This document shows, one piece after another, positions 1 to 64,000 of a stretch of DNA of 64,000 bases (positions within the stretch are counted from its first letter, which is position 1; each line of letters begins with the position of its first letter). The notes beneath the pieces are model-generated. The model was given only the letters and a program-made list of their open reading frames with translations, did no database searches and was not told where the DNA came from. The position numbers and the translations under genes are program-made. The DNA is from Pseudomonas sp. BSw22131 (GTDB lineage Bacteria > Pseudomonadota > Gammaproteobacteria > Pseudomonadales > Pseudomonadaceae). The DNA is taken from assembly GCF_026810445.1 (NCBI RefSeq), contig NZ_CP113949.1:1116001-1180000 (forward strand). Reading direction: 5' to 3'.

Positions 1-287
1 ACTTTCGCGCCCGGAATCAGACTCAGCACACCATCGAGCATGCCGATACCGGCGCGCAGAATCGGCACCACGGTGATCTTCTTGCCGGCGATTTTCTCGA
101 CCTGGACAGTGCCAGCCCAACCCTGAATGTCGTAGGTTTCCAGCGGCAGGTCTGCGGTTGCTTCGTAGGTCAGCAAGGCGCCGACTTCCTGCGCCAGTTC
201 ACGGAAATTCTTGGTGCTGATATCGGCACGGCGCATCAGGCCGAGCTTGTGACGGATCAGCGGATGGCGGATCTCACGAATGGGCAT
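1..287 (-). CDS. upp: Uracil phosphoribosyltransferase (N-terminal part, cut by window edge)
   Basis: Cytosolic salvage enzyme making UMP from uracil and PRPP. The reverse strand reads from [19 protein letters not shown] through the Upp-typical stretch ending [11 protein letters not shown]; about 95 residues of roughly 210 are inside the window. The start is the ATG at 287. It is divergent from hpt, with about 200 bp between the two starts; the upp/hpt pairing is the known Pseudomonas order. The fold is recognised from sequence similarity only, because the PRPP-binding loop lies outside the window. Confidence 0.95.
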
Positions 288-483
288 AAGGGGAAAGGCT
301 CCAGCGGCGGGCAAAAAAAACGGCTTAGATTAATCTATTCAGCGGTTAATTGTCTTACCGGTTAGGTTCGGATTTCTTACATCATTGGAACGTCCGTGCA
401 ACGTTAGTCCAGAAACGCTTGCTCTGGCTGAACCTGATGCGTACCTTTGCCCGCTTTTCTTACACAGCCCCTTGGAGAGCGCC

Positions 484-1041
484 ATGTCCGCTGATCTCGA
501 GCATATCCGTCAAATCATGCGCGAGGCTGACTGCCTGTACACGGAGGCTGAAGTCGAGGCGTCCATCGCCCGCGTCGGTCAGCACATCAACAGCGTGCTG
601 GCAGACCGTAATCCGGTTGTCTTCTGCGTGATGAACGGCGGGCTGATCTTCGCCGGCAAGTTGCTGACGCACCTGAATTTCCCGCTGGAAGCGTCCTACC
701 TGCATGCCACACGCTATCGTAACGAGACCAGCGGCGGCGATTTGTTCTGGAAGGCCAAGCCGGAGGTCTCGTTCATCGACCGCGACGTGCTGATCATCGA
801 TGACATTCTCGACGAAGGCCATACGCTGGGCGCGATCATCGATTTCTGTAAGCACGCTGGCGCACGTGCCGTGCACACTGCGGTGCTGATCGACAAAGAC
901 CACGACCGCAAAGCGCGACCGGACCTGAAGGCTGATTTTGTCGGCCTGCCTTGCATCGACCGTTACATCTTCGGTTACGGCATGGATTACAAAGGCTACT
1001 GGCGCAACGCGGCCGGCATCTATGCCGTGAAAGGCATGTAA
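484..1041 (+). CDS. hpt: Hypoxanthine-guanine phosphoribosyltransferase
   Basis: 185-residue type I phosphoribosyltransferase that salvages hypoxanthine and guanine to IMP and GMP. The PRPP loop is visible as VLIIDDILDEGHTL near residues 100–113, and an FCVMNGG segment lies near residue 53. An upstream extension is open, but the ATG at 484 is preceded by GGAG at a proper distance and gives the usual family length. It stands divergent to upp. A REP doublet follows directly. Confidence 0.95.
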   Translation: MSADLEHIRQIMREADCLYTEAEVEASIARVGQHINSVLADRNPVVFCVMNGGLIFAGKLLTHLNFPLEASYLHATRYRNETSGGDLFWKAKPEVSFIDRDVLIIDDILDEGHTLGAIIDFCKHAGARAVHTAVLIDKDHDRKARPDLKADFVGLPCIDRYIFGYGMDYKGYWRNAAGIYAVKGM

Positions 1042-1054
1042 AAGGCTGCTGCGT

Positions 1055-1146
1055 TTGTAGGCGCGCGCTTGCCCGCGATTATGGTGTGTCATTTGCCAAA
1101 ATCAGGCCCAAGTGGCTCGCTTTCGCGGGCAAGCGCGCTCCTACAG
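1055..1146. repeat. REP doublet (inverted pair)
   Basis: Two copies of the Pseudomonas REP core (GCGCGCTTGCCCGCGA and its reverse complement) face each other at about 1056–1080 and 1123–1146. They fill the gap after hpt. The same core recurs at 6.1, 29.4 and 34.8 kb. Confidence 0.85.
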
Positions 1147-1200
1147 ATGATCGGCGCCCGTCCCATGCTAGAGTGCCTCGCACTTTTTCGGGAGGCATCC

Positions 1201-1686
1201 ATGACGTTTTCGTTTCGCAGCAAAGCGGTGCTGATAGTGGTGTTGAGCCTGCCGCTCCCCGTGCTGGCCGAGCCTATGCATGCGCAGTACCTTCCGCCCG
1301 ATGAGCTATCCGTGCGTGAGGGCGAGCCGGAGCAGCAACAATTGTTGCAGATCACCGAATATTCGGTGGTCGTTGGCAGCCAGCGGCAGTCCAGTCAGCA
1401 GCCTATCCCGGTGACTTCGCCGCTATTGCTGCGGCTCAAAGGCAAGCCAATGAACAAGGGCGCCACGGTGTCCGAAGTGCTGATTCACTTCGATGGCGAA
1501 AGCAAAAGCCTGAAAAAACCCACCTTTGACGACAAGACCCGCGCCCTTACGCTGTATTACCCGGTAGCGCAGTACCGCGTGCTGGTGGATCTGCTGCGTA
1601 ACGAAAAGGTCTACTGCCAGTTCCTCAGTTATGCCAATGGCCACGTGTGGGCGGATATCCACACCGCCGCCTTACGCGCGCGTTGA
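1201..1686 (+). CDS. Exported hypothetical protein
   Basis: 161 residues with a clear Sec signal peptide: basic MTFSFRSK, a hydrophobic VLIVVLSLPLPV core and a likely cleavage after VLA-E around residue 22. The mature part is hydrophilic with no motif I recognise. The ATG at 1201 has GGAGG seven bases upstream. It lies between hpt and the PA4642-like gene, where Pseudomonas genomes carry small uncharacterised genes. Periplasmic location is inferred; function unknown. Confidence 0.8.
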   Translation: MTFSFRSKAVLIVVLSLPLPVLAEPMHAQYLPPDELSVREGEPEQQQLLQITEYSVVVGSQRQSSQQPIPVTSPLLLRLKGKPMNKGATVSEVLIHFDGESKSLKKPTFDDKTRALTLYYPVAQYRVLVDLLRNEKVYCQFLSYANGHVWADIHTAALRAR

Positions 1687-1753
1687 GCCTGCGACCGGGC
1701 GAGGGGTAAACTGCTGGACCGTGAATGTCCCCGCGAGTCCGTTGGAGTGAGCA

Positions 1754-2041
1754 ATGCGTAAAGATAAGAAGCAGTTGATTGGCGATGAAATTGGTGATGC
1801 CCAGATCAAACTGTTCCTCGATTTCGAGCCGGTGGATGCCACTTCGCCTTCGCTGCACAAATTGATCAAGGCCTACCGCGGTCTGCGCGTCGATGATTTC
1901 GGGCGGTTTCTGGTGTTCTTCAAAGAAGCCGGCTACGACCTTGACGGCAAAGACGAACAGGGCAACGACTTCGTTACGTTGATCAAGGATCAGCGCAATG
2001 CCGAGGAATACATCGAGCTGATTGCGCAAGCTCGCAACTGA
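1754..2041 (+). CDS. Conserved hypothetical protein, PA4642 family
   Basis: 95-residue soluble protein, charged and probably helical, beginning MRKDKKQLIGDEIGDAQIK. It matches my memory of the small PA4642 family between hpt and mqo in P. aeruginosa. No signal peptide and no catalytic motif. The ATG at 1754 follows GTTGGAGTGAGCA, a usable ribosome site. Function unknown. Confidence 0.85.
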   Translation: MRKDKKQLIGDEIGDAQIKLFLDFEPVDATSPSLHKLIKAYRGLRVDDFGRFLVFFKEAGYDLDGKDEQGNDFVTLIKDQRNAEEYIELIAQARN

Positions 2042-2258
2042 TCGTAAGTGTTGCCGATGGGGCGCCTGCAACGGGCTCCCCATGACGAGGCGTCTGTCAT
2101 AAGCCGGGGAACTTGAAGTTATTACGAACCCTATTGACTGTTCCTACAGTGTCTTTCTGGTTTTCTTATTTAATTAATTCATTGTCGATGCATACTTATT
2201 TTCGTGCATTAAGCACGCTGGCGAGCAGGAAGTTTGTCATTTTTAAAAGGACTTTAAG

Positions 2259-2732
2259 ATGAATGCAGTTGAACGTTTTACCCGGCATTTTATGTTTGTT
2301 GCTTCATTGCTGATTCTCGCGCCTGTTGCGAGCGCTGCGTCTCCAACCGAGATGGCTGTGAACGTTGAAGTCTGGAACGGCACGGGAGAGGATCTTTCGC
2401 TTAGCGGTGCCAGCTGGCTTGCCCCGGGCACTGACTTGAGCCCATATGTGATCCCCGGCGACTCCGAAAACGCATCTTTTTTCGTCACGCAGGGCAATCC
2501 AAAAAAAGACTCGGCAGCATTTCGGCTGCGCAGTGACGAAAAAGTGTGTGAGTTTAAACTGGGCCATGAGGCCAGGTTTCAGTGGATGCCCGTTAATCCT
2601 GCACCAGAGAAAACAGCGAGCGCAAAATCGGTTGGCAGTGTACAGGTAAAGTGTGGCGCATCGGTTATCAAAGGTACCGACTCGCTGTCGGCCTATACAG
2701 TAAGAGTGGTAATGCAGGACATTACCCAATGA
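2259..2732 (+). CDS. Exported hypothetical protein
   Basis: 157 residues with a signal peptide ending in an AxA-type site (PVASAAS, about residue 26). The mature part is rich in Ser, Thr and Gly with a beta-type pattern and two cysteines (in EKVCEF and VKCGAS) that could form a disulfide. AAAAGGA precedes the ATG at 2259. The leader is AT-rich compared with its neighbours (about 2100–2258), which suggests an acquired or strain-specific gene. It is followed by a strong terminator. Function unknown. Confidence 0.75.
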   Translation: MNAVERFTRHFMFVASLLILAPVASAASPTEMAVNVEVWNGTGEDLSLSGASWLAPGTDLSPYVIPGDSENASFFVTQGNPKKDSAAFRLRSDEKVCEFKLGHEARFQWMPVNPAPEKTASAKSVGSVQVKCGASVIKGTDSLSAYTVRVVMQDITQ

Positions 2733-2742
2733 ATCAAACAGG

Positions 2743-2781
2743 ACTGAAAACCCCGCTGCGTGGGCGGGGCTTTCAGTTTTT
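2743..2781. terminator. Bidirectional rho-independent terminator
   Basis: ACTGAAAACCCCGC, a short loop, then GCGGGGCTTTCAGT followed by T residues. The stem is GC-rich, with A and T runs on both sides, so it can serve both the exported protein gene and the converging mqo. Confidence 0.85.
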
Positions 2782-2805
2782 CACTGATTCAGCGCGAGCG
2801 CTGAA

Positions 2806-4311
2806 TCAAGCAAAGCTGGGTGCTTCGCTGTTCTCGGTCAATTCCAGGCTCGCATCGCTCTGGGCACTGATGCGCTGATAAAGCTGCGCATCGGTTTCCA
2901 GGGCTTTTTCGCGAGCAGGGAAAATCTCGTTCAGCTTGGCAGCCCACTCATTGCGGGCTTTATCGGGGAAGCAGCGCTCGATCAGATCGAGCATGATCGA
3001 CACAGTGACCGAAGCCCCAGGCGATGCGCCGAGCAGAGCAGCCAGCGTACCGTCCTTGGCCGATACCAGTTCGGTACCGAATTGCAGAACGCCGCCTTTC
3101 TTCGGGTCTTTCTTGATGATCTGTACGCGTTGGCCGGCCACTTCCAGACGCCAGTCTTCTGCACGGGCTTCAGGATAGAAGCGCCGCAACGCATCCAGAC
3201 GATGTTCCATTGACTGACGCACTTCACTGATCAGGTATTTGGTCAGGTCCATGTTGTCACGCGCTACGGCGAGCATCGGTGCAATGTTGGCGGCCCGAAT
3301 CGACAGCGGCAGATCCATCAGAGAGCCGTGCTTGAGAAACTTGGTGGTGAAGCCTGCGTAAGGCCCGAACAGCAGAGACTTGTTACCATCAACGACGCGA
3401 GTATCAAGGTGCGGCACCGACATCGGAGGCGAGCCGACGGCCGCCTGGCTGTAGACCTTGGCCTGATGATGCTTGACCACTTCCGGGTTGTCGCAACGCA
3501 GCCACTGACCGCTCACCGGAAAACCGCCAAACCCTTTGCTTTCGTCGATACCCGACATCTGCAGCAGCGGCAATGCCGCGCCGCCTGCGCCGAGAAAAAC
3601 GAATTTGGCGTCGATTTCACGCGTGTCGCCGCTGTTGACGTCCTTGATGGTGACGCTCCAGCCGCTGCCTTTGCGGCCCAGACCGGTGACGCGTTTGCAG
3701 TATTTGACCTGAGCATCCGGGCCGCTCGACAAATGCTTGAGCAGATTGTTGGTCAGGTTGCCGAAGTTAACATCCGTGCCATGCATGATGCGGGTGGCGG
3801 CGATGGGTTCATCAGCCGGACGGCCTGGCATCATCAGCGGCATCCACTCAGCCAGTTTGGCCTTGTCTTCGGTGTATTCCATCGTCGAGAAAGCGTGATG
3901 GGGGTGCATCGCTTCGAAACGCTTCTTCAGAAACGCGATGCCTTTATCGCCCTGAACGAAGCTCAGGTGTGGCACGGGGGTAATGAATGAGCGCGATGAG
4001 CCGAAGGTTCCTTTACGGGCCAGATACGCCCAGAACTGCTTGGACACTTCGAACTGAGCGTTGATCTGAACCGCTTTTTTGATGTCGATTGAGCCATCCG
4101 CAGCCTGTGGCGTGTAATTCAGCTCACACAGACCGGCGTGACCGGTACCGGCGTTGTTCCAGGGGTTGGAACTCTCGGCAGCACCAGAATCCATCAGCTC
4201 GACAACTTCCAGCTTCAGGCTGGGATCGAGTTCTTTGAGCAGTACGGCGAGGGTGGCACTCATGATGCCTGCCCCGACCAGTACCACATCGACTGCTTCG
4301 TTATGCGCCAT
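2806..4311 (-). CDS. mqo: Malate:quinone oxidoreductase
   Basis: 501-residue FAD enzyme of the inner membrane face that oxidises malate to oxaloacetate and passes electrons to quinone. The N-terminal FAD-binding glycine motif is [16 protein letters not shown] (residues 10–25). The central [14 protein letters not shown] and the C-terminal LLGASPGAS match the MQO family, and the length is typical. It converges with the gene at 2259 and begins at the ATG at 4311. Pseudomonas species often have two mqo genes; the position beside upp/hpt suggests the mqoB type, but that is inference. Confidence 0.95.
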
Positions 4312-5049
4312 TTAACGCGTCTCCAAAATCTGCAGCACCAAATTGACGGCATGCGTTCCCGAGGTCAGGTGCCGGGCGTAGGATGGGCGTGCCTTGCAGT
4401 GCACCCATCTTGACCCTGGTCGGGATCGCCATGTCCGATTCTTCGCAATTTTTTGCATCTTCAGCGGACGCTGCCTGTCGAGCCTGTGTGAATGCCTGAT
4501 AGATGGCATCAACGCATTTTTTGGCCCGAACAGCCATTCGACTATCGTCAAGGCGTCCGGTTGTGCAACCAAATCCGTATCGGACAGGCTTCAGACTCCG
4601 TTTATGGAGACTGCGCAGCAGCGGTCAGTCCTGTTCAAGGGGGCTGGGTCAGACGCTAACGGTGCATTTACAAACGCGTAACTATTCATTTGCTTGCCAC
4701 ACTCTTGTGAAGTTGTGAAAACCCGTTTTTTTCACGCTCTTTTGAAGACGTGAACCTCAAAAAGGGCTGCGCGATGGCAGCTCTGGCAGATCAGATGCGA
4801 GTCATGCTTGGGAGGCTTGCGGGCTGGAAAGGTTCGATCGAGTCGAGCGTTTTCTCACCGTAAGACCGCGCGCGCTGAAGGGCACATGTCTGTGTGGAAG
4901 GCTCTCTGTGGGCGATACGGAGGAGTCGATACGCGGTATCAACGATGCTGCGAGGCCCGATCAGGAGACGTCCTTATAATCGGGGGAAGATTATAGCGAT
5001 GAAACGTCAGGAATTGATCCTAATTAAATGACTTTTATTCGATCTTGAG
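4312..5049. other. Long intergenic region without a convincing gene
   Basis: About 740 bp upstream of mqo and downstream of the small gene at 5050. I see no open frame with plausible composition and ribosome site. It contains short inverted repeats: GTGAAAA/TTTTCAC at 4715–4735 and TATAATC/GATTATA at 4975–4995. The mqo promoter must lie here. Part may be decayed coding sequence. Confidence 0.5.
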
Positions 5050-5283
5050 TCACGTAACGATCAAATGCCGGGCGGTAATCGAACGCGCGCGTCGCGCAAC
5101 CCGGGCGCTGGACGGCAGCGGCTGTTGCAGCCAGATGAGTCTGGGTTCTGTGATTTCTACCCAGTCCGAACCTGTTGGCGGCGCTGCGCAGTGCTTGAAC
5201 GACAGGCAGATGCCCTGTTTGTCCAGCCGCGCGTAGTGACGATAGCGGCGGCGCAGCGAAAACAACGACAAGAGAAAGTCCAT
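5050..5283 (-). CDS. Small conserved hypothetical protein
   Basis: 77 residues, basic N-terminal half (LRRRYRHYARLDKQG), Pro/Arg-rich C terminus. GGAG lies nine bases before the ATG at 5283. It looks like a small Pseudomonas-specific protein next to mqo (PA4638-like, from memory). No signal peptide or known domain. It is divergent from the lipoprotein gene at 5462. Function unknown. Confidence 0.6.
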   Translation of the reverse strand: MDFLLSLFSLRRRYRHYARLDKQGICLSFKHCAAPPTGSDWVEITEPRLIWLQQPLPSSARVARRARSITARHLIVT

Positions 5284-5461
5284 GGCGCAACTCCGTGATG
5301 GGGACGTGTGAAAAGTGTGTCCTATGGCGATGACACCTCAGTGACACTCCTGTGGCGGAACCGTGTCCGTGGTGCCCGGTCGTATCATTGAGCTAGTGAG
5401 CGATGTCGAGACGTCGCTATACTGCGGCACATTTTTGTGCCTGACCCATGGAGAGATGAGC

Positions 5462-6043
5462 ATGCTGCGTCGCCTTTTGTTCGGTTTGCTTGCTGTTAGC
5501 AGTTTGACGTTGGTGGGTTGCGCCCACAGCCCGCAATCCCTTAGCCCACAGCCCAAGTTGAATGCCCAATTGGCACCGGTAGGTCACGGTCAGCAAGTGG
5601 TGGTGCGGGTGGTCGACGGACGTCAATCCCAGACCCTCGGGACTCGAGGTGGCCTGTACCCGGAAACCAGTTCTATCACCGTCAACGGCCAGCAATTGTT
5701 GCCACAACTGCAAGCACAGGCCGAAGCCGCTGTACGTCTGCTTGGTTTCACCCCAACCACCGGCGGGAACGGCCCGCAGTTGACAGTGACGCTGGCAGAC
5801 TTGAAATATCAGTCGCCCAAAGAGGGCATGTACGTGACCGAAGCGACCATCAGCTCAACCTTCCGTGCTGACGTGCAAAACAACGGCCGTAGCTACAGCG
5901 GTCGTTACGCAGCCTCGCTCGATCAGCGTTTCGGCATGGCACCCAACGAAGAGACCAACACCAAGTTGGTCAGTGATGTGCTCAGCGATGCGCTGACGCG
6001 TCTGTTCCAGGATCAAACCATTGGTCGCATGCTGGGTCAGTAA
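5462..6043 (+). CDS. YajG family lipoprotein
   Basis: 193-residue lipoprotein. Basic MLRRLL start, hydrophobic core and lipobox LTLVGC with the lipidated Cys at about residue 20. The following protein resembles the YajG family (VVVRVVDGR, LGTRGG segments). GGAG at 5450–5453 fits the ATG at 5462 (8-nt spacing) better than upstream ATG codons at 5448 and 5456. The residues after Cys (AHS) lack the +2 Asp inner-membrane retention signal, so outer-membrane sorting is expected. Function unknown. Confidence 0.85.
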   Translation: MLRRLLFGLLAVSSLTLVGCAHSPQSLSPQPKLNAQLAPVGHGQQVVVRVVDGRQSQTLGTRGGLYPETSSITVNGQQLLPQLQAQAEAAVRLLGFTPTTGGNGPQLTVTLADLKYQSPKEGMYVTEATISSTFRADVQNNGRSYSGRYAASLDQRFGMAPNEETNTKLVSDVLSDALTRLFQDQTIGRMLGQ

Positions 6044-6059
6044 TCCCTGGCTGATGCAT

Positions 6060-6099
6060 AAAAAAGCCCCGGTTTCGTGAGAAGCCGGGGCTTTTTGCT
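6060..6099 (+). terminator. Rho-independent terminator
   Basis: AAAAAGCCCCGG, loop, CCGGGGCTTTTT directly after the YajG lipoprotein gene. Confidence 0.9.
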
Positions 6100-6113
6100 G
6101 GACAGCTTTTTTG

Positions 6114-6201
6114 TTGGAGCGCGCTTGCCCGCGATTGAGGTGGGTCAGTCACCGCATTTGTCACAGACTGACTGTCATCGCGTGCAAGCGCGCTCCTACA
6201 T
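6114..6201. repeat. REP doublet
   Basis: TTGGAGCGCGCTTGCCCGCG at 6114 and its near-complement ending GCGCGCTCCTACA at 6200, separated by about 40 bp. The second copy has a base change (GCGTGCAAG) in the core. Confidence 0.8.
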
Positions 6202-6215
6202 CATCACGCCGCTTC

Positions 6216-6422
6216 TCAGGCGGCCTGCTGATAAAAACTCAAAAATGTATAACCCGTATCCAGATCGACGTCCGGCCAGTCGTAGTGCGCGTGCCCGCCC
6301 AGTGCGCAATAAACCAGCCAGTGACGGTCCTGAACGTTGAACGCCAAAGCATCGATCAAGGCTTCCTGTTCATCACTGGGGGCGATCAGGTACAAGCGAT
6401 CCTGGTTGTTTGCGTGCAGCAT
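6216..6422 (-). CDS. Small conserved hypothetical protein
   Basis: 68 residues beginning MLHANNQDRLYLIAPSDEQ, acidic, with several aromatic residues near the C terminus (YDWPD, YTFLSFY). A GGAG motif sits seven bases before the ATG at 6422. No signal peptide and no known domain. The spacing to the divergent gene at 6566 leaves room for a promoter. Confidence 0.65.
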   Translation of the reverse strand: MLHANNQDRLYLIAPSDEQEALIDALAFNVQDRHWLVYCALGGHAHYDWPDVDLDTGYTFLSFYQQAA

Positions 6423-6565
6423 GAAGGGGCTCCGTGAAACTGGGTGTCAGGATGAGGTGCCACACAGTGCCCGGTTCAGGTGACGTTAAGGTGACACCCG
6501 TTAAATTGCCATCTAGATCCACCAGAATCCGCGGCGTCTCTTATCCCGACGCCATCGAGGCCCTT

Positions 6566-6835
6566 ATGTCGCTGCTCTCGCTTTCTCCCGCGATGACCAT
6601 GAACCTGTTTGCACTGCTTGCGGCGGGGCCGGGCATTTGGCTGCTGCACATCACGCGGCACCGTGAACAGCGCGAAAACGCTCACCTGCACGCGCTCACC
6701 GAACAGGCGCAGATTGACGAGCCGATGCACCTGATGGACGTGCCGACACTGCGTCTTATCCGCATGAGCTACAGGATTGGGGCTGCATGTCTGGGGTTTG
6801 CATTGCTGATGTCTTGGGCCAGCACCCAGCTTTGA
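6566..6835 (+). CDS. Small membrane protein
   Basis: 89 residues with two predicted membrane segments, about residues 9–27 (MNLFALLAAGPGIWLL) and 70–86 (IGAACLGFALLMSWAS), separated by a hydrophilic loop rich in His, Gln and Glu. A longer reading frame is open upstream, but GAGG at about 6557–6560 supports the ATG at 6566. Function unknown; probably an inner-membrane protein. Confidence 0.6.
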   Translation: MSLLSLSPAMTMNLFALLAAGPGIWLLHITRHREQRENAHLHALTEQAQIDEPMHLMDVPTLRLIRMSYRIGAACLGFALLMSWASTQL

Positions 6836-6855
6836 GTGCTGCATGGACCCCAAAT

Positions 6856-6887
6856 AAAAAACGGCGCTCGAAAGCGCCGTTTTTTCA
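6856..6887. terminator. Bidirectional terminator
   Basis: AAAAAACGGCGCT, short loop, AGCGCCGTTTTTT between the converging membrane-protein and acyltransferase genes. Confidence 0.9.
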
Positions 6888-6898
6888 TGGCTCGCTTT

Positions 6899-8065
6899 TT
6901 AAAGCGGCAACCCAGCCTTGACCCGGTATTGATTGCGCACCGGTGTGGCGTATTGCAGCACCAGATAAGGACGATGCTCATCAGGGCAGCCCTGCAGGCG
7001 GCGCTCCCATTCCTCTTCGGCACGCGCCAGCTCGTCTGCCGCAAATACGTCGGCTGCACGGGGCACGTTCAGGCTCGGATCGGCATCGGCCCAGCGTGCG
7101 TACGCAAGGTAATGCACCGGGAACAACCGATAGCCGCCGAGGATCTGCCGATCCATTTCGATCGCCAGTTGTTTGGTGTCCTCAAAGGTCTCGGTGATGG
7201 GCGGCGCAAAGTTCACGTGGACGCGGCCTTTATAGCCAGTGATGCCCAGCGCGATGCTGACGTCATCTTCGCCCGGCGCCTTCGTGTAATTACCGGTGGT
7301 GGCGCGTATAAACAGCTCGCGCGCTTTGGCGTGATCGCACGGATCGTATTCGTAGCTGATCGAAACCGGCGTGAGGTTCAGCGACTTGATCACGTCCTCG
7401 AACGGCTCATCCTTGCGGCTCATGTGGAACATTTTCAGGATGGCCGACTCGGTGCGATCATCGCCGTCTTTGGCGCGTCCTTCGGCCTGAGCGATCCAGA
7501 TGGACTGGCAGTCGTTGCGGATCGAGTGATTGATGTACGCCGACAGCAAGTGATACGACGCCATTTTTTCTTTGCGGCCAGTGATCGATCGATGCACGAT
7601 AAAGCTCTTGTTCAGACGCATAAGGTCGCCGACGAAGGGCTTTTGCAGCAGGTTGTCGCCGATGGCGATGCGCGGCGTCGGCAGGCCCGCGTGGTACACG
7701 GCGTAATTGACGAAAGCCGGGTCCATCACGATGTCGCGATGGTTAGCCAGAAAAAGATACGCGACGCCGGACTTGAACTGCTCGACACCGGTATAGGTCA
7801 CACCATCGGTGGCGCGTTCGATTGTATGGTCGACGTAATGCTCGACTTTATCCTGCAGCGCCGCGACCGTGTCGATCCCGGCGAACTGGCGACGCAGTTT
7901 GCGCGCAATGGCGGGCTGGAGTACCCAGCCCAGGGTGCCCGCGAGGCGCGGGAAGCGGAAATGCGTGAGGATTGCAAGGAACGCCTTGTCACCAAGCAGC
8001 CGTTCGAGTACGGCTTTTACTTCGGTGTCGTTGTAAGGTCGGATGGCATCGAATTCGCCCATCAT
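6899..8065 (-). CDS. Glycerol acyltransferase-like protein (PlsC/LPLAT superfamily)
   Basis: 388 residues. The acyltransferase block I motif reads FLANHRDIVMDP around residues 104–115, so His and Asp are separated by five residues instead of the usual four. Block III may be represented by IWIAQAEGRAKDG near residue 190. No clear membrane span. It probably transfers an acyl chain in phospholipid or lipid synthesis at the membrane face; the substrate is not predictable. It starts at tandem ATGs (8065/8062) after AAGAGAG. Divergent from the cysteine-rich protein gene at 8193. Confidence 0.8.
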   Translation of the reverse strand: MMGEFDAIRPYNDTEVKAVLERLLGDKAFLAILTHFRFPRLAGTLGWVLQPAIARKLRRQFAGIDTVAALQDKVEHYVDHTIERATDGVTYTGVEQFKSGVAYLFLANHRDIVMDPAFVNYAVYHAGLPTPRIAIGDNLLQKPFVGDLMRLNKSFIVHRSITGRKEKMASYHLLSAYINHSIRNDCQSIWIAQAEGRAKDGDDRTESAILKMFHMSRKDEPFEDVIKSLNLTPVSISYEYDPCDHAKARELFIRATTGNYTKAPGEDDVSIALGITGYKGRVHVNFAPPITETFEDTKQLAIEMDRQILGGYRLFPVHYLAYARWADADPSLNVPRAADVFAADELARAEEEWERRLQGCPDEHRPYLVLQYATPVRNQYRVKAGLPL

Positions 8066-8192
8066 GCTCTCTTGTTGAAAACGGCTAGGGTAAAGGTGGC
8101 CGGCACCGGGGAAACAAGCCCGGGGCTGTGAATATCAAGACCGGCCTTTAAATGAGCGGCGATTATACGCAAAACTGACCGTGGAGACCGCG

Positions 8193-8384
8193 ATGCACGA
8201 AATACAACCTTCAGCCCCCTACGAATGCCCTTACTGCGGCGAGCCTGGGGAGACCACACTGGACCTCTCCGAGGGCGACAACAACTTTATCGAAGACTGC
8301 CACGTGTGCTGCCGTCCCATCGAGTTTCACCTCGAAACCGACGGTCAGCGATGGGATCTGGAAGTCCGCGCCGAGAACGATTGA
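8193..8384 (+). CDS. CPXCG-motif cysteine-rich protein (zinc-ribbon-like)
   Basis: 63 residues. A CPYCG pair (residues 12–16) and a CHVCC pair (about 36–40) make a two-knuckle metal site. Acidic between the pairs. GGAG six bases upstream selects the ATG at 8193. Its stop overlaps the next start (TGATG), so the two genes are translationally coupled. Function unknown; a small metal-binding protein. Confidence 0.85.
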   Translation: MHEIQPSAPYECPYCGEPGETTLDLSEGDNNFIEDCHVCCRPIEFHLETDGQRWDLEVRAEND

Positions 8385-8644
8385 TGCGCAAAATCTACGA
8401 GCCGGAAAATCTGATGGAAGGTGAGTTGCTTCAGGGCATGCTCGCCAGCGAAGGCATTGAAGCCCACATCACCGGCCGTCACTTGCTCGGAGGGATTGGC
8501 GAGCTGCCTGTCTTTGGTTTGCTCGGACTGACGGTCGATGACGGTCTTGCCGACCGGGCGCGCGAGCTGATCACTGAGTACAATGCCGCCTTTCCGTTGT
8601 CCGGCGATGAGCCGGACAGCTACCCCGACGTGCTGCTGTGCTGA
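8384..8644 (+). CDS. DUF2007-family putative signal-transducing protein
   Basis: 86 residues; MRKIYEPENLMEGELLQGML is the DUF2007 start, followed by the family's SEGIEAHITG and GLTVDDGLADRARELI segments. The fold is a ferredoxin-like alpha/beta unit related to PII proteins. The ATG overlaps the stop of the upstream cysteine-rich gene by one base. Role unknown; the coupling suggests the two proteins act together. Confidence 0.8.
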   Translation: MRKIYEPENLMEGELLQGMLASEGIEAHITGRHLLGGIGELPVFGLLGLTVDDGLADRARELITEYNAAFPLSGDEPDSYPDVLLC

Positions 8645-8695
8645 GTCACCTTGAGTGCTGCGTCGCTCGCTTTCCAGAAGAGTTGTCTTGAGCCC

Positions 8696-9334
8696 ATGTG
8701 TGGACGTTATGCACTGTTTCGCTGGACCCCTGCGGTTGCGGCCCTGCCGGGGTTTCCTGCAGACCACAAAGCCCAGTGGAATATTTCACCTGCTGATTCG
8801 GTATTGATGCTGCGTGCAACTGCGGCAGTGGACGAAGCCGGGCCGGGCAGGGAGGTGGCACAGGCGCGCTGGGGGTTGACCCCTCCGTGGTTGACCGACA
8901 TGTCGCGCACGCCCGCTCACGCCCGGGCAGAAACCGTCGCCGAACAACCGATGTTTCGCCAGGCCTTTCGCGAGAGGCGCTGCCTGCTGCCTGCCAACGG
9001 TTTTTATGAGTGGCGCGGCAGCGTGCGCAAACGACCATTCTGGCTGACGCCGGGGGAAGGCTCGGCGCTTTATTTCGCCGCCATCTGGGAAGCCTATCCT
9101 GTAGAAGGGCATACCTATCTGAGCGTGGCGGTGGTGACACAGGCCGCCGCCAGTCAGCGCCGGCCTTTGATTCTGGACGCGCAGGGGCAGCTAGCCTGGC
9201 TGGCGAGCGATACGCCACTGCCAACACTGCAAGCGCTGTTGGCCGCGCCGCAAACCGCACTGCGCGAGCGACCGCTGGCCAATCTGGTGAACGACCCCAA
9301 ACTTAACGCGCCGGAGTGTCTTACTCCGGGTTGA
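8696..9334 (+). CDS. SRAP/HMCES-family protein (YedK-like) with altered active site
   Basis: 212 residues starting MCGRY, so Met removal leaves the catalytic Cys2 exposed. This family forms a protein–DNA crosslink with abasic sites in single-stranded DNA. Kept: Cys2, and Glu105 in NGFYEW. Changed: the position of the canonical Asn75 is His75 (HARAET), and the conserved His of the H-x-R-M-P segment is Ser153 (SQRRP). The fold otherwise looks complete. The ATG at 8696 has no strong ribosome site, but MCGRY must be the N terminus. Activity may differ from canonical YedK. Confidence 0.85.
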   Translation: MCGRYALFRWTPAVAALPGFPADHKAQWNISPADSVLMLRATAAVDEAGPGREVAQARWGLTPPWLTDMSRTPAHARAETVAEQPMFRQAFRERRCLLPANGFYEWRGSVRKRPFWLTPGEGSALYFAAIWEAYPVEGHTYLSVAVVTQAAASQRRPLILDAQGQLAWLASDTPLPTLQALLAAPQTALRERPLANLVNDPKLNAPECLTPG

Positions 9335-9426
9335 TTAATGGCTTTAACATGTGGCAAACCGCTGCTATCTGGAACTTGCCCCTTCTATTACCTAGGATAT
9401 TCGCCATGATTTTCAGGAGATCTTCG

Positions 9427-10245
9427 ATGCGTCAGACATTTGCTCTATGTGCCTTGAGCGCAGCGCTGTTGTTGAGCGGTTGTTCCGCCGTGAACACCAC
9501 CAGCGGTGATTCGGTAGGGGTTGAGCGTAAGCAGTACATGTTCAGCATGCTGTCGACCGATGAGGTCAACCAGATGTACGCGCAGTCGTACCAGCAGACC
9601 GTCAGTGAAGCGAGCACCAAAGGCGTGCTGGACAAAGACAGCGCTGAAGCCAAGCGCGTGCAAACCATAGCGCGGCGGCTGATCGCTCAGGCGCCCAAGC
9701 TTCGCCCTGATGCCGCGCAATGGCAGTGGGAAGTCAATCTGATCAAAAGCGACGACCTGAATGCCAACTGCGGGCCTGGCGGCAAGATCATCGTCTACAC
9801 CGGTCTGATCGACACCCTCAAGCTCAGCGACGACGAGTTAGCCGCAGTGATGGGTCATGAGATCGCTCACGCACTGCGCGAGCACGGACGTGAAGCGATG
9901 TCCAAGGCGTATGGCGTGCAAATGGCCAAGCAGGGCGCTGGCGCATTTTTGGGACTGGGGCAGGACAGCCTTGCGCTGGCCGATACGGTAGTCAATTACA
10001 GCCTGACATTGCCGAACAGCCGTTCCAACGAAAACGAAGCGGATTTGCTCGGTCTGGAACTGGCGGCGCGTGCCGGCTACAACCCGAACGCGGCGATCAC
10101 GCTGTGGCAGAAGATGACCGCGCAGGCTGGCGCGTCGCAGCCTGAATTCATGAGCACTCACCCGGCATCGAGCAACCGTATTGCATCCTTGCAAGCGGCA
10201 ATTCCAAAGGTCATGCCGTTGTACCAGCAAGCGCCGAAGTCTTAG
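9427..10245 (+). CDS. M48-family metallopeptidase lipoprotein
   Basis: 272 residues. Signal peptide with lipobox LLLSGC (Cys19), then a LoiP/BepA-like M48 domain. The zinc site is HEIAH near residues 146–150 with the third ligand in ENEAD (about 205). A C-terminal STHPASSNRI segment is typical of the family. AGGAG precedes the ATG at 9427. It probably acts in periplasmic or outer-membrane protein quality control. No partner gene is adjacent; an inverted repeat follows the stop. Confidence 0.9.
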   Translation: MRQTFALCALSAALLLSGCSAVNTTSGDSVGVERKQYMFSMLSTDEVNQMYAQSYQQTVSEASTKGVLDKDSAEAKRVQTIARRLIAQAPKLRPDAAQWQWEVNLIKSDDLNANCGPGGKIIVYTGLIDTLKLSDDELAAVMGHEIAHALREHGREAMSKAYGVQMAKQGAGAFLGLGQDSLALADTVVNYSLTLPNSRSNENEADLLGLELAARAGYNPNAAITLWQKMTAQAGASQPEFMSTHPASSNRIASLQAAIPKVMPLYQQAPKS

Positions 10246-10254
10246 AAATGACTA

Positions 10255-10274
10255 GATCGGTGCCTGCACCGATC
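10255..10274. repeat. Perfect inverted repeat after the M48 peptidase gene
   Basis: GATCGGTGC–CT–GCACCGATC, a 9-bp stem with a 2-base gap. It has no T tract, so the role as terminator is doubtful. Confidence 0.6.
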
Positions 10275-10278
10275 AATG

Positions 10279-10327
10279 CAGGAGCGCACGAGCAACGCGA
10301 GGCCGCGATGGGCTGCGCAGCGGCCCC
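10279..10327. repeat. Interspersed repeat, copy 1
   Basis: A roughly 48-bp sequence running from CAGGAGCGCACGAGC to GCGCAGCGGCCCC. It returns almost unchanged in inverted orientation at 20082–20130. Different from the REP family above. Confidence 0.75.
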
Positions 10328-10424
10328 AAAACCTGAGACCTCGGTTATTCCTGATACGCCGCATGCTTAGGCTTTACTGCCGCTGGCCACCAGTCCGGCG
10401 CCTTGGCGACTCCTTCAGCGTCGG

Positions 10425-11009
10425 TCAAACCCAGCCGCTGACCTGCATCGCCTTGTAGACGGCAATAATCGCCAGCACGAAAAACGCCGTCGCGGCGATG
10501 CGTCGAATGAGTGTCAGTGGCAGCTTCTCAGCCGCAAAATTCCCCGCCAGCACCACCGGCACGTTAGCGATGAGCATGCCCAGCGTTGTACCCAGAATCA
10601 CCAGCCACAGATAGGAATACTGCGCGGCCAGCATCACCGTGGCGATCTGCGTCTTGTCACCTATTTCGGCGATGAAAAACGCAATGAGGGTGGTCAGGAA
10701 AGGCCCGAATTTGCGTCCGGTGCTTGCTTCGTCGTCGTCCATTTTGTCCGGCACCAGTGTCCACAACGCGGTGGCGGTAAAGCTGGCAGCAAGGATCCAG
10801 TGCAACGTGGCGTCGGTGAAGAAACTGCTGAACCAGGCCCCTACCGCACCGGCCGCCGCATGGTTGGCCAAGGTTGCCGCGACAATGCCGGCGATGATCG
10901 GCCAGGGTTTTCGAAAACGAGCAGCGAGGATGAGCGCGAGGAGTTGGGTTTTGTCACCGATTTCGGCAAGAGCAACGACCGCAGTCGGGACCAACAATGA
11001 TTCCAGCAT
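10425..11009 (-). CDS. TMEM165/GDT1 family manganese exporter
   Basis: 194-residue inner-membrane protein with six predicted spans in two homologous halves. Each half carries the family motif: ALAEIGDKTQLLAL near residue 14 and FIAEIGDKTQIATV near residue 117. Known members export Mn2+ (or Ca2+). I place the start at the ATG at 11009, with AGGA eight bases upstream, rather than at upstream codons inside the leader RNA. The long leader carries a yybP-ykoY-type riboswitch, which agrees with a role in Mn2+ resistance. Confidence 0.9.
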   Translation of the reverse strand: MLESLLVPTAVVALAEIGDKTQLLALILAARFRKPWPIIAGIVAATLANHAAAGAVGAWFSSFFTDATLHWILAASFTATALWTLVPDKMDDDEASTGRKFGPFLTTLIAFFIAEIGDKTQIATVMLAAQYSYLWLVILGTTLGMLIANVPVVLAGNFAAEKLPLTLIRRIAATAFFVLAIIAVYKAMQVSGWV

Positions 11010-11017
11010 CAGGTATT

Positions 11018-11215
11018 TCCTAAGGGGCGGGTCGACACGGCTATGACACGTACAGCCTCCCCGCCCCGGGTAAGGTGTTCGTGTCATAGGTCTTGTCAAA
11101 CCACCGATCCGTCTGAGCGAATCTGGGGTCGCACGCACCATGGTCTGTTGACCAAGTATGTTGATGCGTGCCGGACGAGCATGGCGCTCGTGGGAGACTA
11201 CTCCCCTAGGACGGT
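11018..11215 (-). ncRNA. yybP-ykoY (Mn2+) riboswitch and expression platform
   Basis: The leader of the GDT1 gene on the minus strand contains the GGGGAGTAG signature (complement at 11198–11206) and, further on, a CAACATACTTGG segment, both as in yybP-ykoY leaders. Nearer the gene, CTATGACACG/CGTGTCATAG form a perfect 10-bp inverted repeat (11041–11050 and 11080–11089). GGGGCGGG (11060–11067) can pair with CCCGCCCC (11024–11031), which abuts the AGGA ribosome site. This suggests control of translation start by alternative pairing. The class is recognised by motif; the platform is inferred. Confidence 0.8.
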
Positions 11216-11258
11216 GCGGATTCTGCCTACACCGGTCGTGATCGGCAAGCGATAATTT

Positions 11259-12257
11259 TCAGGCTTTCTTGGCGCGATAGATACGAAATCCTTGCCCCTC
11301 AGCCATCGTCGCGCAGGGCCCGAGATGCTGTTCTATGATCGGCTGATAGCGCAGGAAACTGTTGGCGACGAGTCGCAGTTCGCCACCCTTTTTAAGATGT
11401 TCGCGTGCTTTTCGAAGCAGGTTTTCAGACGCGGCGTAATCGGTATGAACGCCGGTATGGAAGGGCGGATTGGTCAGAATCACGTCCAGATGGCTCGGTG
11501 CGGCATCAATTCCGTCGCCTGTCAGGACGTCCGCTTCAAGCCCGTTGGCGGCGAGTGTCAGAAGACTGCTGGCCGTGGCGAACGCGTCCACGTCCAGCAA
11601 CGTGACCTGGCTGTCGGGATAACGACGCTTTACAGCCGCTCCCAAAACGCCTGCGCCGCAGCCAAAGTCCAGCACATGGCCACCCGGCAAGCGGTCGAGG
11701 TTTTCCAGTAACAGTGCCGAGCCGCGATCAAGCCGGCCATGGCTGAACACGCCAGGCAGGCTGATGACGTTGAGCGGCGTGTCGCCAGCAGGGACGTCAA
11801 AGTGCTTGGCCAGGCTTTCCAGCGGCACGGCCTGGGGGGCGTTTTCTACCGTGACTTGCCAGAGCTGACAGTGGCGAGCGCTGTCGAGTTTGCGTGCGCG
11901 TCCAAAAGGGCTCAACTGACGAGCAGCCGCTTCAATGCCGGCGCGTTTTTCGCCGACCAAAAACAGCTCGCGGCCAGCCAGCCGTGAGGCGAGGGCGTTG
12001 AGCAGGTAATCGGTGAGGTCTTTGGCTTTGGGCAAAAACAACACCGCTGCATCGAATGATTGATCCGGCGCGTGCACGCCGAAATGCGTGCGGTCCGGGA
12101 AACGTGCGTCGAGCGCCGCACGGTCCCCCGCATGCCAGCTCCAGCCATGGGCGTTGGGTAACTTGCCCATCAGGTCATCGGCTGGCAAGCCGGTCAGCAG
12201 CAAGGAACCCTGAAAAAAATCGGGCTGACGGAGTAACACTTCACTGCGAGGGTCCAT
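11259..12257 (-). CDS. rsmC: Ribosomal RNA small-subunit methyltransferase C (16S G1207 m2G)
   Basis: 332 residues in two halves, as in RsmC: an N-terminal degenerate methyltransferase-like domain (about 1–150) and a C-terminal catalytic domain. The SAM motif is [12 protein letters not shown] (about residue 195) and the catalytic N-P-P-F motif is [10 protein letters not shown] (about 260). It transfers methyl from SAM to N2 of a guanine in helix 34 of 16S rRNA. Next to hprA, as in P. aeruginosa. Confidence 0.9.
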
Positions 12258-12333
12258 CGTCGGGTCCTTGAAAAAGAGCGGAGTTTAACAGCGCACGCCT
12301 ATCGGAGCGCGCTCTTGCATAGGTTAAGGGCTG

Positions 12334-13299
12334 TTAGCTCACCACCCGGATTGGCGCACCGGCGTAGAACCCAAGCGCATTCTCATTGACCTGCGCAACG
12401 ATGCGTTGTCGGGCTTCCTGGCTGCCCCAGGCGCTGTGCGGCGTGATGATCAGGCGCGGGATATCGCCTGACAGCAATGGATTGCCGTTGACCGGTGGCT
12501 CGACCGTCAACACGTCGGTGGCGGCGCCGCTCAGTTGACCGTTGCGCAAGGCATCGGCCAGGGCCTGCTCGTTGATCAGCCCGCCGCGTGCGGTGTTGAC
12601 GATGAATGCGTGGGGTTTGAACAGGCTCAGTTCATGGGCGCCGATCATGTCGCGCGTGTGTTCGTTGAGGGGGCAGTGCAACGTCAGGGCGTCGACTTGC
12701 GGCAGCAACTCATGCAGCGGCACGCGGTCGGGGCGTGCCGGGCGTCCTGGAATCTGCCCCGACAACACGCGCATGCCGAAGGCTTCTGCCAGCTTGGCGA
12801 CCGCGCCGCCCAGTTCGCCGTGGCCCAGCAACCCCAGTGTTTTTCCTTCCAGTTCGACAATCGGGAAATCCAGCAGGCAGAACTGCTTCGACTGCTGCCA
12901 CATCCCTTTGTGAATCGCTGCCTGATAGTCCAGAACCCGAGTGGCCATCGCCAGCAGCAGCATCAACGTGTGCTGCGCGACCGAAGGCGTGCCGTAACCC
13001 TGACAGTTGCTGACCACCACGCCGTGTTTGCGGGCCGCGTCGAGATCGACATTGTTGACGCCCGTCGCCGTAATCAATATCAGCTTGAGCTGCGGATTGG
13101 CGGCGAGGGCGGCCGCGTCGATCATGATTTTGTTGGAGATGGCCACATGGGCGCCGTGCAGTCGTTCCGCGACCTGATCGGGCGTGGTGCTGGCATGCAG
13201 CTCAAGCTCACCGAATGTCTCACGCCACGGGCTCAGGTCCAGATCACCCAGATCCAGCGACGTATGATCGAGAAAAACGGCTTTGCGGTTAGCGCTCAT
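12334..13299 (-). CDS. hprA: D-2-hydroxyacid dehydrogenase (hydroxypyruvate reductase type)
   Basis: 321 residues of the D-isomer-specific 2-hydroxyacid dehydrogenase family. The dinucleotide-binding motif is LGLLGHGELGGAV (about residues 155–167), with Ala/Gly-rich variation of the usual GxGxxG. Catalytic residues are visible: Arg in NTARGGLINE, Glu in the VLTVEPP region, and His in ITPHSAW. It likely reduces hydroxypyruvate or glyoxylate with NAD(P)H. The symbol rests on synteny with rsmC and family resemblance. Divergent from the LysE gene. Confidence 0.8.
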   Translation of the reverse strand: MSANRKAVFLDHTSLDLGDLDLSPWRETFGELELHASTTPDQVAERLHGAHVAISNKIMIDAAALAANPQLKLILITATGVNNVDLDAARKHGVVVSNCQGYGTPSVAQHTLMLLLAMATRVLDYQAAIHKGMWQQSKQFCLLDFPIVELEGKTLGLLGHGELGGAVAKLAEAFGMRVLSGQIPGRPARPDRVPLHELLPQVDALTLHCPLNEHTRDMIGAHELSLFKPHAFIVNTARGGLINEQALADALRNGQLSGAATDVLTVEPPVNGNPLLSGDIPRLIITPHSAWGSQEARQRIVAQVNENALGFYAGAPIRVVS

Positions 13300-13516
13300 G
13301 GGCAGGGTTCCTGTGGTTGAGGGTCAAGAAAACGATAGGGATATGGGGTCATAGTGCTTCAGGATCTCGCTCTGACGCCACCCGCCCGCGTCCCGCGCCA
13401 CTCTGTCGGCGTGAATTCTTTCGTCGCGATGCGGCGGGCTTTTGCTCGCATGGGCTGAAGCGTAAGGTAGCTTTCTTCCCCGAGCCTGCTGCTCTGTCTG
13501 ACCCCGGAGACCCACT

Positions 13517-14146
13517 ATGTACTTGACGGAATTTCTCACTGTTGCGCTGATTCACTTGTTGGCGGTCGCCAGCCCAGGCCCTGACTTTGCGGTCGTCGTA
13601 CGTGAAAGCGTTACCCATGGCCGCAAGGCCGGAACGTACACGGCGATGGGGGTGGGCAGCGCGATTTTCCTGCATGTGGGGTATTCGTTGCTGGGCATCG
13701 GGCTGATCGTTTCGCAATCGATCGTGCTGTTCAACGCGCTGAAATGGGCGGCCGCTGCCTACCTGCTGTACATCGGCATCAAGGCGCTGCGTTCCAAACC
13801 GGCCAGCGCCTCAGATGCGCCGGTCGATATCGCGGTAGGCCAGCGCACCGCCCGCGGAGCGTTCACGGCGGGGTTCGTCACCAATGGCTTGAACCCCAAA
13901 GCCACTCTGTTTTTCCTGTCGTTGTTTACCGTTGTGATCAATCCCCACACGCCGATGGTTGTCCAGGCCGGTTATGGCGTCTATCTGGCAATAGCGACGG
14001 GCTTGTGGTTTTGCATGGTCGCCCGTCTGTTCAGTCAGCCGCGCGTGCGTGCAGGCTTCGCGCGAATGGGGCATTGGTTTGATCGCGCAATGGGCGGCGT
14101 CCTTGTAGCGCTCGGTGTGAAGCTTGCGTTTACCGAGATGCATTGA
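13517..14146 (+). CDS. LysE/RhtB family exporter
   Basis: 209-residue inner-membrane protein with about six spans. The family N terminus is present (LLAVASPGPDFAVVVRES) as is the conserved FVTNGLNPKATLFFLSLF segment (about residues 120–137). It exports amino acids or related small molecules by proton exchange; the substrate cannot be told. The ATG at 13517 follows CCCGGAGACCCACT, a usable ribosome site. Confidence 0.85.
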   Translation: MYLTEFLTVALIHLLAVASPGPDFAVVVRESVTHGRKAGTYTAMGVGSAIFLHVGYSLLGIGLIVSQSIVLFNALKWAAAAYLLYIGIKALRSKPASASDAPVDIAVGQRTARGAFTAGFVTNGLNPKATLFFLSLFTVVINPHTPMVVQAGYGVYLAIATGLWFCMVARLFSQPRVRAGFARMGHWFDRAMGGVLVALGVKLAFTEMH

Positions 14147-14162
14147 GCTGCGCACTGTTTGG

Positions 14163-14243
14163 GAGAAGCTTGCCCGCGAAGTTTTTCGGGGTTGGCGCGA
14201 GAGCTGCGTCGCAGGCTTCGCGGGCAAGCCTCGCTTCAACGCA
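14163..14243. repeat. REP-type inverted pair
   Basis: AAGCTTGCCCGCGAAG and CTTCGCGGGCAAGCC flank a 40-bp spacer after the LysE gene. The outer GCGC of the canonical REP is changed. Confidence 0.7.
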
Positions 14244-14293
14244 AGAAGTGTTGTCCAGTCCACCGCATCAAATGGCGTAACGCCTGCATCAGT

Positions 14294-14339
14294 GCCCTGC
14301 GACCCAAATCATCCCTTTGGCTGATTTGGGTCGCAGGGC
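14294..14339. promoter_or_regulatory. Perfect 18-bp inverted repeat upstream of the acyl-CoA ligase
   Basis: GCCCTGCGACCCAAATCA (14294–14311) and its exact complement at 14322–14339, with a 10-base loop. There is no T run, so it is unlikely to be an ordinary terminator for the LysE gene. It ends 57 bases before the ligase start, so it could be an operator or an mRNA leader hairpin. Confidence 0.55.
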
Positions 14340-14396
14340 GGGCCTCTAGAGTGCACATCTTTGTGCAACGCCTATGCACCTCGAAAAGGGATTCTT

Positions 14397-16073
14397 ATGT
14401 TGCAGACTCGCGTGATTCCACCCGCCGATGGCGCCTACCAATATCCCCTCTTGATCAAACGTCTGCTGTTGTCTGGCAGCCGCTATGAAAAGTCGCGAGA
14501 AATCGTCTATCGGGACCTGTCGCGCCATTCCTACCTGACCCTCAACGAACGCATCTGTCGGTTGGCCAACGTGCTGACGCAAGCAGGCGTCAAAGCCGGC
14601 GACACCGTGGCCGTGATGGATTGGGACAGCCATCGTTACCTTGAGTGCATGTTCGCGATCCCGATGCTTGGCGCAGTGATTCACACCGTAAACGTGCGCC
14701 TTTCCCCCGAGCAGATTTTGTTCACCATCAATCACGCCAACGACACCTTTGTGCTGGTCAACAGTGAGTTCCTGCCGCTGTATCAGGCGATTGCCCCGCA
14801 TCTCACCTCGGTAGAAAAGACGCTGCTGATCACAGATACCGCTGACAAGACCGCCGACCTGCCAGGCTTCGTCGGGGAGTACGAAACCTTGCTGGCGGCT
14901 GCGAGCCCCCATTATCAGTTTGAAGATTTCGACGAAAACTCGGTTGCAACGACCTTCTACACCACCGGCACGACGGGCAACCCCAAGGGCGTTTATTTCA
15001 CCCATCGCCAGTTGGTGCTGCACTCGATGGCCGTGGCAACGACAATGGGCAGCATTGAAGGCGTGCTGCGTCATGACGACGTTTACATGCCGATCACGCC
15101 GATGTTTCACGTGCATGCCTGGGGCGTGCCGTATGCCGCGACCATGCTCGGCGTGAAGCAGGTGTACCCCGGCCGCTATGACCCGGAACTGCTGGTCGAG
15201 TTATGGCGCAAGGAAAAAGTCACCTTCTCGCACTGCGTCCCCACCATCATGCAGATGGTGCTCAACGCCGACGCTGCCAGGGACGTGGACTTCAGCGGGT
15301 GGAACATCATCATCGGCGGCAGCTCGCTTAACCGTTCGCTGTACGAAGCTGCCAAGGCCAAAGGCATTCAACTGACCGCCGCCTATGGCATGTCGGAAAC
15401 CTGTCCGCTGATCTCCGTCGCCCACCTCAACGAAGAGCTGATGGCCGGCACAGAAGACGAGCGCATTACGTATCGCATCAAGGCCGGCGCGCCATGCATT
15501 CTGGTGGAAGCGGCGATTGTCGACCTGCAAGGCAACTTCATGCCGTCCGACGGGGAGACTCAGGGCGAGCTGGTGTTGCGCGCACCATGGTTGACCGAAG
15601 GCTATTTCCAGGAGCCCGAAAAAGGCTCGGAGTTGTGGGCGGGTGGCTGGTTGCACACCGGCGACGTGGCGACGCTCGACAGCATGGGCACCATTGATAT
15701 TCGCGACCGGATCAAGGACGTGATCAAAACCGGCGGCGAGTGGATCTCCTCGCTGGCGCTGGAAGATTTGTGCAGTCGTCACCCGGCCGTGCGCGAAGTG
15801 GCGGTGGTGGGGATCGCCGATCCGCAGTGGGGCGAGCGACCCTTTGCCTTACTGGTGGCGCGCGAAGGTCACGTCATTGACGCCAGGTCGCTCAAAGAGC
15901 ACCTCAAGCCATTCGTGGAGTTGGGCCACATCAACAAGTGGGCGATTCCGAGTCAGATTGCGCTTGTTACTGAAATTCCCAAGACCAGTGTCGGCAAACT
16001 CGACAAGAAGCGCATTCGCCTCGACATCGTCGAATGGCAAAGCACCAATAGCACGTTTCTTTCTACCCTCTGA
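14397..16073 (+). CDS. Fatty-acyl-CoA ligase, AlkK-like
   Basis: 558-residue adenylate-forming enzyme. The AMP/P-loop motif is [13 protein letters not shown] (about residues 187–199). AYGMSETCP (about 332) is motif A5, WLHTGDVA (about 420) contains the conserved Asp, and TSVGKLDKK at the C terminus carries the catalytic Lys. It activates a carboxylic acid to acyl-AMP and then acyl-CoA. It resembles medium-chain AlkK-type ligases. AAAAGGG precedes the ATG at 14397. It is followed by an outer-membrane pair and a MalT/AlkS-type regulator, suggesting uptake and activation of a hydrophobic substrate. Confidence 0.88.
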
Positions 16074-16445
16074 TTCATTCGTTGAATCGACCCTGCGTCT
16101 GGTTTGACCCTCGGCGCAGGGCCAAAGGCCTCTACGGCGGGCATCGCGCTTGCCAAATCTGCAAAATCAGCCATCCTCCCCTCCGTGCCACACCCCCGGG
16201 TACGCCGAAATCGGCGTGCCAGACGCTTTGACGCTGCAAATCACACTTTAGAGGGATCGCGCAGTAGAAGCCGCTGGCTATAGTCGGCACTAGGTAGAAA
16301 CCGGAAAAAAAACGCAGTTTCGTTTCGCAGTTTCATATGGACTGCCCCGAAGCGCGTCGAAAACCAGGCCCTGCGGATTCATCTGCCTGAGTCGTTTCCG
16401 GGATCACTTACTGCCATAAAAATAAAAGCACATGGAGTAGCGTCG
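16074..16445. promoter_or_regulatory. Control region before the DUF1302/DUF1329 operon
   Basis: 372 bp without a gene. CCCTGCG/CGCAGGG at 16091–16121 may terminate the ligase mRNA. ACGCCGA–AA–TCGGCGT at 16202–16217 is a perfect dyad and a candidate operator. A TATAGT at 16279–16284 could be a -10 box with no good -35, as expected for an activator-dependent promoter. All roles are inferred. Confidence 0.4.
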
Positions 16446-18368
16446 ATGACATCAGCAAACCAGTTCTGGCGCCGGGCGAAGTTGCCTCTGGCCGTCAGTC
16501 TCGCCTCTACGCTCGCCGGCCCTGCATTCGGCGTCAGTTTCAATATCGGTGAAATCGAAGGCAACTTCGACTCCTCGCTCTCCGTGGGCGCCAGTTGGTC
16601 AACCCAGAACGCCAACAAGAACCTCATCGGTTCCAACAATGGCGGGCATGGCCTTTCACAGACGTCCGATGATGGCCACCTGAACTTCAAGAGCGGCGAA
16701 ACGTTCTCGAAGATCTTCAAGGGCATCCACGACCTTGAATTGAAATACGGCGACACCGGCGTGTTTATCCGGGGCAAGTACTGGTATGACTTCGAGCTCA
16801 AAGACGAAGGCCGCGACTTCAAGGACATCAGCGACTCCAACCGCAAGGAGGGCGCCAAGTCATCTGGCGGGCAACTGCTTGACGCGTTCATTTACCACAA
16901 CTATTCCATTGGCGATGAGCCAGGTTCGGTGCGTTTTGGTAAGCAAGTCGTTAGTTGGGGTGAAAGTACCTTCATTCAGGGCGGCATCAACAGCATCAAC
17001 CCGGTCGACGTGTCGGCGTTCCGTCGTCCAGGCTCGGAAATCAAGGAAGGCCTGATTCCGGTCAACATGTTCTACCTGTCTCAAAGCATCACCGAGAACC
17101 TGTCGGCTGAAGGTTTCTATCAGCTGGAGTGGGACCAGACCGTTACCGATAACTGCGGCACCTTCTTCTCGCAGCCGGACGTGATTTCAGACGGCTGCAA
17201 TAACAACCTGGCGGTATTGCGCACTCGCAACGGTTTGAACAGTGCCTTGCCAGCAGCACTTCGAACTCCCGTGCAGAATACGCTCGCTCAACGCGGCGTG
17301 AGTTTTGGCAGCCCGGACGAAGGCGCCATCGTTGCACGTGGTCCTGACCGCGATGCACGTGACAGCGGCCAGTATGGTCTTGCGGTGCATTACAACTTCG
17401 AGCCGCTGGACACCGAATTTGGTGGCTACTTCATGAATTACCACAGCCGTCTGCCGATCTTCAGCGGTCGCGGCGGCCCAGCCAGTGCCTACAGCCCAGC
17501 CGGGCTGGTCGGCGGCTTGGCGGCTAATGGTGTGCCGCGCGGTGTAGCAGCGGCACTGGCGCCCACGCTGCTGCCCGTGGTGGTGGCTGGCAACTCCAGC
17601 TATTACATCGAATACCCCGAAGACATTCACCTGTATGGCCTGAGCTTCTCGACCACGTTGCGCACCGGCACCGCGTGGAGCGGCGAGGTCAGCTATCGTC
17701 CGAACGCGCCGGTTCAGCTCAACACCACCGACATCCTCTACTCGGGTCTGTCGCCGCTCAACCCTAACGTATCGCTGTTGCAAGGCCGTCCGAATACCGA
17801 TCAGGCCGGTTATCACCGCAAGGAAATCACTCAGGCGCAAACCACCCTGACGCACTTCTTTGATCAGGTGATGGGCGCGGAACGTCTGACCGTGGTGGGC
17901 GAGGTGGGCTGGACCCACGTCGGCGGGCTGGAAAGCACTTCCAAATTGCGCTACGGCCGTGACCCAAGCTATGGCCCGGGTCCGTTGCCGGGCGGGCAAT
18001 GCCAGACGCTCAACGCCAGTACGCTTGGGGGCGCTGCACAGAACAACCTGACCCGTTATTGCGAAAACGACGGCTTCACCACGGCCGATTCCTGGGGTTA
18101 CCGCGCCCGCGCCATCTGGGACTACAACAGCGTGTTCGCCGGTATCAACCTTAAGCCGAGCGTGGCCTGGTCGCATGACGTCAGCGGTTACTCGCCAGGC
18201 CCTGGCGGCAACTTTGAAGAAGGTCGTAAAGCGGTCAGCCTGGGTCTGGATGCCGAGTACCAGAACACCTACACGGCCAACCTTTCCTACACCAACTTCT
18301 TCGACGGCAAGTACACCACCGTGGATGACCGTGACTTCGTAGCGCTGAGCTTCGGCATGAACTTCTAA
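16446..18368 (+). CDS. DUF1302 outer-membrane protein
   Basis: 640 residues. An N-terminal export signal (KLPLAVSLASTLAGPAFG) precedes SFNIGEIEGNFDSSLSVGASW, the DUF1302 start. The rest has alternating beta pattern, many aromatics and a C-terminal Phe (SFGMNF), the usual end of an outer-membrane barrel. The DUF1302 family commonly pairs with DUF1329 and is linked to lipid-like or polymer substrates. It is followed eight bases later by the DUF1329 gene, so the two are co-transcribed. Confidence 0.85.
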   Translation: MTSANQFWRRAKLPLAVSLASTLAGPAFGVSFNIGEIEGNFDSSLSVGASWSTQNANKNLIGSNNGGHGLSQTSDDGHLNFKSGETFSKIFKGIHDLELKYGDTGVFIRGKYWYDFELKDEGRDFKDISDSNRKEGAKSSGGQLLDAFIYHNYSIGDEPGSVRFGKQVVSWGESTFIQGGINSINPVDVSAFRRPGSEIKEGLIPVNMFYLSQSITENLSAEGFYQLEWDQTVTDNCGTFFSQPDVISDGCNNNLAVLRTRNGLNSALPAALRTPVQNTLAQRGVSFGSPDEGAIVARGPDRDARDSGQYGLAVHYNFEPLDTEFGGYFMNYHSRLPIFSGRGGPASAYSPAGLVGGLAANGVPRGVAAALAPTLLPVVVAGNSSYYIEYPEDIHLYGLSFSTTLRTGTAWSGEVSYRPNAPVQLNTTDILYSGLSPLNPNVSLLQGRPNTDQAGYHRKEITQAQTTLTHFFDQVMGAERLTVVGEVGWTHVGGLESTSKLRYGRDPSYGPGPLPGGQCQTLNASTLGGAAQNNLTRYCENDGFTTADSWGYRARAIWDYNSVFAGINLKPSVAWSHDVSGYSPGPGGNFEEGRKAVSLGLDAEYQNTYTANLSYTNFFDGKYTTVDDRDFVALSFGMNF

Positions 18369-18376
18369 GGACGCAC

Positions 18377-19747
18377 ATGAACATGAAAATAACAAAGAGT
18401 CTGCTGCAAGTCGGTGTGCTGGGCCTGTCATTGCTGGCGACCGGCGTGATGGCTGCGGTGTCGGATTCCGAAGCTGCGAAACTGGGCACCACGTTGACAC
18501 CGATGGGTGCGGAAAAGGCCGGTAATGCCAACAACACCATCCCAGCCTGGACGCCGCTGCCGACCAACGCCGGCGCTGTGGACGACCGTGGTTTCCTGGC
18601 CAATCCATACGCCAGTGAAAAGCCGCTCTTTATCATCACCGCGCAAAACGTCGAGCAGTACAAAGACAAGCTGGCGCCAGGGCAATACGCGATGTTCAAG
18701 CGTTACCCCGACACCTTCAAAATGCCGGTTTATCCCTCGCATCGCGGCGCAACTGTGCCAGCCGACGTGTTTGCCTCGATCAAGAAAAACGCCACCAACA
18801 CCAAACTGGTTTCCGGTGGCAACGGGCTGGAAAACTTCGAAACCGCCGTTCCGTTCCCGATTCCGCAAAGCGGTCTTGAAGTCATCTGGAACCACATCAC
18901 CCGTTATCGTGGTGGCAGCGTGACGCGTCTGGTGACCCAGGCCACGCCGCAAACCAATGGCTCGTTCAGCCTGGTGTACTTCCGCGATCAGTTCGTCTTC
19001 CGCGACAAAATGAAGGATTACAACCCGAAAAACCCTGGCAACGTGTTGTTCTACTTCAAGCAGGAAGTGACCGCGCCGGCGCGTCTGGCCGGTGGCGTGC
19101 TGCTGGTTCACGAAACACTTGATCAGGTGAAGGAACCGCGTTCGGCGTGGGTTTACAACGCAGGCCAGCGTCGCGTGCGTCGCGCACCGCAAGTGTCTTA
19201 CGACGGTCCGGGCACAGCGGCTGACGGGCTGCGTACGTCCGATAACCTGGACATGTACAACGGCGCTCCTGACCGTTACGACTGGAAACTCATCGGCAAG
19301 CAGGAGCTGTACATCGCCTCGGACAGCTACAAACTCGACGATCCTAAACTCAAGTACGCCGACATCATCAAGGCTGGTCACATCAACCAGGACCTGACGC
19401 GCTACGAGTTGCGCCGTGTGTGGCACGTGACCGCGACCTTGAAGGAAGGCCAGCGCCACATTTACGCCAAGCGTGACTTCTTCATTGACGAAGACAGCTG
19501 GCAGGCAGCCGTAATCGATCATTACGACGGTCGCGGTCAACTGTGGCGCGTAGCTGAGGCGCACGCCGAAAACTACTACGACAAACAAGTGCCGTGGTAC
19601 GCCCTCGAAGCCCTGTATGACCTGCAGTCGGGTCGTTACCTGGCGCTGGGTATGAAGAACGAAGAGAAACGCGCCTACGACTTCGGCTTTACGGCGTCGA
19701 CCAGCGACTTCCAGCCCAACGCCCTGCGTCAGGACGGCGTGCGTTAA
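18377..19747 (+). CDS. DUF1329 exported protein (LolB-like fold family)
   Basis: 456 residues with a signal peptide (about residues 1–26, cleavage near VMAA-VSDSEAAKL). DUF1329 proteins share features with lipoprotein carriers and pair with DUF1302 barrels. The LGTTLTPMGAEKAGN start of the mature part is typical. AAGGA precedes the ATG at 18377. It probably works with the DUF1302 protein in the periplasm or at the outer membrane. No biochemical function established that I know of. A terminator lies about 100 bp downstream. Confidence 0.85.
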   Translation: MNMKITKSLLQVGVLGLSLLATGVMAAVSDSEAAKLGTTLTPMGAEKAGNANNTIPAWTPLPTNAGAVDDRGFLANPYASEKPLFIITAQNVEQYKDKLAPGQYAMFKRYPDTFKMPVYPSHRGATVPADVFASIKKNATNTKLVSGGNGLENFETAVPFPIPQSGLEVIWNHITRYRGGSVTRLVTQATPQTNGSFSLVYFRDQFVFRDKMKDYNPKNPGNVLFYFKQEVTAPARLAGGVLLVHETLDQVKEPRSAWVYNAGQRRVRRAPQVSYDGPGTAADGLRTSDNLDMYNGAPDRYDWKLIGKQELYIASDSYKLDDPKLKYADIIKAGHINQDLTRYELRRVWHVTATLKEGQRHIYAKRDFFIDEDSWQAAVIDHYDGRGQLWRVAEAHAENYYDKQVPWYALEALYDLQSGRYLALGMKNEEKRAYDFGFTASTSDFQPNALRQDGVR

Positions 19748-19851
19748 TGGCGTAACCGAACAGGCGCAATGGGTGCATCGTTGATCACAGCTGCAGTGCA
19801 CCGCAGTCTTGCGCCGTCCCACCCTATGGCTGAACCCCATGGTGCAAAAAG

Positions 19852-19882
19852 AAAACACCCCGATTGGTCGGGGTGTTTTTCA
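19852..19882 (+). terminator. Rho-independent terminator
   Basis: AAAACACCCCGA, loop, TCGGGGTGTTTTTC, 105 bp after the DUF1329 stop. Confidence 0.85.
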
Positions 19883-20370
19883 TTGGCACGCAATCGCGTT
19901 TTGGGTGTTGCCGTTGATTCTGCCCATCGCGCCCTTTCGGCAGAAGCGGGCAATCGGAGCTTTGAGTATTGCCGTTGATTCTGCCCGCAGGGCGTGGGAG
20001 TCCAGCTTGCTGACGATCTGCCGGTAACCGGCAGTAAACCTGTACACGCGGTGTATCGGGTGCAACTGGGTGTCCGGTTCAGGGCCGCTTCGCAGCCCAT
20101 CGCGGCCTCGCGTTGCTCGTGCGCTCCTACGCCCTTCGGGCAGAAGCAGGCAATTAAAGGCCTTCGGTCAGAATCAAAGGCTTCGCGGACAAGTGCGCTC
20201 CTATCGGTTCATGGATTGCTGTCCAACAGCTATAGATGATCATTCGCCACGCCAATTAGAGATCTTTTCTTACAGTCTTTCGTAGTACATCCTTCAAAAG
20301 CGTTGACTTAGCCGCTAGTCTCGGTTGCATCTGACTGCCGAACAACAAGCACTTTCAATAAGAGCCGGCT
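19883..20370. repeat. Repeat-rich intergenic region
   Basis: About 490 bp without a gene. It holds two direct copies of TTGCCGTTGATTCTGCCC (19908–19925 and 19969–19986). Copy 2 of the interspersed repeat is at 20082–20130 (inverse of 10279–10327). Related GGCAGAA/TTCTGCC fragments continue to about 20200. The promoter of the LuxR gene must lie in the last 150 bp. Confidence 0.7.
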
Positions 20371-23112
20371 ATGACTGATCTGTCGCGTTTGCAGGGATTC
20401 GCAAGTCACGCGGTCACTGCATTGGAAGGACGATTCTTCCGTCCCCCGTTACCCGAAAACTATGTGCCTCGTCCGCGCCTGTGCGAGCGGCTGAGTGCAG
20501 GTTTGTCGGGTCGACTGCTCCTGGTCAGCGCCCCTGCCGGCTTCGGTAAAAGCTCCCTCGCGGTAGAGTTCTGTCAAAGCCTGCCCGAGCAGTGGCAAAG
20601 CCTGTGGCTGGGGTTGAGCCACCGCGACAGCGATCCGGGACGTTTTCTTGAGCGTTTGCTGTCCGGTCTTCAACAGTTCTTTCCTCAATTGGGTGGCCAG
20701 GCGCTGAGTCTCTTGAAAATGCGCCAGCGGCATCAACCGTTTGCCTTCGAAGAATGGCTCGATGGCCTGCTCGATGAGCTCGCCATGCATCTTATGTTGA
20801 GCAAGCCTTTGCTGCTGGTGCTCGACGACTACCACTTGGCGCAAGGTCCGGTGCTGGATCGCTGTCTGCAGTTTTTTCTCAATCATTTGCCGGCGGGCAT
20901 GATCGTACTGGTGACCAGTCGCCAGCGTCCGGATTGGCATCTGGCGCGCCTGCGGCTGTCGCGCCAGTTGCAGGAATTGACCGAGCAGGACTTGCGCCTG
21001 ACCGATGCCGAGTCGATCGCGGTGCTTGACCAGCACAGCAATTCGTTGAGCGAAGACACGCTGCACACGTTGGTCCAGCGCAGCGAAGGCTGGGTCGCCG
21101 GGTTGCGGTTCTGGTTGCTCGCAGCGGTTGAAGAGGGCAAAGACAACAGCCTGCCGCGCGCCCTCAACGGAGGCGAAGGGCTGATTCGCGACTATTTGCT
21201 GGAGGAGGTCATCGACTGCTTACCGACCGATGTCCAGGCGTTCCTTTATGACACTGCGTGTCTGGAGCGCTTCTGCATCGAACTGTGCAACGCCGCTCGC
21301 GACAGCCATGACAGTGCCGAGATGCTGCGTTACCTCCAGGCGCATCAGGTCTTTCTGGTGCCGCTGGACGAAGGCGGTCGCTGGTTTCGTTATCACCATC
21401 TGTTTACCGATTTGTTGCGCGCGCGCGCCGGGGCTCACATGGGGCCGCAACAAACCCGCCTGCACCTTAATGCCTGTCGCTGGTTCAGTGAGCAGGGCCT
21501 GTTGGACGAAGCGATTGAGCAGGCGCTCAGAGCGGGCCATCTGGATGTCGCCGCCAACCTGGTGCAAAACCTGTCCGAAGAACAGCTGCTGGCCGAGCAG
21601 AACGTCGGCATGCTGCTGCGCTGGAAAATGGACTTGCCTGACAGTTTGTTGATCAGCACCCCGCGGTTGATCGTCCTCTACGCCTGGGCGCTGGGGCTGG
21701 CCTGCCAGCTGGATGCCGCCGAAGAACTCGCCGATCACCTGAGCCGGTTTTTGCCCGCACCCTCGGCCACCGCGCAAAAGTCCATGCTCGCGCAATGGCT
21801 CGCACTCAGCGGCATCATTGCGCGAGGGCGTGGCGACAGTGAAAAGGCCGAGCGCTACTGCAGCGAAGCGTTGGTGAGCTTGCCGCACAAACGCTACGGC
21901 CAGCGCCTGTTGTGTCTGTCCACGCTGGCTAATCTGGCGATTGCCGATGGCGATCTGTGGCGCGCCAGGGCGCTGAATCGCGATGCACTCGAGTTGGCGC
22001 AACGGGTCGCCAATCCTTTATTTGAAGCCTTGGCCCACTACGATCGCGCCCGTGTCTTGCACGCGAGGGGCGAAATTCTCCGAGCGCTGGAAGAAGTCCG
22101 CCAGGGACAGCAGCGCCTGAAAGGGTTGTCGATGCAGCGGCTGTATGCGGTGCGGGCTCGCCTGACGTTGTACGAAGGTCACTTGCTGACCTTGTGCATG
22201 CAGGCCGAAACCGGGCGTGCGCGACTGGCCGCAGGCCTTGCCGAAGCGCGTGCGTGTCGCGACATCAGCGTGCTGATAGGGCATTGCGTGATCGCGGGGC
22301 TCGAGGGGCGGGAAGGGCGCTTTGCCGAAGCCTTCGCCGAACTCGCCGAAGCCGAGCGATTGATGCACATCTGGGACGTCCCGCCGATCTACTATCTGGC
22401 GATGATCACGCTGGTCAAATGCGAGCTGTGGCTGGCTCAGGGTCGTATCGATCTGGCCGAAGCCTGGCTGATGCGGTTGGGGCAGACCTACAGCGGCGAG
22501 CACGCCGCCGCAGCGCCCGAGTGCCACCCGCAATTGCCACAGAACATCGAATTGTTGCAAGCCGTTCTGGACAATATTCAGGGCCGCAAGACCGAAGCTG
22601 CAGCGCGCTTGCAGCGTCTCGAGGAAGGCTCACAGCTAACGGGTGCGAATCTGCTCGGCCTGACCGCGCTCAATCAGCACATCCTGTTTTTGCTGAGTAC
22701 TCAGCAGGAATCCAAGGCCAGGCCGCTGCTGGATCGCGCCCTGCAATCGGCTACCGGCGGGGCACTGCTGCCGTTCCAGCGCCTGATCAAGCAACACCCC
22801 GATTGGCTGCGCGAGCAACTGCTGCCGCGTAAGCCGTGCCTGCTCGTGCAGTTTTTACTGACCCTCGTGCCGCCGTCCATTGTCAGTCGAGACAGTGCAG
22901 AAACCTCCCACTGCACGGACCAACTGAGCGTACGTGAAATGAGCGTCCTGCAACTCATCGCCCAAGGCTGCTCCAATCAGGAAATCAGCGAGCGGCTGTT
23001 CATCTCCCTGCACACCGTCAAGACCCACGCCAGCCATATCAACAGCAAGCTGGGCGTAGAGCGCAGAACACAGGCCGTGGCCAGGGCGCAGGAGATGGGG
23101 CTGCTGGGTTGA
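20371..23112 (+). CDS. MalT/AlkS-type LuxR family transcriptional activator
   Basis: 913 residues, the size of large ATP-binding LuxR (LAL) regulators. The Walker A motif is SAPAGFGKSSL (about residues 54–64), and LLLVLDDYHLA (about 148–158) is Walker B. The middle consists of helical TPR-like repeats. The C-terminal 65 residues are a LuxR HTH: LSVREMSVLQLIAQGCSNQEIS and VKTHASHINSKLGVE. It resembles AlkS in organisation. Placed next to the AlkK-like ligase and DUF1302/1329 genes, it probably activates them in response to their substrate (inference). Confidence 0.88.
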   Translation: MTDLSRLQGFASHAVTALEGRFFRPPLPENYVPRPRLCERLSAGLSGRLLLVSAPAGFGKSSLAVEFCQSLPEQWQSLWLGLSHRDSDPGRFLERLLSGLQQFFPQLGGQALSLLKMRQRHQPFAFEEWLDGLLDELAMHLMLSKPLLLVLDDYHLAQGPVLDRCLQFFLNHLPAGMIVLVTSRQRPDWHLARLRLSRQLQELTEQDLRLTDAESIAVLDQHSNSLSEDTLHTLVQRSEGWVAGLRFWLLAAVEEGKDNSLPRALNGGEGLIRDYLLEEVIDCLPTDVQAFLYDTACLERFCIELCNAARDSHDSAEMLRYLQAHQVFLVPLDEGGRWFRYHHLFTDLLRARAGAHMGPQQTRLHLNACRWFSEQGLLDEAIEQALRAGHLDVAANLVQNLSEEQLLAEQNVGMLLRWKMDLPDSLLISTPRLIVLYAWALGLACQLDAAEELADHLSRFLPAPSATAQKSMLAQWLALSGIIARGRGDSEKAERYCSEALVSLPHKRYGQRLLCLSTLANLAIADGDLWRARALNRDALELAQRVANPLFEALAHYDRARVLHARGEILRALEEVRQGQQRLKGLSMQRLYAVRARLTLYEGHLLTLCMQAETGRARLAAGLAEARACRDISVLIGHCVIAGLEGREGRFAEAFAELAEAERLMHIWDVPPIYYLAMITLVKCELWLAQGRIDLAEAWLMRLGQTYSGEHAAAAPECHPQLPQNIELLQAVLDNIQGRKTEAAARLQRLEEGSQLTGANLLGLTALNQHILFLLSTQQESKARPLLDRALQSATGGALLPFQRLIKQHPDWLREQLLPRKPCLLVQFLLTLVPPSIVSRDSAETSHCTDQLSVREMSVLQLIAQGCSNQEISERLFISLHTVKTHASHINSKLGVERRTQAVARAQEMGLLG

Positions 23113-23212
23113 AGAAACGTAACCCGACCCTCCAAACGCTCAATCAAGTGTTCAAGCCATTCGGAATGCGGGCCGGGATTATGCCTGTCAGGTGTTGAGT
23201 GCCGTTGCGGTT

Positions 23213-23606
23213 TCACTGAATCCTTATCTCTGCAAGCAGATCCGGGTGTTTATCCAGAACTTGAAGCAGCTTGACCAGAGAGAGTGGGGGTTTGGTCTTT
23301 CCATTTTCATACCGTGAAAATGCATTGACCTCCGAATATTTCCGCCGCCTCGCGCTGATCGAGGTCGAGCTTTTTGCGCACGTTTGCGATGAATTCAGGG
23401 TCAACGATTGACGCATTGACCTGCTTGTTGAATTTCAACATTGGCGCACTGACGCGTGCCGACTCCTCACTGTCCAGAACGGCCTCACCACAATGGCGGC
23501 AGTGCTGAGCGGCTACCGCAGGTATCACCGTTGAACATCCCTTGTAGGTATAGGGCTGGTCAGCAGTCTCATTTTCTAACTCATGCGAACAGGCTGGGCA
23601 TTTCAT
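23213..23606 (-). pseudogene. mqsA: mqsA antitoxin gene, frameshifted
   Basis: The N-terminal zinc domain is intact (CPAC near residue 3, CRHC near residue 36). The C-terminal HTH domain begins LDLDQREAAEIFGG and then continues in another frame as VNAFSRYENGKTKPP. Intact MqsA has EIFGGGVNAFSRYE at this point, so about five bases appear lost near 23325–23331. The protein would normally bind DNA and neutralise the MqsR toxin. As it stands the product is 99 residues without a complete HTH. The first codon lies just after the stop of the mqsR fragment. Confidence 0.8.
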
Positions 23607-23607
23607 A

Positions 23608-23790
23608 TCAGCATTCCTTGAAAGACACGACGAGGACGTTATCGGTGACAGTCAGCTTTAGGTAAAGCTGACCATCCGCAACCCAGGGCCGATACACGTC
23701 CTGCCAAATCTTGTGATCGGTGTAGCAGGTCATGGTTTTGTAAAATCTTCTTTATTGCGGTCGAAGCTAGCCTCGGTTATTTCGGAGCGC
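23608..23790 (-). pseudogene. mqsR: mqsR toxin remnant
   Basis: A 41-codon stretch (23608–23733) encodes the C-terminal part of MqsR: YTDHKIWQDVYRP and a VVSFKE end. Upstream, the matching KEDF..YKT segment is in another frame, with one T missing from a T run near 23744. The 5' half is not recoverable. MqsR is an mRNA-cleaving interferase; this copy cannot be functional. The toxin-then-antitoxin order is the normal one. Confidence 0.75.
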
Positions 23791-24131
23791 CATCTCCCTT
23801 GCGTCACAGCACATTGCCCCGTAGGGCCAGAACTCAAAGCAGCCAAACCGCTTACCCGGCTGAAGAAAATTCGCACGAACTCGGGGCACTTCGGCTACGC
23901 TCGGCCTCATAAAGGGGCACTTCCTGGCAAGGGGCAGTCGCCAACGCCTTTAGCGGCGTGATCAAGGGAGATGGCATGCTTTTTCCATGGAAGGATTCAT
24001 ACTCAAGCTCGGTCACGGCCGTTAAGACTTGTTTACATTCAGCGCATAGCGCCAGGTGATGAAGCCTGATCGACCGGATTACCGGTGGGTCGGGCTTTTT
24101 TATTGCAGCGGCTTTTGTCGGAGTGGCATTG
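23791..24131. promoter_or_regulatory. Leader of the amide-uptake operon, with terminator
   Basis: About 340 bp. Just before the first gene, AAGCCTGATCGACCGG–ATTA–CCGGTGGGTCGGGCTT followed by T6 (24062–24101) is a strong intrinsic terminator inside the leader. The operon encodes an ANTAR protein, a family that works by antitermination at such hairpins, so this is the likely target. I could not identify the second ANTAR hairpin with the A-x-x-G-x-x loop by eye. Confidence 0.6.
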
Positions 24132-25274
24132 ATGCGACGCACGATTGAGGTGGGTTTTTTGTTTTCCACCGACGGGACTTACAAACGCATGGGACAGCAC
24201 GGTCTGGCGGGTGCTCAGCACGCGCTGGCCGAAATCAATCGGCATTGTGACTACGATTTTGAGCTCAAGGCCACGCACATCAATCCGCAGGGTTATCTGC
24301 ATCGGTATAACGAAGGCGCGGTGTCGCTGATGCACAGTGGCATCCGGCATCTGTTCGGCACCACGACGTCGGCCAGTCGCAAGGAGATCATTCCGGACCT
24401 TGAGCAGAACGCCAGTCTGCTGTGGTACGCCTGCCCGTATGAGGGTTTCTAGAGCAGTGAAAACGTGCTCTACCTGGGCGGTTGCCCCAACCAGACGCTG
24501 ATCCCGCTGCTGCGTTATGCGCTGACCACGTTTGGCAAGCGCGCGATGCTGGTGGGCTCGAATTACATCTGGGGCTGGGAAAGCAATCGCATTGCCCGCG
24601 AGGTATTGCAGGCGGCCCATGGCGACGTGGTCGGCGAAAAATACGTGCACATGGGCTCGACCAATTTCAGTGATCTGGTTCAGTTTCTGCTCACCGAGCA
24701 GCCTTCCTTCATCCTCAATAACCTGGTGGGCGAATCGACCTACGCGTTTTTGCATCAGCTGGATGCCGCGTGTGTCGAGCACGACATGGTCCTCCCGGTA
24801 CTCAGTTGCAACCTGACCGAGGCGGAGCTGGGCGAGGTGGGCGAGATGAAAAACCTCAGGTTGTTGTCCTGCGGCCCGTTCTTTGAAGGGGTTGACGATG
24901 CATTCACTGAACGCCAGTTCAGAGAGCACGGGCAGCGGCCCTGCTCGCATTACTACACCGGAATGTATGTTGCGCTGCACCTGTTTGCCGAGGCCCTGCA
25001 CAACGCGGGTAACCAAGAGCCCGAAGATATTTGCCGTTACCTCTACGCCCACGCGCAAGACAGCGTGCTGGGGCGGCTGAAAATTTCCGGGCGCAACAAT
25101 CACAGCAGTCTGCCGTGCCGCATAGCGGAGTTGAGCGAGGGCCGTTTCGTGGTGCTGCACAGCGAAAACCTGGCGTTGCCTGCCGACCCGTATCTGACAT
25201 CGACCGATCTGCGCGAATTTCATCGGCTGCGCGCCGTGGCGCCATTGCCTCACTTGAGGATCGTCAAAAAATGA
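24132..25274 (+). pseudogene. AmiC-like amide sensor gene with an internal amber codon
   Basis: Encodes a type I periplasmic-binding fold protein like AmiC, the cytosolic sensor that holds AmiR inactive until amide binds. It has no signal peptide, as in AmiC. Frame is kept over the full length (about 380 codons), but codon 107 is TAG at 24450–24452, where PYEGFE is expected (GAG to TAG fits one base change). GGAG eight bases upstream supports the ATG at 24132. The stop overlaps the ANTAR gene start (ATGA). Product would be a 106-residue fragment unless the stop is suppressed or is a sequencing error. Confidence 0.8.
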
Positions 25275-25864
25275 GTCTGCTCAAGCGTCCGGATTTCGAA
25301 CAGAGCCGATTGCTGCTGGTGGACTGCGAGCCGCGCACGCTGGCCAGTCTTGAGAAAAGCCTGAACCGCTTGGGCATCAGTGCGCTGGCGCTGGGCAACG
25401 ATGCAGCCGACTCGCTGGAAGGTGTGTTCGCGGCCATCGTCGAGCTCGAACATTTTGCCAGTCCGCATCTGCTGCAACGCCTCAACGTGGCCGGTGTGAC
25501 CATCGTCGCCCTTACCCCTCATGAAACGCTGTCGCAGGTGCAGCGCGCCATCGGGTTAGGCGCCACTGCGCTGCTGAACAAACCCATCACCCAAAGCTCG
25601 GTTTACACCACGCTGATGATGGCAATCGGTTTGCACGAACGCCGCGACGCTGATGCCCGCACCATCGATGCGCTGCAACGGCGTCTTGATGCGCGGCCAT
25701 TGCTGGCACAGGCGCTGGCGCGATTGATGACGGATCATCAGCTCAGCGAGCGCGACGCCTACGAGCGCTTGCGCGGCTTGTCGATGCAACTCAACCGCAG
25801 CATTGACGACCTGTGTGCAGACCTTGCCGCTGACCATCCCCAGCAAGGCGGAATGTGGACATGA
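25271..25864 (+). CDS. AmiR-like ANTAR-domain antiterminator
   Basis: 197 residues. An N-terminal receiver-like domain (RLLLVDCEPRTLASLEKSL) is followed by a coiled linker and a C-terminal ANTAR domain (about 140–195) with the ERDAYERLRGLSMQLN core. ANTAR proteins bind paired hairpins in leader RNA and prevent termination. It overlaps the amiC-like gene by four bases at its 5' end and the permease gene by four at its 3' end, so the three are coupled. It presumably lets transcription pass the terminator at 24062–24101. Confidence 0.88.
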   Translation: MSLLKRPDFEQSRLLLVDCEPRTLASLEKSLNRLGISALALGNDAADSLEGVFAAIVELEHFASPHLLQRLNVAGVTIVALTPHETLSQVQRAIGLGATALLNKPITQSSVYTTLMMAIGLHERRDADARTIDALQRRLDARPLLAQALARLMTDHQLSERDAYERLRGLSMQLNRSIDDLCADLAADHPQQGGMWT

Positions 25865-26709
25865 GTGTGATGCGTGCGCTGATTCGTCGTCCTGCCGTTG
25901 CGTTGTCGTTGCTGTACATCGCGCTGGTGGTGGTCTTCGCCATTTTTGCGCCCTGGATGAGTCCCTACGATCCTTCCGAGCAATTCGTTGAAGGGCTGTC
26001 GATGGAGGGCGCACCGCTGGCGCCTGATTCAGCGTATTGGCTGGGCACTGACCTGCTCGGTCGAGACCTGTTTTCACGCTTGATCTATGGCGCGCGTACG
26101 TCGCTGTTCATTGGCCTGGTGGCCAACGGGATGGCGGTGTTGATCGGGACCCTGGTAGGGCTGACGGCCGGGTTTCTGCGCGGCTGGATCGGCAGCATCC
26201 TGATGCGCTTCACCGACCTGATGATGGCGTTCCCGGCGTTGTTGCTGGCGATTGCCCTGTCGGCGATTTTCCAGCCCAGTGTGTGGATCGTTGCGCTGGT
26301 GATTGCGATGGTGAATTGGGTTCAGATCGCCCGCGTCATCTACTCCGAAACCATTGCCCTTGGCGCACGGGACTTCGTTGCGGTCGAGCGAACGCTGGGC
26401 GCCAGTTCGTTACGCATTTTGTTCTCGCACCTGTTGCCGCATTTGCTGCCGACGATTCTGGTGTGGGCGACGCTGGGGATCTCGACCACCGTGTTGCTGG
26501 AAGCCACGCTGTCGTACCTCGGGGTAGGCGTACAGCCGCCGACGCCGAGCTGGGGCAACATCATTTTCGAGAGCCAGACGTACTTCACCTCCGCGCCATG
26601 GCTGGTGTTTTTCCCTGGCATCGCCATCGTCCTGCTGTCGCTGGCGTTCAATCTGGTCGGCGACGCCTTGCGCGACGAACTCGACCCCACGCTGCAAGGG
26701 AGAAGCTGA
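25861..26709 (+). CDS. ABC transporter permease, DppC/OppC type
   Basis: 282 residues with about six membrane spans. The family N terminus has the APWMSPYDPSEQ segment, followed by WLGTDLLGRDLFSRL. The EAA loop is near LGARDFVAVERTLGAS (about residue 170). Inner-membrane half of a peptide/nickel-type importer. The ATG at 25861 overlaps the preceding stop (ATGA). The partner permease starts at 26710, directly after its stop. Confidence 0.9.
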   Translation: MSVMRALIRRPAVALSLLYIALVVVFAIFAPWMSPYDPSEQFVEGLSMEGAPLAPDSAYWLGTDLLGRDLFSRLIYGARTSLFIGLVANGMAVLIGTLVGLTAGFLRGWIGSILMRFTDLMMAFPALLLAIALSAIFQPSVWIVALVIAMVNWVQIARVIYSETIALGARDFVAVERTLGASSLRILFSHLLPHLLPTILVWATLGISTTVLLEATLSYLGVGVQPPTPSWGNIIFESQTYFTSAPWLVFFPGIAIVLLSLAFNLVGDALRDELDPTLQGRS

Positions 26710-27624
26710 ATGCTGGCCTTCATCAGTCGTCGCATCGGTTACTCCCTGCTGATTTTGCTGGGCGTGACCTTCATCACCTATCTATTGCTGTTCATGCTGC
26801 CAGCAGATCCGGCGCGGCAAATTGCCGGACGCAGCGCCACACCGGAAGTGGTGGCGGGTATACGTGCCCAGCTCGGGCTGGACTTGCCGTTCTATCACCA
26901 ATACGCCAACTACCTGGGCAACCTGCTGCAAGGTGATCTGGGGCGTTCGTACATTCAGCGCACCAACGTCACCGAGCTGATCGGCTCGCGCTTGCGGCCA
27001 TCGCTGGAGTTGATGGCGGCTGGTATCGGCTTTGAATTGTTGATCGGCATCACCCTCGGCGTGATCGCGGCGCTGCGTCGGGACAGCTTCGCCGACAAGC
27101 TGCTGATGGCGCTTTCGTTTGTCGGCGTGTCGGCGCCGCAATTTATCGCGGCCATGCTGTTTTTGTACTTCTTCGCCGTGCAGCTGGGCTGGTTCCCTCT
27201 GGGCGGATATGGTGGCGTCGAACACCTGATGTTGCCCGCGCTGACACTCGGGATTCTGGGCAGCGGCTGGTACTCGCGCATGGTGCGCTCGTCGATGATC
27301 GAGGTGCTGCACCAGGATTTCATTCGCACTGCCCGGGCCAAAGGGTTGAGCCGCGTGCGTGTGGTACTGCGGCACGTACTGCCTAACGCGATCATTCCGG
27401 TCATCCCGATGATCGGCATCGACATCGGCATCTTCATGGGCGGGCTGGTAGTGGTGGAGTCGGTGTTTGGCTGGCCGGGTATCGGCCAGCTCGCCTGGCA
27501 AGCGATCCAGCAAGTGGATATTCCCGTGATTGTCGGCGTGACCACGGTTTCGGCGGTAGCAATCGTGCTCGGCAATCTGGTGGCCGACCTGATCATTCCC
27601 TGGTCGACCCGCGTATCGATGTGA
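26710..27624 (+). CDS. ABC transporter permease, DppB/OppB type
   Basis: 304 residues. MLAFISRRIGYSLLILLG is a standard DppB start, with LLFMLPADPAR after the first span. The EAA motif region is IRTARAKGLSRVRVVLRHVLPNA (residues about 205–227), of which the Gly is the coupling residue to the ATPase. It sits head to tail with the DppC-type gene with no gap. Together they form the membrane channel. Confidence 0.9.
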   Translation: MLAFISRRIGYSLLILLGVTFITYLLLFMLPADPARQIAGRSATPEVVAGIRAQLGLDLPFYHQYANYLGNLLQGDLGRSYIQRTNVTELIGSRLRPSLELMAAGIGFELLIGITLGVIAALRRDSFADKLLMALSFVGVSAPQFIAAMLFLYFFAVQLGWFPLGGYGGVEHLMLPALTLGILGSGWYSRMVRSSMIEVLHQDFIRTARAKGLSRVRVVLRHVLPNAIIPVIPMIGIDIGIFMGGLVVVESVFGWPGIGQLAWQAIQQVDIPVIVGVTTVSAVAIVLGNLVADLIIPWSTRVSM

Positions 27625-27675
27625 AAAAACACTAAAACCTGAGCGACACACTGTTTACCAAAGGGGAGCTGGAGC

Positions 27676-29310
27676 ATGAAGCGTAAAGTACTGTCCCTGG
27701 CCATTGCGGCCACCTTGTTCAATGGATTCGGGCTCAGCGCAGCCGCGCTGGCCGATGACATCGACGCCGACGCCAAAAACGGTGGTTCGGCGGTCATCAC
27801 GTATCAGAACGACGTCGCCACGCTGGACCCTGCCATCGGTTACGACTGGCAGAACTGGTCGATGATCAAAAGCCTCTTCGACGGGTTGATGGACTACAAG
27901 CCCGGCACCACCGAACTGGTGAAGGATCTGGCCGAGAACTACACCATCTCCGACGATGGCACCGTATACACCTTCACCCTGAAGAAGGGCGTGAAGTTCC
28001 AGAACGGCCGCGAGCTCAAGGCAAGCGACGTGAAGTATTCTTTTGAGCGCACCGTCAATCCGAAAACCCAGAGCCCCGGCGCCGGATTTTTCAACGCCAT
28101 CGTGGGTTACGAAGACATGGCGGCCAGCAAGGCCGAGCATTTGAGCGGAGTGACCGTGGTCGACGACTACACCGTCAAGATCACGCTGAAACAGCCCAAC
28201 GCGACCTTTCTGCACGTGATGGCGATCAACTTTGCGTCCATCGTGCCCAAGGAGGAAGTCGAGAAGTGGGGCGCCGATTTCGGCAAGCATCCCGTGGGGT
28301 CAGGCGCTTACAGCCTGGCGGAATGGAAGCTCGGTCAGCAGATCGTTTTCAAGAAAAACCCGAACTACAACAAGCCTGGCCTGCCGCACCTGGACACCAT
28401 CACCTTCGAAGTCGGGCAAGACCCGATGGTCGCGCTGCTGCGCTTGCAAAAGGGTGAAGTGGACATTGCTGGCGACGGCGTGCCTCCAGCCAAGTTCCTC
28501 GAGTTCAAGAACGACCCGAAATACAAAGGCCTGATGATCACCGGCAACCAGTTGCACACCGGCTACGTGACGCTGAAAACCACCTTGCCGCCGTTCGATA
28601 ACCTCAAGGTGCGTCAGGCCGTGAACATGGCGATCAACAAAGATCGCATCGTGCGCATCATCAACGGGCGTGCGGTGCCGGCTAATCAGCCTTTGCCGCC
28701 TGCGATGCCGGGTTACGACAAGTCCTATAAGGGCTATGCGTATGACGTCGAAGCCGCGAAAAAACTGTTGGCTGAAGCCGGGCATCCCAATGGCTTCGAG
28801 ACCGAGCTGTACGTGATGAATACCGATCCGCAGCCGCGTATCGCGCAGTCGATCCAGCAGGATCTGGCGAAGGTCGGCATCAAGGTGCAGATCAAATCCC
28901 TGGCCCAAGCCAACGTGATTGCAGCCGGCAGCTCGAAAGATCAGGCGCCGATGGTGTGGTCAGGCGGCATGGCGTGGATTGCGGATTTCCCGGATCCCTC
29001 CAACTTCTACGGGCCGATTCTGGGTTGTGATGGCGCGGTGGACGGTGGCTGGAACTGGTCGCTGTACTGCAACAAGAAGCTGGACGCGGATGCGGCCAAG
29101 GCTGACAGCATGGCTAAACCCGAGCAGCAGACAGAACGCACCGAGCTGTGGAAAAAGATCTTCACCGATGTCATGGCTGACGCGCCGTGGGTGCCGGTCT
29201 TCAACGAGCAGCGCTTCACCGTGCGCTCATCGCGTATGGGCGGCGCCGACATCCTGTACGTCGACCCGGTCCATGTGCCTGTGAACTACGACTACATCTG
29301 GATCAAATAA
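27676..29310 (+). CDS. ABC transporter substrate-binding protein, family 5
   Basis: 544 residues with a signal peptide (about residues 1–27, ending AAALA-DDID). Mature protein shows the SBP_bac_5 pattern: TLDPAIGYDWQNWSM, YTFTLKKGVKFQNG, and KLRQAVNMAINKDRIV-like region (VRQAVNMAINKD). Periplasmic receptor for the neighbouring permeases. With a formamidase and AmiC/AmiR-like regulators next to it, the ligand is likely an amide or small peptide (inference). GGGGAGC precedes the ATG at 27676. Confidence 0.9.
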   Translation: MKRKVLSLAIAATLFNGFGLSAAALADDIDADAKNGGSAVITYQNDVATLDPAIGYDWQNWSMIKSLFDGLMDYKPGTTELVKDLAENYTISDDGTVYTFTLKKGVKFQNGRELKASDVKYSFERTVNPKTQSPGAGFFNAIVGYEDMAASKAEHLSGVTVVDDYTVKITLKQPNATFLHVMAINFASIVPKEEVEKWGADFGKHPVGSGAYSLAEWKLGQQIVFKKNPNYNKPGLPHLDTITFEVGQDPMVALLRLQKGEVDIAGDGVPPAKFLEFKNDPKYKGLMITGNQLHTGYVTLKTTLPPFDNLKVRQAVNMAINKDRIVRIINGRAVPANQPLPPAMPGYDKSYKGYAYDVEAAKKLLAEAGHPNGFETELYVMNTDPQPRIAQSIQQDLAKVGIKVQIKSLAQANVIAAGSSKDQAPMVWSGGMAWIADFPDPSNFYGPILGCDGAVDGGWNWSLYCNKKLDADAAKADSMAKPEQQTERTELWKKIFTDVMADAPWVPVFNEQRFTVRSSRMGGADILYVDPVHVPVNYDYIWIK

Positions 29311-29335
29311 AAGCGGCCTATAGATGACGCTGATC

Positions 29336-29535
29336 CTGTAGGAGCCACTTTTGGCCAGAGGCCTTTGCGTCGTGTCAGGTAAATCGCCTCGCGAACAAGT
29401 TCGCTCCTACAGGGTCGAGCGCGCAAAGGAGTCAGGCACAAAACTGTGGGAGCGCGCTTGCCCGCGAAGAGGCCAGTACATCTAAACGAGATGTATCGCC
29501 TGGCAAATTTATCGCGGGCCAGCGCGCTCATACAG
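29336..29535. repeat. Two REP-type inverted pairs in tandem
   Basis: First pair: TGTAGGAGCCACTTT and its partner TCGCTCCTACAGG (29336–29413). Second pair: GTGGGAGCGCGCTTGCCCGCG and ATCGCGGGCCAGCGCGCTCATAC (29445–29535). They separate the binding-protein gene from the formamidase gene. Confidence 0.75.
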
Positions 29536-29585
29536 GGCTGTATGTCGACTACCAAACGAAACACCCCATATCGGAGAACGGTGTC

Positions 29586-30533
29586 ATGTGCCAGAACTGC
29601 CTGGTCAAAACCATTCACAGCATCAACAGCCATTTCGGTTGGGACAAAAGTTTCGCCCCGGTGGAAACCGTCGCGCCGGGAGCGATGCTGGAGTTCAAAT
29701 GCCTGGATTCTTCCAACGGCTATTTCACGCCACACTCCACCGCCAATGATGTCGCGACCATGTCGTTCGACAAGATCAACCCCGTCACCGGGCCGATTTA
29801 CGTCGAAGGCGCTGAGCCCGGCGACATCCTCAAGATCACCCTCGACAGCTTCAAGCCTTGCGGCTTTGGCTGGACCGCGAACATCCCCGGATTCGGCTTG
29901 CTGGCCGACCAATTCAAAGACCCGGCGCTGACGCTGTGGCACTACGACAAAGACACGCTGGCCCCGGCCGCTTTTGGTGAGTTCGCCAAAGTACCGCTCA
30001 AGCCATTCGCCGGGACCATCGGCCTGGCGCCTGCTGAATCAGGTTTGCATTCAGTGGTGCCGCCGCGCCGTGTAGGCGGCAATCTGGACATCCGCGACTT
30101 GTCTGCGGGCACCACGTTATACCTGCCGGTTGAAGTGGCCGGTGCGCTGCTCTCCATCGGCGATACCCATGCGGCCCAAGGCGATGGCGAGGTCTGTGGC
30201 ACCGCGATCGAGAGCCAGATGGACGTGGTGGTCAAACTCGACCTGATCAAATCCACGCCGCTTGCGAGCCCGCGCTTCAGCACGCCAGGCCCGGTCACCC
30301 GTCACCTCGACAGCGCAGGCTACGAAGCTTTCACCGGCATCGGGCCTGACCTCATGCAGGCGGCACGACAGGCGTTGAGCAACACCATCGACTGGCTTTG
30401 CCGCGAGCACCACATGCCAGCGGAGCAGGCGTACATGTTGTGTTCGGTGTGTGGGGATTTGCGCATCAGTGAAGTGGTCGATCTGCCCAACTGGGTGGTG
30501 TCGTTCTACTTCCCGAAAATCGTGTTTGCGTGA
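29586..30533 (+). CDS. Acetamidase/formamidase family protein
   Basis: 315 residues. The family signature GDTHAAQGDGEVCGTAIE occurs near residue 197. It also has FGWDKSFAPV at the start and VPPRRVGGNLDIRDL (about 157–171). It hydrolyses short amides such as formamide or acetamide to ammonia and the acid. The ATG at 29586 follows CGGAGAACGGTGTC. It sits between the binding protein and the ATPase gene of the same uptake system, so imported amide would be hydrolysed as it enters. Cytosolic, no signal peptide. Confidence 0.92.
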   Translation: MCQNCLVKTIHSINSHFGWDKSFAPVETVAPGAMLEFKCLDSSNGYFTPHSTANDVATMSFDKINPVTGPIYVEGAEPGDILKITLDSFKPCGFGWTANIPGFGLLADQFKDPALTLWHYDKDTLAPAAFGEFAKVPLKPFAGTIGLAPAESGLHSVVPPRRVGGNLDIRDLSAGTTLYLPVEVAGALLSIGDTHAAQGDGEVCGTAIESQMDVVVKLDLIKSTPLASPRFSTPGPVTRHLDSAGYEAFTGIGPDLMQAARQALSNTIDWLCREHHMPAEQAYMLCSVCGDLRISEVVDLPNWVVSFYFPKIVFA

Positions 30534-30542
30534 GGCGTTGCA

Positions 30543-32291
<1,749 letters not shown>

Positions 32292-32298
32292 CACCCGC

Positions 32299-32395
32299 TT
32301 GTTGGAGCAAGCCTTGCCCGCGAAGCTGCCGTCCTGATGTGCCTGACACTGCGCGTCGTTAATTGCGCGGCCAAGCGTCGCTTCAACAGGTGCTT
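32299..32395. repeat. Degenerate REP pair
   Basis: GTTGGAGCAAGCCTTGCCCGCGAAG and GCGCGGCCAAGCGTCGCTTCAAC, between the converging ATPase and HD-GYP genes. The two arms are diverged. Confidence 0.55.
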
Positions 32396-32397
32396 AA

Positions 32398-33606
32398 TTA
32401 ACCCACTGAAGATTTGGACCACAAAGCATCCACGTTGCCAATTCCCCAATCCTGGGCCAGCTCGAATTTGACGATGGCATCCCTGGTGTCCGGGTGCGCC
32501 AGGTTTATGACTGCCGGCTCGACATTCATTCGGGTGCGCGTGGACATGAACACCTTAACGACCGGCTTGAGCAGCGATTTGCTGCTCTGCTCGATGACCA
32601 CGCCAAGTTGCTCGCTTTTCAGACGCACCAGTGCGCCCACCGGGTAAATGCCGACTGTTCGGACAAAGTGCTGAAAGACCATGGGGTCAAAATGGCCTTT
32701 CCATGACGCCATTTCGCGAATCGAGTACGCCGCATCCCATCCTTTTTTATAAGGCCGTTCTGAGGTCACGGCGTCGTACACGTCACAGATGGCACCCATC
32801 TTCGCAAACACGCTGATCTGGTCGCCTGAGAGGTGATGCGGATACCCTGTGCCGTCTATTTTCTCGTGATGGTGAAGGCAAACGTCCTTCACAGCCTGCG
32901 TCATGTGATGGTTTTCCTGAAGAATTTTTACCCCCGCTTCCGGGTGGTATTTCATCGTTTCGAATTCATCGGGTGTCAGCCGGTCGGGCTTATTGAGGAT
33001 GGCGTTGGAGATCATCATTTTGCCGACATCGTGCATCAGCCCCGCGACGCCCGCTTCGCGCACCTGAGCTTCTGACAACGCCATCTGCCGTGCCAGTGCG
33101 ACCATCAACGCGCACACAGCCACCGAATGCATGTAGGTGTACTCGTCCGACGTTTTCAGGCGAGAGAGGCTGATCAGCGCATGAGGATTACGCATTACGG
33201 AGTTCGAGATTTCCTCCACCATCAGGTCGACGTCTTCGGACTGAATGGCGCGTCCCATTTTGGCCTCGCTGAACATGGCTATGACCGCAGCTTTGGCCCG
33301 CCCACAAATCATACGGGCGCGCGCCAATTCCTCATTCATGGTTGACGGCGAAGCATCGCTGACCGTTGGAATTTCTTGTTGGGTCCCAGGCGCGGCCGCG
33401 GCTGAGTTGACGCTCGGTTGCAAACCACGAGCGGTGTCGATCCACACCTCGGTGGTAGAGGACTGCCAAATGCGTTCAAGTACGGCAGCGTCTTGCAGCA
33501 GCGATTCGACGTTGTTGATCCAGAACGGATCATCGACCCATGGCCGGCAGAATTCGTGGATGTACATGCCAACCGTCAAATCGCAAACCAGTATTTTTCT
33601 CAGCAT
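32398..33606 (-). CDS. HD-GYP domain cyclic-di-GMP phosphodiesterase
   Basis: About 402 residues. An N-terminal DUF3391 domain starts MLRKILVCDLTVGMYIHEF. The HD-GYP domain follows: HDVGK (about residue 202), then HHHEKIDGTGYP (about 256) with the GYP motif intact. Such enzymes hydrolyse c-di-GMP to GMP and lower biofilm formation. I chose the ATG at 33606 because it gives the normal DUF3391 start; a TTG at 33669 would add 21 residues. Its promoter region carries a perfect GGCACATGTGCC palindrome at 33718–33729. Confidence 0.88.
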   Translation of the reverse strand: MLRKILVCDLTVGMYIHEFCRPWVDDPFWINNVESLLQDAAVLERIWQSSTTEVWIDTARGLQPSVNSAAAAPGTQQEIPTVSDASPSTMNEELARARMICGRAKAAVIAMFSEAKMGRAIQSEDVDLMVEEISNSVMRNPHALISLSRLKTSDEYTYMHSVAVCALMVALARQMALSEAQVREAGVAGLMHDVGKMMISNAILNKPDRLTPDEFETMKYHPEAGVKILQENHHMTQAVKDVCLHHHEKIDGTGYPHHLSGDQISVFAKMGAICDVYDAVTSERPYKKGWDAAYSIREMASWKGHFDPMVFQHFVRTVGIYPVGALVRLKSEQLGVVIEQSSKSLLKPVVKVFMSTRTRMNVEPAVINLAHPDTRDAIVKFELAQDWGIGNVDALWSKSSVG

Positions 33607-34047
33607 CAGTGGCTCTACCGAAGTTGTGGTCAATTCGTCGCTGGCGTTGTGCCGGACGAGCAAGGACAAATAAGGCGTGTCTCAGGGAGCGAGTGTTGAG
33701 TCGACATCGATACAGCTGGCACATGTGCCGTATAGATTAGTTGCTGAATGCCACTATCTGCAGGTCCCCAAGAGTGAATATAGGTGTCTTTCGTCTGAAT
33801 TTATCGGCGATAGCAGGTGGAGTTTGAGTTCACTGGCATTCGGCAGATGCCCGCTCGTCGGTTTGAGAAAGGCGTTGCTAGGCGTCATGATGGGGGGCAT
33901 GTCTTATCAGCGGGTCATCGCTGTTCAGGTGCGGTTAAGGAATTTTCCCCTAATGTCACGCTCTAAACGCGCACATGGCCAGGCGGATGGTTCGTTGGCC
34001 AGGCAAAGAATTTTGTGCCGCATACAGCGAAATCAGGAGCAGTCTTA
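33607..34047. promoter_or_regulatory. Divergent intergenic region between HD-GYP and OmpA genes
   Basis: About 440 bp. The palindrome GGCACATGTGCC (33718–33729) is followed by TATAGATTA. No gene with plausible composition is seen. Promoters for both flanking genes are expected here. Confidence 0.4.
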
Positions 34048-34749
34048 ATGTTGAATTCTCGCCGTTTGATCATTGCCGCCACGGCCGTTGCGCTGCTGTC
34101 CGGTTGCGCAACCCAATCCAACCCCTACGACAACCAAGGCCAGGCCCAAAACTCCGGCGGCGTTAGCAAAACCGCTAAATACGGTGGTTTAGGCGCGCTG
34201 GCCGGTGCTTTGGCCGGTGCTGCCATCGACCATAACAACCGAGGCAAAGGCGCGTTGATCGGTGCTGCCGTGGTCGGTGCAGGTGCGGCGGGTTACGGTT
34301 ATTACGCAGACAAGCAGGAAGCCGCCTTGCGTGCGAGCATGGCCAACACCGGGGTTGAGGTGCAGCGTCAGGGCGACGTGATCAAGCTGGTGATGCCAGG
34401 CAACATCACGTTCGCGACCGACTCATCTGCCATCGCGAGCAGCTTCTACTCCCCGCTGAACAACCTCGCTGGTTCGCTCAAGCAGTACAACCAGAACATG
34501 ATCGAGATCGTGGGTTATACCGACAGCACCGGCAGCCGCCAGCACAACATGGACTTGTCCCAGCAGCGCGCGCAAAGCGTGGCGACTTACCTGACGTCGC
34601 AAGGTGTTGACGGTTCGCACTTGTCGGTACGCGGTGCTGGTCCTGATCAGCCGGTTGCCAGCAACGCCGACGTAAACGGTCGTGCGCAGAACCGTCGCGT
34701 TGAGGTCAACTTGAAGCCGATTCCTGGACAGCAGTATCAGCAGCAGTAA
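34048..34749 (+). CDS. OmpA-family lipoprotein (YiaD-like)
   Basis: 233 residues. Lipobox ALLSGC (Cys20), then a glycine-rich segment with GALAGALAGAAI and GAAVVGAGAAGYG (about 50–95; glycine-zipper type). The OmpA C-terminal peptidoglycan-binding domain follows, with IEIVGYTDSTGS and LSQQRAQSVATYL, and a conserved NRRVEV end. It should anchor the outer membrane to peptidoglycan. AGGAG eight bases upstream selects the ATG at 34048. It begins a PA0833–PA0838-like block. Confidence 0.92.
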   Translation: MLNSRRLIIAATAVALLSGCATQSNPYDNQGQAQNSGGVSKTAKYGGLGALAGALAGAAIDHNNRGKGALIGAAVVGAGAAGYGYYADKQEAALRASMANTGVEVQRQGDVIKLVMPGNITFATDSSAIASSFYSPLNNLAGSLKQYNQNMIEIVGYTDSTGSRQHNMDLSQQRAQSVATYLTSQGVDGSHLSVRGAGPDQPVASNADVNGRAQNRRVEVNLKPIPGQQYQQQ

Positions 34750-34764
34750 TCCCGCTTCGTTTTC

Positions 34765-34856
34765 TGTAGGCGCGCGCTTGCCCGCGATTGAGGTGTGTCA
34801 GTCGATGCATCCGTCATAGACAAAATGCAATCGCGGGCAAGCGCGGTCCTACAGGT
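34765..34856. repeat. REP doublet
   Basis: TGTAGGCGCGCGCTTGCCCGCG and TCGCGGGCAAGCGCGGTCCTACA, nearly identical to the doublet at 1055–1146, between the OmpA and acyltransferase genes. Confidence 0.85.
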
Positions 34857-34860
34857 CACA

Positions 34861-35769
34861 TCAGCGTTTCGTCGCGTATTGCTGCTCATGCATCTTTGCC
34901 AACAACGCGTCTTTCTCTTCCCACAACCGGTTAATCCATCGCTGAAACTCCAGTCGGTATTCGCCGTCCTGGTCGTAGCTTTTACCAATGAATTGCTGTG
35001 GGATTTTTATCTCCTCGAAATGCGCCACGACCTCATTGACGTTGCCACACAGCAAGTCCCAATAGCCTGGTTGACCGCCCGGGTAGTGAATCGTGACGTT
35101 GACGATGGATTCCAGTTGTTCGCCCATGGCGTCCAGTACAAAAGCGATGCCGCCGGCCTTTGGCTTGAGCAGGTACTTGAAGGGCGATTGCTGCTGGTCG
35201 TGCTTGCCCTGAGTGAAGCGCGTGCCTTCGACGAAATTGAAGATTCCCACCGGATTGTTGCGAAACTTCGCACACGTGCGTCGCGTGGTTTCCAGGTCCT
35301 TGCCTTTCTTTTCCGGGTGTTTGGTCAGATACGCCTTGGTGTATCGCTTCATGAACGGGAAGCCCAACGCCCACCACGCCAGACCGATCACCGGCACCCA
35401 TATCAGCTCTTGTTTGAGGAAGAACTTCAGCGGACGGATCTTCCGATTGAGGATGTACTGCAACACCATGATGTCGACCCAGCTCTGATGGTTGCTGGTC
35501 ACCAGATACGAGTGCTGGTAGTCCAGCCCTTCGAGCCCGGTCACGTGCCACCGGGTGTGGTCCATCAGGTTCATCCACCCCTTGTTGTTGCTGATCCAGG
35601 CTTCATGGATGTGGCTCATCAGCCAGTCGGTGAGCTTCTGCGCAGCCGGGAAGGGCAGGCAGAGCTTGAAGATCGCCACGATAAAAAGCGGCGTGCAGCA
35701 CACGATGGTGTTGAGGGCCAACAATAGCGAGGCGATGACGCCGCGCACGGGTGCGGGGAGAAAATCCAT
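34861..35769 (-). CDS. Membrane acyltransferase (LPLAT family, YihG-like)
   Basis: 302 residues with an N-terminal membrane segment (about 10–38). The HX4D motif is SNHQSWVD (about residue 91), and FVEGTRF (about 178) is block III. It likely acylates lysophosphatidic acid. It converges with the OmpA lipoprotein gene and is divergent by orientation from nothing else nearby; pta lies upstream on the same strand after an 85-bp gap. Order OmpA–acyltransferase–pta is conserved in Pseudomonas. Confidence 0.88.
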   Translation of the reverse strand: MDFLPAPVRGVIASLLLALNTIVCCTPLFIVAIFKLCLPFPAAQKLTDWLMSHIHEAWISNNKGWMNLMDHTRWHVTGLEGLDYQHSYLVTSNHQSWVDIMVLQYILNRKIRPLKFFLKQELIWVPVIGLAWWALGFPFMKRYTKAYLTKHPEKKGKDLETTRRTCAKFRNNPVGIFNFVEGTRFTQGKHDQQQSPFKYLLKPKAGGIAFVLDAMGEQLESIVNVTIHYPGGQPGYWDLLCGNVNEVVAHFEEIKIPQQFIGKSYDQDGEYRLEFQRWINRLWEEKDALLAKMHEQQYATKR

Positions 35770-35854
35770 GGTGGGTCAGACTCCAGATAAGACCGATGCC
35801 GCCGGTGTTTGCCCGGCGGCTTTATTGTGTGGAACGAATATGTCAGCGCCCCGG

Positions 35855-37957
35855 CTACCGGGGTTCTGCGCTGCCATTGACCGCCTGGATCGCTGTCAGT
35901 GCAATGGTGTAGACGATGTCATCCACCTGAGCACCCCGTGGCAGGTCGTTCACCGGTTTGCGCAGGCCTTGCAGCATCGGGCCGAGGCTCACGCAGTCTG
36001 CACTGCGCTGCACGGCTTTGTAGGTCGTGTTGCCGGTGTTGAGGTCAGGGAACACAAACACATTGGCCCGGCCAGCCACCACGCTGTCCGGCGCCAGTTG
36101 CCGGGCAACGGTTTCATTGGCGGCAGCGTCATATTGCAATGGTCCGTCGATCAACAGGTCGCGCTGAGTTTCCCTGGCCAGTTGCGTAGCCTCACGGACC
36201 TTCTCGACTTCTTCGCCGCTGGCCGAGTTGCCGCTGGAATAACTGATCATCGCGACACGCGGAGAGATACCGAACGCCACGGCGGAGTCGGCGCTCTGCA
36301 CCGCAATTTCCGCCAGCTCGCTGGCCGTTGGGTGCGGATTCATGATGCAGTCGCCGTACACCAGCACCTGATCGGGGAACAGCATGAAGAACACCGAAGA
36401 CACCAGCGTGCACCCCGGCGCGGTCTTGATCAGTTGCAGGGCGGGGCGAATGGTATTGGCGGTGGAGTGAATCAGCCCGGACACCAGACCGTCCACTTCA
36501 TCCAGCGCCAGCATCATGGTGCCGATCACCACCGGATCTTCCAGTTGCTGCTCGGCCATTGGCGCGTTGAGGCTCTTGCTCTTGCGCAGTTCAACCATGG
36601 GCGCGATATAGCGTTCGCGGATCACGTCCGGGTCAAGGATTTCCAGCCCGGGCGGTAATTCGATACCTTGAGCGCGGGCCACGGCTTGCACCTCTTCCGG
36701 CTTGGCCAGCAGAACGCAGCGTGCGATGCCACGCGCCTGGCATATGGCGGCTGCCTGCACGGTCAGCGGCTCGGCGCCCTCGGGTAGCACGATGCGCTTG
36801 TTCGCCGCTTGCGCGCGCTGAATCAGCTGATAGCGAAACACGGCTGGCGACAGGCGCAGCTCACGCGGCGTACCGCAACGCTGGTGCAGCCAGTTGGCGT
36901 CCAGATGGCTGGCGACGAAATCGGTGATGATTTCCGCCCGTTCGCGGTCATCAATCGGGATTTCCTTGTTCAACTGGTTCAGCAGCATGGCCGTGTCGTA
37001 CGAGCCGGTACTCACCGACAATACGGGCAGTCCAGCCTGCAGGGCGCCGCGGCACAGGTCCATGATGCGCGGGTCGGGCAGCGTGTCACTGGTCAGCAGC
37101 AGGCCGGCCAGCGGCACACCGTTCAAGGTGGCCAGACTCACCGCCAGGATGATGTCGTCGCGGTCGCCCGGTGTGACGACCAGCACCCCTGGTTTGAGCA
37201 ATTGCAGGGTGTTGAGCACGGTGCGTGCACAAATGATTATTTTCGACATGCGCCGCTGTTCGTAGTCTCCGGCGTTGATCACCTGAGCACCGAGCAGTTC
37301 GGCGACATCACGAGTGCGCGGCGCGTTGAGGTCGGCCTGAAACGGAATGCAGCCCAGCAAGCGGAAATCTCCGCTGCGCAACAACGGGGAGTGCTCTTTG
37401 ATACGTGCAGCAAAAGCCTCCATGCTTTCGTCGGTGCGCACTTTGTTGAGGATCACACCCAGCACTTTCGGGTCTTTGGGCCCGCCAAACATCTGGGCCT
37501 GCAACTCTACGCGTCCCGACAGTTCCGTCAGCACTTCGTTTTCCGGTGCCGAGACCAGAATCACATCGGCGTCCAGGCTCTTCGCCAAATGCAGGTTGAC
37601 CCGAGCGGCGTAACTGGCACTGCGCGTCGGCACCATGCCCTCGACAATCAGTACGTCCTTGCCGACGGCTGCCTGTTGATAAAGGTTGATGATTTCTTCG
37701 AGCAACTCATCGAGCTGACCGTCGCCGAGCATGCGTTCTACATGCGCCAGTCCCAGTGGCTTTGGCGGCTGCAGGCCATGGGTGCGGGCCACCAGTTCAG
37801 TGGACCGCTCGGGGCCGGTGTCGCCCGGATGCGGCTGGGCGATGGGTTTGAAAAAGCCGACTTTGAGCCCTGCGCGTTCAAGGGTTCGGACCAGCCCAAG
37901 GCTGATGGATGTCAAGCCCACACCAAAGTCTGTGGGCGCGATAAAAAAAGTCTGCAT
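35855..37957 (-). CDS. pta: Phosphate acetyltransferase
   Basis: 700 residues, the long form. The N-terminal P-loop-like/DRTGG part starts MQTFFIAPTDFGVGLTSIS and the middle contains ILNKVRTDE. The C-terminal catalytic PTA domain begins FRYQLIQRAQAANKRIVLPEG and includes ISYSSGNSASGEEVEKV. It interconverts acetyl-CoA and acetyl phosphate. I use the ATG at 37957 rather than one nine codons upstream because MQTFFIAP is the family start and GAGAAG precedes it. ackA, which usually precedes it, is absent from this block. Confidence 0.93.
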   Translation of the reverse strand: MQTFFIAPTDFGVGLTSISLGLVRTLERAGLKVGFFKPIAQPHPGDTGPERSTELVARTHGLQPPKPLGLAHVERMLGDGQLDELLEEIINLYQQAAVGKDVLIVEGMVPTRSASYAARVNLHLAKSLDADVILVSAPENEVLTELSGRVELQAQMFGGPKDPKVLGVILNKVRTDESMEAFAARIKEHSPLLRSGDFRLLGCIPFQADLNAPRTRDVAELLGAQVINAGDYEQRRMSKIIICARTVLNTLQLLKPGVLVVTPGDRDDIILAVSLATLNGVPLAGLLLTSDTLPDPRIMDLCRGALQAGLPVLSVSTGSYDTAMLLNQLNKEIPIDDRERAEIITDFVASHLDANWLHQRCGTPRELRLSPAVFRYQLIQRAQAANKRIVLPEGAEPLTVQAAAICQARGIARCVLLAKPEEVQAVARAQGIELPPGLEILDPDVIRERYIAPMVELRKSKSLNAPMAEQQLEDPVVIGTMMLALDEVDGLVSGLIHSTANTIRPALQLIKTAPGCTLVSSVFFMLFPDQVLVYGDCIMNPHPTASELAEIAVQSADSAVAFGISPRVAMISYSSGNSASGEEVEKVREATQLARETQRDLLIDGPLQYDAAANETVARQLAPDSVVAGRANVFVFPDLNTGNTTYKAVQRSADCVSLGPMLQGLRKPVNDLPRGAQVDDIVYTIALTAIQAVNGSAEPR

Positions 37958-38214
37958 GCGGGCTTCTCGAATAAAGCAGTGCAAGGGCCGGGGCGTGTTT
38001 CGCCAATGAGTCGACCGGAGATAACAGGACGCTGTTCAATCGCAGCGTCTCAACGGGGCACAAGGTTATCGTTATCTGCATCGCGCGCACACCAGCCACG
38101 GTGAAGCTTTTAGCCGATTGTGATCGGGGCCGTCCGTCTGAGTTGCGTTCGCTTTCGCGCGAGGGCTTGGTTAAACTTGCTCGTTCTAAATTCTCAAGCA
38201 AAAGGTCTCGCCCC

Positions 38215-38700
38215 ATGCCGATCGCCGCCAACAAGGCTGTCTCCATCGACTATACCCTGACCAATGACGCTGGTGAGGTCATCGACAGTTCTGCCGGCGG
38301 CGCGCCGCTGGTGTACCTGCAAGGTGCAGGTAACATTATCCCGGGTCTGGAAAAGGCGCTGGAAGGCAAGGAAGCAGGTGAAGAACTGAAGGTTGCCATT
38401 GAACCCGAAGATGCCTATGGCGAATACTCCGCTGAACTGGTCAGCACCCTGAGCCGCAGCATGTTTGAAGGCGTTGACGAGCTGGAAGTCGGCATGCAGT
38501 TTCATGCATCCGCACCGGATGGCCAGATGCAGATTGTGACCATCCGCGACCTGGACGGCGACGACGTAACTGTCGACGGCAACCACCCGCTTTCCGGTCA
38601 GCGCCTGCATTTCCAGGTCAAGATCGTGGACATTCGTGATGCCAGCGAAGAAGAAGTCGCGCACGGTCACGTGCACGGCGAAGGCGGTCATCACCACTGA
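38215..38700 (+). CDS. slyD: FKBP-type peptidyl-prolyl isomerase
   Basis: 161 residues. The FKBP core begins VSIDYTLTNDAGEVIDSS, with GAGNIIPGLEKALEGKEAGE and the IF-loop chaperone part (about 70–120). The His-rich tail (HGHVHGEGGHHH) can bind Ni2+. SlyD helps protein folding and nickel delivery. AAAGG precedes the ATG at 38215. It is divergent from pta; in P. aeruginosa ackA lies between them. Confidence 0.93.
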   Translation: MPIAANKAVSIDYTLTNDAGEVIDSSAGGAPLVYLQGAGNIIPGLEKALEGKEAGEELKVAIEPEDAYGEYSAELVSTLSRSMFEGVDELEVGMQFHASAPDGQMQIVTIRDLDGDDVTVDGNHPLSGQRLHFQVKIVDIRDASEEEVAHGHVHGEGGHHH

Positions 38701-38748
38701 TTTCTGCTGCTAGGCTCAGATAGCTGGCCAGGCGTCCTCCCGGGTGTG

Positions 38749-38792
38749 ACGAAAGCGCTTTTTGCTTTCGTACCGGAAAGGGCGCTTTTTTC
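38749..38792 (+). terminator. Probable terminator after slyD
   Basis: ACGAAAGC–loop–GCTTTCGT (38749–38771), and AAAGCGC can also pair with GCGCTTTTTT at 38781–38791. The T6 run supports termination. Confidence 0.6.
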
Positions 38793-38833
38793 GGCCGATG
38801 GTGTTTTTTATAGGGTGAGCAGGGGAGTTCGTC

Positions 38834-39316
38834 ATGAGTATATTTCACGACCTGAAATTAAAAGCTCTGGATGGCCAGGAATTGCCTCTCGCGCCGCTCA
38901 AAGGCAAAGCGGTTCTGGTGGTCAACGTGGCGTCCAAATGTGGTTTGACACCGCAATACGCTGCGCTGGAAAACCTCTATCAAACTTACAAGGACAAGGG
39001 CTTCAGCGTGTTGGGCCTGCCTTGTAATCAGTTCGCTGGCCAGGAACCTGGTACTCAGGACGAGATTCAGGAATTCTGCTCGCTGAACTACGGCGTGACG
39101 TTCCCTTTGGGCGACAAGCTCGAAGTGAATGGCCCGCATCGTCATTCGCTTTACCGGCTGCTGGCAGGCGAGGGCGCTGAGTTCCCGGGCGACATCACCT
39201 GGAATTTCGAAAAATTCCTCGTTGGGCAGGATGGTCGCGTATTGGCCAGATTCTCCCCGCGTACTGCGCCGGATGACCCCGCTGTCATCGCTGCAATCGA
39301 AAAAGCGCTGCACTGA
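38834..39316 (+). CDS. Glutathione peroxidase (cysteine type)
   Basis: 160 residues. The active-site Cys is in NVASKCGLTPQY (Cys36), the Gln in LGLPCNQFAGQEP and the Trp in WNFEKFLV. It reduces peroxides with thiol donors. Small and soluble, no signal peptide. The second Cys of LPCNQ is the likely resolving residue. Located after slyD as in P. aeruginosa. GGGGAG precedes the ATG at 38834. Confidence 0.92.
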   Translation: MSIFHDLKLKALDGQELPLAPLKGKAVLVVNVASKCGLTPQYAALENLYQTYKDKGFSVLGLPCNQFAGQEPGTQDEIQEFCSLNYGVTFPLGDKLEVNGPHRHSLYRLLAGEGAEFPGDITWNFEKFLVGQDGRVLARFSPRTAPDDPAVIAAIEKALH

Positions 39317-39494
39317 GCCTTTCAGTGTCGCGCTTCCTTTAACATCCTCCCCCGCCGATAATAGCTCCCGGTTTCAGACCCTGAGCAGCGACTTCTGAGC
39401 CTTGATCACGGCAATCAATAGTGCTGTCCCGCGCCCGACCCCTCGCTCTATCCTCCGTCATCTGAAAATTCCAGCTCATTTCGAGGAAGCGCGC

Positions 39495-40598
39495 ATGCCG
39501 GTAAAAGCCCTGTTCAAGCCTTTCACCCTGGGCACGCTGCACCTACCGTCGCGGGTGGTAATGGCGCCAATGACGCGCTCTTTTTCGCCCGGTGGTGTGC
39601 CCAATTCAAAGGTGATCGAGTACTACCGACGACGTGCGGCAGCGGGCGTTGGCTTGATTGTCACCGAAGGCACTACCGTCGATCACAAGGCCTCGAACGG
39701 CTACCCCAACGTTCCGCAGTTTTTTGGTGAAGCGCCACTGGCAGGCTGGAGAAAGGTCGTGGAAGCGGTTCACGCCGAAGGCGGCAAGATCGTTCCACAG
39801 CTCTGGCACGTCGGTGCTGTCCGCCGCCTGGGCACTGAGCCGGACGGCACGGTGCCGGCTTATGGTCCCACCGAAAAGCTCAAGGATGGCAAGGTCGTCG
39901 TCCATGGCATGAGCAAGCAGGACATTGATGAAGTCATCGGGGCTTTTGCCCAGGCGGCCAAAGACGCCCAGTCCATCGGGATGGACGGTGTGGAGATTCA
40001 TGGCGCACACGGCTATCTCGTCGATCAGTTCTTCTGGGATGGCACTAACCAGCGCACCGATGAGTACGGCGGCAGCCTTGCCAACCGCTCGCGTTTCGCC
40101 ATTGAGTTGATTCAGGCGGTTCGAGCCGCAGTCGGGCCTGATTACCCGATCATCTTCAGGTTTTCACAATGGAAGCAGCAGGATTACACGGCGCGTCTGG
40201 TGCAGACGCCTGAACAACTTGGGGCGTTTCTCGCGCCGCTTTCGGACGCTGGCGTCGATATTTTCCACTGCTCGACGCGGCGTTTCTGGGAGCCCGAGTT
40301 CGAAGGCTCTGATTTGAACCTGGCTGGCTGGACTCGAAAACTTACTGGCAAGCCGACGATCACTGTTGGCAGCGTCGGGCTGGACGGCGAGTTTCTGCAG
40401 TTCATGGTCAATACCGACAAGGTCGCGCAGCCGGCGAGTCTGGAGAATCTTCTGCAGCGTTTGGCCAACGACGAGTTTGATCTGGTCGGCGTTGGGCGCG
40501 CCCTGTTGGTGGACCCGGACTGGGCGGTGAAGGTGCGCGAAGGGCGTGAACACGACATTCTGCCCTTCAGTCGTGAAGCGCTGACCACACTTGATTGA
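39495..40598 (+). CDS. NADH:flavin oxidoreductase (Old Yellow Enzyme family)
   Basis: 367 residues of the OYE family. FMN-binding N-terminal segment VMAPMTRSFSPGGVP, substrate pair HGAH followed by GYL (about residues 177–183), and NQRTDEYGGSLANRSRF, a classic signature. The VGVGRALLVDPDW end binds the FMN phosphate. It reduces alkenes or nitro compounds with NAD(P)H; the natural substrate is unknown. AGGA precedes the ATG at 39495. Confidence 0.9.
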   Translation: MPVKALFKPFTLGTLHLPSRVVMAPMTRSFSPGGVPNSKVIEYYRRRAAAGVGLIVTEGTTVDHKASNGYPNVPQFFGEAPLAGWRKVVEAVHAEGGKIVPQLWHVGAVRRLGTEPDGTVPAYGPTEKLKDGKVVVHGMSKQDIDEVIGAFAQAAKDAQSIGMDGVEIHGAHGYLVDQFFWDGTNQRTDEYGGSLANRSRFAIELIQAVRAAVGPDYPIIFRFSQWKQQDYTARLVQTPEQLGAFLAPLSDAGVDIFHCSTRRFWEPEFEGSDLNLAGWTRKLTGKPTITVGSVGLDGEFLQFMVNTDKVAQPASLENLLQRLANDEFDLVGVGRALLVDPDWAVKVREGREHDILPFSREALTTLD

Positions 40599-40613
40599 GT
40601 GACGTGCCGGGCC

Positions 40614-41807
40614 TCACGACGGTCTTGATGCCCGGCGTGGGGTGGCATCCGCTTCAGGCATTGCGTGGACCTTAATCACCGATCGCAACTGTTTTTCGAA
40701 CAGCTCGATAATCCCTGCCCAGCCGTGGCGGCCAGCGTGCTGGCGGGCGTTGAGGCGCACACGGCGCAGAGTTTCCTCATCTTCCAGCATCCAGCGCGCT
40801 GCATCGATGAAGCCCTCTTCGTCGCCTGGCATCGCCACTGCGCCGTTGTGTCCGTGACGGATATGTTGCGCGGCGGCCGCCTCGTCGTACGCGACCACCC
40901 CCAACCCCGACGCCAGAGCTTCCATCACCACGTTACCGAAGGTGTCGGTCAGGCTCGGGAATACAAACAGATCGCCGGAGGCGTAGTGAGCGGCCAGCGC
41001 TTCGCCCCGTTGCGTGCCACAGAACACGGCATCGGGCAGTTGCTGTTCCAGCGCTGCACGTTCTGGCCCGTCACCGATAATGATCATTCTGAGCGTCTTG
41101 TCGGGGTGAGCCTTTTGCAGCGCATCGAATGTCGGCCTGAGAAGCCGGAGGTTTTTCTCGGGCGCCAGACGGCCAACATGCACGATTGCCACATCGGCGG
41201 CTTCAAGCCCCCAGCTTTCACGCAGAAAACCCGAACGCTTAGACGGATGAAACAGCTGACTGTCGACGCCCCGTGATAGCAGTTGCAAACGCTCGAAACC
41301 TCGACGTTCAAGCTCGGCTTTTTGACTGGGACTGGGCACTAGCGTCGCGTCGGAGCGGTTGTGAAACCAGCGCAGGTAGTGAGTCAGTACACGTGTGAGA
41401 AACCCCAGCCCGTACTCTTGGGCGTATTGCTGGAAATTGGTGCTGAACCCACTGACCGTCGCGATCCCCAGACGCCGCGCTGCGCGTAACGCAGACAACC
41501 CGAGCGGCCCTTCAGTGGCGATGTACAGCACATCCGGGCGAGTACGTTTCCAGCGGCGCAGAAACTTGTGCATTGAGGACTGCCCCCATTGCAGCCCCGG
41601 ATAACCCGGAATCGGCCACCCCCGACAGAGCATGACGTCGTCCCGAGCCGCGCCCGTTTTGTCGCCAGCCTGTCTGGGTCGTACCACCTCAACCCGATGC
41701 CCACGCAGACGTAATCCATCGCACAAGCGACTCAGCGTGTTGGCCACCCCATTGATCTCGGGTGCAAAAGTTTCGGTAATCAAGGTGATCTGCAGGGATT
41801 CGCTCAT
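40614..41807 (-). CDS. Glycosyltransferase family 4 (GT-B fold)
   Basis: 397 residues. N-terminal LITETFAPEINGVANTLSRL is the alpha-mannosyltransferase-like start. The C-terminal donor domain shows VHVGRLAPEKN and VFPSLTDTFGNVVMEALASG, which holds the E-x7-E motif. A GDP-mannose or similar nucleotide-sugar donor is likely. I use the ATG at 41807, since the extra 35 residues of a longer frame look random. Not in an obvious polysaccharide cluster. Confidence 0.85.
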   Translation of the reverse strand: MSESLQITLITETFAPEINGVANTLSRLCDGLRLRGHRVEVVRPRQAGDKTGAARDDVMLCRGWPIPGYPGLQWGQSSMHKFLRRWKRTRPDVLYIATEGPLGLSALRAARRLGIATVSGFSTNFQQYAQEYGLGFLTRVLTHYLRWFHNRSDATLVPSPSQKAELERRGFERLQLLSRGVDSQLFHPSKRSGFLRESWGLEAADVAIVHVGRLAPEKNLRLLRPTFDALQKAHPDKTLRMIIIGDGPERAALEQQLPDAVFCGTQRGEALAAHYASGDLFVFPSLTDTFGNVVMEALASGLGVVAYDEAAAAQHIRHGHNGAVAMPGDEEGFIDAARWMLEDEETLRRVRLNARQHAGRHGWAGIIELFEKQLRSVIKVHAMPEADATPRRASRPS

Positions 41808-41908
41808 GACGGCCAGTTTCGGAGTCGAGCGTTGCGGTTTTGTGGCGCCGATGTGATGGATTTGTGACGGCCTGTGACTGTTTTCGTATGCAGCACTTTT
41901 GCACCCAC

Positions 41909-42208
41909 TCACTGACGAGAGTCCGCCGCAAACGGTAAAACTCGCGAATTTCCAATTTTTTCCAGCGCTGCAGGCTTAGGTGAATAAATCATTTCGACGG
42001 GATTGAGACTTCTCAGCTCCATGGATGCGCGTGGGCTAATGAGGCGGGTGAGGGCGGCGGGTTCGGATGCGACTGTTTTTTTAACGGGCTGTGTGGCGTC
42101 CACGGCTTCACCCAGCGCTTGCATGAACTTTGTCGAACGAGAATCCACCTTGCGTTCCAGGTAGGCGGGTGGGTTCTGGATGGGTTGAGTATTGTTTTTC
42201 ACTTCCAT
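41909..42208 (-). CDS. Hypothetical protein
   Basis: 99 residues, hydrophilic, with a Pro-rich start (NNTQPIQNPPAYLE) and no signal peptide. AGGAG about eleven bases upstream supports the ATG at 42208. No domain recognised. It is the last gene before the island; 100 bp separate it from the divergently placed glycosyltransferase start region. Confidence 0.5.
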   Translation of the reverse strand: MEVKNNTQPIQNPPAYLERKVDSRSTKFMQALGEAVDATQPVKKTVASEPAALTRLISPRASMELRSLNPVEMIYSPKPAALEKIGNSRVLPFAADSRQ

Positions 42209-42538
42209 GGCAATCAAGACTCCTGAGGATAAACGCTGGCCTGCAAACAACGTTCACAGGCATTTGCTCTCTCGGATGAGGCTCGTTGATGGTTGCTTAG
42301 GTAGGGCGTGGGATGTCGTGAAGACTATTGTAGGACGGGTCCTGATTTTCGGAGCTGAGTTGACTAGTCCAGCAACCGGCCCGAGGTTTTTCACGGGCGC
42401 CAGGCAGTAGCGCCGACTTAGATTAAAACGTAAATAATTATCAAGCAAACATTATAAAAACAAACAGTTAGAAAGTTTCGCTAAAAATGGAATCGTAGTC
42501 TAGCGCTTATCATTGCTTACCTTGGGAGTGTGTAAACA
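42209..42538. other. Left boundary region of the island
   Basis: About 330 bp. TGTAGGACGGGTCCTGATTTT at 42329–42349 recurs with two changes at 53913–53933. To the right the sequence becomes AT-rich before the integrase remnant. No gene seen. Confidence 0.55.
42329..42349. repeat. Candidate island-flanking direct repeat, left copy
   Basis: TGTAGGACGGGTCCTGATTTT; 19 of 21 bases match the right copy at 53913–53933 in the same orientation. The preceding 30 bp are also partly alike. It may be an att-type duplication or an IS/REP-like repeat. Confidence 0.5.
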
Positions 42539-42787
42539 ATGAACCCTTACAGAATCAAACTCGTGCGATTCGACAGTGGAGCGTTCCCAGTGCTTTGCCT
42601 TCAGCAAGACGGCATGCCCGTGCACAGCGGTAACCTTTGGGGACTGACAGGGCTACGAACGGCTAAGTTGTCGACGAGCACACTCCAATAGACGCTTCGG
42701 TCGTGGATGGTGCTGTTTGTTGTCTTTGATGAACTAAAGATAGATTGTCCGCTCGTTTACGTGACGATTATTTTTAATAATAGGTGA
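42539..42787 (+). pseudogene. Site-specific integrase remnant (N-terminal)
   Basis: MNPYRIKLVRFDSGAFPVLC resembles the start of integrases of this type (R-L-V-R-F-x-S-G-E-x-x-P-V-L). A TAG at 42689–42691 stops it after 50 codons, but the same frame continues as TLRSWMVLFVVFDELKID, again integrase-like, to a stop at 42785–42787. No catalytic tyrosine domain follows. GGGAG lies before the ATG (42525–42529). This marks the island's former mobility gene. Confidence 0.6.
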
Positions 42788-43045
42788 CATAGAAACTATC
42801 GTTGGGGCGTGTTAATTACCAGTTGCAGTGGGCGACAGACAACGATTTGCAAATGTAAGTTTTTAAGGCCATGGTCTACCAGTGGCTTTAGTTCGCAAAA
42901 ATTGATCCCGGAACAATTGCTATGCATCTTTTATACATTGCCTGCTACCTTGACTGGAATGCGACCGACCACTTACTAAAACAGGGGGCGGAAACCCACA
43001 TTTTTCTGTGGTGGAAAAACTCGGTGAACTGGTGTCTATAGCGCA

Positions 43046-44022
43046 TTACAGGCGCACATCTCCCGTAGCCAACAGCCGTTTTCGGATCATCCAAAGGTTC
43101 GACGGGGCAAATAGAGTGGGCTATCGCGTGATGTATTTACTTAATCCGCGAAGCCTGACTTTCGTATAACCAAACTGGCGCTTGATCACACGAAACGGAT
43201 GTTCAAGCTTATGCCCGCACTTGAGCTTTCGCGCAATTGATCTTGCGACGCATGCGTGCGATCAAACTGTTCTCGCCGTACTTTTTGTAACTGCCTGGGC
43301 GTGCCGCGATCGACCAGATCATCTGGCGATCCTGATTCTCCGCACGCTCGTCATGCCGGTTCAACCCACATCACCAATGACATAGGTTTTCTTGCCGCGC
43401 AGCAACTGATCGACTTGAGTCACGTACGCCACATTCGCCGCTGTGCCGACTAGGCTATAGACTAACCCCGACTCGGCATTAACGCCGATATGCACGTTCA
43501 TGCCGAAGAAATAGTACTTTCCTTTCATCGTCTGGTGCATTTCGGGATCGCGTTTGCTGTCCTTATTCTTGGTCGAACTGGGCGCATGAATGATCGTCGC
43601 ATCGCCCACCGTACCTTGACGCGGAATCGAACCACGATCACCCAGATAGCCGTTGATGACGTCCATAATCCCGCCTGCCAACTCATGTTTTTAGAGTAAG
43701 CGCCGGAAGTTGAGAATGGTGGCTTCATCGGGAATCCGGTCCAGAATCAAACCTGGGAACTGGCGCAGGATCGTTGTCTCGTACAGCGCTTCTAACACCG
43801 CCGGATGGCTGTAGCCGAACCAGTTTTAAATCAGGTGCATGCACAACACCGCCATTAACGGACAGGCTGCACGGCCACCATCGCCTTTGGGTAATGAGAC
43901 TCGATCATATTGATTAATCCATTCCAGGGTACGATCTGAGTCATCTCAATCAGGAAACGCTATTTACGGGTTTGCTTGCGTTTGCCAGCGTACTCAGCGT
44001 CGGCGAAGGTCATTTGCTTCAT
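43046..44022 (-). pseudogene. IS5-type transposase pseudogene
   Basis: Reading 44022 to 43046 gives a full-length but broken IS5-family transposase. It runs MKQMTFADAEYAGKRKQTRK, a TAG, then IPDEATILNFRRLL, a stop, then DATIIHAPSSTKNKDSKRDPE and NVHIGVNAESGLVYS; the end is HPFRVIKRQFGYTKVR and LSNLWMIRKRLL. There are at least three stop codons and several frameshifts. The largest intact piece is 106 residues (43361–43681). I could not find its terminal inverted repeats. Confidence 0.8.
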
Positions 44023-44454
44023 CAAGCGTTTCGGCGGTTGATATCGGATATTCTGCCAAATTTGGAAGTCTTCTTCAGGATTTCAGTAGTAATTCTATTG
44101 TCATTTGACGCCATCAATTTAAGATTATTTTGAAACTCTTCAATTGTCAAAAATCAACTTTTGGCTTTTTTTCACTGTCTGATGCCCGCGTGGCACCTTA
44201 GGGTTACTTAGAGGTGGTGGCTTGTCAGGACTCGCTGCCAACCGGTGCCGGTACTTCTGAAAGGAACCGGGCTCACAAAAACCACCATTTTTTTTGCGGA
44301 AAGTCCCCGTGCTTTTTTCGGAAGATCCCTACATCTATTGATCTGGAAAATACTAATACTCGGCGCATGAAAGGTCTTCGGTCTGCAAACCAGTAGATTT
44401 GCGCGCTGTGCAGCCTTGCTTGAGTTCAGCCCCTGTTAAGAAAAGGATTTTGCT
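44023..44454. other. AT-rich spacer without a gene
   Basis: About 430 bp between the transposase start and the type I secretion gene. No plausible frame. It may hold the end of the IS element and the promoter of the ABC gene. Confidence 0.4.
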
Positions 44455-45790
44455 GTGAACAATGAAACCCAAGGACCAGGTGCTCAACCCCTATCCGATA
44501 CTGGACTTGCCTGCCTGGTAATGCCGGGCCGTCGTCACCATCTGGCAGTCTCCGCGGAACAGCTCGTTCACCAGGTTCTGGAAGGTGATCGCGTGTTCAC
44601 TACTCCGCAATTGTTGCTCGCGTCAAAGCAAATCGGCTTGAAAGCGAAGGTTGTAAGTAGCCACGTCGATCGACTGTCCCAGCTTCCGCTGCCGGTCATA
44701 GCGGTCGATGCTGAGGGACGCTTTTTCATCATCGCGCGCCTGTCCGAAGACGAACTGCTGATCCATGATCCCGTGCTCAGCTCCCCGAGAGCTTTCCCCT
44801 CGACTTGCAGGCACGCTGGAGCGGCAGAATTGATTCTGCTGCGCTCCGACGCCGCGTTGACCGTTGAACTGTCGAAGTTCGACTTCACCTTGTTTATTCC
44901 GGCGATCGTAAAATACCGCAAACTTCTCGGTGAAGTATTGTTGGTCTCTTTTGGGCTACAAATCTTTGCGCTGTTGACCCCGCTATTTTTTCAGGGGGTG
45001 ATGAACAAGGTTCTGGTCCACCGCGGGCTTAGCAGCTTGGACGTGATCCCTTTCGGCCTGCTCTGCATCCTGTTGTTCGAAAGCGCTCTCAGTTGTTTGC
45101 GCACATCTCTATTCTCCCACACCGCTAGCCGTCTAGATGTCGAACTCGGCTCAAGGCTGTTTCAACACCTGGTGACCCTACCCTTGGTTTGTTTCCAGCC
45201 AAGCAGGGTCGGTGAGTCGGTAGCGCGGGTGCGCGAACTGGAACAGATCCGTACCTACCTCACCGGCAACAGCATCACCTTGATCTTCGACGTGTTTTTC
45301 TCGGTGGCAATTATCGCCGTGATGTTCGTCTACGGCGGGCGGCTGACGCTGGTAGTGCGGTTGGCGCTGCCGCTGTATTTCTTTCTTTCGTTGCTAATGG
45401 TGACCCCCCCCTTGCGGGTGCGTTTGAACGAAAGCTTTAGTCGGGGCGGGGAGAATCAGTCGTTTCTAGTCGAAACTATCAATGGGATCGACACCCTGAA
45501 ATCCATAGCAGAAGAGCCACAAATCATCCGCAAGTGGGACAACCAGCTCGCCGGTTATGTGGCTGCCGGTTTTCGGATGCAAAACCTATCGGCATTTGCC
45601 AACCAAGCCATGGGTTTGGTTGGCAAATTGGTGACGTCGCCGCGTTATGGCTGGGCGCGCGGTTTGTGATGGACGGGCAACTGTCGGTCGGCCTATTGAT
45701 CGCCTTCAACATACTCGCCCGATCATGCGTCTGGCCGAGGTGTGGAGCTATTTCCAACAAACCGGCCGTGGCCGATAAACGCTCATGAAT
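44455..45790 (+). pseudogene. Type I secretion ABC transporter gene, truncated and frameshifted
   Basis: HlyB/LapB-like. An N-terminal C39-like domain (about residues 15–135; no catalytic Cys seen) is followed by a membrane domain starting FTLFIPAIVKYRKLLGEVLL. The first frame ends at 45669 after GLVGKLVT. The sequence goes on in a second frame (AALWLGARFVMDGQLSVGLLIAFNIL) and a third (MRLAEVWSYFQQTGRG), then stops. The nucleotide-binding domain is missing, so export cannot occur. The GTG at 44455 follows AAAAGGA. No HlyD or TolC partner is present. Confidence 0.8.
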
Positions 45791-45871
45791 GGTTAAAGAA
45801 ACGAATAAATAAAATGCATCAGACGTGGCAAAAAATGCGAACTACATTCGATGTGTACATAAGAAAGGCAC

Positions 45872-47115
45872 ATGCAAAAAGTTGATTTATTAATGATCGG
45901 CAGTGGTCCAGCGAACCTATCTATCGCTGTTGCTCTGGAAGAATATGCTTCCACAAACGAAATCGGAAGTTCTGTCATTCTTGAGCAAGAACTCTGCGTA
46001 TCTTGGCAAAAAGGAATGTTATTTCCAGAAGCCCAATCGCAAGTTTCGTTCCTTAAAGATTTGGTAACGCCACGAGACCCGACGAGCCGTTTTAGTTTTC
46101 TCAACTTTCTTCACAAAACCGGGAAACTTGAGAGGTTCATCAATCTTCAAACGTTCAATCCGTATCGACGTGAACTGTCGGACTACTTGCAGTGGGTCGC
46201 GGGTAGCTTGACAAAAACCAAAATCTTATACGGGAGCAAAGTTTCTCGGATTAAACCTGAACTAACTGAGGCCGGAGAAATTAGCGCCTGGCTTGTACGC
46301 ACTGAGAGCGGAGAAAGGTACAAGGTTAAAAAATTGGTGTTTGGTGCTGGCCGCGATATAAACGTTCCAGAAGCCTTTAAAAAATAAGTCGGGACCGAGT
46401 CACGCATAGCTCAAACTATCTGACGTCTCTTCAGGGCATCGATAAGACAACAGTGAACAACATCGCTGTTATTGGTGGCGGGCAAAGTAGTGTGGAAATT
46501 TACCAGAGCTGCCTTGAGCAATTCCCACAAGCCAACGTAAAAATGATTATGCGCTCAATTGGGCTTGTAAACTATGAAGGCAGCAAATTTACAAATACGC
46601 TGTTCAGCAATGACCAAGTCAATACTTTTTTCAATATCGACGCCAGGTCGCGCGCTCAAGTGCTTGCGGAAATGCACACTACCAACTACTCAGGTGTCGC
46701 TCCAGTCAGCTTGGATACCTTATACCGTTTTCATTACTTGCAGGAGTTAAACGGCAGCACCCGTGCCGCGATTTATACGCAATGCAACATTCAAAGCGCC
46801 TATGATGATGGGCTTAGAATCATTTTAACTTGGTTTAATAAGGTACAGAGTAAGACAGAAACAGAGCAGTTTGATTTGGTGTTTTTAGGCACAGGTTATA
46901 AAAACACTATTCCGGATATTTTTAACGAATCAATGCTGATGATGGATCGCACATCCTTCAATGTAAGCAGGCACTACCGCGCTGAACTCCCGTATGTCGG
47001 TGGGGCCTCTCTGCACCTTCAAGGTGTTAACGAATCTACCCATGGCATTGCCGATTCCTTGCTTAGCGTATTGGCGCAACGTTCACAGGAAATAGTTAAT
47101 GACCTATATACCTGA
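45872..47115 (+). pseudogene. Amino-acid N-monooxygenase (SidA/IucD/PvdA type), interrupted by a one-base slip
   Basis: First half 45872–46387 (171 codons): FAD motif MIGSGPANLS (residues about 8–17) and SFLKDLVTPRDPTSRFSF. Second half, in frame from 46384 to 47115: NIAVIGGGQSSVEIY (NADPH motif) and FDLVFLGTGY. Joining through a -1 shift, or one added A, at the A6 run 46379–46384 restores the lost HSSNYL and VTHSS region and gives about 414 residues, normal for the family. These enzymes N-hydroxylate the side-chain amine of lysine or ornithine. In a hydrazine cluster the substrate would be lysine. First gene of the AT-rich operon; AAAGG precedes the ATG. Confidence 0.85.
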
Positions 47116-47135
47116 CTAATAAGGAGTGTGATTGA

Positions 47136-47531
47136 ATGCATTCATTAAAAACATTACACCGTAAAATGTTTAAATTTGAGAACAACTTGTTTTCACACAG
47201 GCTACTACCTTGGCCTGAGCTAAATGCGCCCTTCGAGGGTTCGTGGTGCGTAATTGATGCACATACATCATCGTCTCCTCATTGCCATCATGAGTATGAA
47301 ATTTTTATCGCCTTGAAAGGTAATGCCTTCATTATTTCGGAAGGTAAAAAAACTTTGTTTAAAGCTGGTGACGTTGTGCATTTTCCGCCTAATTTACAGC
47401 ATAGTGTTATCAATGAAAGTGACGAAACATTTGAGATGTTCAGCATCTGGTGGGATGAAGAAATGGCCCGAAAATTTTCTCAACGTCATATGTTTAGCCT
47501 CTCCAATCGCGGAGGTGACAACAATGAGTAA
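47136..47531 (+). CDS. Stand-alone cupin (hydrazine synthetase cupin subunit, predicted)
   Basis: 131 residues with both cupin motifs: HCHHEYE (His49, His51, Glu55 as metal ligands) and GDVVHFPPNLQH (His89). The metal site is complete. In known hydrazine synthetases such as Spb40 and Tri28 a cupin is fused to a MetRS-like domain; there the cupin forms the N–N bond. Here it is separate and overlaps the MetRS-like gene by eight bases. AAGGAG is nine bases before the ATG at 47136. Confidence 0.85.
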   Translation: MHSLKTLHRKMFKFENNLFSHRLLPWPELNAPFEGSWCVIDAHTSSSPHCHHEYEIFIALKGNAFIISEGKKTLFKAGDVVHFPPNLQHSVINESDETFEMFSIWWDEEMARKFSQRHMFSLSNRGGDNNE

Positions 47532-49080
47532 TGTACTTATTATTGCCCCGCCACCGACACCCAATGGCGACTTGCATGTTGGACACATGGCCGGTCCTTA
47601 CCTTGCTGCCGATATCTATGCACGAGCACTTAGATCGCAGGGCAAGCATGTCAATTACGCAACTGGCACTGACGACAGCCAGACATATGTTGTCACCAGC
47701 GCGTTACATTTAGGCATCACGCCAGAAAGCCTTTGCGAAAGCGCAGCCACAGAAATTGAACGCAGCCTGTCGGCTTGGGGTATTAGCTTGGACGGATATG
47801 CTCCATTCGATGATGAATATAAAAAGATGGTTATGGATTTTCTACTTCCCTTACACAATGCAGGAAAGTTTAAACTGAAGTCCGTAAAGTTACCCTTCTC
47901 TGTCAACCGTAAAAAATTCATGGTCGAGTCATTCGTTTCTGGTGAATGCCCAATATGTTTAAGTCAGACCCGCGGCGGGCTTTGCGAAAGTTGTGGCCAT
48001 CCCAACAACTTTGACAACTTACTAAATCCACGGGCCACGCTACCACCCTACGAAGAACTTATCTATAAAGACGCCGAGATTCTTGTCTTGGTCCTCGAGG
48101 ATTATCGGGAACAACTTGAGGCTTTTTATACAGGTAAAAAAGGTAAATGGAGACCTCATATCCTGCAACTCATGAATGAGTTGTTCAGTAAGGCCCTGAT
48201 TGAATTCCCTATTACCTATCCCATCACATGGGGTCTGCCATCACCATTCCCTGGTACAGAAGGGCAGGTTATTAATGCTTGGGCTGAAGGAATGGCTGCA
48301 TCCATGTATTGTAATGCGATAGGAGAAACTCTCCGCGCCGAAACAGATGCATCTTGGCGCGTAGAGAGTGGTAATACTATTGGGTATTTTCTAGGCTTTG
48401 ATAACTCTTACTTCTGGGGTGTCACTCACTTAGCTCTGTTGATGGCGCATGAGGGCAAATACATTTTGCCAGACTTCATCGTGCCAAATGAGTTTTACGA
48501 ATTGGAAAATTCTAAATTCTCAACCAGTCGAAATCATTTGATCTGGGCGCGCGATTTGCTAAAAACCGTGGCTCGCGACTACGCTAGATTTTACCTTTGT
48601 TTGACATGTCCGGAGCACAACAGAAGTAACTTTAGCCTCGCCGCGCTCAACACCGTTATCGAGAGGCAGTTGATCGCGCCTTGGAACAACTTAGTAAATG
48701 CCTACAACAATCACCAATGGTGCATGGTGGAAAACGCTGAACTGAAGCGCGACACCTTAGCTATTCAAGTGATGAAAGATCGCTTACAGCAAGCATGTGA
48801 TATTCAAACATTCAGCATGCGCCGTTTAGCTGACTGGGTGTTAGCTCACATTGACAGAATTTACAGCCTGCTCTTAGAGAAACACTGCACCACCGAATCA
48901 CTCAACGCACAGGTCTTAGTGCTCGTCGAAGGAATGGCGTTGATCATGATTGATTTCAATGACTCATTCAAAGCAAAAAACTACAATAAACTCAATTTGA
49001 ATACCAAACGCACGCTCACACTACCGAAACTCTCGGTATTAACCAATGGCACTCAAATTAGTGAACTTCATGCGTCCTGA
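47524..49080 (+). CDS. Methionyl-tRNA synthetase-like protein (hydrazine synthetase, predicted)
   Basis: 518 residues of the class I aminoacyl-tRNA synthetase fold. HIGH motif is HVGH (18–21). A zinc knuckle has CPIC (142–145) and CESC (154–157). KMSKS reads KFSTS (331–335). The C-terminal 170 residues are helical, in the place of the anticodon domain. A perfect GGAGGTGA site lies six bases before the ATG at 47524. A housekeeping MetRS would not be in such an operon; in hydrazine pathways this domain activates an amino acid and condenses it with N6-hydroxylysine. The amino acid it uses cannot be told. Confidence 0.85.
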   Translation: MSNVLIIAPPPTPNGDLHVGHMAGPYLAADIYARALRSQGKHVNYATGTDDSQTYVVTSALHLGITPESLCESAATEIERSLSAWGISLDGYAPFDDEYKKMVMDFLLPLHNAGKFKLKSVKLPFSVNRKKFMVESFVSGECPICLSQTRGGLCESCGHPNNFDNLLNPRATLPPYEELIYKDAEILVLVLEDYREQLEAFYTGKKGKWRPHILQLMNELFSKALIEFPITYPITWGLPSPFPGTEGQVINAWAEGMAASMYCNAIGETLRAETDASWRVESGNTIGYFLGFDNSYFWGVTHLALLMAHEGKYILPDFIVPNEFYELENSKFSTSRNHLIWARDLLKTVARDYARFYLCLTCPEHNRSNFSLAALNTVIERQLIAPWNNLVNAYNNHQWCMVENAELKRDTLAIQVMKDRLQQACDIQTFSMRRLADWVLAHIDRIYSLLLEKHCTTESLNAQVLVLVEGMALIMIDFNDSFKAKNYNKLNLNTKRTLTLPKLSVLTNGTQISELHAS

Positions 49081-50128
49081 AATTGCGATCGTAGGCGCGG
49101 GGATCTTGGGTGTTATGACAGCACTGGCTTGTGCCCGAAAGGGCGCGGCCGTTGCGATCTATGATACTGAAGACATTCCGAACAAACGTAATCTATCCTT
49201 TGCCGATGCTCGCATGTGGCGGCACGTGCACCAGAATAATCCAGCACTAGAAGCATTAGCCGCGTCGTCGTTAGAGGCTTGGCTGAGACTCCAAAGTTTG
49301 TCTAAATTCGAAGCAGTCAGAAAAACCCAAATAGTTCGTCTGCTGACATCGGCGCAGTGTGAAGTTTTAGGTGATGCCTATGACAACAGCGGCAACACCT
49401 TCGAAATCTTGAGCGCGGACCAATTGTCGATCAAGAAGGCTTACGATATTGATATCACTAGCGAACAACGTTTGTTTGTTGCGAATGATGCCTTATTGAT
49501 TAACGGGAAATTGATTTACTCTTATCTCGTGGATACGCTTAAATCCATGAGTAAAGTCAGTTTTTTTCCTAACACAAAAATTAACGTCGATGCTGATATC
49601 TCTGAATGCTCTATTCAGACTGCGCATGGAAAACGCAACTACTCTGGGATTATTCTTTTAACCGGTCGACCAGGGAAATACGCGTTCTCACAAAGAGAAC
49701 CATGCACACTGAAAAAACATTATCAACTGCATATTGACTTCAACCTTAGCGAGGCCACGACTAATGACGGTCTCCTACCGTTGCTTAATTTTGGTGATCC
49801 GCAAACGACGTGGGCTGTGCCCTCAGTCGATAGAAAAATTCTGAGTGTGAGCGCTAGTAATCTTTTTCTAACAAAGAAAATAAGCGTAGATCAAATTAAT
49901 GAGATGACTGACTATCTTATTCGCAAAATAAAAGCCGAATACACAACGTTCGACGTGCGCGTCTCTGAGTATTTTGAACTACCGGTATCTGCCCGACATA
50001 CGAATACCTATTGGGAAATACGACCAGATCACAACGTAATTTCTATCAACGCTTGCGACGCATCGTTATTTAAGGCCGCGCCAGCAATATCAGAAATCAT
50101 AAGTGACATGATTATAAAGGCTAGATGA
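49070..50128 (+). CDS. DAO-family FAD-dependent oxidase (hydrazine-releasing, predicted)
   Basis: 352 residues. The Rossmann motif EIAIVGAGILGVMTALACAR is at the very N terminus. The overall shape is like glycine/D-amino acid or sarcosine oxidases (DAO family). In the published hydrazine pathways such an oxidase cleaves the lysine–hydrazine adduct to free the hydrazino acid. It overlaps the MetRS-like gene by 11 bases. A start eight codons earlier (49046) is possible; I chose 49070 because it gives the normal distance to the FAD motif. Confidence 0.82.
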   Translation: MRPEIAIVGAGILGVMTALACARKGAAVAIYDTEDIPNKRNLSFADARMWRHVHQNNPALEALAASSLEAWLRLQSLSKFEAVRKTQIVRLLTSAQCEVLGDAYDNSGNTFEILSADQLSIKKAYDIDITSEQRLFVANDALLINGKLIYSYLVDTLKSMSKVSFFPNTKINVDADISECSIQTAHGKRNYSGIILLTGRPGKYAFSQREPCTLKKHYQLHIDFNLSEATTNDGLLPLLNFGDPQTTWAVPSVDRKILSVSASNLFLTKKISVDQINEMTDYLIRKIKAEYTTFDVRVSEYFELPVSARHTNTYWEIRPDHNVISINACDASLFKAAPAISEIISDMIIKAR

Positions 50129-50129
50129 A

Positions 50130-51344
50130 ATGAGTAGTGAGATCCTTGTAAATCAACAGACACTCCCCGCGCGAGATAATAATGAGCGTTATCTACTTCT
50201 CGCTTCATTGATCTCTACTCTGGGTAGCGGTGTTCTTATTATTGCCAATGCGCTTATTATTTCGCAAATCATGGGAACCGCCAAAGCTGTAGGTTTTCTA
50301 TTTATACTAGTGGCTCTCCCACAAGCATTTTTCTCGCTTTTATTCGGAAAAATTTCAGACACCTACGATCGCAAAAAAATTTGTATCGTTACAAATATTT
50401 TAAATGCGGTTATTGTGATTAGCATTTTGGTGGGCATCGCCTTTTTTGATGACCCGTCAATGACCGTATATGTCGGTAGCTTTATGCTGTCCTTAACAAC
50501 CGCAATGTTTTTCCCGGCAAACAACGCTATTATCAAAGACGCCATCACTAAAACCCGAATGGCCATTTTTAACTCGAAATTAGAAATGTCAACACAGATC
50601 GGTACTTTGACATCGGTTGCTATTGGTGGATTTCTGATTCAGTACTCAGGCGTGAATTTTGTATTTGTGTTGAATGCAATAACCTTCTTATGTAGCGCTT
50701 TTTTATTCAAACTAATCAACATCAACCGCCAATCAACAACGCTGACGGACACTAGCTCAAATGCTGACGCCGATCTGGAGAAAGGAGATGTCCAGATTAG
50801 GAAGCCTTGGTTAATCCTGCTATATGGTATCGGCAACATTATTATAACCGTCAGCAATATGCTCTTGGTTATACTCGTCACCAAACATTACAGCGCGGGA
50901 GCCAGCGTACTTGGTATTGTCGATGCTTTGGCCGGTGTTGGTGTATTCGTTGCTGCTGCACTGACGCCCGTTTTACAAAAACGCTATTCACTGTTATCAA
51001 TAGTAATTATAGGCTATATCGGAAACGCCTTATTTATTGCCTTGCAACCGCAATTTAATATTATGTGGCTTATCGTGTTTTTCCCTTTAGGCGCACTGTC
51101 CTTTGGCATCGCCAGAATTTCCTGTCGAACACTAATGTTTAACTCAATTTCCTCACAATACACTGGCCGCTTTTTTGGAATGAGCAACGCGCTTGGCCTG
51201 GCATCATCGGTTGTGTTGATTTACGTCATCGGCAGCTTGGTAGACACATTCGATGTGATAGCAGGATACGTGGCATTAGCAGCCACCGTTGTTGCCCTGA
51301 CATCACTTGCTTCATTATTCGTTATCAAAGGGCCAACGAAATGA
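50130..51344 (+). CDS. MFS exporter
   Basis: 404 residues with about 12 membrane spans. Motif A is present as FGKISDTYDRKK between spans 2 and 3. It most resembles drug or siderophore exporters of the major facilitator family. In the operon it probably exports the product or protects the producer. Starts one base after the preceding stop (TGAAATG). No substrate prediction. Confidence 0.85.
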   Translation: MSSEILVNQQTLPARDNNERYLLLASLISTLGSGVLIIANALIISQIMGTAKAVGFLFILVALPQAFFSLLFGKISDTYDRKKICIVTNILNAVIVISILVGIAFFDDPSMTVYVGSFMLSLTTAMFFPANNAIIKDAITKTRMAIFNSKLEMSTQIGTLTSVAIGGFLIQYSGVNFVFVLNAITFLCSAFLFKLININRQSTTLTDTSSNADADLEKGDVQIRKPWLILLYGIGNIIITVSNMLLVILVTKHYSAGASVLGIVDALAGVGVFVAAALTPVLQKRYSLLSIVIIGYIGNALFIALQPQFNIMWLIVFFPLGALSFGIARISCRTLMFNSISSQYTGRFFGMSNALGLASSVVLIYVIGSLVDTFDVIAGYVALAATVVALTSLASLFVIKGPTK

Positions 51345-52582
51345 AATTGTTAGCCATCGAAGTAGGGCAATTTGGTGATTATTACAACTCGCGATATCAA
51401 CAGATTGAAAACTATGGTGTAGATTTATATGTTTTTTCCGGTGTCGCTGACTTCGACCATTGGAAAGAGGGAAAATTTTTTGTTGCCAACACCATGGACA
51501 CCACCGATTTAACCAAACGAGCCATAGAGATTAATCAGGAACAAAAATTCGATGGTGTTTTCACGCTTGCCGAGAACAGCGTTATCGCTACTGCCATTAT
51601 AGCGACCGCGCTAGGGCTGCCATCAATCACGGTGAATGCAGCGGCGAACAGCCGAAATAAAATATTCATGCGAAACGCGCACAGGACCCACAATGCCCCA
51701 CATCCAGCATTTGCGCTTACGAACACGATTGATGAAGCACGCAAAGCCGCCGACTCAATAGGCTTTCCCGTCATTCTCAAACCCACACTTGGTTCCGGTA
51801 GTCAGTTTGTGTATAAAATCAATAATCATGAAGAACTCAACGACGCATTCCCAACGGCGTTCAAAGGTATCAACGCGATGAGTCAGTTTTTGAAGGAAGG
51901 CATCACGAGTCTTTTAGGCCCTAACAGTTTGCTTGTAGAGTCGTACCTTGATGGTCGGGAATTTCTGATTGAAGCTTTTACTTGGGACGGTGAAACTGTG
52001 CTTGGCTCTATCGTTGATAGAGTTACATTGGAAGGTAATTCCTTTGATGACGATGTGCATCACGCGCCCACCGACCTGTGCCCGCTTGATATTGAAAGGG
52101 TGAGAGCCGCGGTGCATGCTGGCGCAGTCGCTCAAGGCTTGACGCGGAGTGCTATGCACGCAGAAATTCGCTTTCATCAGAATAAGCCTTATATAATCGA
52201 AATCGCCGCTCGCTTGGGTGGCGGCGGCCTTGATTTTATGTCTCGATTATCATCTGGTTATTGCCCAGTCAAATCGGCAATAGATATTGCAATGGGAGTC
52301 AAACCTAACCATGGTTTTTATAGTCCCACAGGTTTGGATACATTCGCTTTATGTTTGATTTCCGGTCCAGGCACAATCACCGATATTTTGGTGCCTGCGA
52401 CCATTACAAATGACCCAGCTGTATTTATGTTGAAAATCACGGCTCAGCCTGGCACTTTAATTAAAAGGCCTCCTTTTGGAAATGACATCGTCGGTTTCCT
52501 TGGAGTATCGGGAAGCGTACGTAAAGAGACCGAATTTAAAGCGTTAAGCTACAGTAATAAAATAAAAATATCGATTAAATGA
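51341..52582 (+). CDS. ATP-grasp carboxylate–amine ligase
   Basis: 413 residues. A pre-ATP-grasp domain is followed by the ATP-grasp fold: FPVILKPTLGSGSQFVY (about residues 140–156) and EIRFHQNKPYIIEIAARLGGGG with metal-binding Glu (about 270–290). Members such as BacD join two amino acids by acyl phosphate. Here it would couple the hydrazino acid to an amino acid. It starts within the MFS stop (ATGA overlap, 4 bp). Confidence 0.85.
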   Translation: MKLLAIEVGQFGDYYNSRYQQIENYGVDLYVFSGVADFDHWKEGKFFVANTMDTTDLTKRAIEINQEQKFDGVFTLAENSVIATAIIATALGLPSITVNAAANSRNKIFMRNAHRTHNAPHPAFALTNTIDEARKAADSIGFPVILKPTLGSGSQFVYKINNHEELNDAFPTAFKGINAMSQFLKEGITSLLGPNSLLVESYLDGREFLIEAFTWDGETVLGSIVDRVTLEGNSFDDDVHHAPTDLCPLDIERVRAAVHAGAVAQGLTRSAMHAEIRFHQNKPYIIEIAARLGGGGLDFMSRLSSGYCPVKSAIDIAMGVKPNHGFYSPTGLDTFALCLISGPGTITDILVPATITNDPAVFMLKITAQPGTLIKRPPFGNDIVGFLGVSGSVRKETEFKALSYSNKIKISIK

Positions 52583-53469
52583 AAAAAATCGGATTGGCTA
52601 TTGCACTCGATGACAGTGCAACCTACCACACTCAGACTTTTATCGAGGCTATCGCGTATAGCCTCGATAATTTTCCTGCCCTCAATTCATATATGTATAG
52701 AACTGTGAGCGACCAAAAATCCCGATCGGGGGGCGCCAACTCAGCGAAGGGATTGATCGATTGGGGCGCGGACATCGTCATAGGGCACTTTTCCAGTATA
52801 GCTGCGATTTCTGCTATGCCGTATTATGCCGCAGCCCATATGCCGGTGATCCTGCCTGCAGCCACTTCTTGCCAACTTGACCTGTTGCCTGCTAATCAAC
52901 AATACCTTACCTATAAGTATCAAAACAACAACAAAGCGCTTGTGCAATACTGTGTGTTTGATTGTATTGCTAAACGAGGGAGCGGAAACATAATTGTCAT
53001 TGCCCAAAATAATGAATACGGCAAAACGCTGTCAAGACTAATACCTTTGTTTAGGGGGGTAATTCTAACAGACACAGTTCCAGCACATTTTGGCAGAAGT
53101 GATACATATGTTATATTTGGCTATGATGATTTTGCTAGGAATATTATTAAAAGACTTTCTAGTGTGCCCGTTTATCGTATAGTTCTCATCGACGACTCCG
53201 ATTGTTCTGATGTTCATAAAGCACTTATTGTTAAGCCGCATCGACTGTCCCGAGTTAAAGCCGTGTTTAACATTCCTAAGCATGGAAGGCCTTCACCCTA
53301 CTGGAATGAAACATTATTGGCACTCGCACTGGCGGATTCTATGCTGAGGACGTCCAATGAGAAAATCGCTCATCTTGGAACATTTGAGACGTACCTTGCA
53401 CCGCAGAGTTTCGATAGTAATAATCGCTACGATGGAAACACACTGGTGACAGAGGATATATATTACTGA
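52579..53469 (+). CDS. Type I periplasmic-binding-fold protein without signal peptide
   Basis: 296 residues related to the LivJ/AmiC ligand-binding family: LIDWGADIVIGHFSS and MPVILPAATS, and NEYGKTLSRL. The N terminus MKKIGLAIALDDSATYH has no hydrophobic signal and looks cytosolic, like AmiC. It overlaps the ATP-grasp stop by four bases (ATGA). It could sense or sequester the product or a precursor. Last gene of the operon; no transcription terminator is obvious. Confidence 0.75.
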   Translation: MKKIGLAIALDDSATYHTQTFIEAIAYSLDNFPALNSYMYRTVSDQKSRSGGANSAKGLIDWGADIVIGHFSSIAAISAMPYYAAAHMPVILPAATSCQLDLLPANQQYLTYKYQNNNKALVQYCVFDCIAKRGSGNIIVIAQNNEYGKTLSRLIPLFRGVILTDTVPAHFGRSDTYVIFGYDDFARNIIKRLSSVPVYRIVLIDDSDCSDVHKALIVKPHRLSRVKAVFNIPKHGRPSPYWNETLLALALADSMLRTSNEKIAHLGTFETYLAPQSFDSNNRYDGNTLVTEDIYY

Positions 53470-53619
53470 GTACCATGGCGCATGGCTTCAATCGTTTCAT
53501 GGGCAAACAAGAGGGTCACTCTTGCGCTGTGTTGTATTCGCTCGATGATGCTAGCCTTTGGCCTATGCTTCGGCGGACTCAACGACCAAGTGCACCACCT
53601 GATGCAAGGTCTTGCCACG

Positions 53620-53865
53620 TCAGTGAAATACACACATCTCGGCACTGAGGAACGCGTCGCCATCATGGTGATTCAGCTTCAATAACTCATCTTCGAGCTA
53701 TCGCCGTTTTGGTCTGGCGTCACCCCAGCAAATCGCCAGCAGACTACACTGTATCTGCCCGATCACCCCGAGCTACATGTGAGTCATGAAGCCATCTACT
53801 TGGCTATTTATGACTACCCGCAAGGCGAGTTGAAACGCCAGTTCATCAGCTACTTGCGAAGGTAA
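53620..53865 (+). pseudogene. IS30-family transposase remnant
   Basis: Fragments of an IS30 transposase on the plus strand: YTHLGTEERVAIMVIQLQ, then YLPDHPELHVSHEAIYLAIY, PQGELKRQFISYLRR. They are in different frames and the DDE-carrying part is missing. It closes the right side of the island. Confidence 0.75.
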
Positions 53866-53912
53866 AGGCGTCAGTAGACACACGGTCCAGGGTGGGATTT
53901 GGGAAGGGCTTG

Positions 53913-53933
53913 TGTAGGATCGGTCCTGATTTT
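53913..53933. repeat. Candidate island-flanking direct repeat, right copy
   Basis: TGTAGGATCGGTCCTGATTTT, 19 of 21 bases as in the left copy at 42329–42349, same orientation, 11.6 kb apart. Lies 48 bases after the IS30 remnant. Confidence 0.5.
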
Positions 53934-54000
53934 TTGGTAACAGATTAAAGCGGATGGGTAGTCGATAGGATGCGCGGCTTCATCTTGTCGAGTATCTACT

Positions 54001-54624
54001 GTGCCTGATTCCAACTATACGTCGCCTAAGGCTGACCTCACCCCTGAAACCAAAGGCGGCTCAGCGTTTTTTACTGTTTCGCCTGCAAAACTGCTGTTTA
54101 TGTTGATTACCACATCAGGGCTTTACGGAGTGTATTGGTTCTACAAGAACTGGGCGCTGTATAAACATTTTTCCGGGCGTTCTATCTGGCCGGTTCCGCG
54201 CGCTGTGTTTTCCTGGTTCTTCTTCCCCTCATTGCTTAGCAAGGTTGATCGTGTGCATCTGGAGAGGGGAAAGGGCGGGATGCCGTGGTGGAAACTCATT
54301 GCAGTGCTCTTCATCCTGATCGTCTTTTCTCCTTGGTGGCTGGGTTTTCTGGATGGATTTATCAGAGCACTGACGAGGCAACCAAGCCTGCTGGCGATAG
54401 ATGCAGGCCCCATTGGGCTGCTCCTTTTCTCACTTGCTCAGATAACGCTTTACAGCCTTTTGCTGATGCGGGTGCAACGCTTCATTAATGTCGTGAACGA
54501 TGATCCGTCTGGAAGCAGCAATGCAGAACTCTCCGGCGCCAATTGGCTGTGGGTCGTTGTCGGCTTGCTTTTTTGGTACGGGAATTACCTTGCACTTGTC
54601 GTGCTTTCCTCCCCATCGCTTTAA
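54001..54624 (+). CDS. Membrane protein of unknown function
   Basis: 207 residues with four to five hydrophobic spans (about 27–47, 62–77, 98–120, 135–155, 180–200). Start MPDSNYTSPKADLTPE is hydrophilic with no signal. Composition is core-like, so the island ends before it. GTG at 54001 is the chosen start, with weak upstream GAG. No family I can name; a DUF4234-like look (YWFYKNW) is possible. Confidence 0.65.
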   Translation: MPDSNYTSPKADLTPETKGGSAFFTVSPAKLLFMLITTSGLYGVYWFYKNWALYKHFSGRSIWPVPRAVFSWFFFPSLLSKVDRVHLERGKGGMPWWKLIAVLFILIVFSPWWLGFLDGFIRALTRQPSLLAIDAGPIGLLLFSLAQITLYSLLLMRVQRFINVVNDDPSGSSNAELSGANWLWVVVGLLFWYGNYLALVVLSSPSL

Positions 54625-54633
54625 GCCAGCCAT

Positions 54634-54662
54634 AAAAAAAGGCCTCATTGCGAGGCCTTTGT
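54634..54662. terminator. Bidirectional terminator
   Basis: AAAAAAAGGCCTC, loop ATTGC, GAGGCCTTT between the converging membrane protein and cysZ. Confidence 0.85.
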
Positions 54663-54678
54663 TGTGTGTCGATCGCGG

Positions 54679-55434
54679 TTAGGCAGTCTTTGCCAATTGC
54701 GTCTCCGCGCCGCGCTCCCTGACCCAAAACAACGTCGCACCCGCCACTGCGGCCGGCATCATCAGGATGTTGACCACGGGTATCAACAGCACAACATAGA
54801 CAATCCCGCCAAAACTCAAACTCTGCCAGCGCTTGGCGCGTAGCCACGCCAGCATGTCCTGCCAGCTCATTTTGTGGTTGTCGGCGGGGTAGTCGATGTA
54901 CTGGATCGCCATCATCCACACGCCGAACAGTAGCCACAGCGGTGCAGCAATGATGTTAACCACCGGTATCCACGAAAGAATGAACAGCCCGAGCGCACGC
55001 GGAAGGAAGTACCCCAGCTTGCGCATCTCGCGACTCAGAGTGCGGGGAATCATGGCGGCCAGTTCACCCCAGCTGAACGCGGGGAAGTCATCTGTACCGC
55101 GAACCACGACTTCGACCTTTTCAGCCAGAAACCCGTTGAACGGTGCAGCGATGATGTTGGCGATCATGGTGAAGGTGAAGAACACCATCAAAATGACCAG
55201 CACCACGAACAGCGGCCAGAGGATGTAGTTGAGAAAACTCAACCAGTTGGGCAGCGTCGGCATGAAGGTGTCGACCCACAGTTCGAATTGGTGGCCGGCC
55301 AGGTAAATCAGCCCGGCAAACAGAACCAGGTTAATGGTCAGTGGTAGCAATACAAACAGCCGCAGGCCAGGGCTGAGAACCAGTTTGAGGCCTTCGCGAA
55401 GGTATTGCGGGCCAGACAGAGCGGGTGCAGGCAT
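54679..55434 (-). CDS. cysZ: Sulfate transporter CysZ
   Basis: 251 residues, four to six spans, EI24/CysZ family. Start [31 protein letters not shown] is typical. The central [16 protein letters not shown] segment is conserved in CysZ. It imports sulfate for cysteine synthesis. Of the open frame, the ATG at 55434, with GGAGGC just upstream, is right; the extra 64 residues above it have no family likeness. Confidence 0.9.
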
Positions 55435-56848
<1,414 letters not shown>

Positions 56849-56876
56849 TCAGCATCAAAAAGTCAGTGCTCTAAAT

Positions 56877-56909
56877 AAAAAAACCGGCTCAAAAGGCCGG
56901 TTTTTTTGT
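56877..56909 (+). terminator. Terminator between trxB and the HopJ-family gene
   Basis: AAAAAAACCGGC, loop, GGCCGGTTTTTTT, 29 bp after trxB; can work on both strands. Confidence 0.9.
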
Positions 56910-56912
56910 GGG

Positions 56913-57251
56913 TCACTTGCGCCTCAATGGCGGCGCACTAAACGTTACGCCCGCCAATCCATGGGCGATCAGCGCCCGGATATTACCGTGATCGCTGCCT
57001 TGCGGAGTGGCCTGAACCGAGCGGTAGTGTTCGCCAAAAGCCAGCAAGGCTTCCTCATCGGTAAAGCCTTCGAGCAATGCCAGACCCAGGGTTTTGCCAG
57101 AGCCTTCGTTTTGACCGGCAGCATTCTCGACGCCGCCGTTGCTGAACGCTTGCGGCTGGTAGTCGTACTGCTCTGCGACAAAAGCCAGGGTGTCGGCAAA
57201 CGCGTGTTCGCCACTGCGCAAGTGAGCACGCAGTGTGTTGAGATCAGTCAT
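56913..57251 (-). CDS. HopJ-family protein
   Basis: 112 residues with the family signature NGSENAAGQNEGSGKTLGLALLEGF-like (here NGGVENAAGQNEGSGK), and LLAFGEHYRSV. The name comes from HopJ of P. syringae, but the family is widespread in non-pathogens and this copy has no secretion context. Its start overlaps the DUF1244 stop by eight bases, so it is co-translated. Function unknown. Confidence 0.85.
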   Translation of the reverse strand: MTDLNTLRAHLRSGEHAFADTLAFVAEQYDYQPQAFSNGGVENAAGQNEGSGKTLGLALLEGFTDEEALLAFGEHYRSVQATPQGSDHGNIRALIAHGLAGVTFSAPPLRRK

Positions 57252-57540
57252 GCTTTGTTTCCTTGGCGAATGCGGCTTGCTGGTCAGCGCTGGCTTCCTT
57301 CTGGTAGGTCGCTTTCCATTCGCTATAAGGCATGCCGTAGACCACCTCGCGGGCATCATCGAGGCTGATGTCGATCTGCTTTTCATCGGCGGCAGCCTTG
57401 TACCACTTCGACAGGCAGTTGCGACAGAAGCCGGAAAGGTTCATCAGATCGATGTTCTGGACGTCCTTGCGACTGTCCAGATGGGCGACCAGACGGCGGA
57501 AGGAGGCAGCTTCGAGTTCGAGGCGTTCTTGCTCGGTCAT
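57244..57540 (-). CDS. DUF1244 family protein
   Basis: 98 residues, small and acidic, with a pair of Cys in the FCRNCLSKWY stretch (about residue 39) that is the DUF1244 hallmark. Followed on the same strand by the HopJ-family gene with an 8-bp overlap, so it is the first gene of the pair. Function unknown. Confidence 0.88.
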   Translation of the reverse strand: MTEQERLELEAASFRRLVAHLDSRKDVQNIDLMNLSGFCRNCLSKWYKAAADEKQIDISLDDAREVVYGMPYSEWKATYQKEASADQQAAFAKETKHD

Positions 57541-57624
57541 GATGGGCTCTGTTCAGTAAGGGAAGGGCGGATGATAAGAGTGCAAGGGCGGGCGGGCAAT
57601 GATCGGCAGTTGTTGGCTGACCTA

Positions 57625-57712
57625 TGGGAGGGAGCTTGCTCGCGATGACGGTATGTCATTGATTGAAAGGGAGCCTGAACACAGGCTTCGCGAGCAAGCT
57701 CCCTCCCACGTT
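57625..57712. repeat. REP-type inverted pair (variant)
   Basis: TGGGAGGGAGCTTGCTCGCGA and TTCGCGAGCAAGCTCCCTCCCA, a different REP class (GGGAGCTTGCTCGCGA) from those at 1.0 and 34.8 kb. It ends just before folX. Confidence 0.85.
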
Positions 57713-57716
57713 TGAA

Positions 57717-58088
57717 TCAGCGCTGAGCCGCGAGGGTGATCGACACGGACTCTGCAAATCGGAGCGCGTGCGGTTTGTCGACTTCGACTTCGGCGTACTG
57801 CACAGGCTCGTGACTCATCACCAGATCCAGCACTTCCTGCGTCAAACGCTCCAGCAACGCAAAGCGGTTGTTTTCAACGTGGTGAATGATGGCTTTGGTG
57901 ATTGTGCGGTAGTTCAGTGCATGATCAATGTCGTTGTCGCGTACGGCTTCCTGCGCGGGGTACAGTATGGTCAGGTTGATCAAGACGTCCTGCTTGTTGA
58001 GAATCTCGTCTTCATTGATGCCGATGTACGTGCGCAGGCACAGATCTTTGACCCGAATGCGCGCTGTCCCTGGTTCAAGTCGTGCCAT
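57717..58088 (-). CDS. folX: Dihydroneopterin triphosphate 2'-epimerase
   Basis: 123 residues related to FolB aldolase (T-fold). [24 protein letters not shown] start and the [21 protein letters not shown] stretch match FolX. It makes dihydromonapterin triphosphate on the way to tetrahydromonapterin, the cofactor of phenylalanine hydroxylase in Pseudomonas. Follows folE by three bases and precedes a REP pair. Confidence 0.88.
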
Positions 58089-58091
58089 GGA

Positions 58092-58655
58092 CTATTTGCT
58101 CCGTCCGATCAATTGCAGAAACTCCATACGCGTCGTGGGCAGCTCGCGAAAAGCGCCCAGCATGACCGACGTGTTCATGGTCGAATTCTGCTTCTCGACG
58201 CCGCGCATCATCATGCACATATGCTGCGCTTCAATCACGACCGCAACGCCGGACGCATGGGTCACGTCTTGAATCGCCTCGGCGATTTGTCGTGTCAGGT
58301 TTTCCTGGATTTGCAGGCGACGGGCGAACATGTCGACGATCCGCGCAATCTTCGACAAGCCCAGCACCTTGCCCGTAGGGATGTAGGCCACGTGCGCCTT
58401 GCCGATAAATGGCAGCAGGTGATGCTCGCACAGCGAATACAGCTCAATGTCTTTGACGATCACCATCTCATCGTTGTCGGACGCAAACAGCGCGCCGTTG
58501 ACGATTTCTTCTAGGGTCTGAGCGTACCCGTGACACAGATATTGCATTGCTTTTGCGGCGCGCTTCGGGGTGTCAAGCAGGCCCTCGCGTTCAGGGTCTT
58601 CACCCAGCCCAACAAGAATTTCACGGTAATGCTGTGGCAGTGACAAAGTCATCAA
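58092..58655 (-). CDS. folE: GTP cyclohydrolase I
   Basis: 187 residues. Zinc site Cys and His residues in [10 protein letters not shown] (about 76–85) and Cys in HMCMMMRG. It converts GTP to dihydroneopterin triphosphate, the first step for folate and monapterin. Starts at two adjacent ATGs (58655, 58652). Gene order folM–folE–folX is the pterin operon of Pseudomonas. Confidence 0.92.
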
Positions 58656-58673
58656 AGGGTCCTCGGGGGCAGC

Positions 58674-59384
58674 TTACTTAACGTGCCGCCCACCGTTTAC
58701 GGTCAGGGTTGTGCCGGTAACGTAAGGGTTTTCCAGCAGATAGCGCAGGCTTTGATAGACCACTTCGGCGCCAGGCTCGATGCCCAGCGCCGCTTTGGCT
58801 AGTGTGCGCGCGCGGTATGCTTCGTCGTCGTCAGGTTGAAACATCAACATCGCCGGGGAAATGCCGTTGACCTTGATCCTGGGCGCAAATCGCGCCGCGA
58901 AAGACAGCGTCAGGTTGTCCATCCCTGCTTTGGTAGCGCAGTAAGCAATGTGCTTGCTGCTGCCTTTACGGGTGACATCGTCGCCAATGTGAATAATGTC
59001 GGCCGTTTCCGAACGGTGCAACAACTCGGCGCAGTGCAGGTTGATCAGGTAAGGCGCCAGCATGTGCACGTTGACCATACGCATCAACCCATCGCCTCCG
59101 TCATCGTCGGTGTCGGGCAGCCAGTCGGACGCATTATGGACAATTGCACGCAGGGATTGGGTGTGAGTTTTCAACTGAGCAATGAAGGCGAAAATGCCCT
59201 CTTGCGAAGAAAAGTCCCCATGAATCGCGATGGCACCCAGTTCCCGCAAGCGCTGCACGCCGGGGCGCTCGGTGCGGTAGCTGACGATCACAGCGTACCC
59301 GTCGGCCAACAGTCGCTCTGCGCAATGCAGGCCGACGCGCTTGCTGGCACCGGTGATCAGGACAGGGGCAGGGTAAGAAGCCAT
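58674..59384 (-). CDS. folM: Dihydromonapterin reductase (SDR)
   Basis: 236 residues of the short-chain dehydrogenase family. NADP motif TGASKRVG (Arg as in the FolM/PTR type), catalytic Tyr-x3-Lys in AYCATKAG. It reduces dihydromonapterin to tetrahydromonapterin. The ATG at 59384 is chosen; a TTG six codons upstream is possible. First gene of folM–folE–folX, 18 bp before folE. Confidence 0.88.
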   Translation of the reverse strand: MASYPAPVLITGASKRVGLHCAERLLADGYAVIVSYRTERPGVQRLRELGAIAIHGDFSSQEGIFAFIAQLKTHTQSLRAIVHNASDWLPDTDDDGGDGLMRMVNVHMLAPYLINLHCAELLHRSETADIIHIGDDVTRKGSSKHIAYCATKAGMDNLTLSFAARFAPRIKVNGISPAMLMFQPDDDEAYRARTLAKAALGIEPGAEVVYQSLRYLLENPYVTGTTLTVNGGRHVK

Positions 59385-59628
59385 GGGCCGCTCGCGTTTC
59401 AAGTGGGGAGTCGTCGGGGTAGCGGCAGCTGCGGCGCTGAACGTGAGCGCGGGCTGCCTTTACTGCGCAATCACGCAGTCATTAGTTGCAGCAAAGTTAT
59501 ACCAAGTTGGTTGGTTGTACAACCTTGCGCAAGGGCGGGGACTGGGTCTTTATTTAAACGCAGGGTTGGATAGGCCGGTTTCGTGGGAGGGGCCGGGCGG
59601 CGCCACCACGAAACCCGTACCGAAACGG

Positions 59629-60195
59629 CTACAGGGTGGAGGCAGTTTCGACCCGCGCGGGGGCTGATGGCGTGCTGTGCAGCCAGGCGGCAAGCAGGTG
59701 AGTCGAGAGAGGTATGAACCAGAACACCATCAATGGCGTAAGGATCAGCGTGCTGATCATGATGCGCGGCAGCAACTCCAGTTGACCCAGCAACGGGCCC
59801 AGCACGAAGTTGAAAATCAGCGACACGGGGAAAAAAGCCAGCCATATAGCCACGGCCTGCTTCCAGCGAGGCGGCCGCTGTCCAATGGCCCCGAACCAGC
59901 CATCGATGCCTTTGACCCGATGTTCGGATGGCGCAGCGAACAGCCCGCTGCCACGCACCAGCCAGGAGCTTCGCGATGCCGAATGCTCCCAGGCGTGCAG
60001 AGTGGCTTCATCGGCAAAGCGGAAAATAATCTGGAATTCGTCATCGTCGGGCGGCGGAGCAAGCACACCTGAGCCGAGATAACCGGGGAAGTCTGTAGCG
60101 AGTTGTTCGCCTTCGTGCAGCCAGGTAATCAGCTCCTGGTAGCGACCGTGGGCGACGCGACGGGCAACCATCAGCGTGACGGGTGAGGTAGACAT
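59629..60195 (-). CDS. ABM-domain protein with C-terminal membrane part
   Basis: 188 residues. An N-terminal antibiotic-biosynthesis-monooxygenase-like ferredoxin fold (about 1–95; VARRVAHGRYQELITW, GYLGSGVL) is joined to two hydrophobic spans (about 113–135 and 142–165). Function unknown; such fusions are seen in many proteobacteria. Divergent from the MerR-type regulator, which may control it. Confidence 0.75.
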   Translation of the reverse strand: MSTSPVTLMVARRVAHGRYQELITWLHEGEQLATDFPGYLGSGVLAPPPDDDEFQIIFRFADEATLHAWEHSASRSSWLVRGSGLFAAPSEHRVKGIDGWFGAIGQRPPRWKQAVAIWLAFFPVSLIFNFVLGPLLGQLELLPRIMISTLILTPLMVFWFIPLSTHLLAAWLHSTPSAPARVETASTL

Positions 60196-60408
60196 TGTGT
60201 ATCTCCGATAAACGAGTGAGGTTCCCGGATAGGGAAATCACATGGCGAAACGCCGGGGTGGTGGCGTTGCGTCAGCTTCGTTGGAAAAAGCAAGCAAGGA
60301 TTATTCCTGATTCCGCTTGAAAAGCCAGAACACTTTTTCGGCGCAAGCGCTTATATGTCCAACGGCAACGTTACAATGCCTACATTACCCATGAGTGACA
60401 CTTGATCA

Positions 60409-61347
60409 ATGACCGAACTCCTGACCTACCACGCGGTTGCCGGAGCGCTGCAACAGGAAGAGCTTTTCCCTATTCGGGAAGTTTCTCGCCTGACGGGGAT
60501 CAATCCGGTCACGCTGAGGGCGTGGGAGCGTCGCTACGGTTTGATTCAGCCGACGCGCACCGAAAGCGGTCATCGCTTGTACTCACAGGCCGACATCGAC
60601 GACGTGCGCAGTATCCTGGGCTGGATAGAGCGCGGAGTGGCCGTGAGCAAGGTCGGCAAGATCCTCGCCAAGGCGCACGTTGTGCGTGCCGAGACGCAGG
60701 CCGTCGAGGGAATCCTCGGGGCTGGCGAGTGGGGTGAGTGGCAAGCGCGGCTGCGTATCGCGATCAACGGCTTTGATGAGCGCCAGCTTGAACGGCTCTA
60801 CGGGCAAGTGTTTTCTAGCTACCCAATCGCTCAGGTGTTTCAAGACATTCTGATGCCGGTGTGGCGAGAGTTCGCCTCGCAGCATGATCAGCATGGGCGT
60901 GCGAGCGAGTGGTTGTTCCTCGACAGTTTTCTGCGTGGACGCACGTTGCAGCGATTGCAGCTATCGACGGCTCATGCCGAGCAGCGCGTGGTGCTGGCAT
61001 CGATTCCCGGCCACTGCCTGGAGCTTGAGTTATGGGTCGCAGCGCTGATGATGTGCACCCCTGAAACAGCGATCATTGCGCTGGCGCCGGGGCAACCGCT
61101 GGAGGAGCTGGGCCTGGTGTGCGGCAAGATGAAGCCGGACGCGTTGGTGGTGTTTTCCAATCATCCGCCCACTGCCGAACTGGTAAAGCGCCTGGTGAAG
61201 TTGGGTTTGGGTCTGTGCTGCCCACTGGTGTTAGCCGGCGAGGCGGCGGACATCTTGCAGGACAATGCCGATGAGTCTCCCATGACATGCCTGGGCAGCG
61301 ACGCCGCCACCATGCGCCAGCGCTTGCAGCAATTCCTGACCCGCTAA
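60409..61347 (+). CDS. MerR-family regulator with B12-binding-like domain (LitR/CarH class)
   Basis: 312 residues. N-terminal MerR HTH: FPIREVSRLTGINPVTLRAWERRYGLIQP. The C-terminal half has the layout of cobalamin-binding regulators, but the histidine of the D-x-H-x-x-G site is not found, so it may be a B12-independent type as known in Pseudomonas. The ATG at 60409 has no strong ribosome site. It is near a LOV photoreceptor and folE, which points to light response. Confidence 0.78.
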   Translation: MTELLTYHAVAGALQQEELFPIREVSRLTGINPVTLRAWERRYGLIQPTRTESGHRLYSQADIDDVRSILGWIERGVAVSKVGKILAKAHVVRAETQAVEGILGAGEWGEWQARLRIAINGFDERQLERLYGQVFSSYPIAQVFQDILMPVWREFASQHDQHGRASEWLFLDSFLRGRTLQRLQLSTAHAEQRVVLASIPGHCLELELWVAALMMCTPETAIIALAPGQPLEELGLVCGKMKPDALVVFSNHPPTAELVKRLVKLGLGLCCPLVLAGEAADILQDNADESPMTCLGSDAATMRQRLQQFLTR

Positions 61348-61388
61348 ACACCTGTGGTCGACGAGGCTCGGTACGAGCCAAGGTGTTA
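61347..61388 (+). terminator. Possible terminator after the MerR regulator
   Basis: GGCTCG–GTA–CGAGCC (61365–61379) nested inside AACACCT/AGGTGTT (61347–61387). No long T tract. Confidence 0.45.
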
Positions 61389-61424
61389 GCCAAGCGGTTT
61401 AGAAGCTGCGCAGGAGGGAAGGTG

Positions 61425-62030
61425 TCAGAGGTGCATCGAGGGATGGATCTTGCGGTGTTCCTGAAGGATGTACTGGCGCAGCCGCTCGGTGTCTTCCTTG
61501 CTGTTCTGGCTCAGAAGATAAGCTGCAAGGCCCTGCTCGGTCAGGCGTTCGAAGGCGCCGCGAAGGGCAATCGGTGCGATGCCCTCAGCCACAAACCAGG
61601 CTGAAAAATACTTCGGCGGCTTGGTCTGTTTGCGAGTTTCCAGCAGGATCCCCTTGAACGAAATCTCATGCACCCAGAGTGAAGTCAGCGAGCCCTTTTC
61701 GGTATGCAAGGCAGCGGGCTCGGGGAGCACCAGCCTCCATGGACGAATTCTCGGGCCTTCTTCAAAAATGCTTGGCGCACCGAGTTCAAGGTGCAGCGCA
61801 TGGAATTCGTCTTCAACAAGGTGCAGCGGGAAGGTCATTTGCTGGTTATCGAACTGCGCCTGAATCGTCACCTGCTCATGCGCCGCGAGTCGGGTCAGCA
61901 GGTCCTGAATCTGCACACCGCCATTCACCACCAAACTGCGCGACTTGTCTCGCAGATTCAGGTTTGGGTTGTGCTGCATGTTCTGGATAAAGTCCAGTTC
62001 ATCCTGAGTAAGGATAGTGTCGCGCTGCAT
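61425..62030 (-). CDS. Conserved protein, possibly PilZ-like
   Basis: 201 residues. RPWRLVLPEP and WVHEISFKGILL lie where a PilZ domain has its Rxxx(R) and D/NxSxxG motifs; here the second motif reads E-x-S-x-x-G. Thus a weak c-di-GMP-binding-like fold is possible. Sits between the MerR regulator and the LOV gene on the LOV strand. Function not known. Confidence 0.55.
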   Translation of the reverse strand: MQRDTILTQDELDFIQNMQHNPNLNLRDKSRSLVVNGGVQIQDLLTRLAAHEQVTIQAQFDNQQMTFPLHLVEDEFHALHLELGAPSIFEEGPRIRPWRLVLPEPAALHTEKGSLTSLWVHEISFKGILLETRKQTKPPKYFSAWFVAEGIAPIALRGAFERLTEQGLAAYLLSQNSKEDTERLRQYILQEHRKIHPSMHL

Positions 62031-62102
62031 GATCGAGCTCGATTAACCGGTTATTAAAAAGCAGACCTTGAACCCCTTGGGGAGTTGCTGCCGTTCGTCA
62101 GT

Positions 62103-62558
62103 TTACCCGTTCCGTTTATTCAGTTCGATGATCTCTTTGCGAGCCTGCGCCAGTTCAGCCTGGAGTTCTATCACTTTTTCCTGAGCCTGAACCTGCTCGG
62201 TGACATCTTTCTGAACGCCGATGTAGTACATCAACCTTTCGGCATCGTTGAACACGGGCGTGATGGACAGTTCATTCCAGAAAGGCGTGCCATCCTTGCG
62301 ATAGTTGAGAAGCACCTGACGACAGGGCTGGTTATCAGCGATGGCTTTACGGATCGCATTGAGTCCGGCTTGCTGATGATCTTCGCCCTGGAGGAACCGG
62401 CAGTCTTGATAAAGGATGTCATCACCGCTGTATCCGGTCATGGCCTCGAACCCCTTGTTGACGTAAATCAGGATGTTGTCGTCGCCTTCCTGCTCGGCAA
62501 CGACGATGCCATCGTTGGAAGCATCTACCACCATCTGCAGCAGTTTTGCACTGATCAT
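62103..62558 (-). CDS. Short LOV blue-light photoreceptor (PpSB-LOV type)
   Basis: 151 residues: LOV core (about 1–120) plus a C-terminal helix, no output domain. The photoactive Cys is in YQDCRFLQG (about residue 53) and FMN-binding Asn/Gln residues follow (NYRKDGTPFWNEL, YYIGVQKDVT). It forms a Cys–FMN adduct in blue light. It is very like the P. putida short LOV proteins. The partner and output are unknown. Confidence 0.92.
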   Translation of the reverse strand: MISAKLLQMVVDASNDGIVVAEQEGDDNILIYVNKGFEAMTGYSGDDILYQDCRFLQGEDHQQAGLNAIRKAIADNQPCRQVLLNYRKDGTPFWNELSITPVFNDAERLMYYIGVQKDVTEQVQAQEKVIELQAELAQARKEIIELNKRNG

Positions 62559-62657
62559 GAGCGTGTTTCCGAGCCGATCGCGAAGTGGGCATTCTAAGAC
62601 ATTGCGCCCGGGTGGGGCATAATGCCGGACGTTTTTACTCAGTCACAGGATTACGCA

Positions 62658-63113
62658 ATGAAAGTCGCCATCCTTTCCGGATCGGTCTACGGCGCAGCCG
62701 AAGAAGTCGCCAGGCATGCCGAGTCAATCATAAAGTCTGCCGGGCATGAAGTTTTGCATAACCCGCGCATCACCTTTGCCGCGCTGCAGGCGTTTGAACC
62801 CCAAGCTTTGCTGGTCGTGACGTCGACCACAGGTATGGGCGAGTTACCCGATAACATTCAGCCCCTGTATTCGCAAATCCGGGACGTCCTGCCTTCTGCA
62901 TGGCGGGGATTGCCAGGCGGCGTTATCGGGCTTGGCGACGCCAGTTATGGCGATACGTTCTGTGGCGGCGGCGAGCAGATGCGAGAGTTGTTCGCAGAAC
63001 TGGGCGTGCGCGAAGTGCTTGAGATGCTGCGTCTTGACGCCAGCGAAACCGTTACTCCTGAAACCGACGCGGAGCCGTGGCTGGCAGATTTTCTGCAGCG
63101 CTTGAGCGCCTGA
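62658..63113 (+). CDS. Flavodoxin (MioC-like)
   Basis: 151 residues. Phosphate-binding loop SGSVYGAAEEVA (about 7–18), the TSTTGMGELPDN loop (about 56–67) and GLGDASYGDTFCGGG close to the C-terminal FMN site. Small FMN electron carrier. CAGGA precedes the ATG at 62658. Divergent from the LOV gene, 100 bp apart. Confidence 0.9.
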   Translation: MKVAILSGSVYGAAEEVARHAESIIKSAGHEVLHNPRITFAALQAFEPQALLVVTSTTGMGELPDNIQPLYSQIRDVLPSAWRGLPGGVIGLGDASYGDTFCGGGEQMRELFAELGVREVLEMLRLDASETVTPETDAEPWLADFLQRLSA

Positions 63114-63243
63114 TCCAGACGCTTCGCGGCGTTACTGACCCGCCAAGCCATTAACGTGGCTGCCAAGGCAACTCTCGCTGTTGTCATCGCTGACTAGACT
63201 GCTTGCACCCCAAGAGCAGGAAACTCACCGAGGACTCGCCATC

Positions 63244-63450
63244 GTGAATGTCTCCCTGGTTGCGCAAGGCCCTCAAGTGCCGGTCAGCTCGCAAGAGGCC
63301 AATCAAACCAGCAAGACTTTGCTGCACAGCCCCTACGACATCAACTCGGCCGGTTACACCATTCACAGCGGTGAAACCATGGGCGGTCTGTTGGTCATGC
63401 CCGGGCTGCTGCGCAAGCTGGATAAGTTTTCTCCCGGCTATGCGGCCTGA
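63244..63450 (+). CDS. Small hypothetical protein
   Basis: 68 residues, starting with GTG at 63244 after GAGGA. Hydrophilic with a few Gly/Leu at the end. The stop codon overlaps the ATG of the hydrolase gene (TGATG), so the two are coupled. No domain known. Confidence 0.6.
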   Translation: MNVSLVAQGPQVPVSSQEANQTSKTLLHSPYDINSAGYTIHSGETMGGLLVMPGLLRKLDKFSPGYAA

Positions 63451-64000
63451 TGAATATCGCCGAGATACCTCTGTCCGTATGGCGCACTCGCGGGTACGAC
63501 TTCATGTTTCGCGGGCACGCGATCCGGTACTGGGTGGCCGGGCAGGGTGAGCCTTTGCTGCTCATCCACGGTTTTCCGACTGCCAGTTGGGACTGGAATT
63601 ACCTGTGGCAACCCCTGGCGCAGCGCTATCAGGTGATCGCCTGCGACATGCTGGGCTTTGGCGATTCAGCCAAACCAAGCGCCCATCGGTACAGCCTCCT
63701 GGAGCAGGCTGATTTGCAGCAGGCACTGTTGACCCATTTGCAGATTGATCAGCCCGTTCACTTACTTGCCCACGATTACGGCGACAGCGTCGCGCAGGAA
63801 CTGCTCGCGCGTCATTGCGAGTGCCGTTTTGATCTCGGCAGTTGCGTGTTTCTCAACGGCGGACTGCTTCCGGAAGCCCACCGCGCGCTGCGGATTCAAA
63901 AGCTGTTGTTGAGCCCCTTGGGATGGATGGTCGGGCGGGTGTTTGATCGTGCCAGCCTGGACAAGGATTTCAGCCGTATTTTCGGGGTGGACACGCGTCC
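63450..64000 (+). CDS. Alpha/beta hydrolase (partial, cut by window edge)
   Basis: At least 183 residues. LLLIHGFPTASWDW carries the oxyanion HG, and the nucleophile is an Asp in LLAHDYGDSVAQ, as in haloalkane dehalogenases and epoxide hydrolases. The C-terminal His and acid lie outside the window. Starts at ATG 63450, overlapping the preceding stop by one base. Substrate unknown. Confidence 0.85.
   Translation, partial: MNIAEIPLSVWRTRGYDFMFRGHAIRYWVAGQGEPLLLIHGFPTASWDWNYLWQPLAQRYQVIACDMLGFGDSAKPSAHRYSLLEQADLQQALLTHLQIDQPVHLLAHDYGDSVAQELLARHCECRFDLGSCVFLNGGLLPEAHRALRIQKLLLSPLGWMVGRVFDRASLDKDFSRIFGVDTR

What the first reader, a model, noticed from the sequence alone, without database searches (positions are those of the whole stretch)
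45872..53469. Probable new hydrazine (N–N bond) biosynthesis cluster with split cupin and MetRS subunits
One AT-rich plus-strand operon carries, in order, an amino-acid N-monooxygenase, a cupin, a MetRS-like enzyme, a DAO-type FAD oxidase, an MFS exporter, an ATP-grasp ligase and a binding-fold protein. The first four match the known route (lysine N6-hydroxylation; condensation with an amino acid by a cupin–MetRS hydrazine synthetase; oxidative release of a hydrazino acid) of s56-p1, triacsin and formycin/pyrazofurin producers. Those are actinomycetes, and the synthetase there is one fused protein. Here it is two genes in a Pseudomonas island, and an ATP-grasp ligase suggests a hydrazino-acid peptide as product. 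I do not recall a described Pseudomonas member.
Basis: partly seen in the sequence, partly recalled or inferred. Interest (0 to 1): 0.95.

Follow-up and report, generated by a model that had tools for sequence, protein, structure and literature searches.

The report
Mobile hydrazine operon with flytrap partner
Seven neighbouring bacterial genes likely make a small molecule with a rare nitrogen–nitrogen bond; the same seven occur on Pantoea plasmids, and one of them encodes a binding protein predicted to stay inside the cell and to hold an intermediate, although the first gene of the set is broken in this genome's sequence.

Summary
The operon is real (45872-53469), with one correction: the N-monooxygenase (NMO) is not intact. 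It is two ORFs in different frames, broken at an A-run near 46379-46384; intact copies exist in relatives. The cupin and MetRS-like genes look like a split hydrazine synthetase of the PyrN/RHS1 kind: metal ligands H49/H51/E55/H89 keep PyrN's spacing, the ATP-motif lysine is present, the methionine-pocket stretches differ from true MetRS, and no anticodon domain is detectable. Eight of the 23 closest proteins are cupin-MetRS fusions.

Two novelty arguments fail: split pairs and a Pseudomonas member (Por11) are published.

What is new lies elsewhere. Six or seven of these genes recur in order in Pantoea, Klebsiella, Serratia and Deinococcus, each with the same ATP-grasp ligase. The "binding-fold protein" is a LivJ-type amino-acid flytrap with no visible signal peptide. 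Its profile picked out 20 new loci among 298 same-genus genomes; 20 of 20 sit beside cupin, MetRS, oxidase and NMO genes, against 0 of 20 (cupin, MetRS, NMO) for ordinary binding proteins. The same genome holds a second hydrazine cluster.

New variant of a known kind. Product, substrates and flytrap role are inferred.

The parts
45872..46387 (+). N-monooxygenase, first half (FAD-binding part); frame ends early at an A-run
   Evidence: PF13434 positions 2-166, 5.1e-46; 66% identical to Pantoea AR24 protein residues 1-171
46453..47115 (+). N-monooxygenase, second half, in another frame
   Evidence: PF13434 positions 189-338, 4.6e-32; 58% identical to Pantoea AR24 residues 171-412
47136..47531 (+). 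Standalone cupin, proposed N-N-bond-forming subunit
   Evidence: Cupin_2 6.6e-15; RHS1 structure 5uqp 1.5e-6, 4rd7 2.3e-40; H49/H51/E55/H89
47524..49080 (+). Standalone MetRS-like protein, proposed adenylating and ester-forming subunit
   Evidence: tRNA-synt_1g 9.3e-68; HVGH and KFSTS motifs; no anticodon domain at E<=10; altered pocket stretches
49070..50128 (+). DAO-type FAD oxidase, proposed to release the hydrazino acid
   Evidence: PF01266 2.9e-13; sarcosine oxidase structures 8.8e-7
50130..51344 (+). MFS transporter, proposed exporter
   Evidence: MFS_1 1.5e-29
51341..52582 (+). ATP-grasp ligase of the L-amino-acid-ligase kind
   Evidence: ATP-grasp_4 4.5e-25 and LAL_C2 2.3e-7; BL00235 structure 3vot 2.9e-22; 54-68% identical in Pantoea, Klebsiella, Serratia, Deinococcus
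52579..53469 (+). LivJ-type flytrap (binding-fold) protein without visible signal peptide
   Evidence: Peripla_BP_6 3.2e-6, below the curated cut-off; model pLDDT 89.5; Foldseek 1z15 1.4e-12; association with hydrazine genes

Best explanation
The operon encodes a split cupin/MetRS-like pair that is likely a hydrazine synthetase, together with a broken N-monooxygenase, a DAO-type oxidase, an MFS transporter, an ATP-grasp ligase and a protein predicted to have the LivJ fold. Proposed route, by analogy with PyrN and Spb38-40: the N-monooxygenase would hydroxylate the side-chain amine of lysine or ornithine (inferred; gene not intact here). The MetRS-like protein would adenylate a second, unidentified amino acid and pass it to the N-hydroxyl group as an ester (inferred from family chemistry and conserved motifs). 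The zinc cupin would rearrange that ester into an N-N bond (inferred; ligand spacing shown). The oxidase would cleave the product to a free hydrazino acid (inferred). The ATP-grasp ligase would join it to another amino acid, and the MFS protein would export the result (inferred). The flytrap protein most likely binds an amino-acid-like intermediate, probably the reactive hydrazino acid, in the cytoplasm (inferred from fold, N-lobe motif and lack of a visible signal peptide); its tie to hydrazine gene sets is shown. As sequenced, this strain probably cannot start the pathway unless the frame break is an assembly error or another N-hydroxylase of the genome stands in (untested).
For: Cupin: H49-x-H51-xxx-E55 and H89 have the same spacing as PyrN H50/H52/E56/H90; match to RHS1 structure 5uqp 1.5e-6. 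MetRS-like: HVGH and KFSTS kept; pocket stretches differ from the same genome's true MetRS; no anticodon or tRNA-binding domain where the true MetRS shows both. 8 of the 23 closest proteins (60% identity or more, own included) carry a cupin domain; cupin first, with H49, H51, E55 and H89 invariant in nine fused rows. NMO beside the pair in the relatives read. Flytrap: 20 of 20 new loci beside cupin, MetRS, DAO and NMO, against 0 of 20 for cupin, MetRS or NMO at ordinary binding-protein loci; 3 of 3 places in an order survey of 244 genomes. LivJ fold. ATP-grasp: 54-68% identical in the Pantoea, Klebsiella, Serratia and Deinococcus clusters.
Against: The first enzyme is broken in the window, and also, by a stop, in Pantoea CFBP8756; the NMO of the related G235 locus L075 also falls in two frames. 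The oxidase is poorly kept: 37% to Pantoea where MetRS, MFS and ATP-grasp keep 62-67%, and it shows no blastp hit at 1e-3 to the oxidases of the second cluster or of G190. The flytrap is absent from the fetched stretches of seven other hydrazine-type loci, including Streptomyces BHT-5-2, which has oxidase and ATP-grasp. The 20 new flytrap loci are all of one cluster type, so they are few independent origins. No activity, substrate, metal or ligand was tested; absence of a signal peptide was judged by eye.
Confidence: 0.72

Rival explanations
1. In this strain the operon is an inactive, decaying remnant: the NMO break is real and no product is made, although the gene family is a hydrazine pathway elsewhere.
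For: Two frames at the NMO; a different break in Pantoea CFBP8756; damaged copies in Rahnella and K. variicola KV1; a truncated-looking ABC gene and a transposase remnant upstream.
Against: The other six genes are open, and the NMO halves are about as conserved towards Pantoea (66% and 59%) as the intact MetRS and ATP-grasp (62% and 67%), so any break is recent or an artefact.
Confidence: 0.45
2. The NMO break is a sequencing or assembly error at an A-run and the operon is intact.
For: The break lies in a run of A, where some sequencing methods err (recalled); protein conservation is not relaxed.
Against: The genome is a single 100% complete contig, and the same gene is broken elsewhere in ways that are not this one.
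Confidence: 0.4
3. The flytrap protein is a ligand sensor or regulator (AmiC-like) and not a pathway component.
For: Cytoplasmic relatives of this fold can act as regulators (AmiC, recalled); it is encoded last in the window operon.
Against: No partner regulator gene is seen in the operon; in the second cluster it overlaps the oxidase gene and is followed by enzyme genes.
Confidence: 0.22
4. The cupin and MetRS-like pair make an amino-acyl ester or amide of the N-hydroxy amino acid and no N-N bond.
For: In PyrN the MetRS-like part alone gives an ester that turns into an amide (PMC8664883).
Against: All four PyrN metal positions are kept, including the essential Glu, and cupin-MetRS fusions exist among the closest relatives.
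Confidence: 0.07

Closest known systems
PyrN (pyrazomycin) and RHS1 with its standalone MetRS-like partner (Rhodococcus jostii RHA1)
   Same: Cupin plus MetRS-like, same metal-ligand spacing, ATP-motif lysine; the standalone arrangement is known (PMC8664883)
   Different: Partner genes: DAO-type oxidase, ATP-grasp and flytrap here, against a saccharopine-dehydrogenase-type gene (pyrL) there; second substrate here unknown
Spb38/Spb39/Spb40 of s56-p1
   Same: NMO, oxidase and cupin-MetRS; s56-p1 is a dipeptide with a hydrazone unit (PMC10445470 passages)
   Different: Spb40 is fused; flytrap and ATP-grasp are not mentioned in the passages read; no sequence comparison was possible
Por9/Por11 of Pseudomonas orientalis
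   Same: Hydrazine synthetase and N-hydroxylase in a Pseudomonas, product unknown (PMC11705231 passages)
L-amino acid ligases BL00235 and BacD
   Same: ATP-grasp and LAL_C2 domains; structure match 3vot 2.9e-22
   Different: Far below the NCBIfam cut-off for BacD (43.6 of 850 bits); substrate unknown
LivJ/LIVBP periplasmic amino-acid-binding proteins
   Same: Fold (1z15 1.4e-12) and N-lobe motif
   Different: No visible signal peptide, 296 aa, no transporter permease genes in the operon, tied to hydrazine genes

Membership tests
Cupin/MetRS-like hydrazine synthetases | Four cupin metal positions with PyrN spacing | tested here: met
   H49, H51, E55, H89
Cupin/MetRS-like hydrazine synthetases | MetRS-like catalytic domain with ATP motifs | tested here: met
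   tRNA-synt_1g 9.3e-68; HVGH at 18, KFSTS at 331
Cupin/MetRS-like hydrazine synthetases | No anticodon/tRNA-binding domain (tRNA-independent) | tested here: met
   None at E<=10; the true MetRS of the genome shows PF19303 and PF01588. Independence of tRNA itself was not tested
Cupin/MetRS-like hydrazine synthetases | Adjacent flavin N-hydroxylase gene | tested here: inconclusive
   Present but broken in two frames in the window; intact in L004, L006, L010, L017
Cupin/MetRS-like hydrazine synthetases | Closest sequence match to a characterised member | tested here: inconclusive
   Cupin matches RHS1 5uqp at 1.5e-6 but two other cupin structures better; Spb40, Tri28, PyrN and Por11 sequences were not held
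Cupin/MetRS-like hydrazine synthetases | N-N bond formation by the pair | not testable with these tools
   Needs an enzyme assay
True methionyl-tRNA synthetase | Methionine pocket and anticodon domain | tested here: not met
   Pocket stretches differ; no anticodon domain
L-amino acid ligase (LAL) | ATP-grasp plus LAL_C2 domains over Pfam cut-offs | tested here: met
   88.6 of 27 bits and 31.4 of 29.4 bits
L-amino acid ligase (LAL) | Peptide-bond formation between amino acids | not testable with these tools
   Needs an enzyme assay
ABC-transporter periplasmic binding protein | Signal peptide and neighbouring ABC permease genes | tested here: not met
   Starts at its first strand, by eye, no predictor run; no permease or ATPase in the operon
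Type I (LivJ-like) binding-protein fold | Two-lobe fold and N-lobe amino-acid motif | tested here: met

The most novel reading that the evidence does not exclude
A new kind of pathway component: a nutrient-uptake flytrap moved from the periplasm into the cytoplasm, where it holds the reactive hydrazine amino acid released by the oxidase, shields the cell's own enzymes from it and hands it to the ATP-grasp ligase. It is a dedicated member of at least four different hydrazine cluster architectures, on plasmids and chromosomes and in two phyla, and works as a genome-mining tag for hydrazine metabolites.
Probability: 0.35. Interest if true: 0.82.

Novelty: new variant of a known kind. Interest (0 to 1): 0.64.

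Why it matters
Natural products with N-N bonds are few and hard to find by activity. This gives a compact operon family with its own ligase, shared by Pantoea, Klebsiella, Serratia, Deinococcus and this genome, with no product known to me. It also gives a very specific marker gene: the flytrap profile found 20 further hydrazine clusters among 298 genomes of one genus without any known hydrazine enzyme as query. If the flytrap holds the intermediate, it would show how cells handle a toxic hydrazine in the cytoplasm, which purified protein can test directly.

Tried and rejected
True MetRS: rejected. Known Pantoea antibiotics: passages of PMC11350110, PMC7744662 and PMC4010436, searched for cupin, tRNA, monooxygenase and ATP-grasp words, gave no matching cluster; supplementary files were not read. 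Phosphonate chemistry, suggested by a PEP_mutase-family gene in Serratia H1w and an isocitrate lyase/PEP mutase family gene in D. ficus: set aside because the Serratia protein lacks, by eye, the EDKxxxxxNS motif that I recall for true PEP mutases; no such gene is among the window operon's Pfam results. Wide surveys with the window MetRS at E<=1e-60: 1 of 369 class genomes and 1 of 398 phylum genomes, both the own genome; only the top few candidates of a genome are scored, so distant types are missed. Megablast of the cluster against E. coli genomes: no match. Substrate choice from the MetRS pocket: given up, since no reference sequence of known specificity was held. Structure of the cupin-MetRS complex: not possible with a single-chain tool; the second structure job and the third protein search were left unused.

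Print: a flytrap protein as part of hydrazine clusters was not seen in the listings or passages. The subscription papers most likely to hold it (Matsuda 2022 and 2024, seen only as citations) are not in the library, so this is weak evidence of absence.
Full report
Observation. The operon lies at 45872-53469 on the plus strand. Pfam finds, in order, PF13434 in two pieces, Cupin_2, tRNA-synt_1g, DAO, MFS_1, ATP-grasp_4 with LAL_C2, and a weak Peripla_BP_6 below its cut-off. From the second NMO piece onward the gaps are -11 to +20 bp. G+C is 0.440 against 0.586 and 0.572 on the two sides. The one error in the description is the N-monooxygenase: two ORFs in different frames, broken at an A-run. 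The halves align to residues 1-171 and 171-412 of the 414-residue Pantoea AR24 protein. In Pantoea CFBP8756 the same gene has an early in-frame stop; L004, L006, L010 and L017 have it intact. A second CFBP8756-like plasmid (NZ_CP143523) also lists no monooxygenase, but I did not read its sequence. Upstream lie a C39 peptidase-ABC ORF in whose 404 residues no ATPase domain was found (44455-45669) and a transposase piece (43364-43681).

The cupin/MetRS pair. PyrN's MetRS-like domain makes an amino-acyl ester of N6-hydroxy-lysine, its zinc cupin rearranges that to an N-N bond, tRNA is not needed, and the two parts can be separate proteins, as with RHS1 (PMC8664883: abstract, parts 1 and 2 of 6 of the main section, and passages). 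The window cupin keeps all four PyrN metal positions at the same spacing and matches RHS1's structure 5uqp at 1.5e-6; two cupins of no stated function match better (4rd7 2.3e-40, 4mv2 2.2e-25). The MetRS-like protein keeps HVGH and KFSTS, but its pocket stretches differ from the true MetRS of the same genome, e.g. VINAWAEGMAASMYC against YFYVWLDAPIGYMAS, and it lacks the anticodon and tRNA-binding domains that the true enzyme shows. A protein search gave 1754 relatives at E<=1e-20, of which the best 120 were listed; of the 23 with 60% identity or more (own included) eight carry a cupin domain. In a 30-row tree these eight form two starred clades inside the otherwise split proteobacterial group; the branches that keep the two apart have only moderate support (83-92% bootstrap), and a third, distant fusion (G190 type) exists. 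So the genes have probably been joined or parted more than once, which speaks for one working unit.

What is not new. The review PMC11705231 (passages) lists split pairs (Dpn5-Dpn6, Bac1-Bac2, Col1-Col2, Ral1-Ral2, Afn8 and Afn9, and others) and Pseudomonas members (Por11; P. fluorescens A0A423LFS6). A split synthetase in a Pseudomonas is not novel in itself.

Distribution. Close relatives are rare in the genus: the MetRS query at E<=1e-60 hits 6 of 298 genomes including the own one, best other identity 41% (at most five candidates a genome were scored). Syntenic relatives are elsewhere. Plasmids of Pantoea agglomerans AR24 and P. ananatis OC5a have all seven genes plus a GNAT acetyltransferase gene; P. 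agglomerans CFBP8756 has the same with the broken NMO; Klebsiella variicola BM374-1 has the seven across its record's origin. Serratia sp. H1w lacks the MFS gene there. Deinococcus ficus pDFI1 has NMO, cupin, MetRS, oxidase, ATP-grasp and flytrap in this order (to the window 53% MetRS, 54% ATP-grasp, 27% flytrap). Streptomyces BHT-5-2 has NMO, cupin, MetRS, oxidase, MFS and ATP-grasp, with no flytrap in the 19 kb read. The ATP-grasp protein occurs at E<=1e-60 in 8 of 72,556 plasmid records and the flytrap at E<=1e-8 in 6. Serratia and Deinococcus also share two further ATP-grasp ligases (50% and 45%) and a PEP_mutase-family protein (34%), so the window form looks like a compact version of a larger cluster family that spans phyla. 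Rahnella (L008) and K. variicola KV1 (L009) hold damaged pieces.

The flytrap as marker. The window protein, searched in 244 genomes of the order at E<=1e-6, gave three places in two genomes: this operon, a second cluster of the same genome (L022: cupin, MetRS, DAO, flytrap, NMO, a PLP-enzyme-family gene, an ornithine-cyclodeaminase-family gene, an FAD-NAD protein) and G1159 (L031: NMO, aminotransferase-like, cupin, MetRS, DAO, flytrap). A 21-row profile matched 297 of 298 genomes of the genus at E<=1e-5, because ordinary binding proteins score too, but the list has a gap: 25 places in 24 genomes at E<=6.6e-35, then nothing until 2.5e-19. Five of the 25 were known before, and four of those five were rows of the profile. 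The other 20 were fetched with about 8 kb on each side: 20 of 20 have cupin, MetRS, DAO and NMO contiguous with the flytrap, and all 20 are of the second-cluster type; in L075 the NMO falls in two frames. Control: 20 of the 24 next-listed ordinary binding-protein places: 0 of 20 have cupin, MetRS or NMO; 16 of 20 show a 22-24% oxidase hit and one an aminotransferase hit. The 20 positives share one cluster type and so count as few origins. Across types the flytrap is in four architectures: the window type (with Deinococcus), the second-cluster type, the G1159 type, and the G190/G127/G162 type with a fused synthetase. It is absent from the fetched stretches of seven other hydrazine-type loci (L018-L021, L023, L024, L112). 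In the loci read, flytrap implies hydrazine genes, not the reverse.

Mechanism and limits. The route in Best explanation is family chemistry plus anatomy. Shown: gene content, motifs, fusions, synteny, the flytrap association. Inferred: both substrates, the cleavage product, the ligation, export, and the flytrap's role. The nearest solved relative of the second NMO half is an ornithine hydroxylase (3s5w, 5.1e-24), ahead of lysine enzymes (1.5e-16 and 2e-16), so lysine should not be assumed. The oxidase is the least conserved enzyme (37% to Pantoea).

Scores. The enzyme family is known, so 0.95 is too high. The operon family across phyla, its own ligase and above all the flytrap partner raise it well above routine: 0.64.

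Noticed in passing
G000:C1 about 77.8-87.2 kb (L022:7795-17205), same genome, outside the window: A second hydrazine-type cluster: cupin, MetRS, DAO, flytrap, NMO, PLP-enzyme-family and ornithine-cyclodeaminase-family genes (SbnA/SbnB-like, suggesting a diaminopropionate supply) and a 609-aa FAD-NAD protein; the same set is in 20 other loci of 298 same-genus genomes.
   Followed up: partly
L017:14137-18552 (Serratia sp. H1w): An Ada-type alkylation-repair protein, a PEP_mutase-family protein and two more ATP-grasp ligases follow the cluster; a repair gene there might fit a DNA-alkylating product.
   Followed up: partly
L111:666-12581 (Deinococcus ficus pDFI1): Six-gene version of the cluster in another phylum, flanked by two divergent ATP-grasp genes, an isocitrate lyase/PEP mutase family gene and a carboxypeptidase M32 gene.
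   Followed up: partly
L005:5860-7095 (Pantoea CFBP8756) and L075:9323-10626 (G235): The N-monooxygenase is broken by an in-frame stop in the first and falls in two frames in the second, while neighbouring genes look intact; with the window that makes three separate breaks in the first enzyme.
   Followed up: no
L008:6995-9279 (Rahnella) and L009:7001-8032 (K. variicola KV1): Damaged copies: in Rahnella a MetRS first part runs into an ATP-grasp last part and the flytrap is in pieces; in KV1 only a MetRS piece remains.
   Followed up: no
window 24141-25136: An ordinary Peripla_BP_6 gene with one in-frame TAG.
   Followed up: no
window 44455-45669: C39 peptidase-ABC transporter ORF with membrane region but no ATPase domain found in it, just upstream of the operon.
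   Followed up: no
L023 and L024 (G029, G026): Another hydrazine-type NMO-cupin-MetRS set without flytrap; in L024 it lies beside a large NRPS-like ORF and a decarboxylase-like ORF (named by eye).
   Followed up: no
L004:13617-14057 and L006:13513-13953 (Pantoea): A GNAT acetyltransferase gene follows the flytrap gene and a NIPSNAP family gene lies divergent upstream (also in Klebsiella L010); possible self-protection, untested.
   Followed up: no
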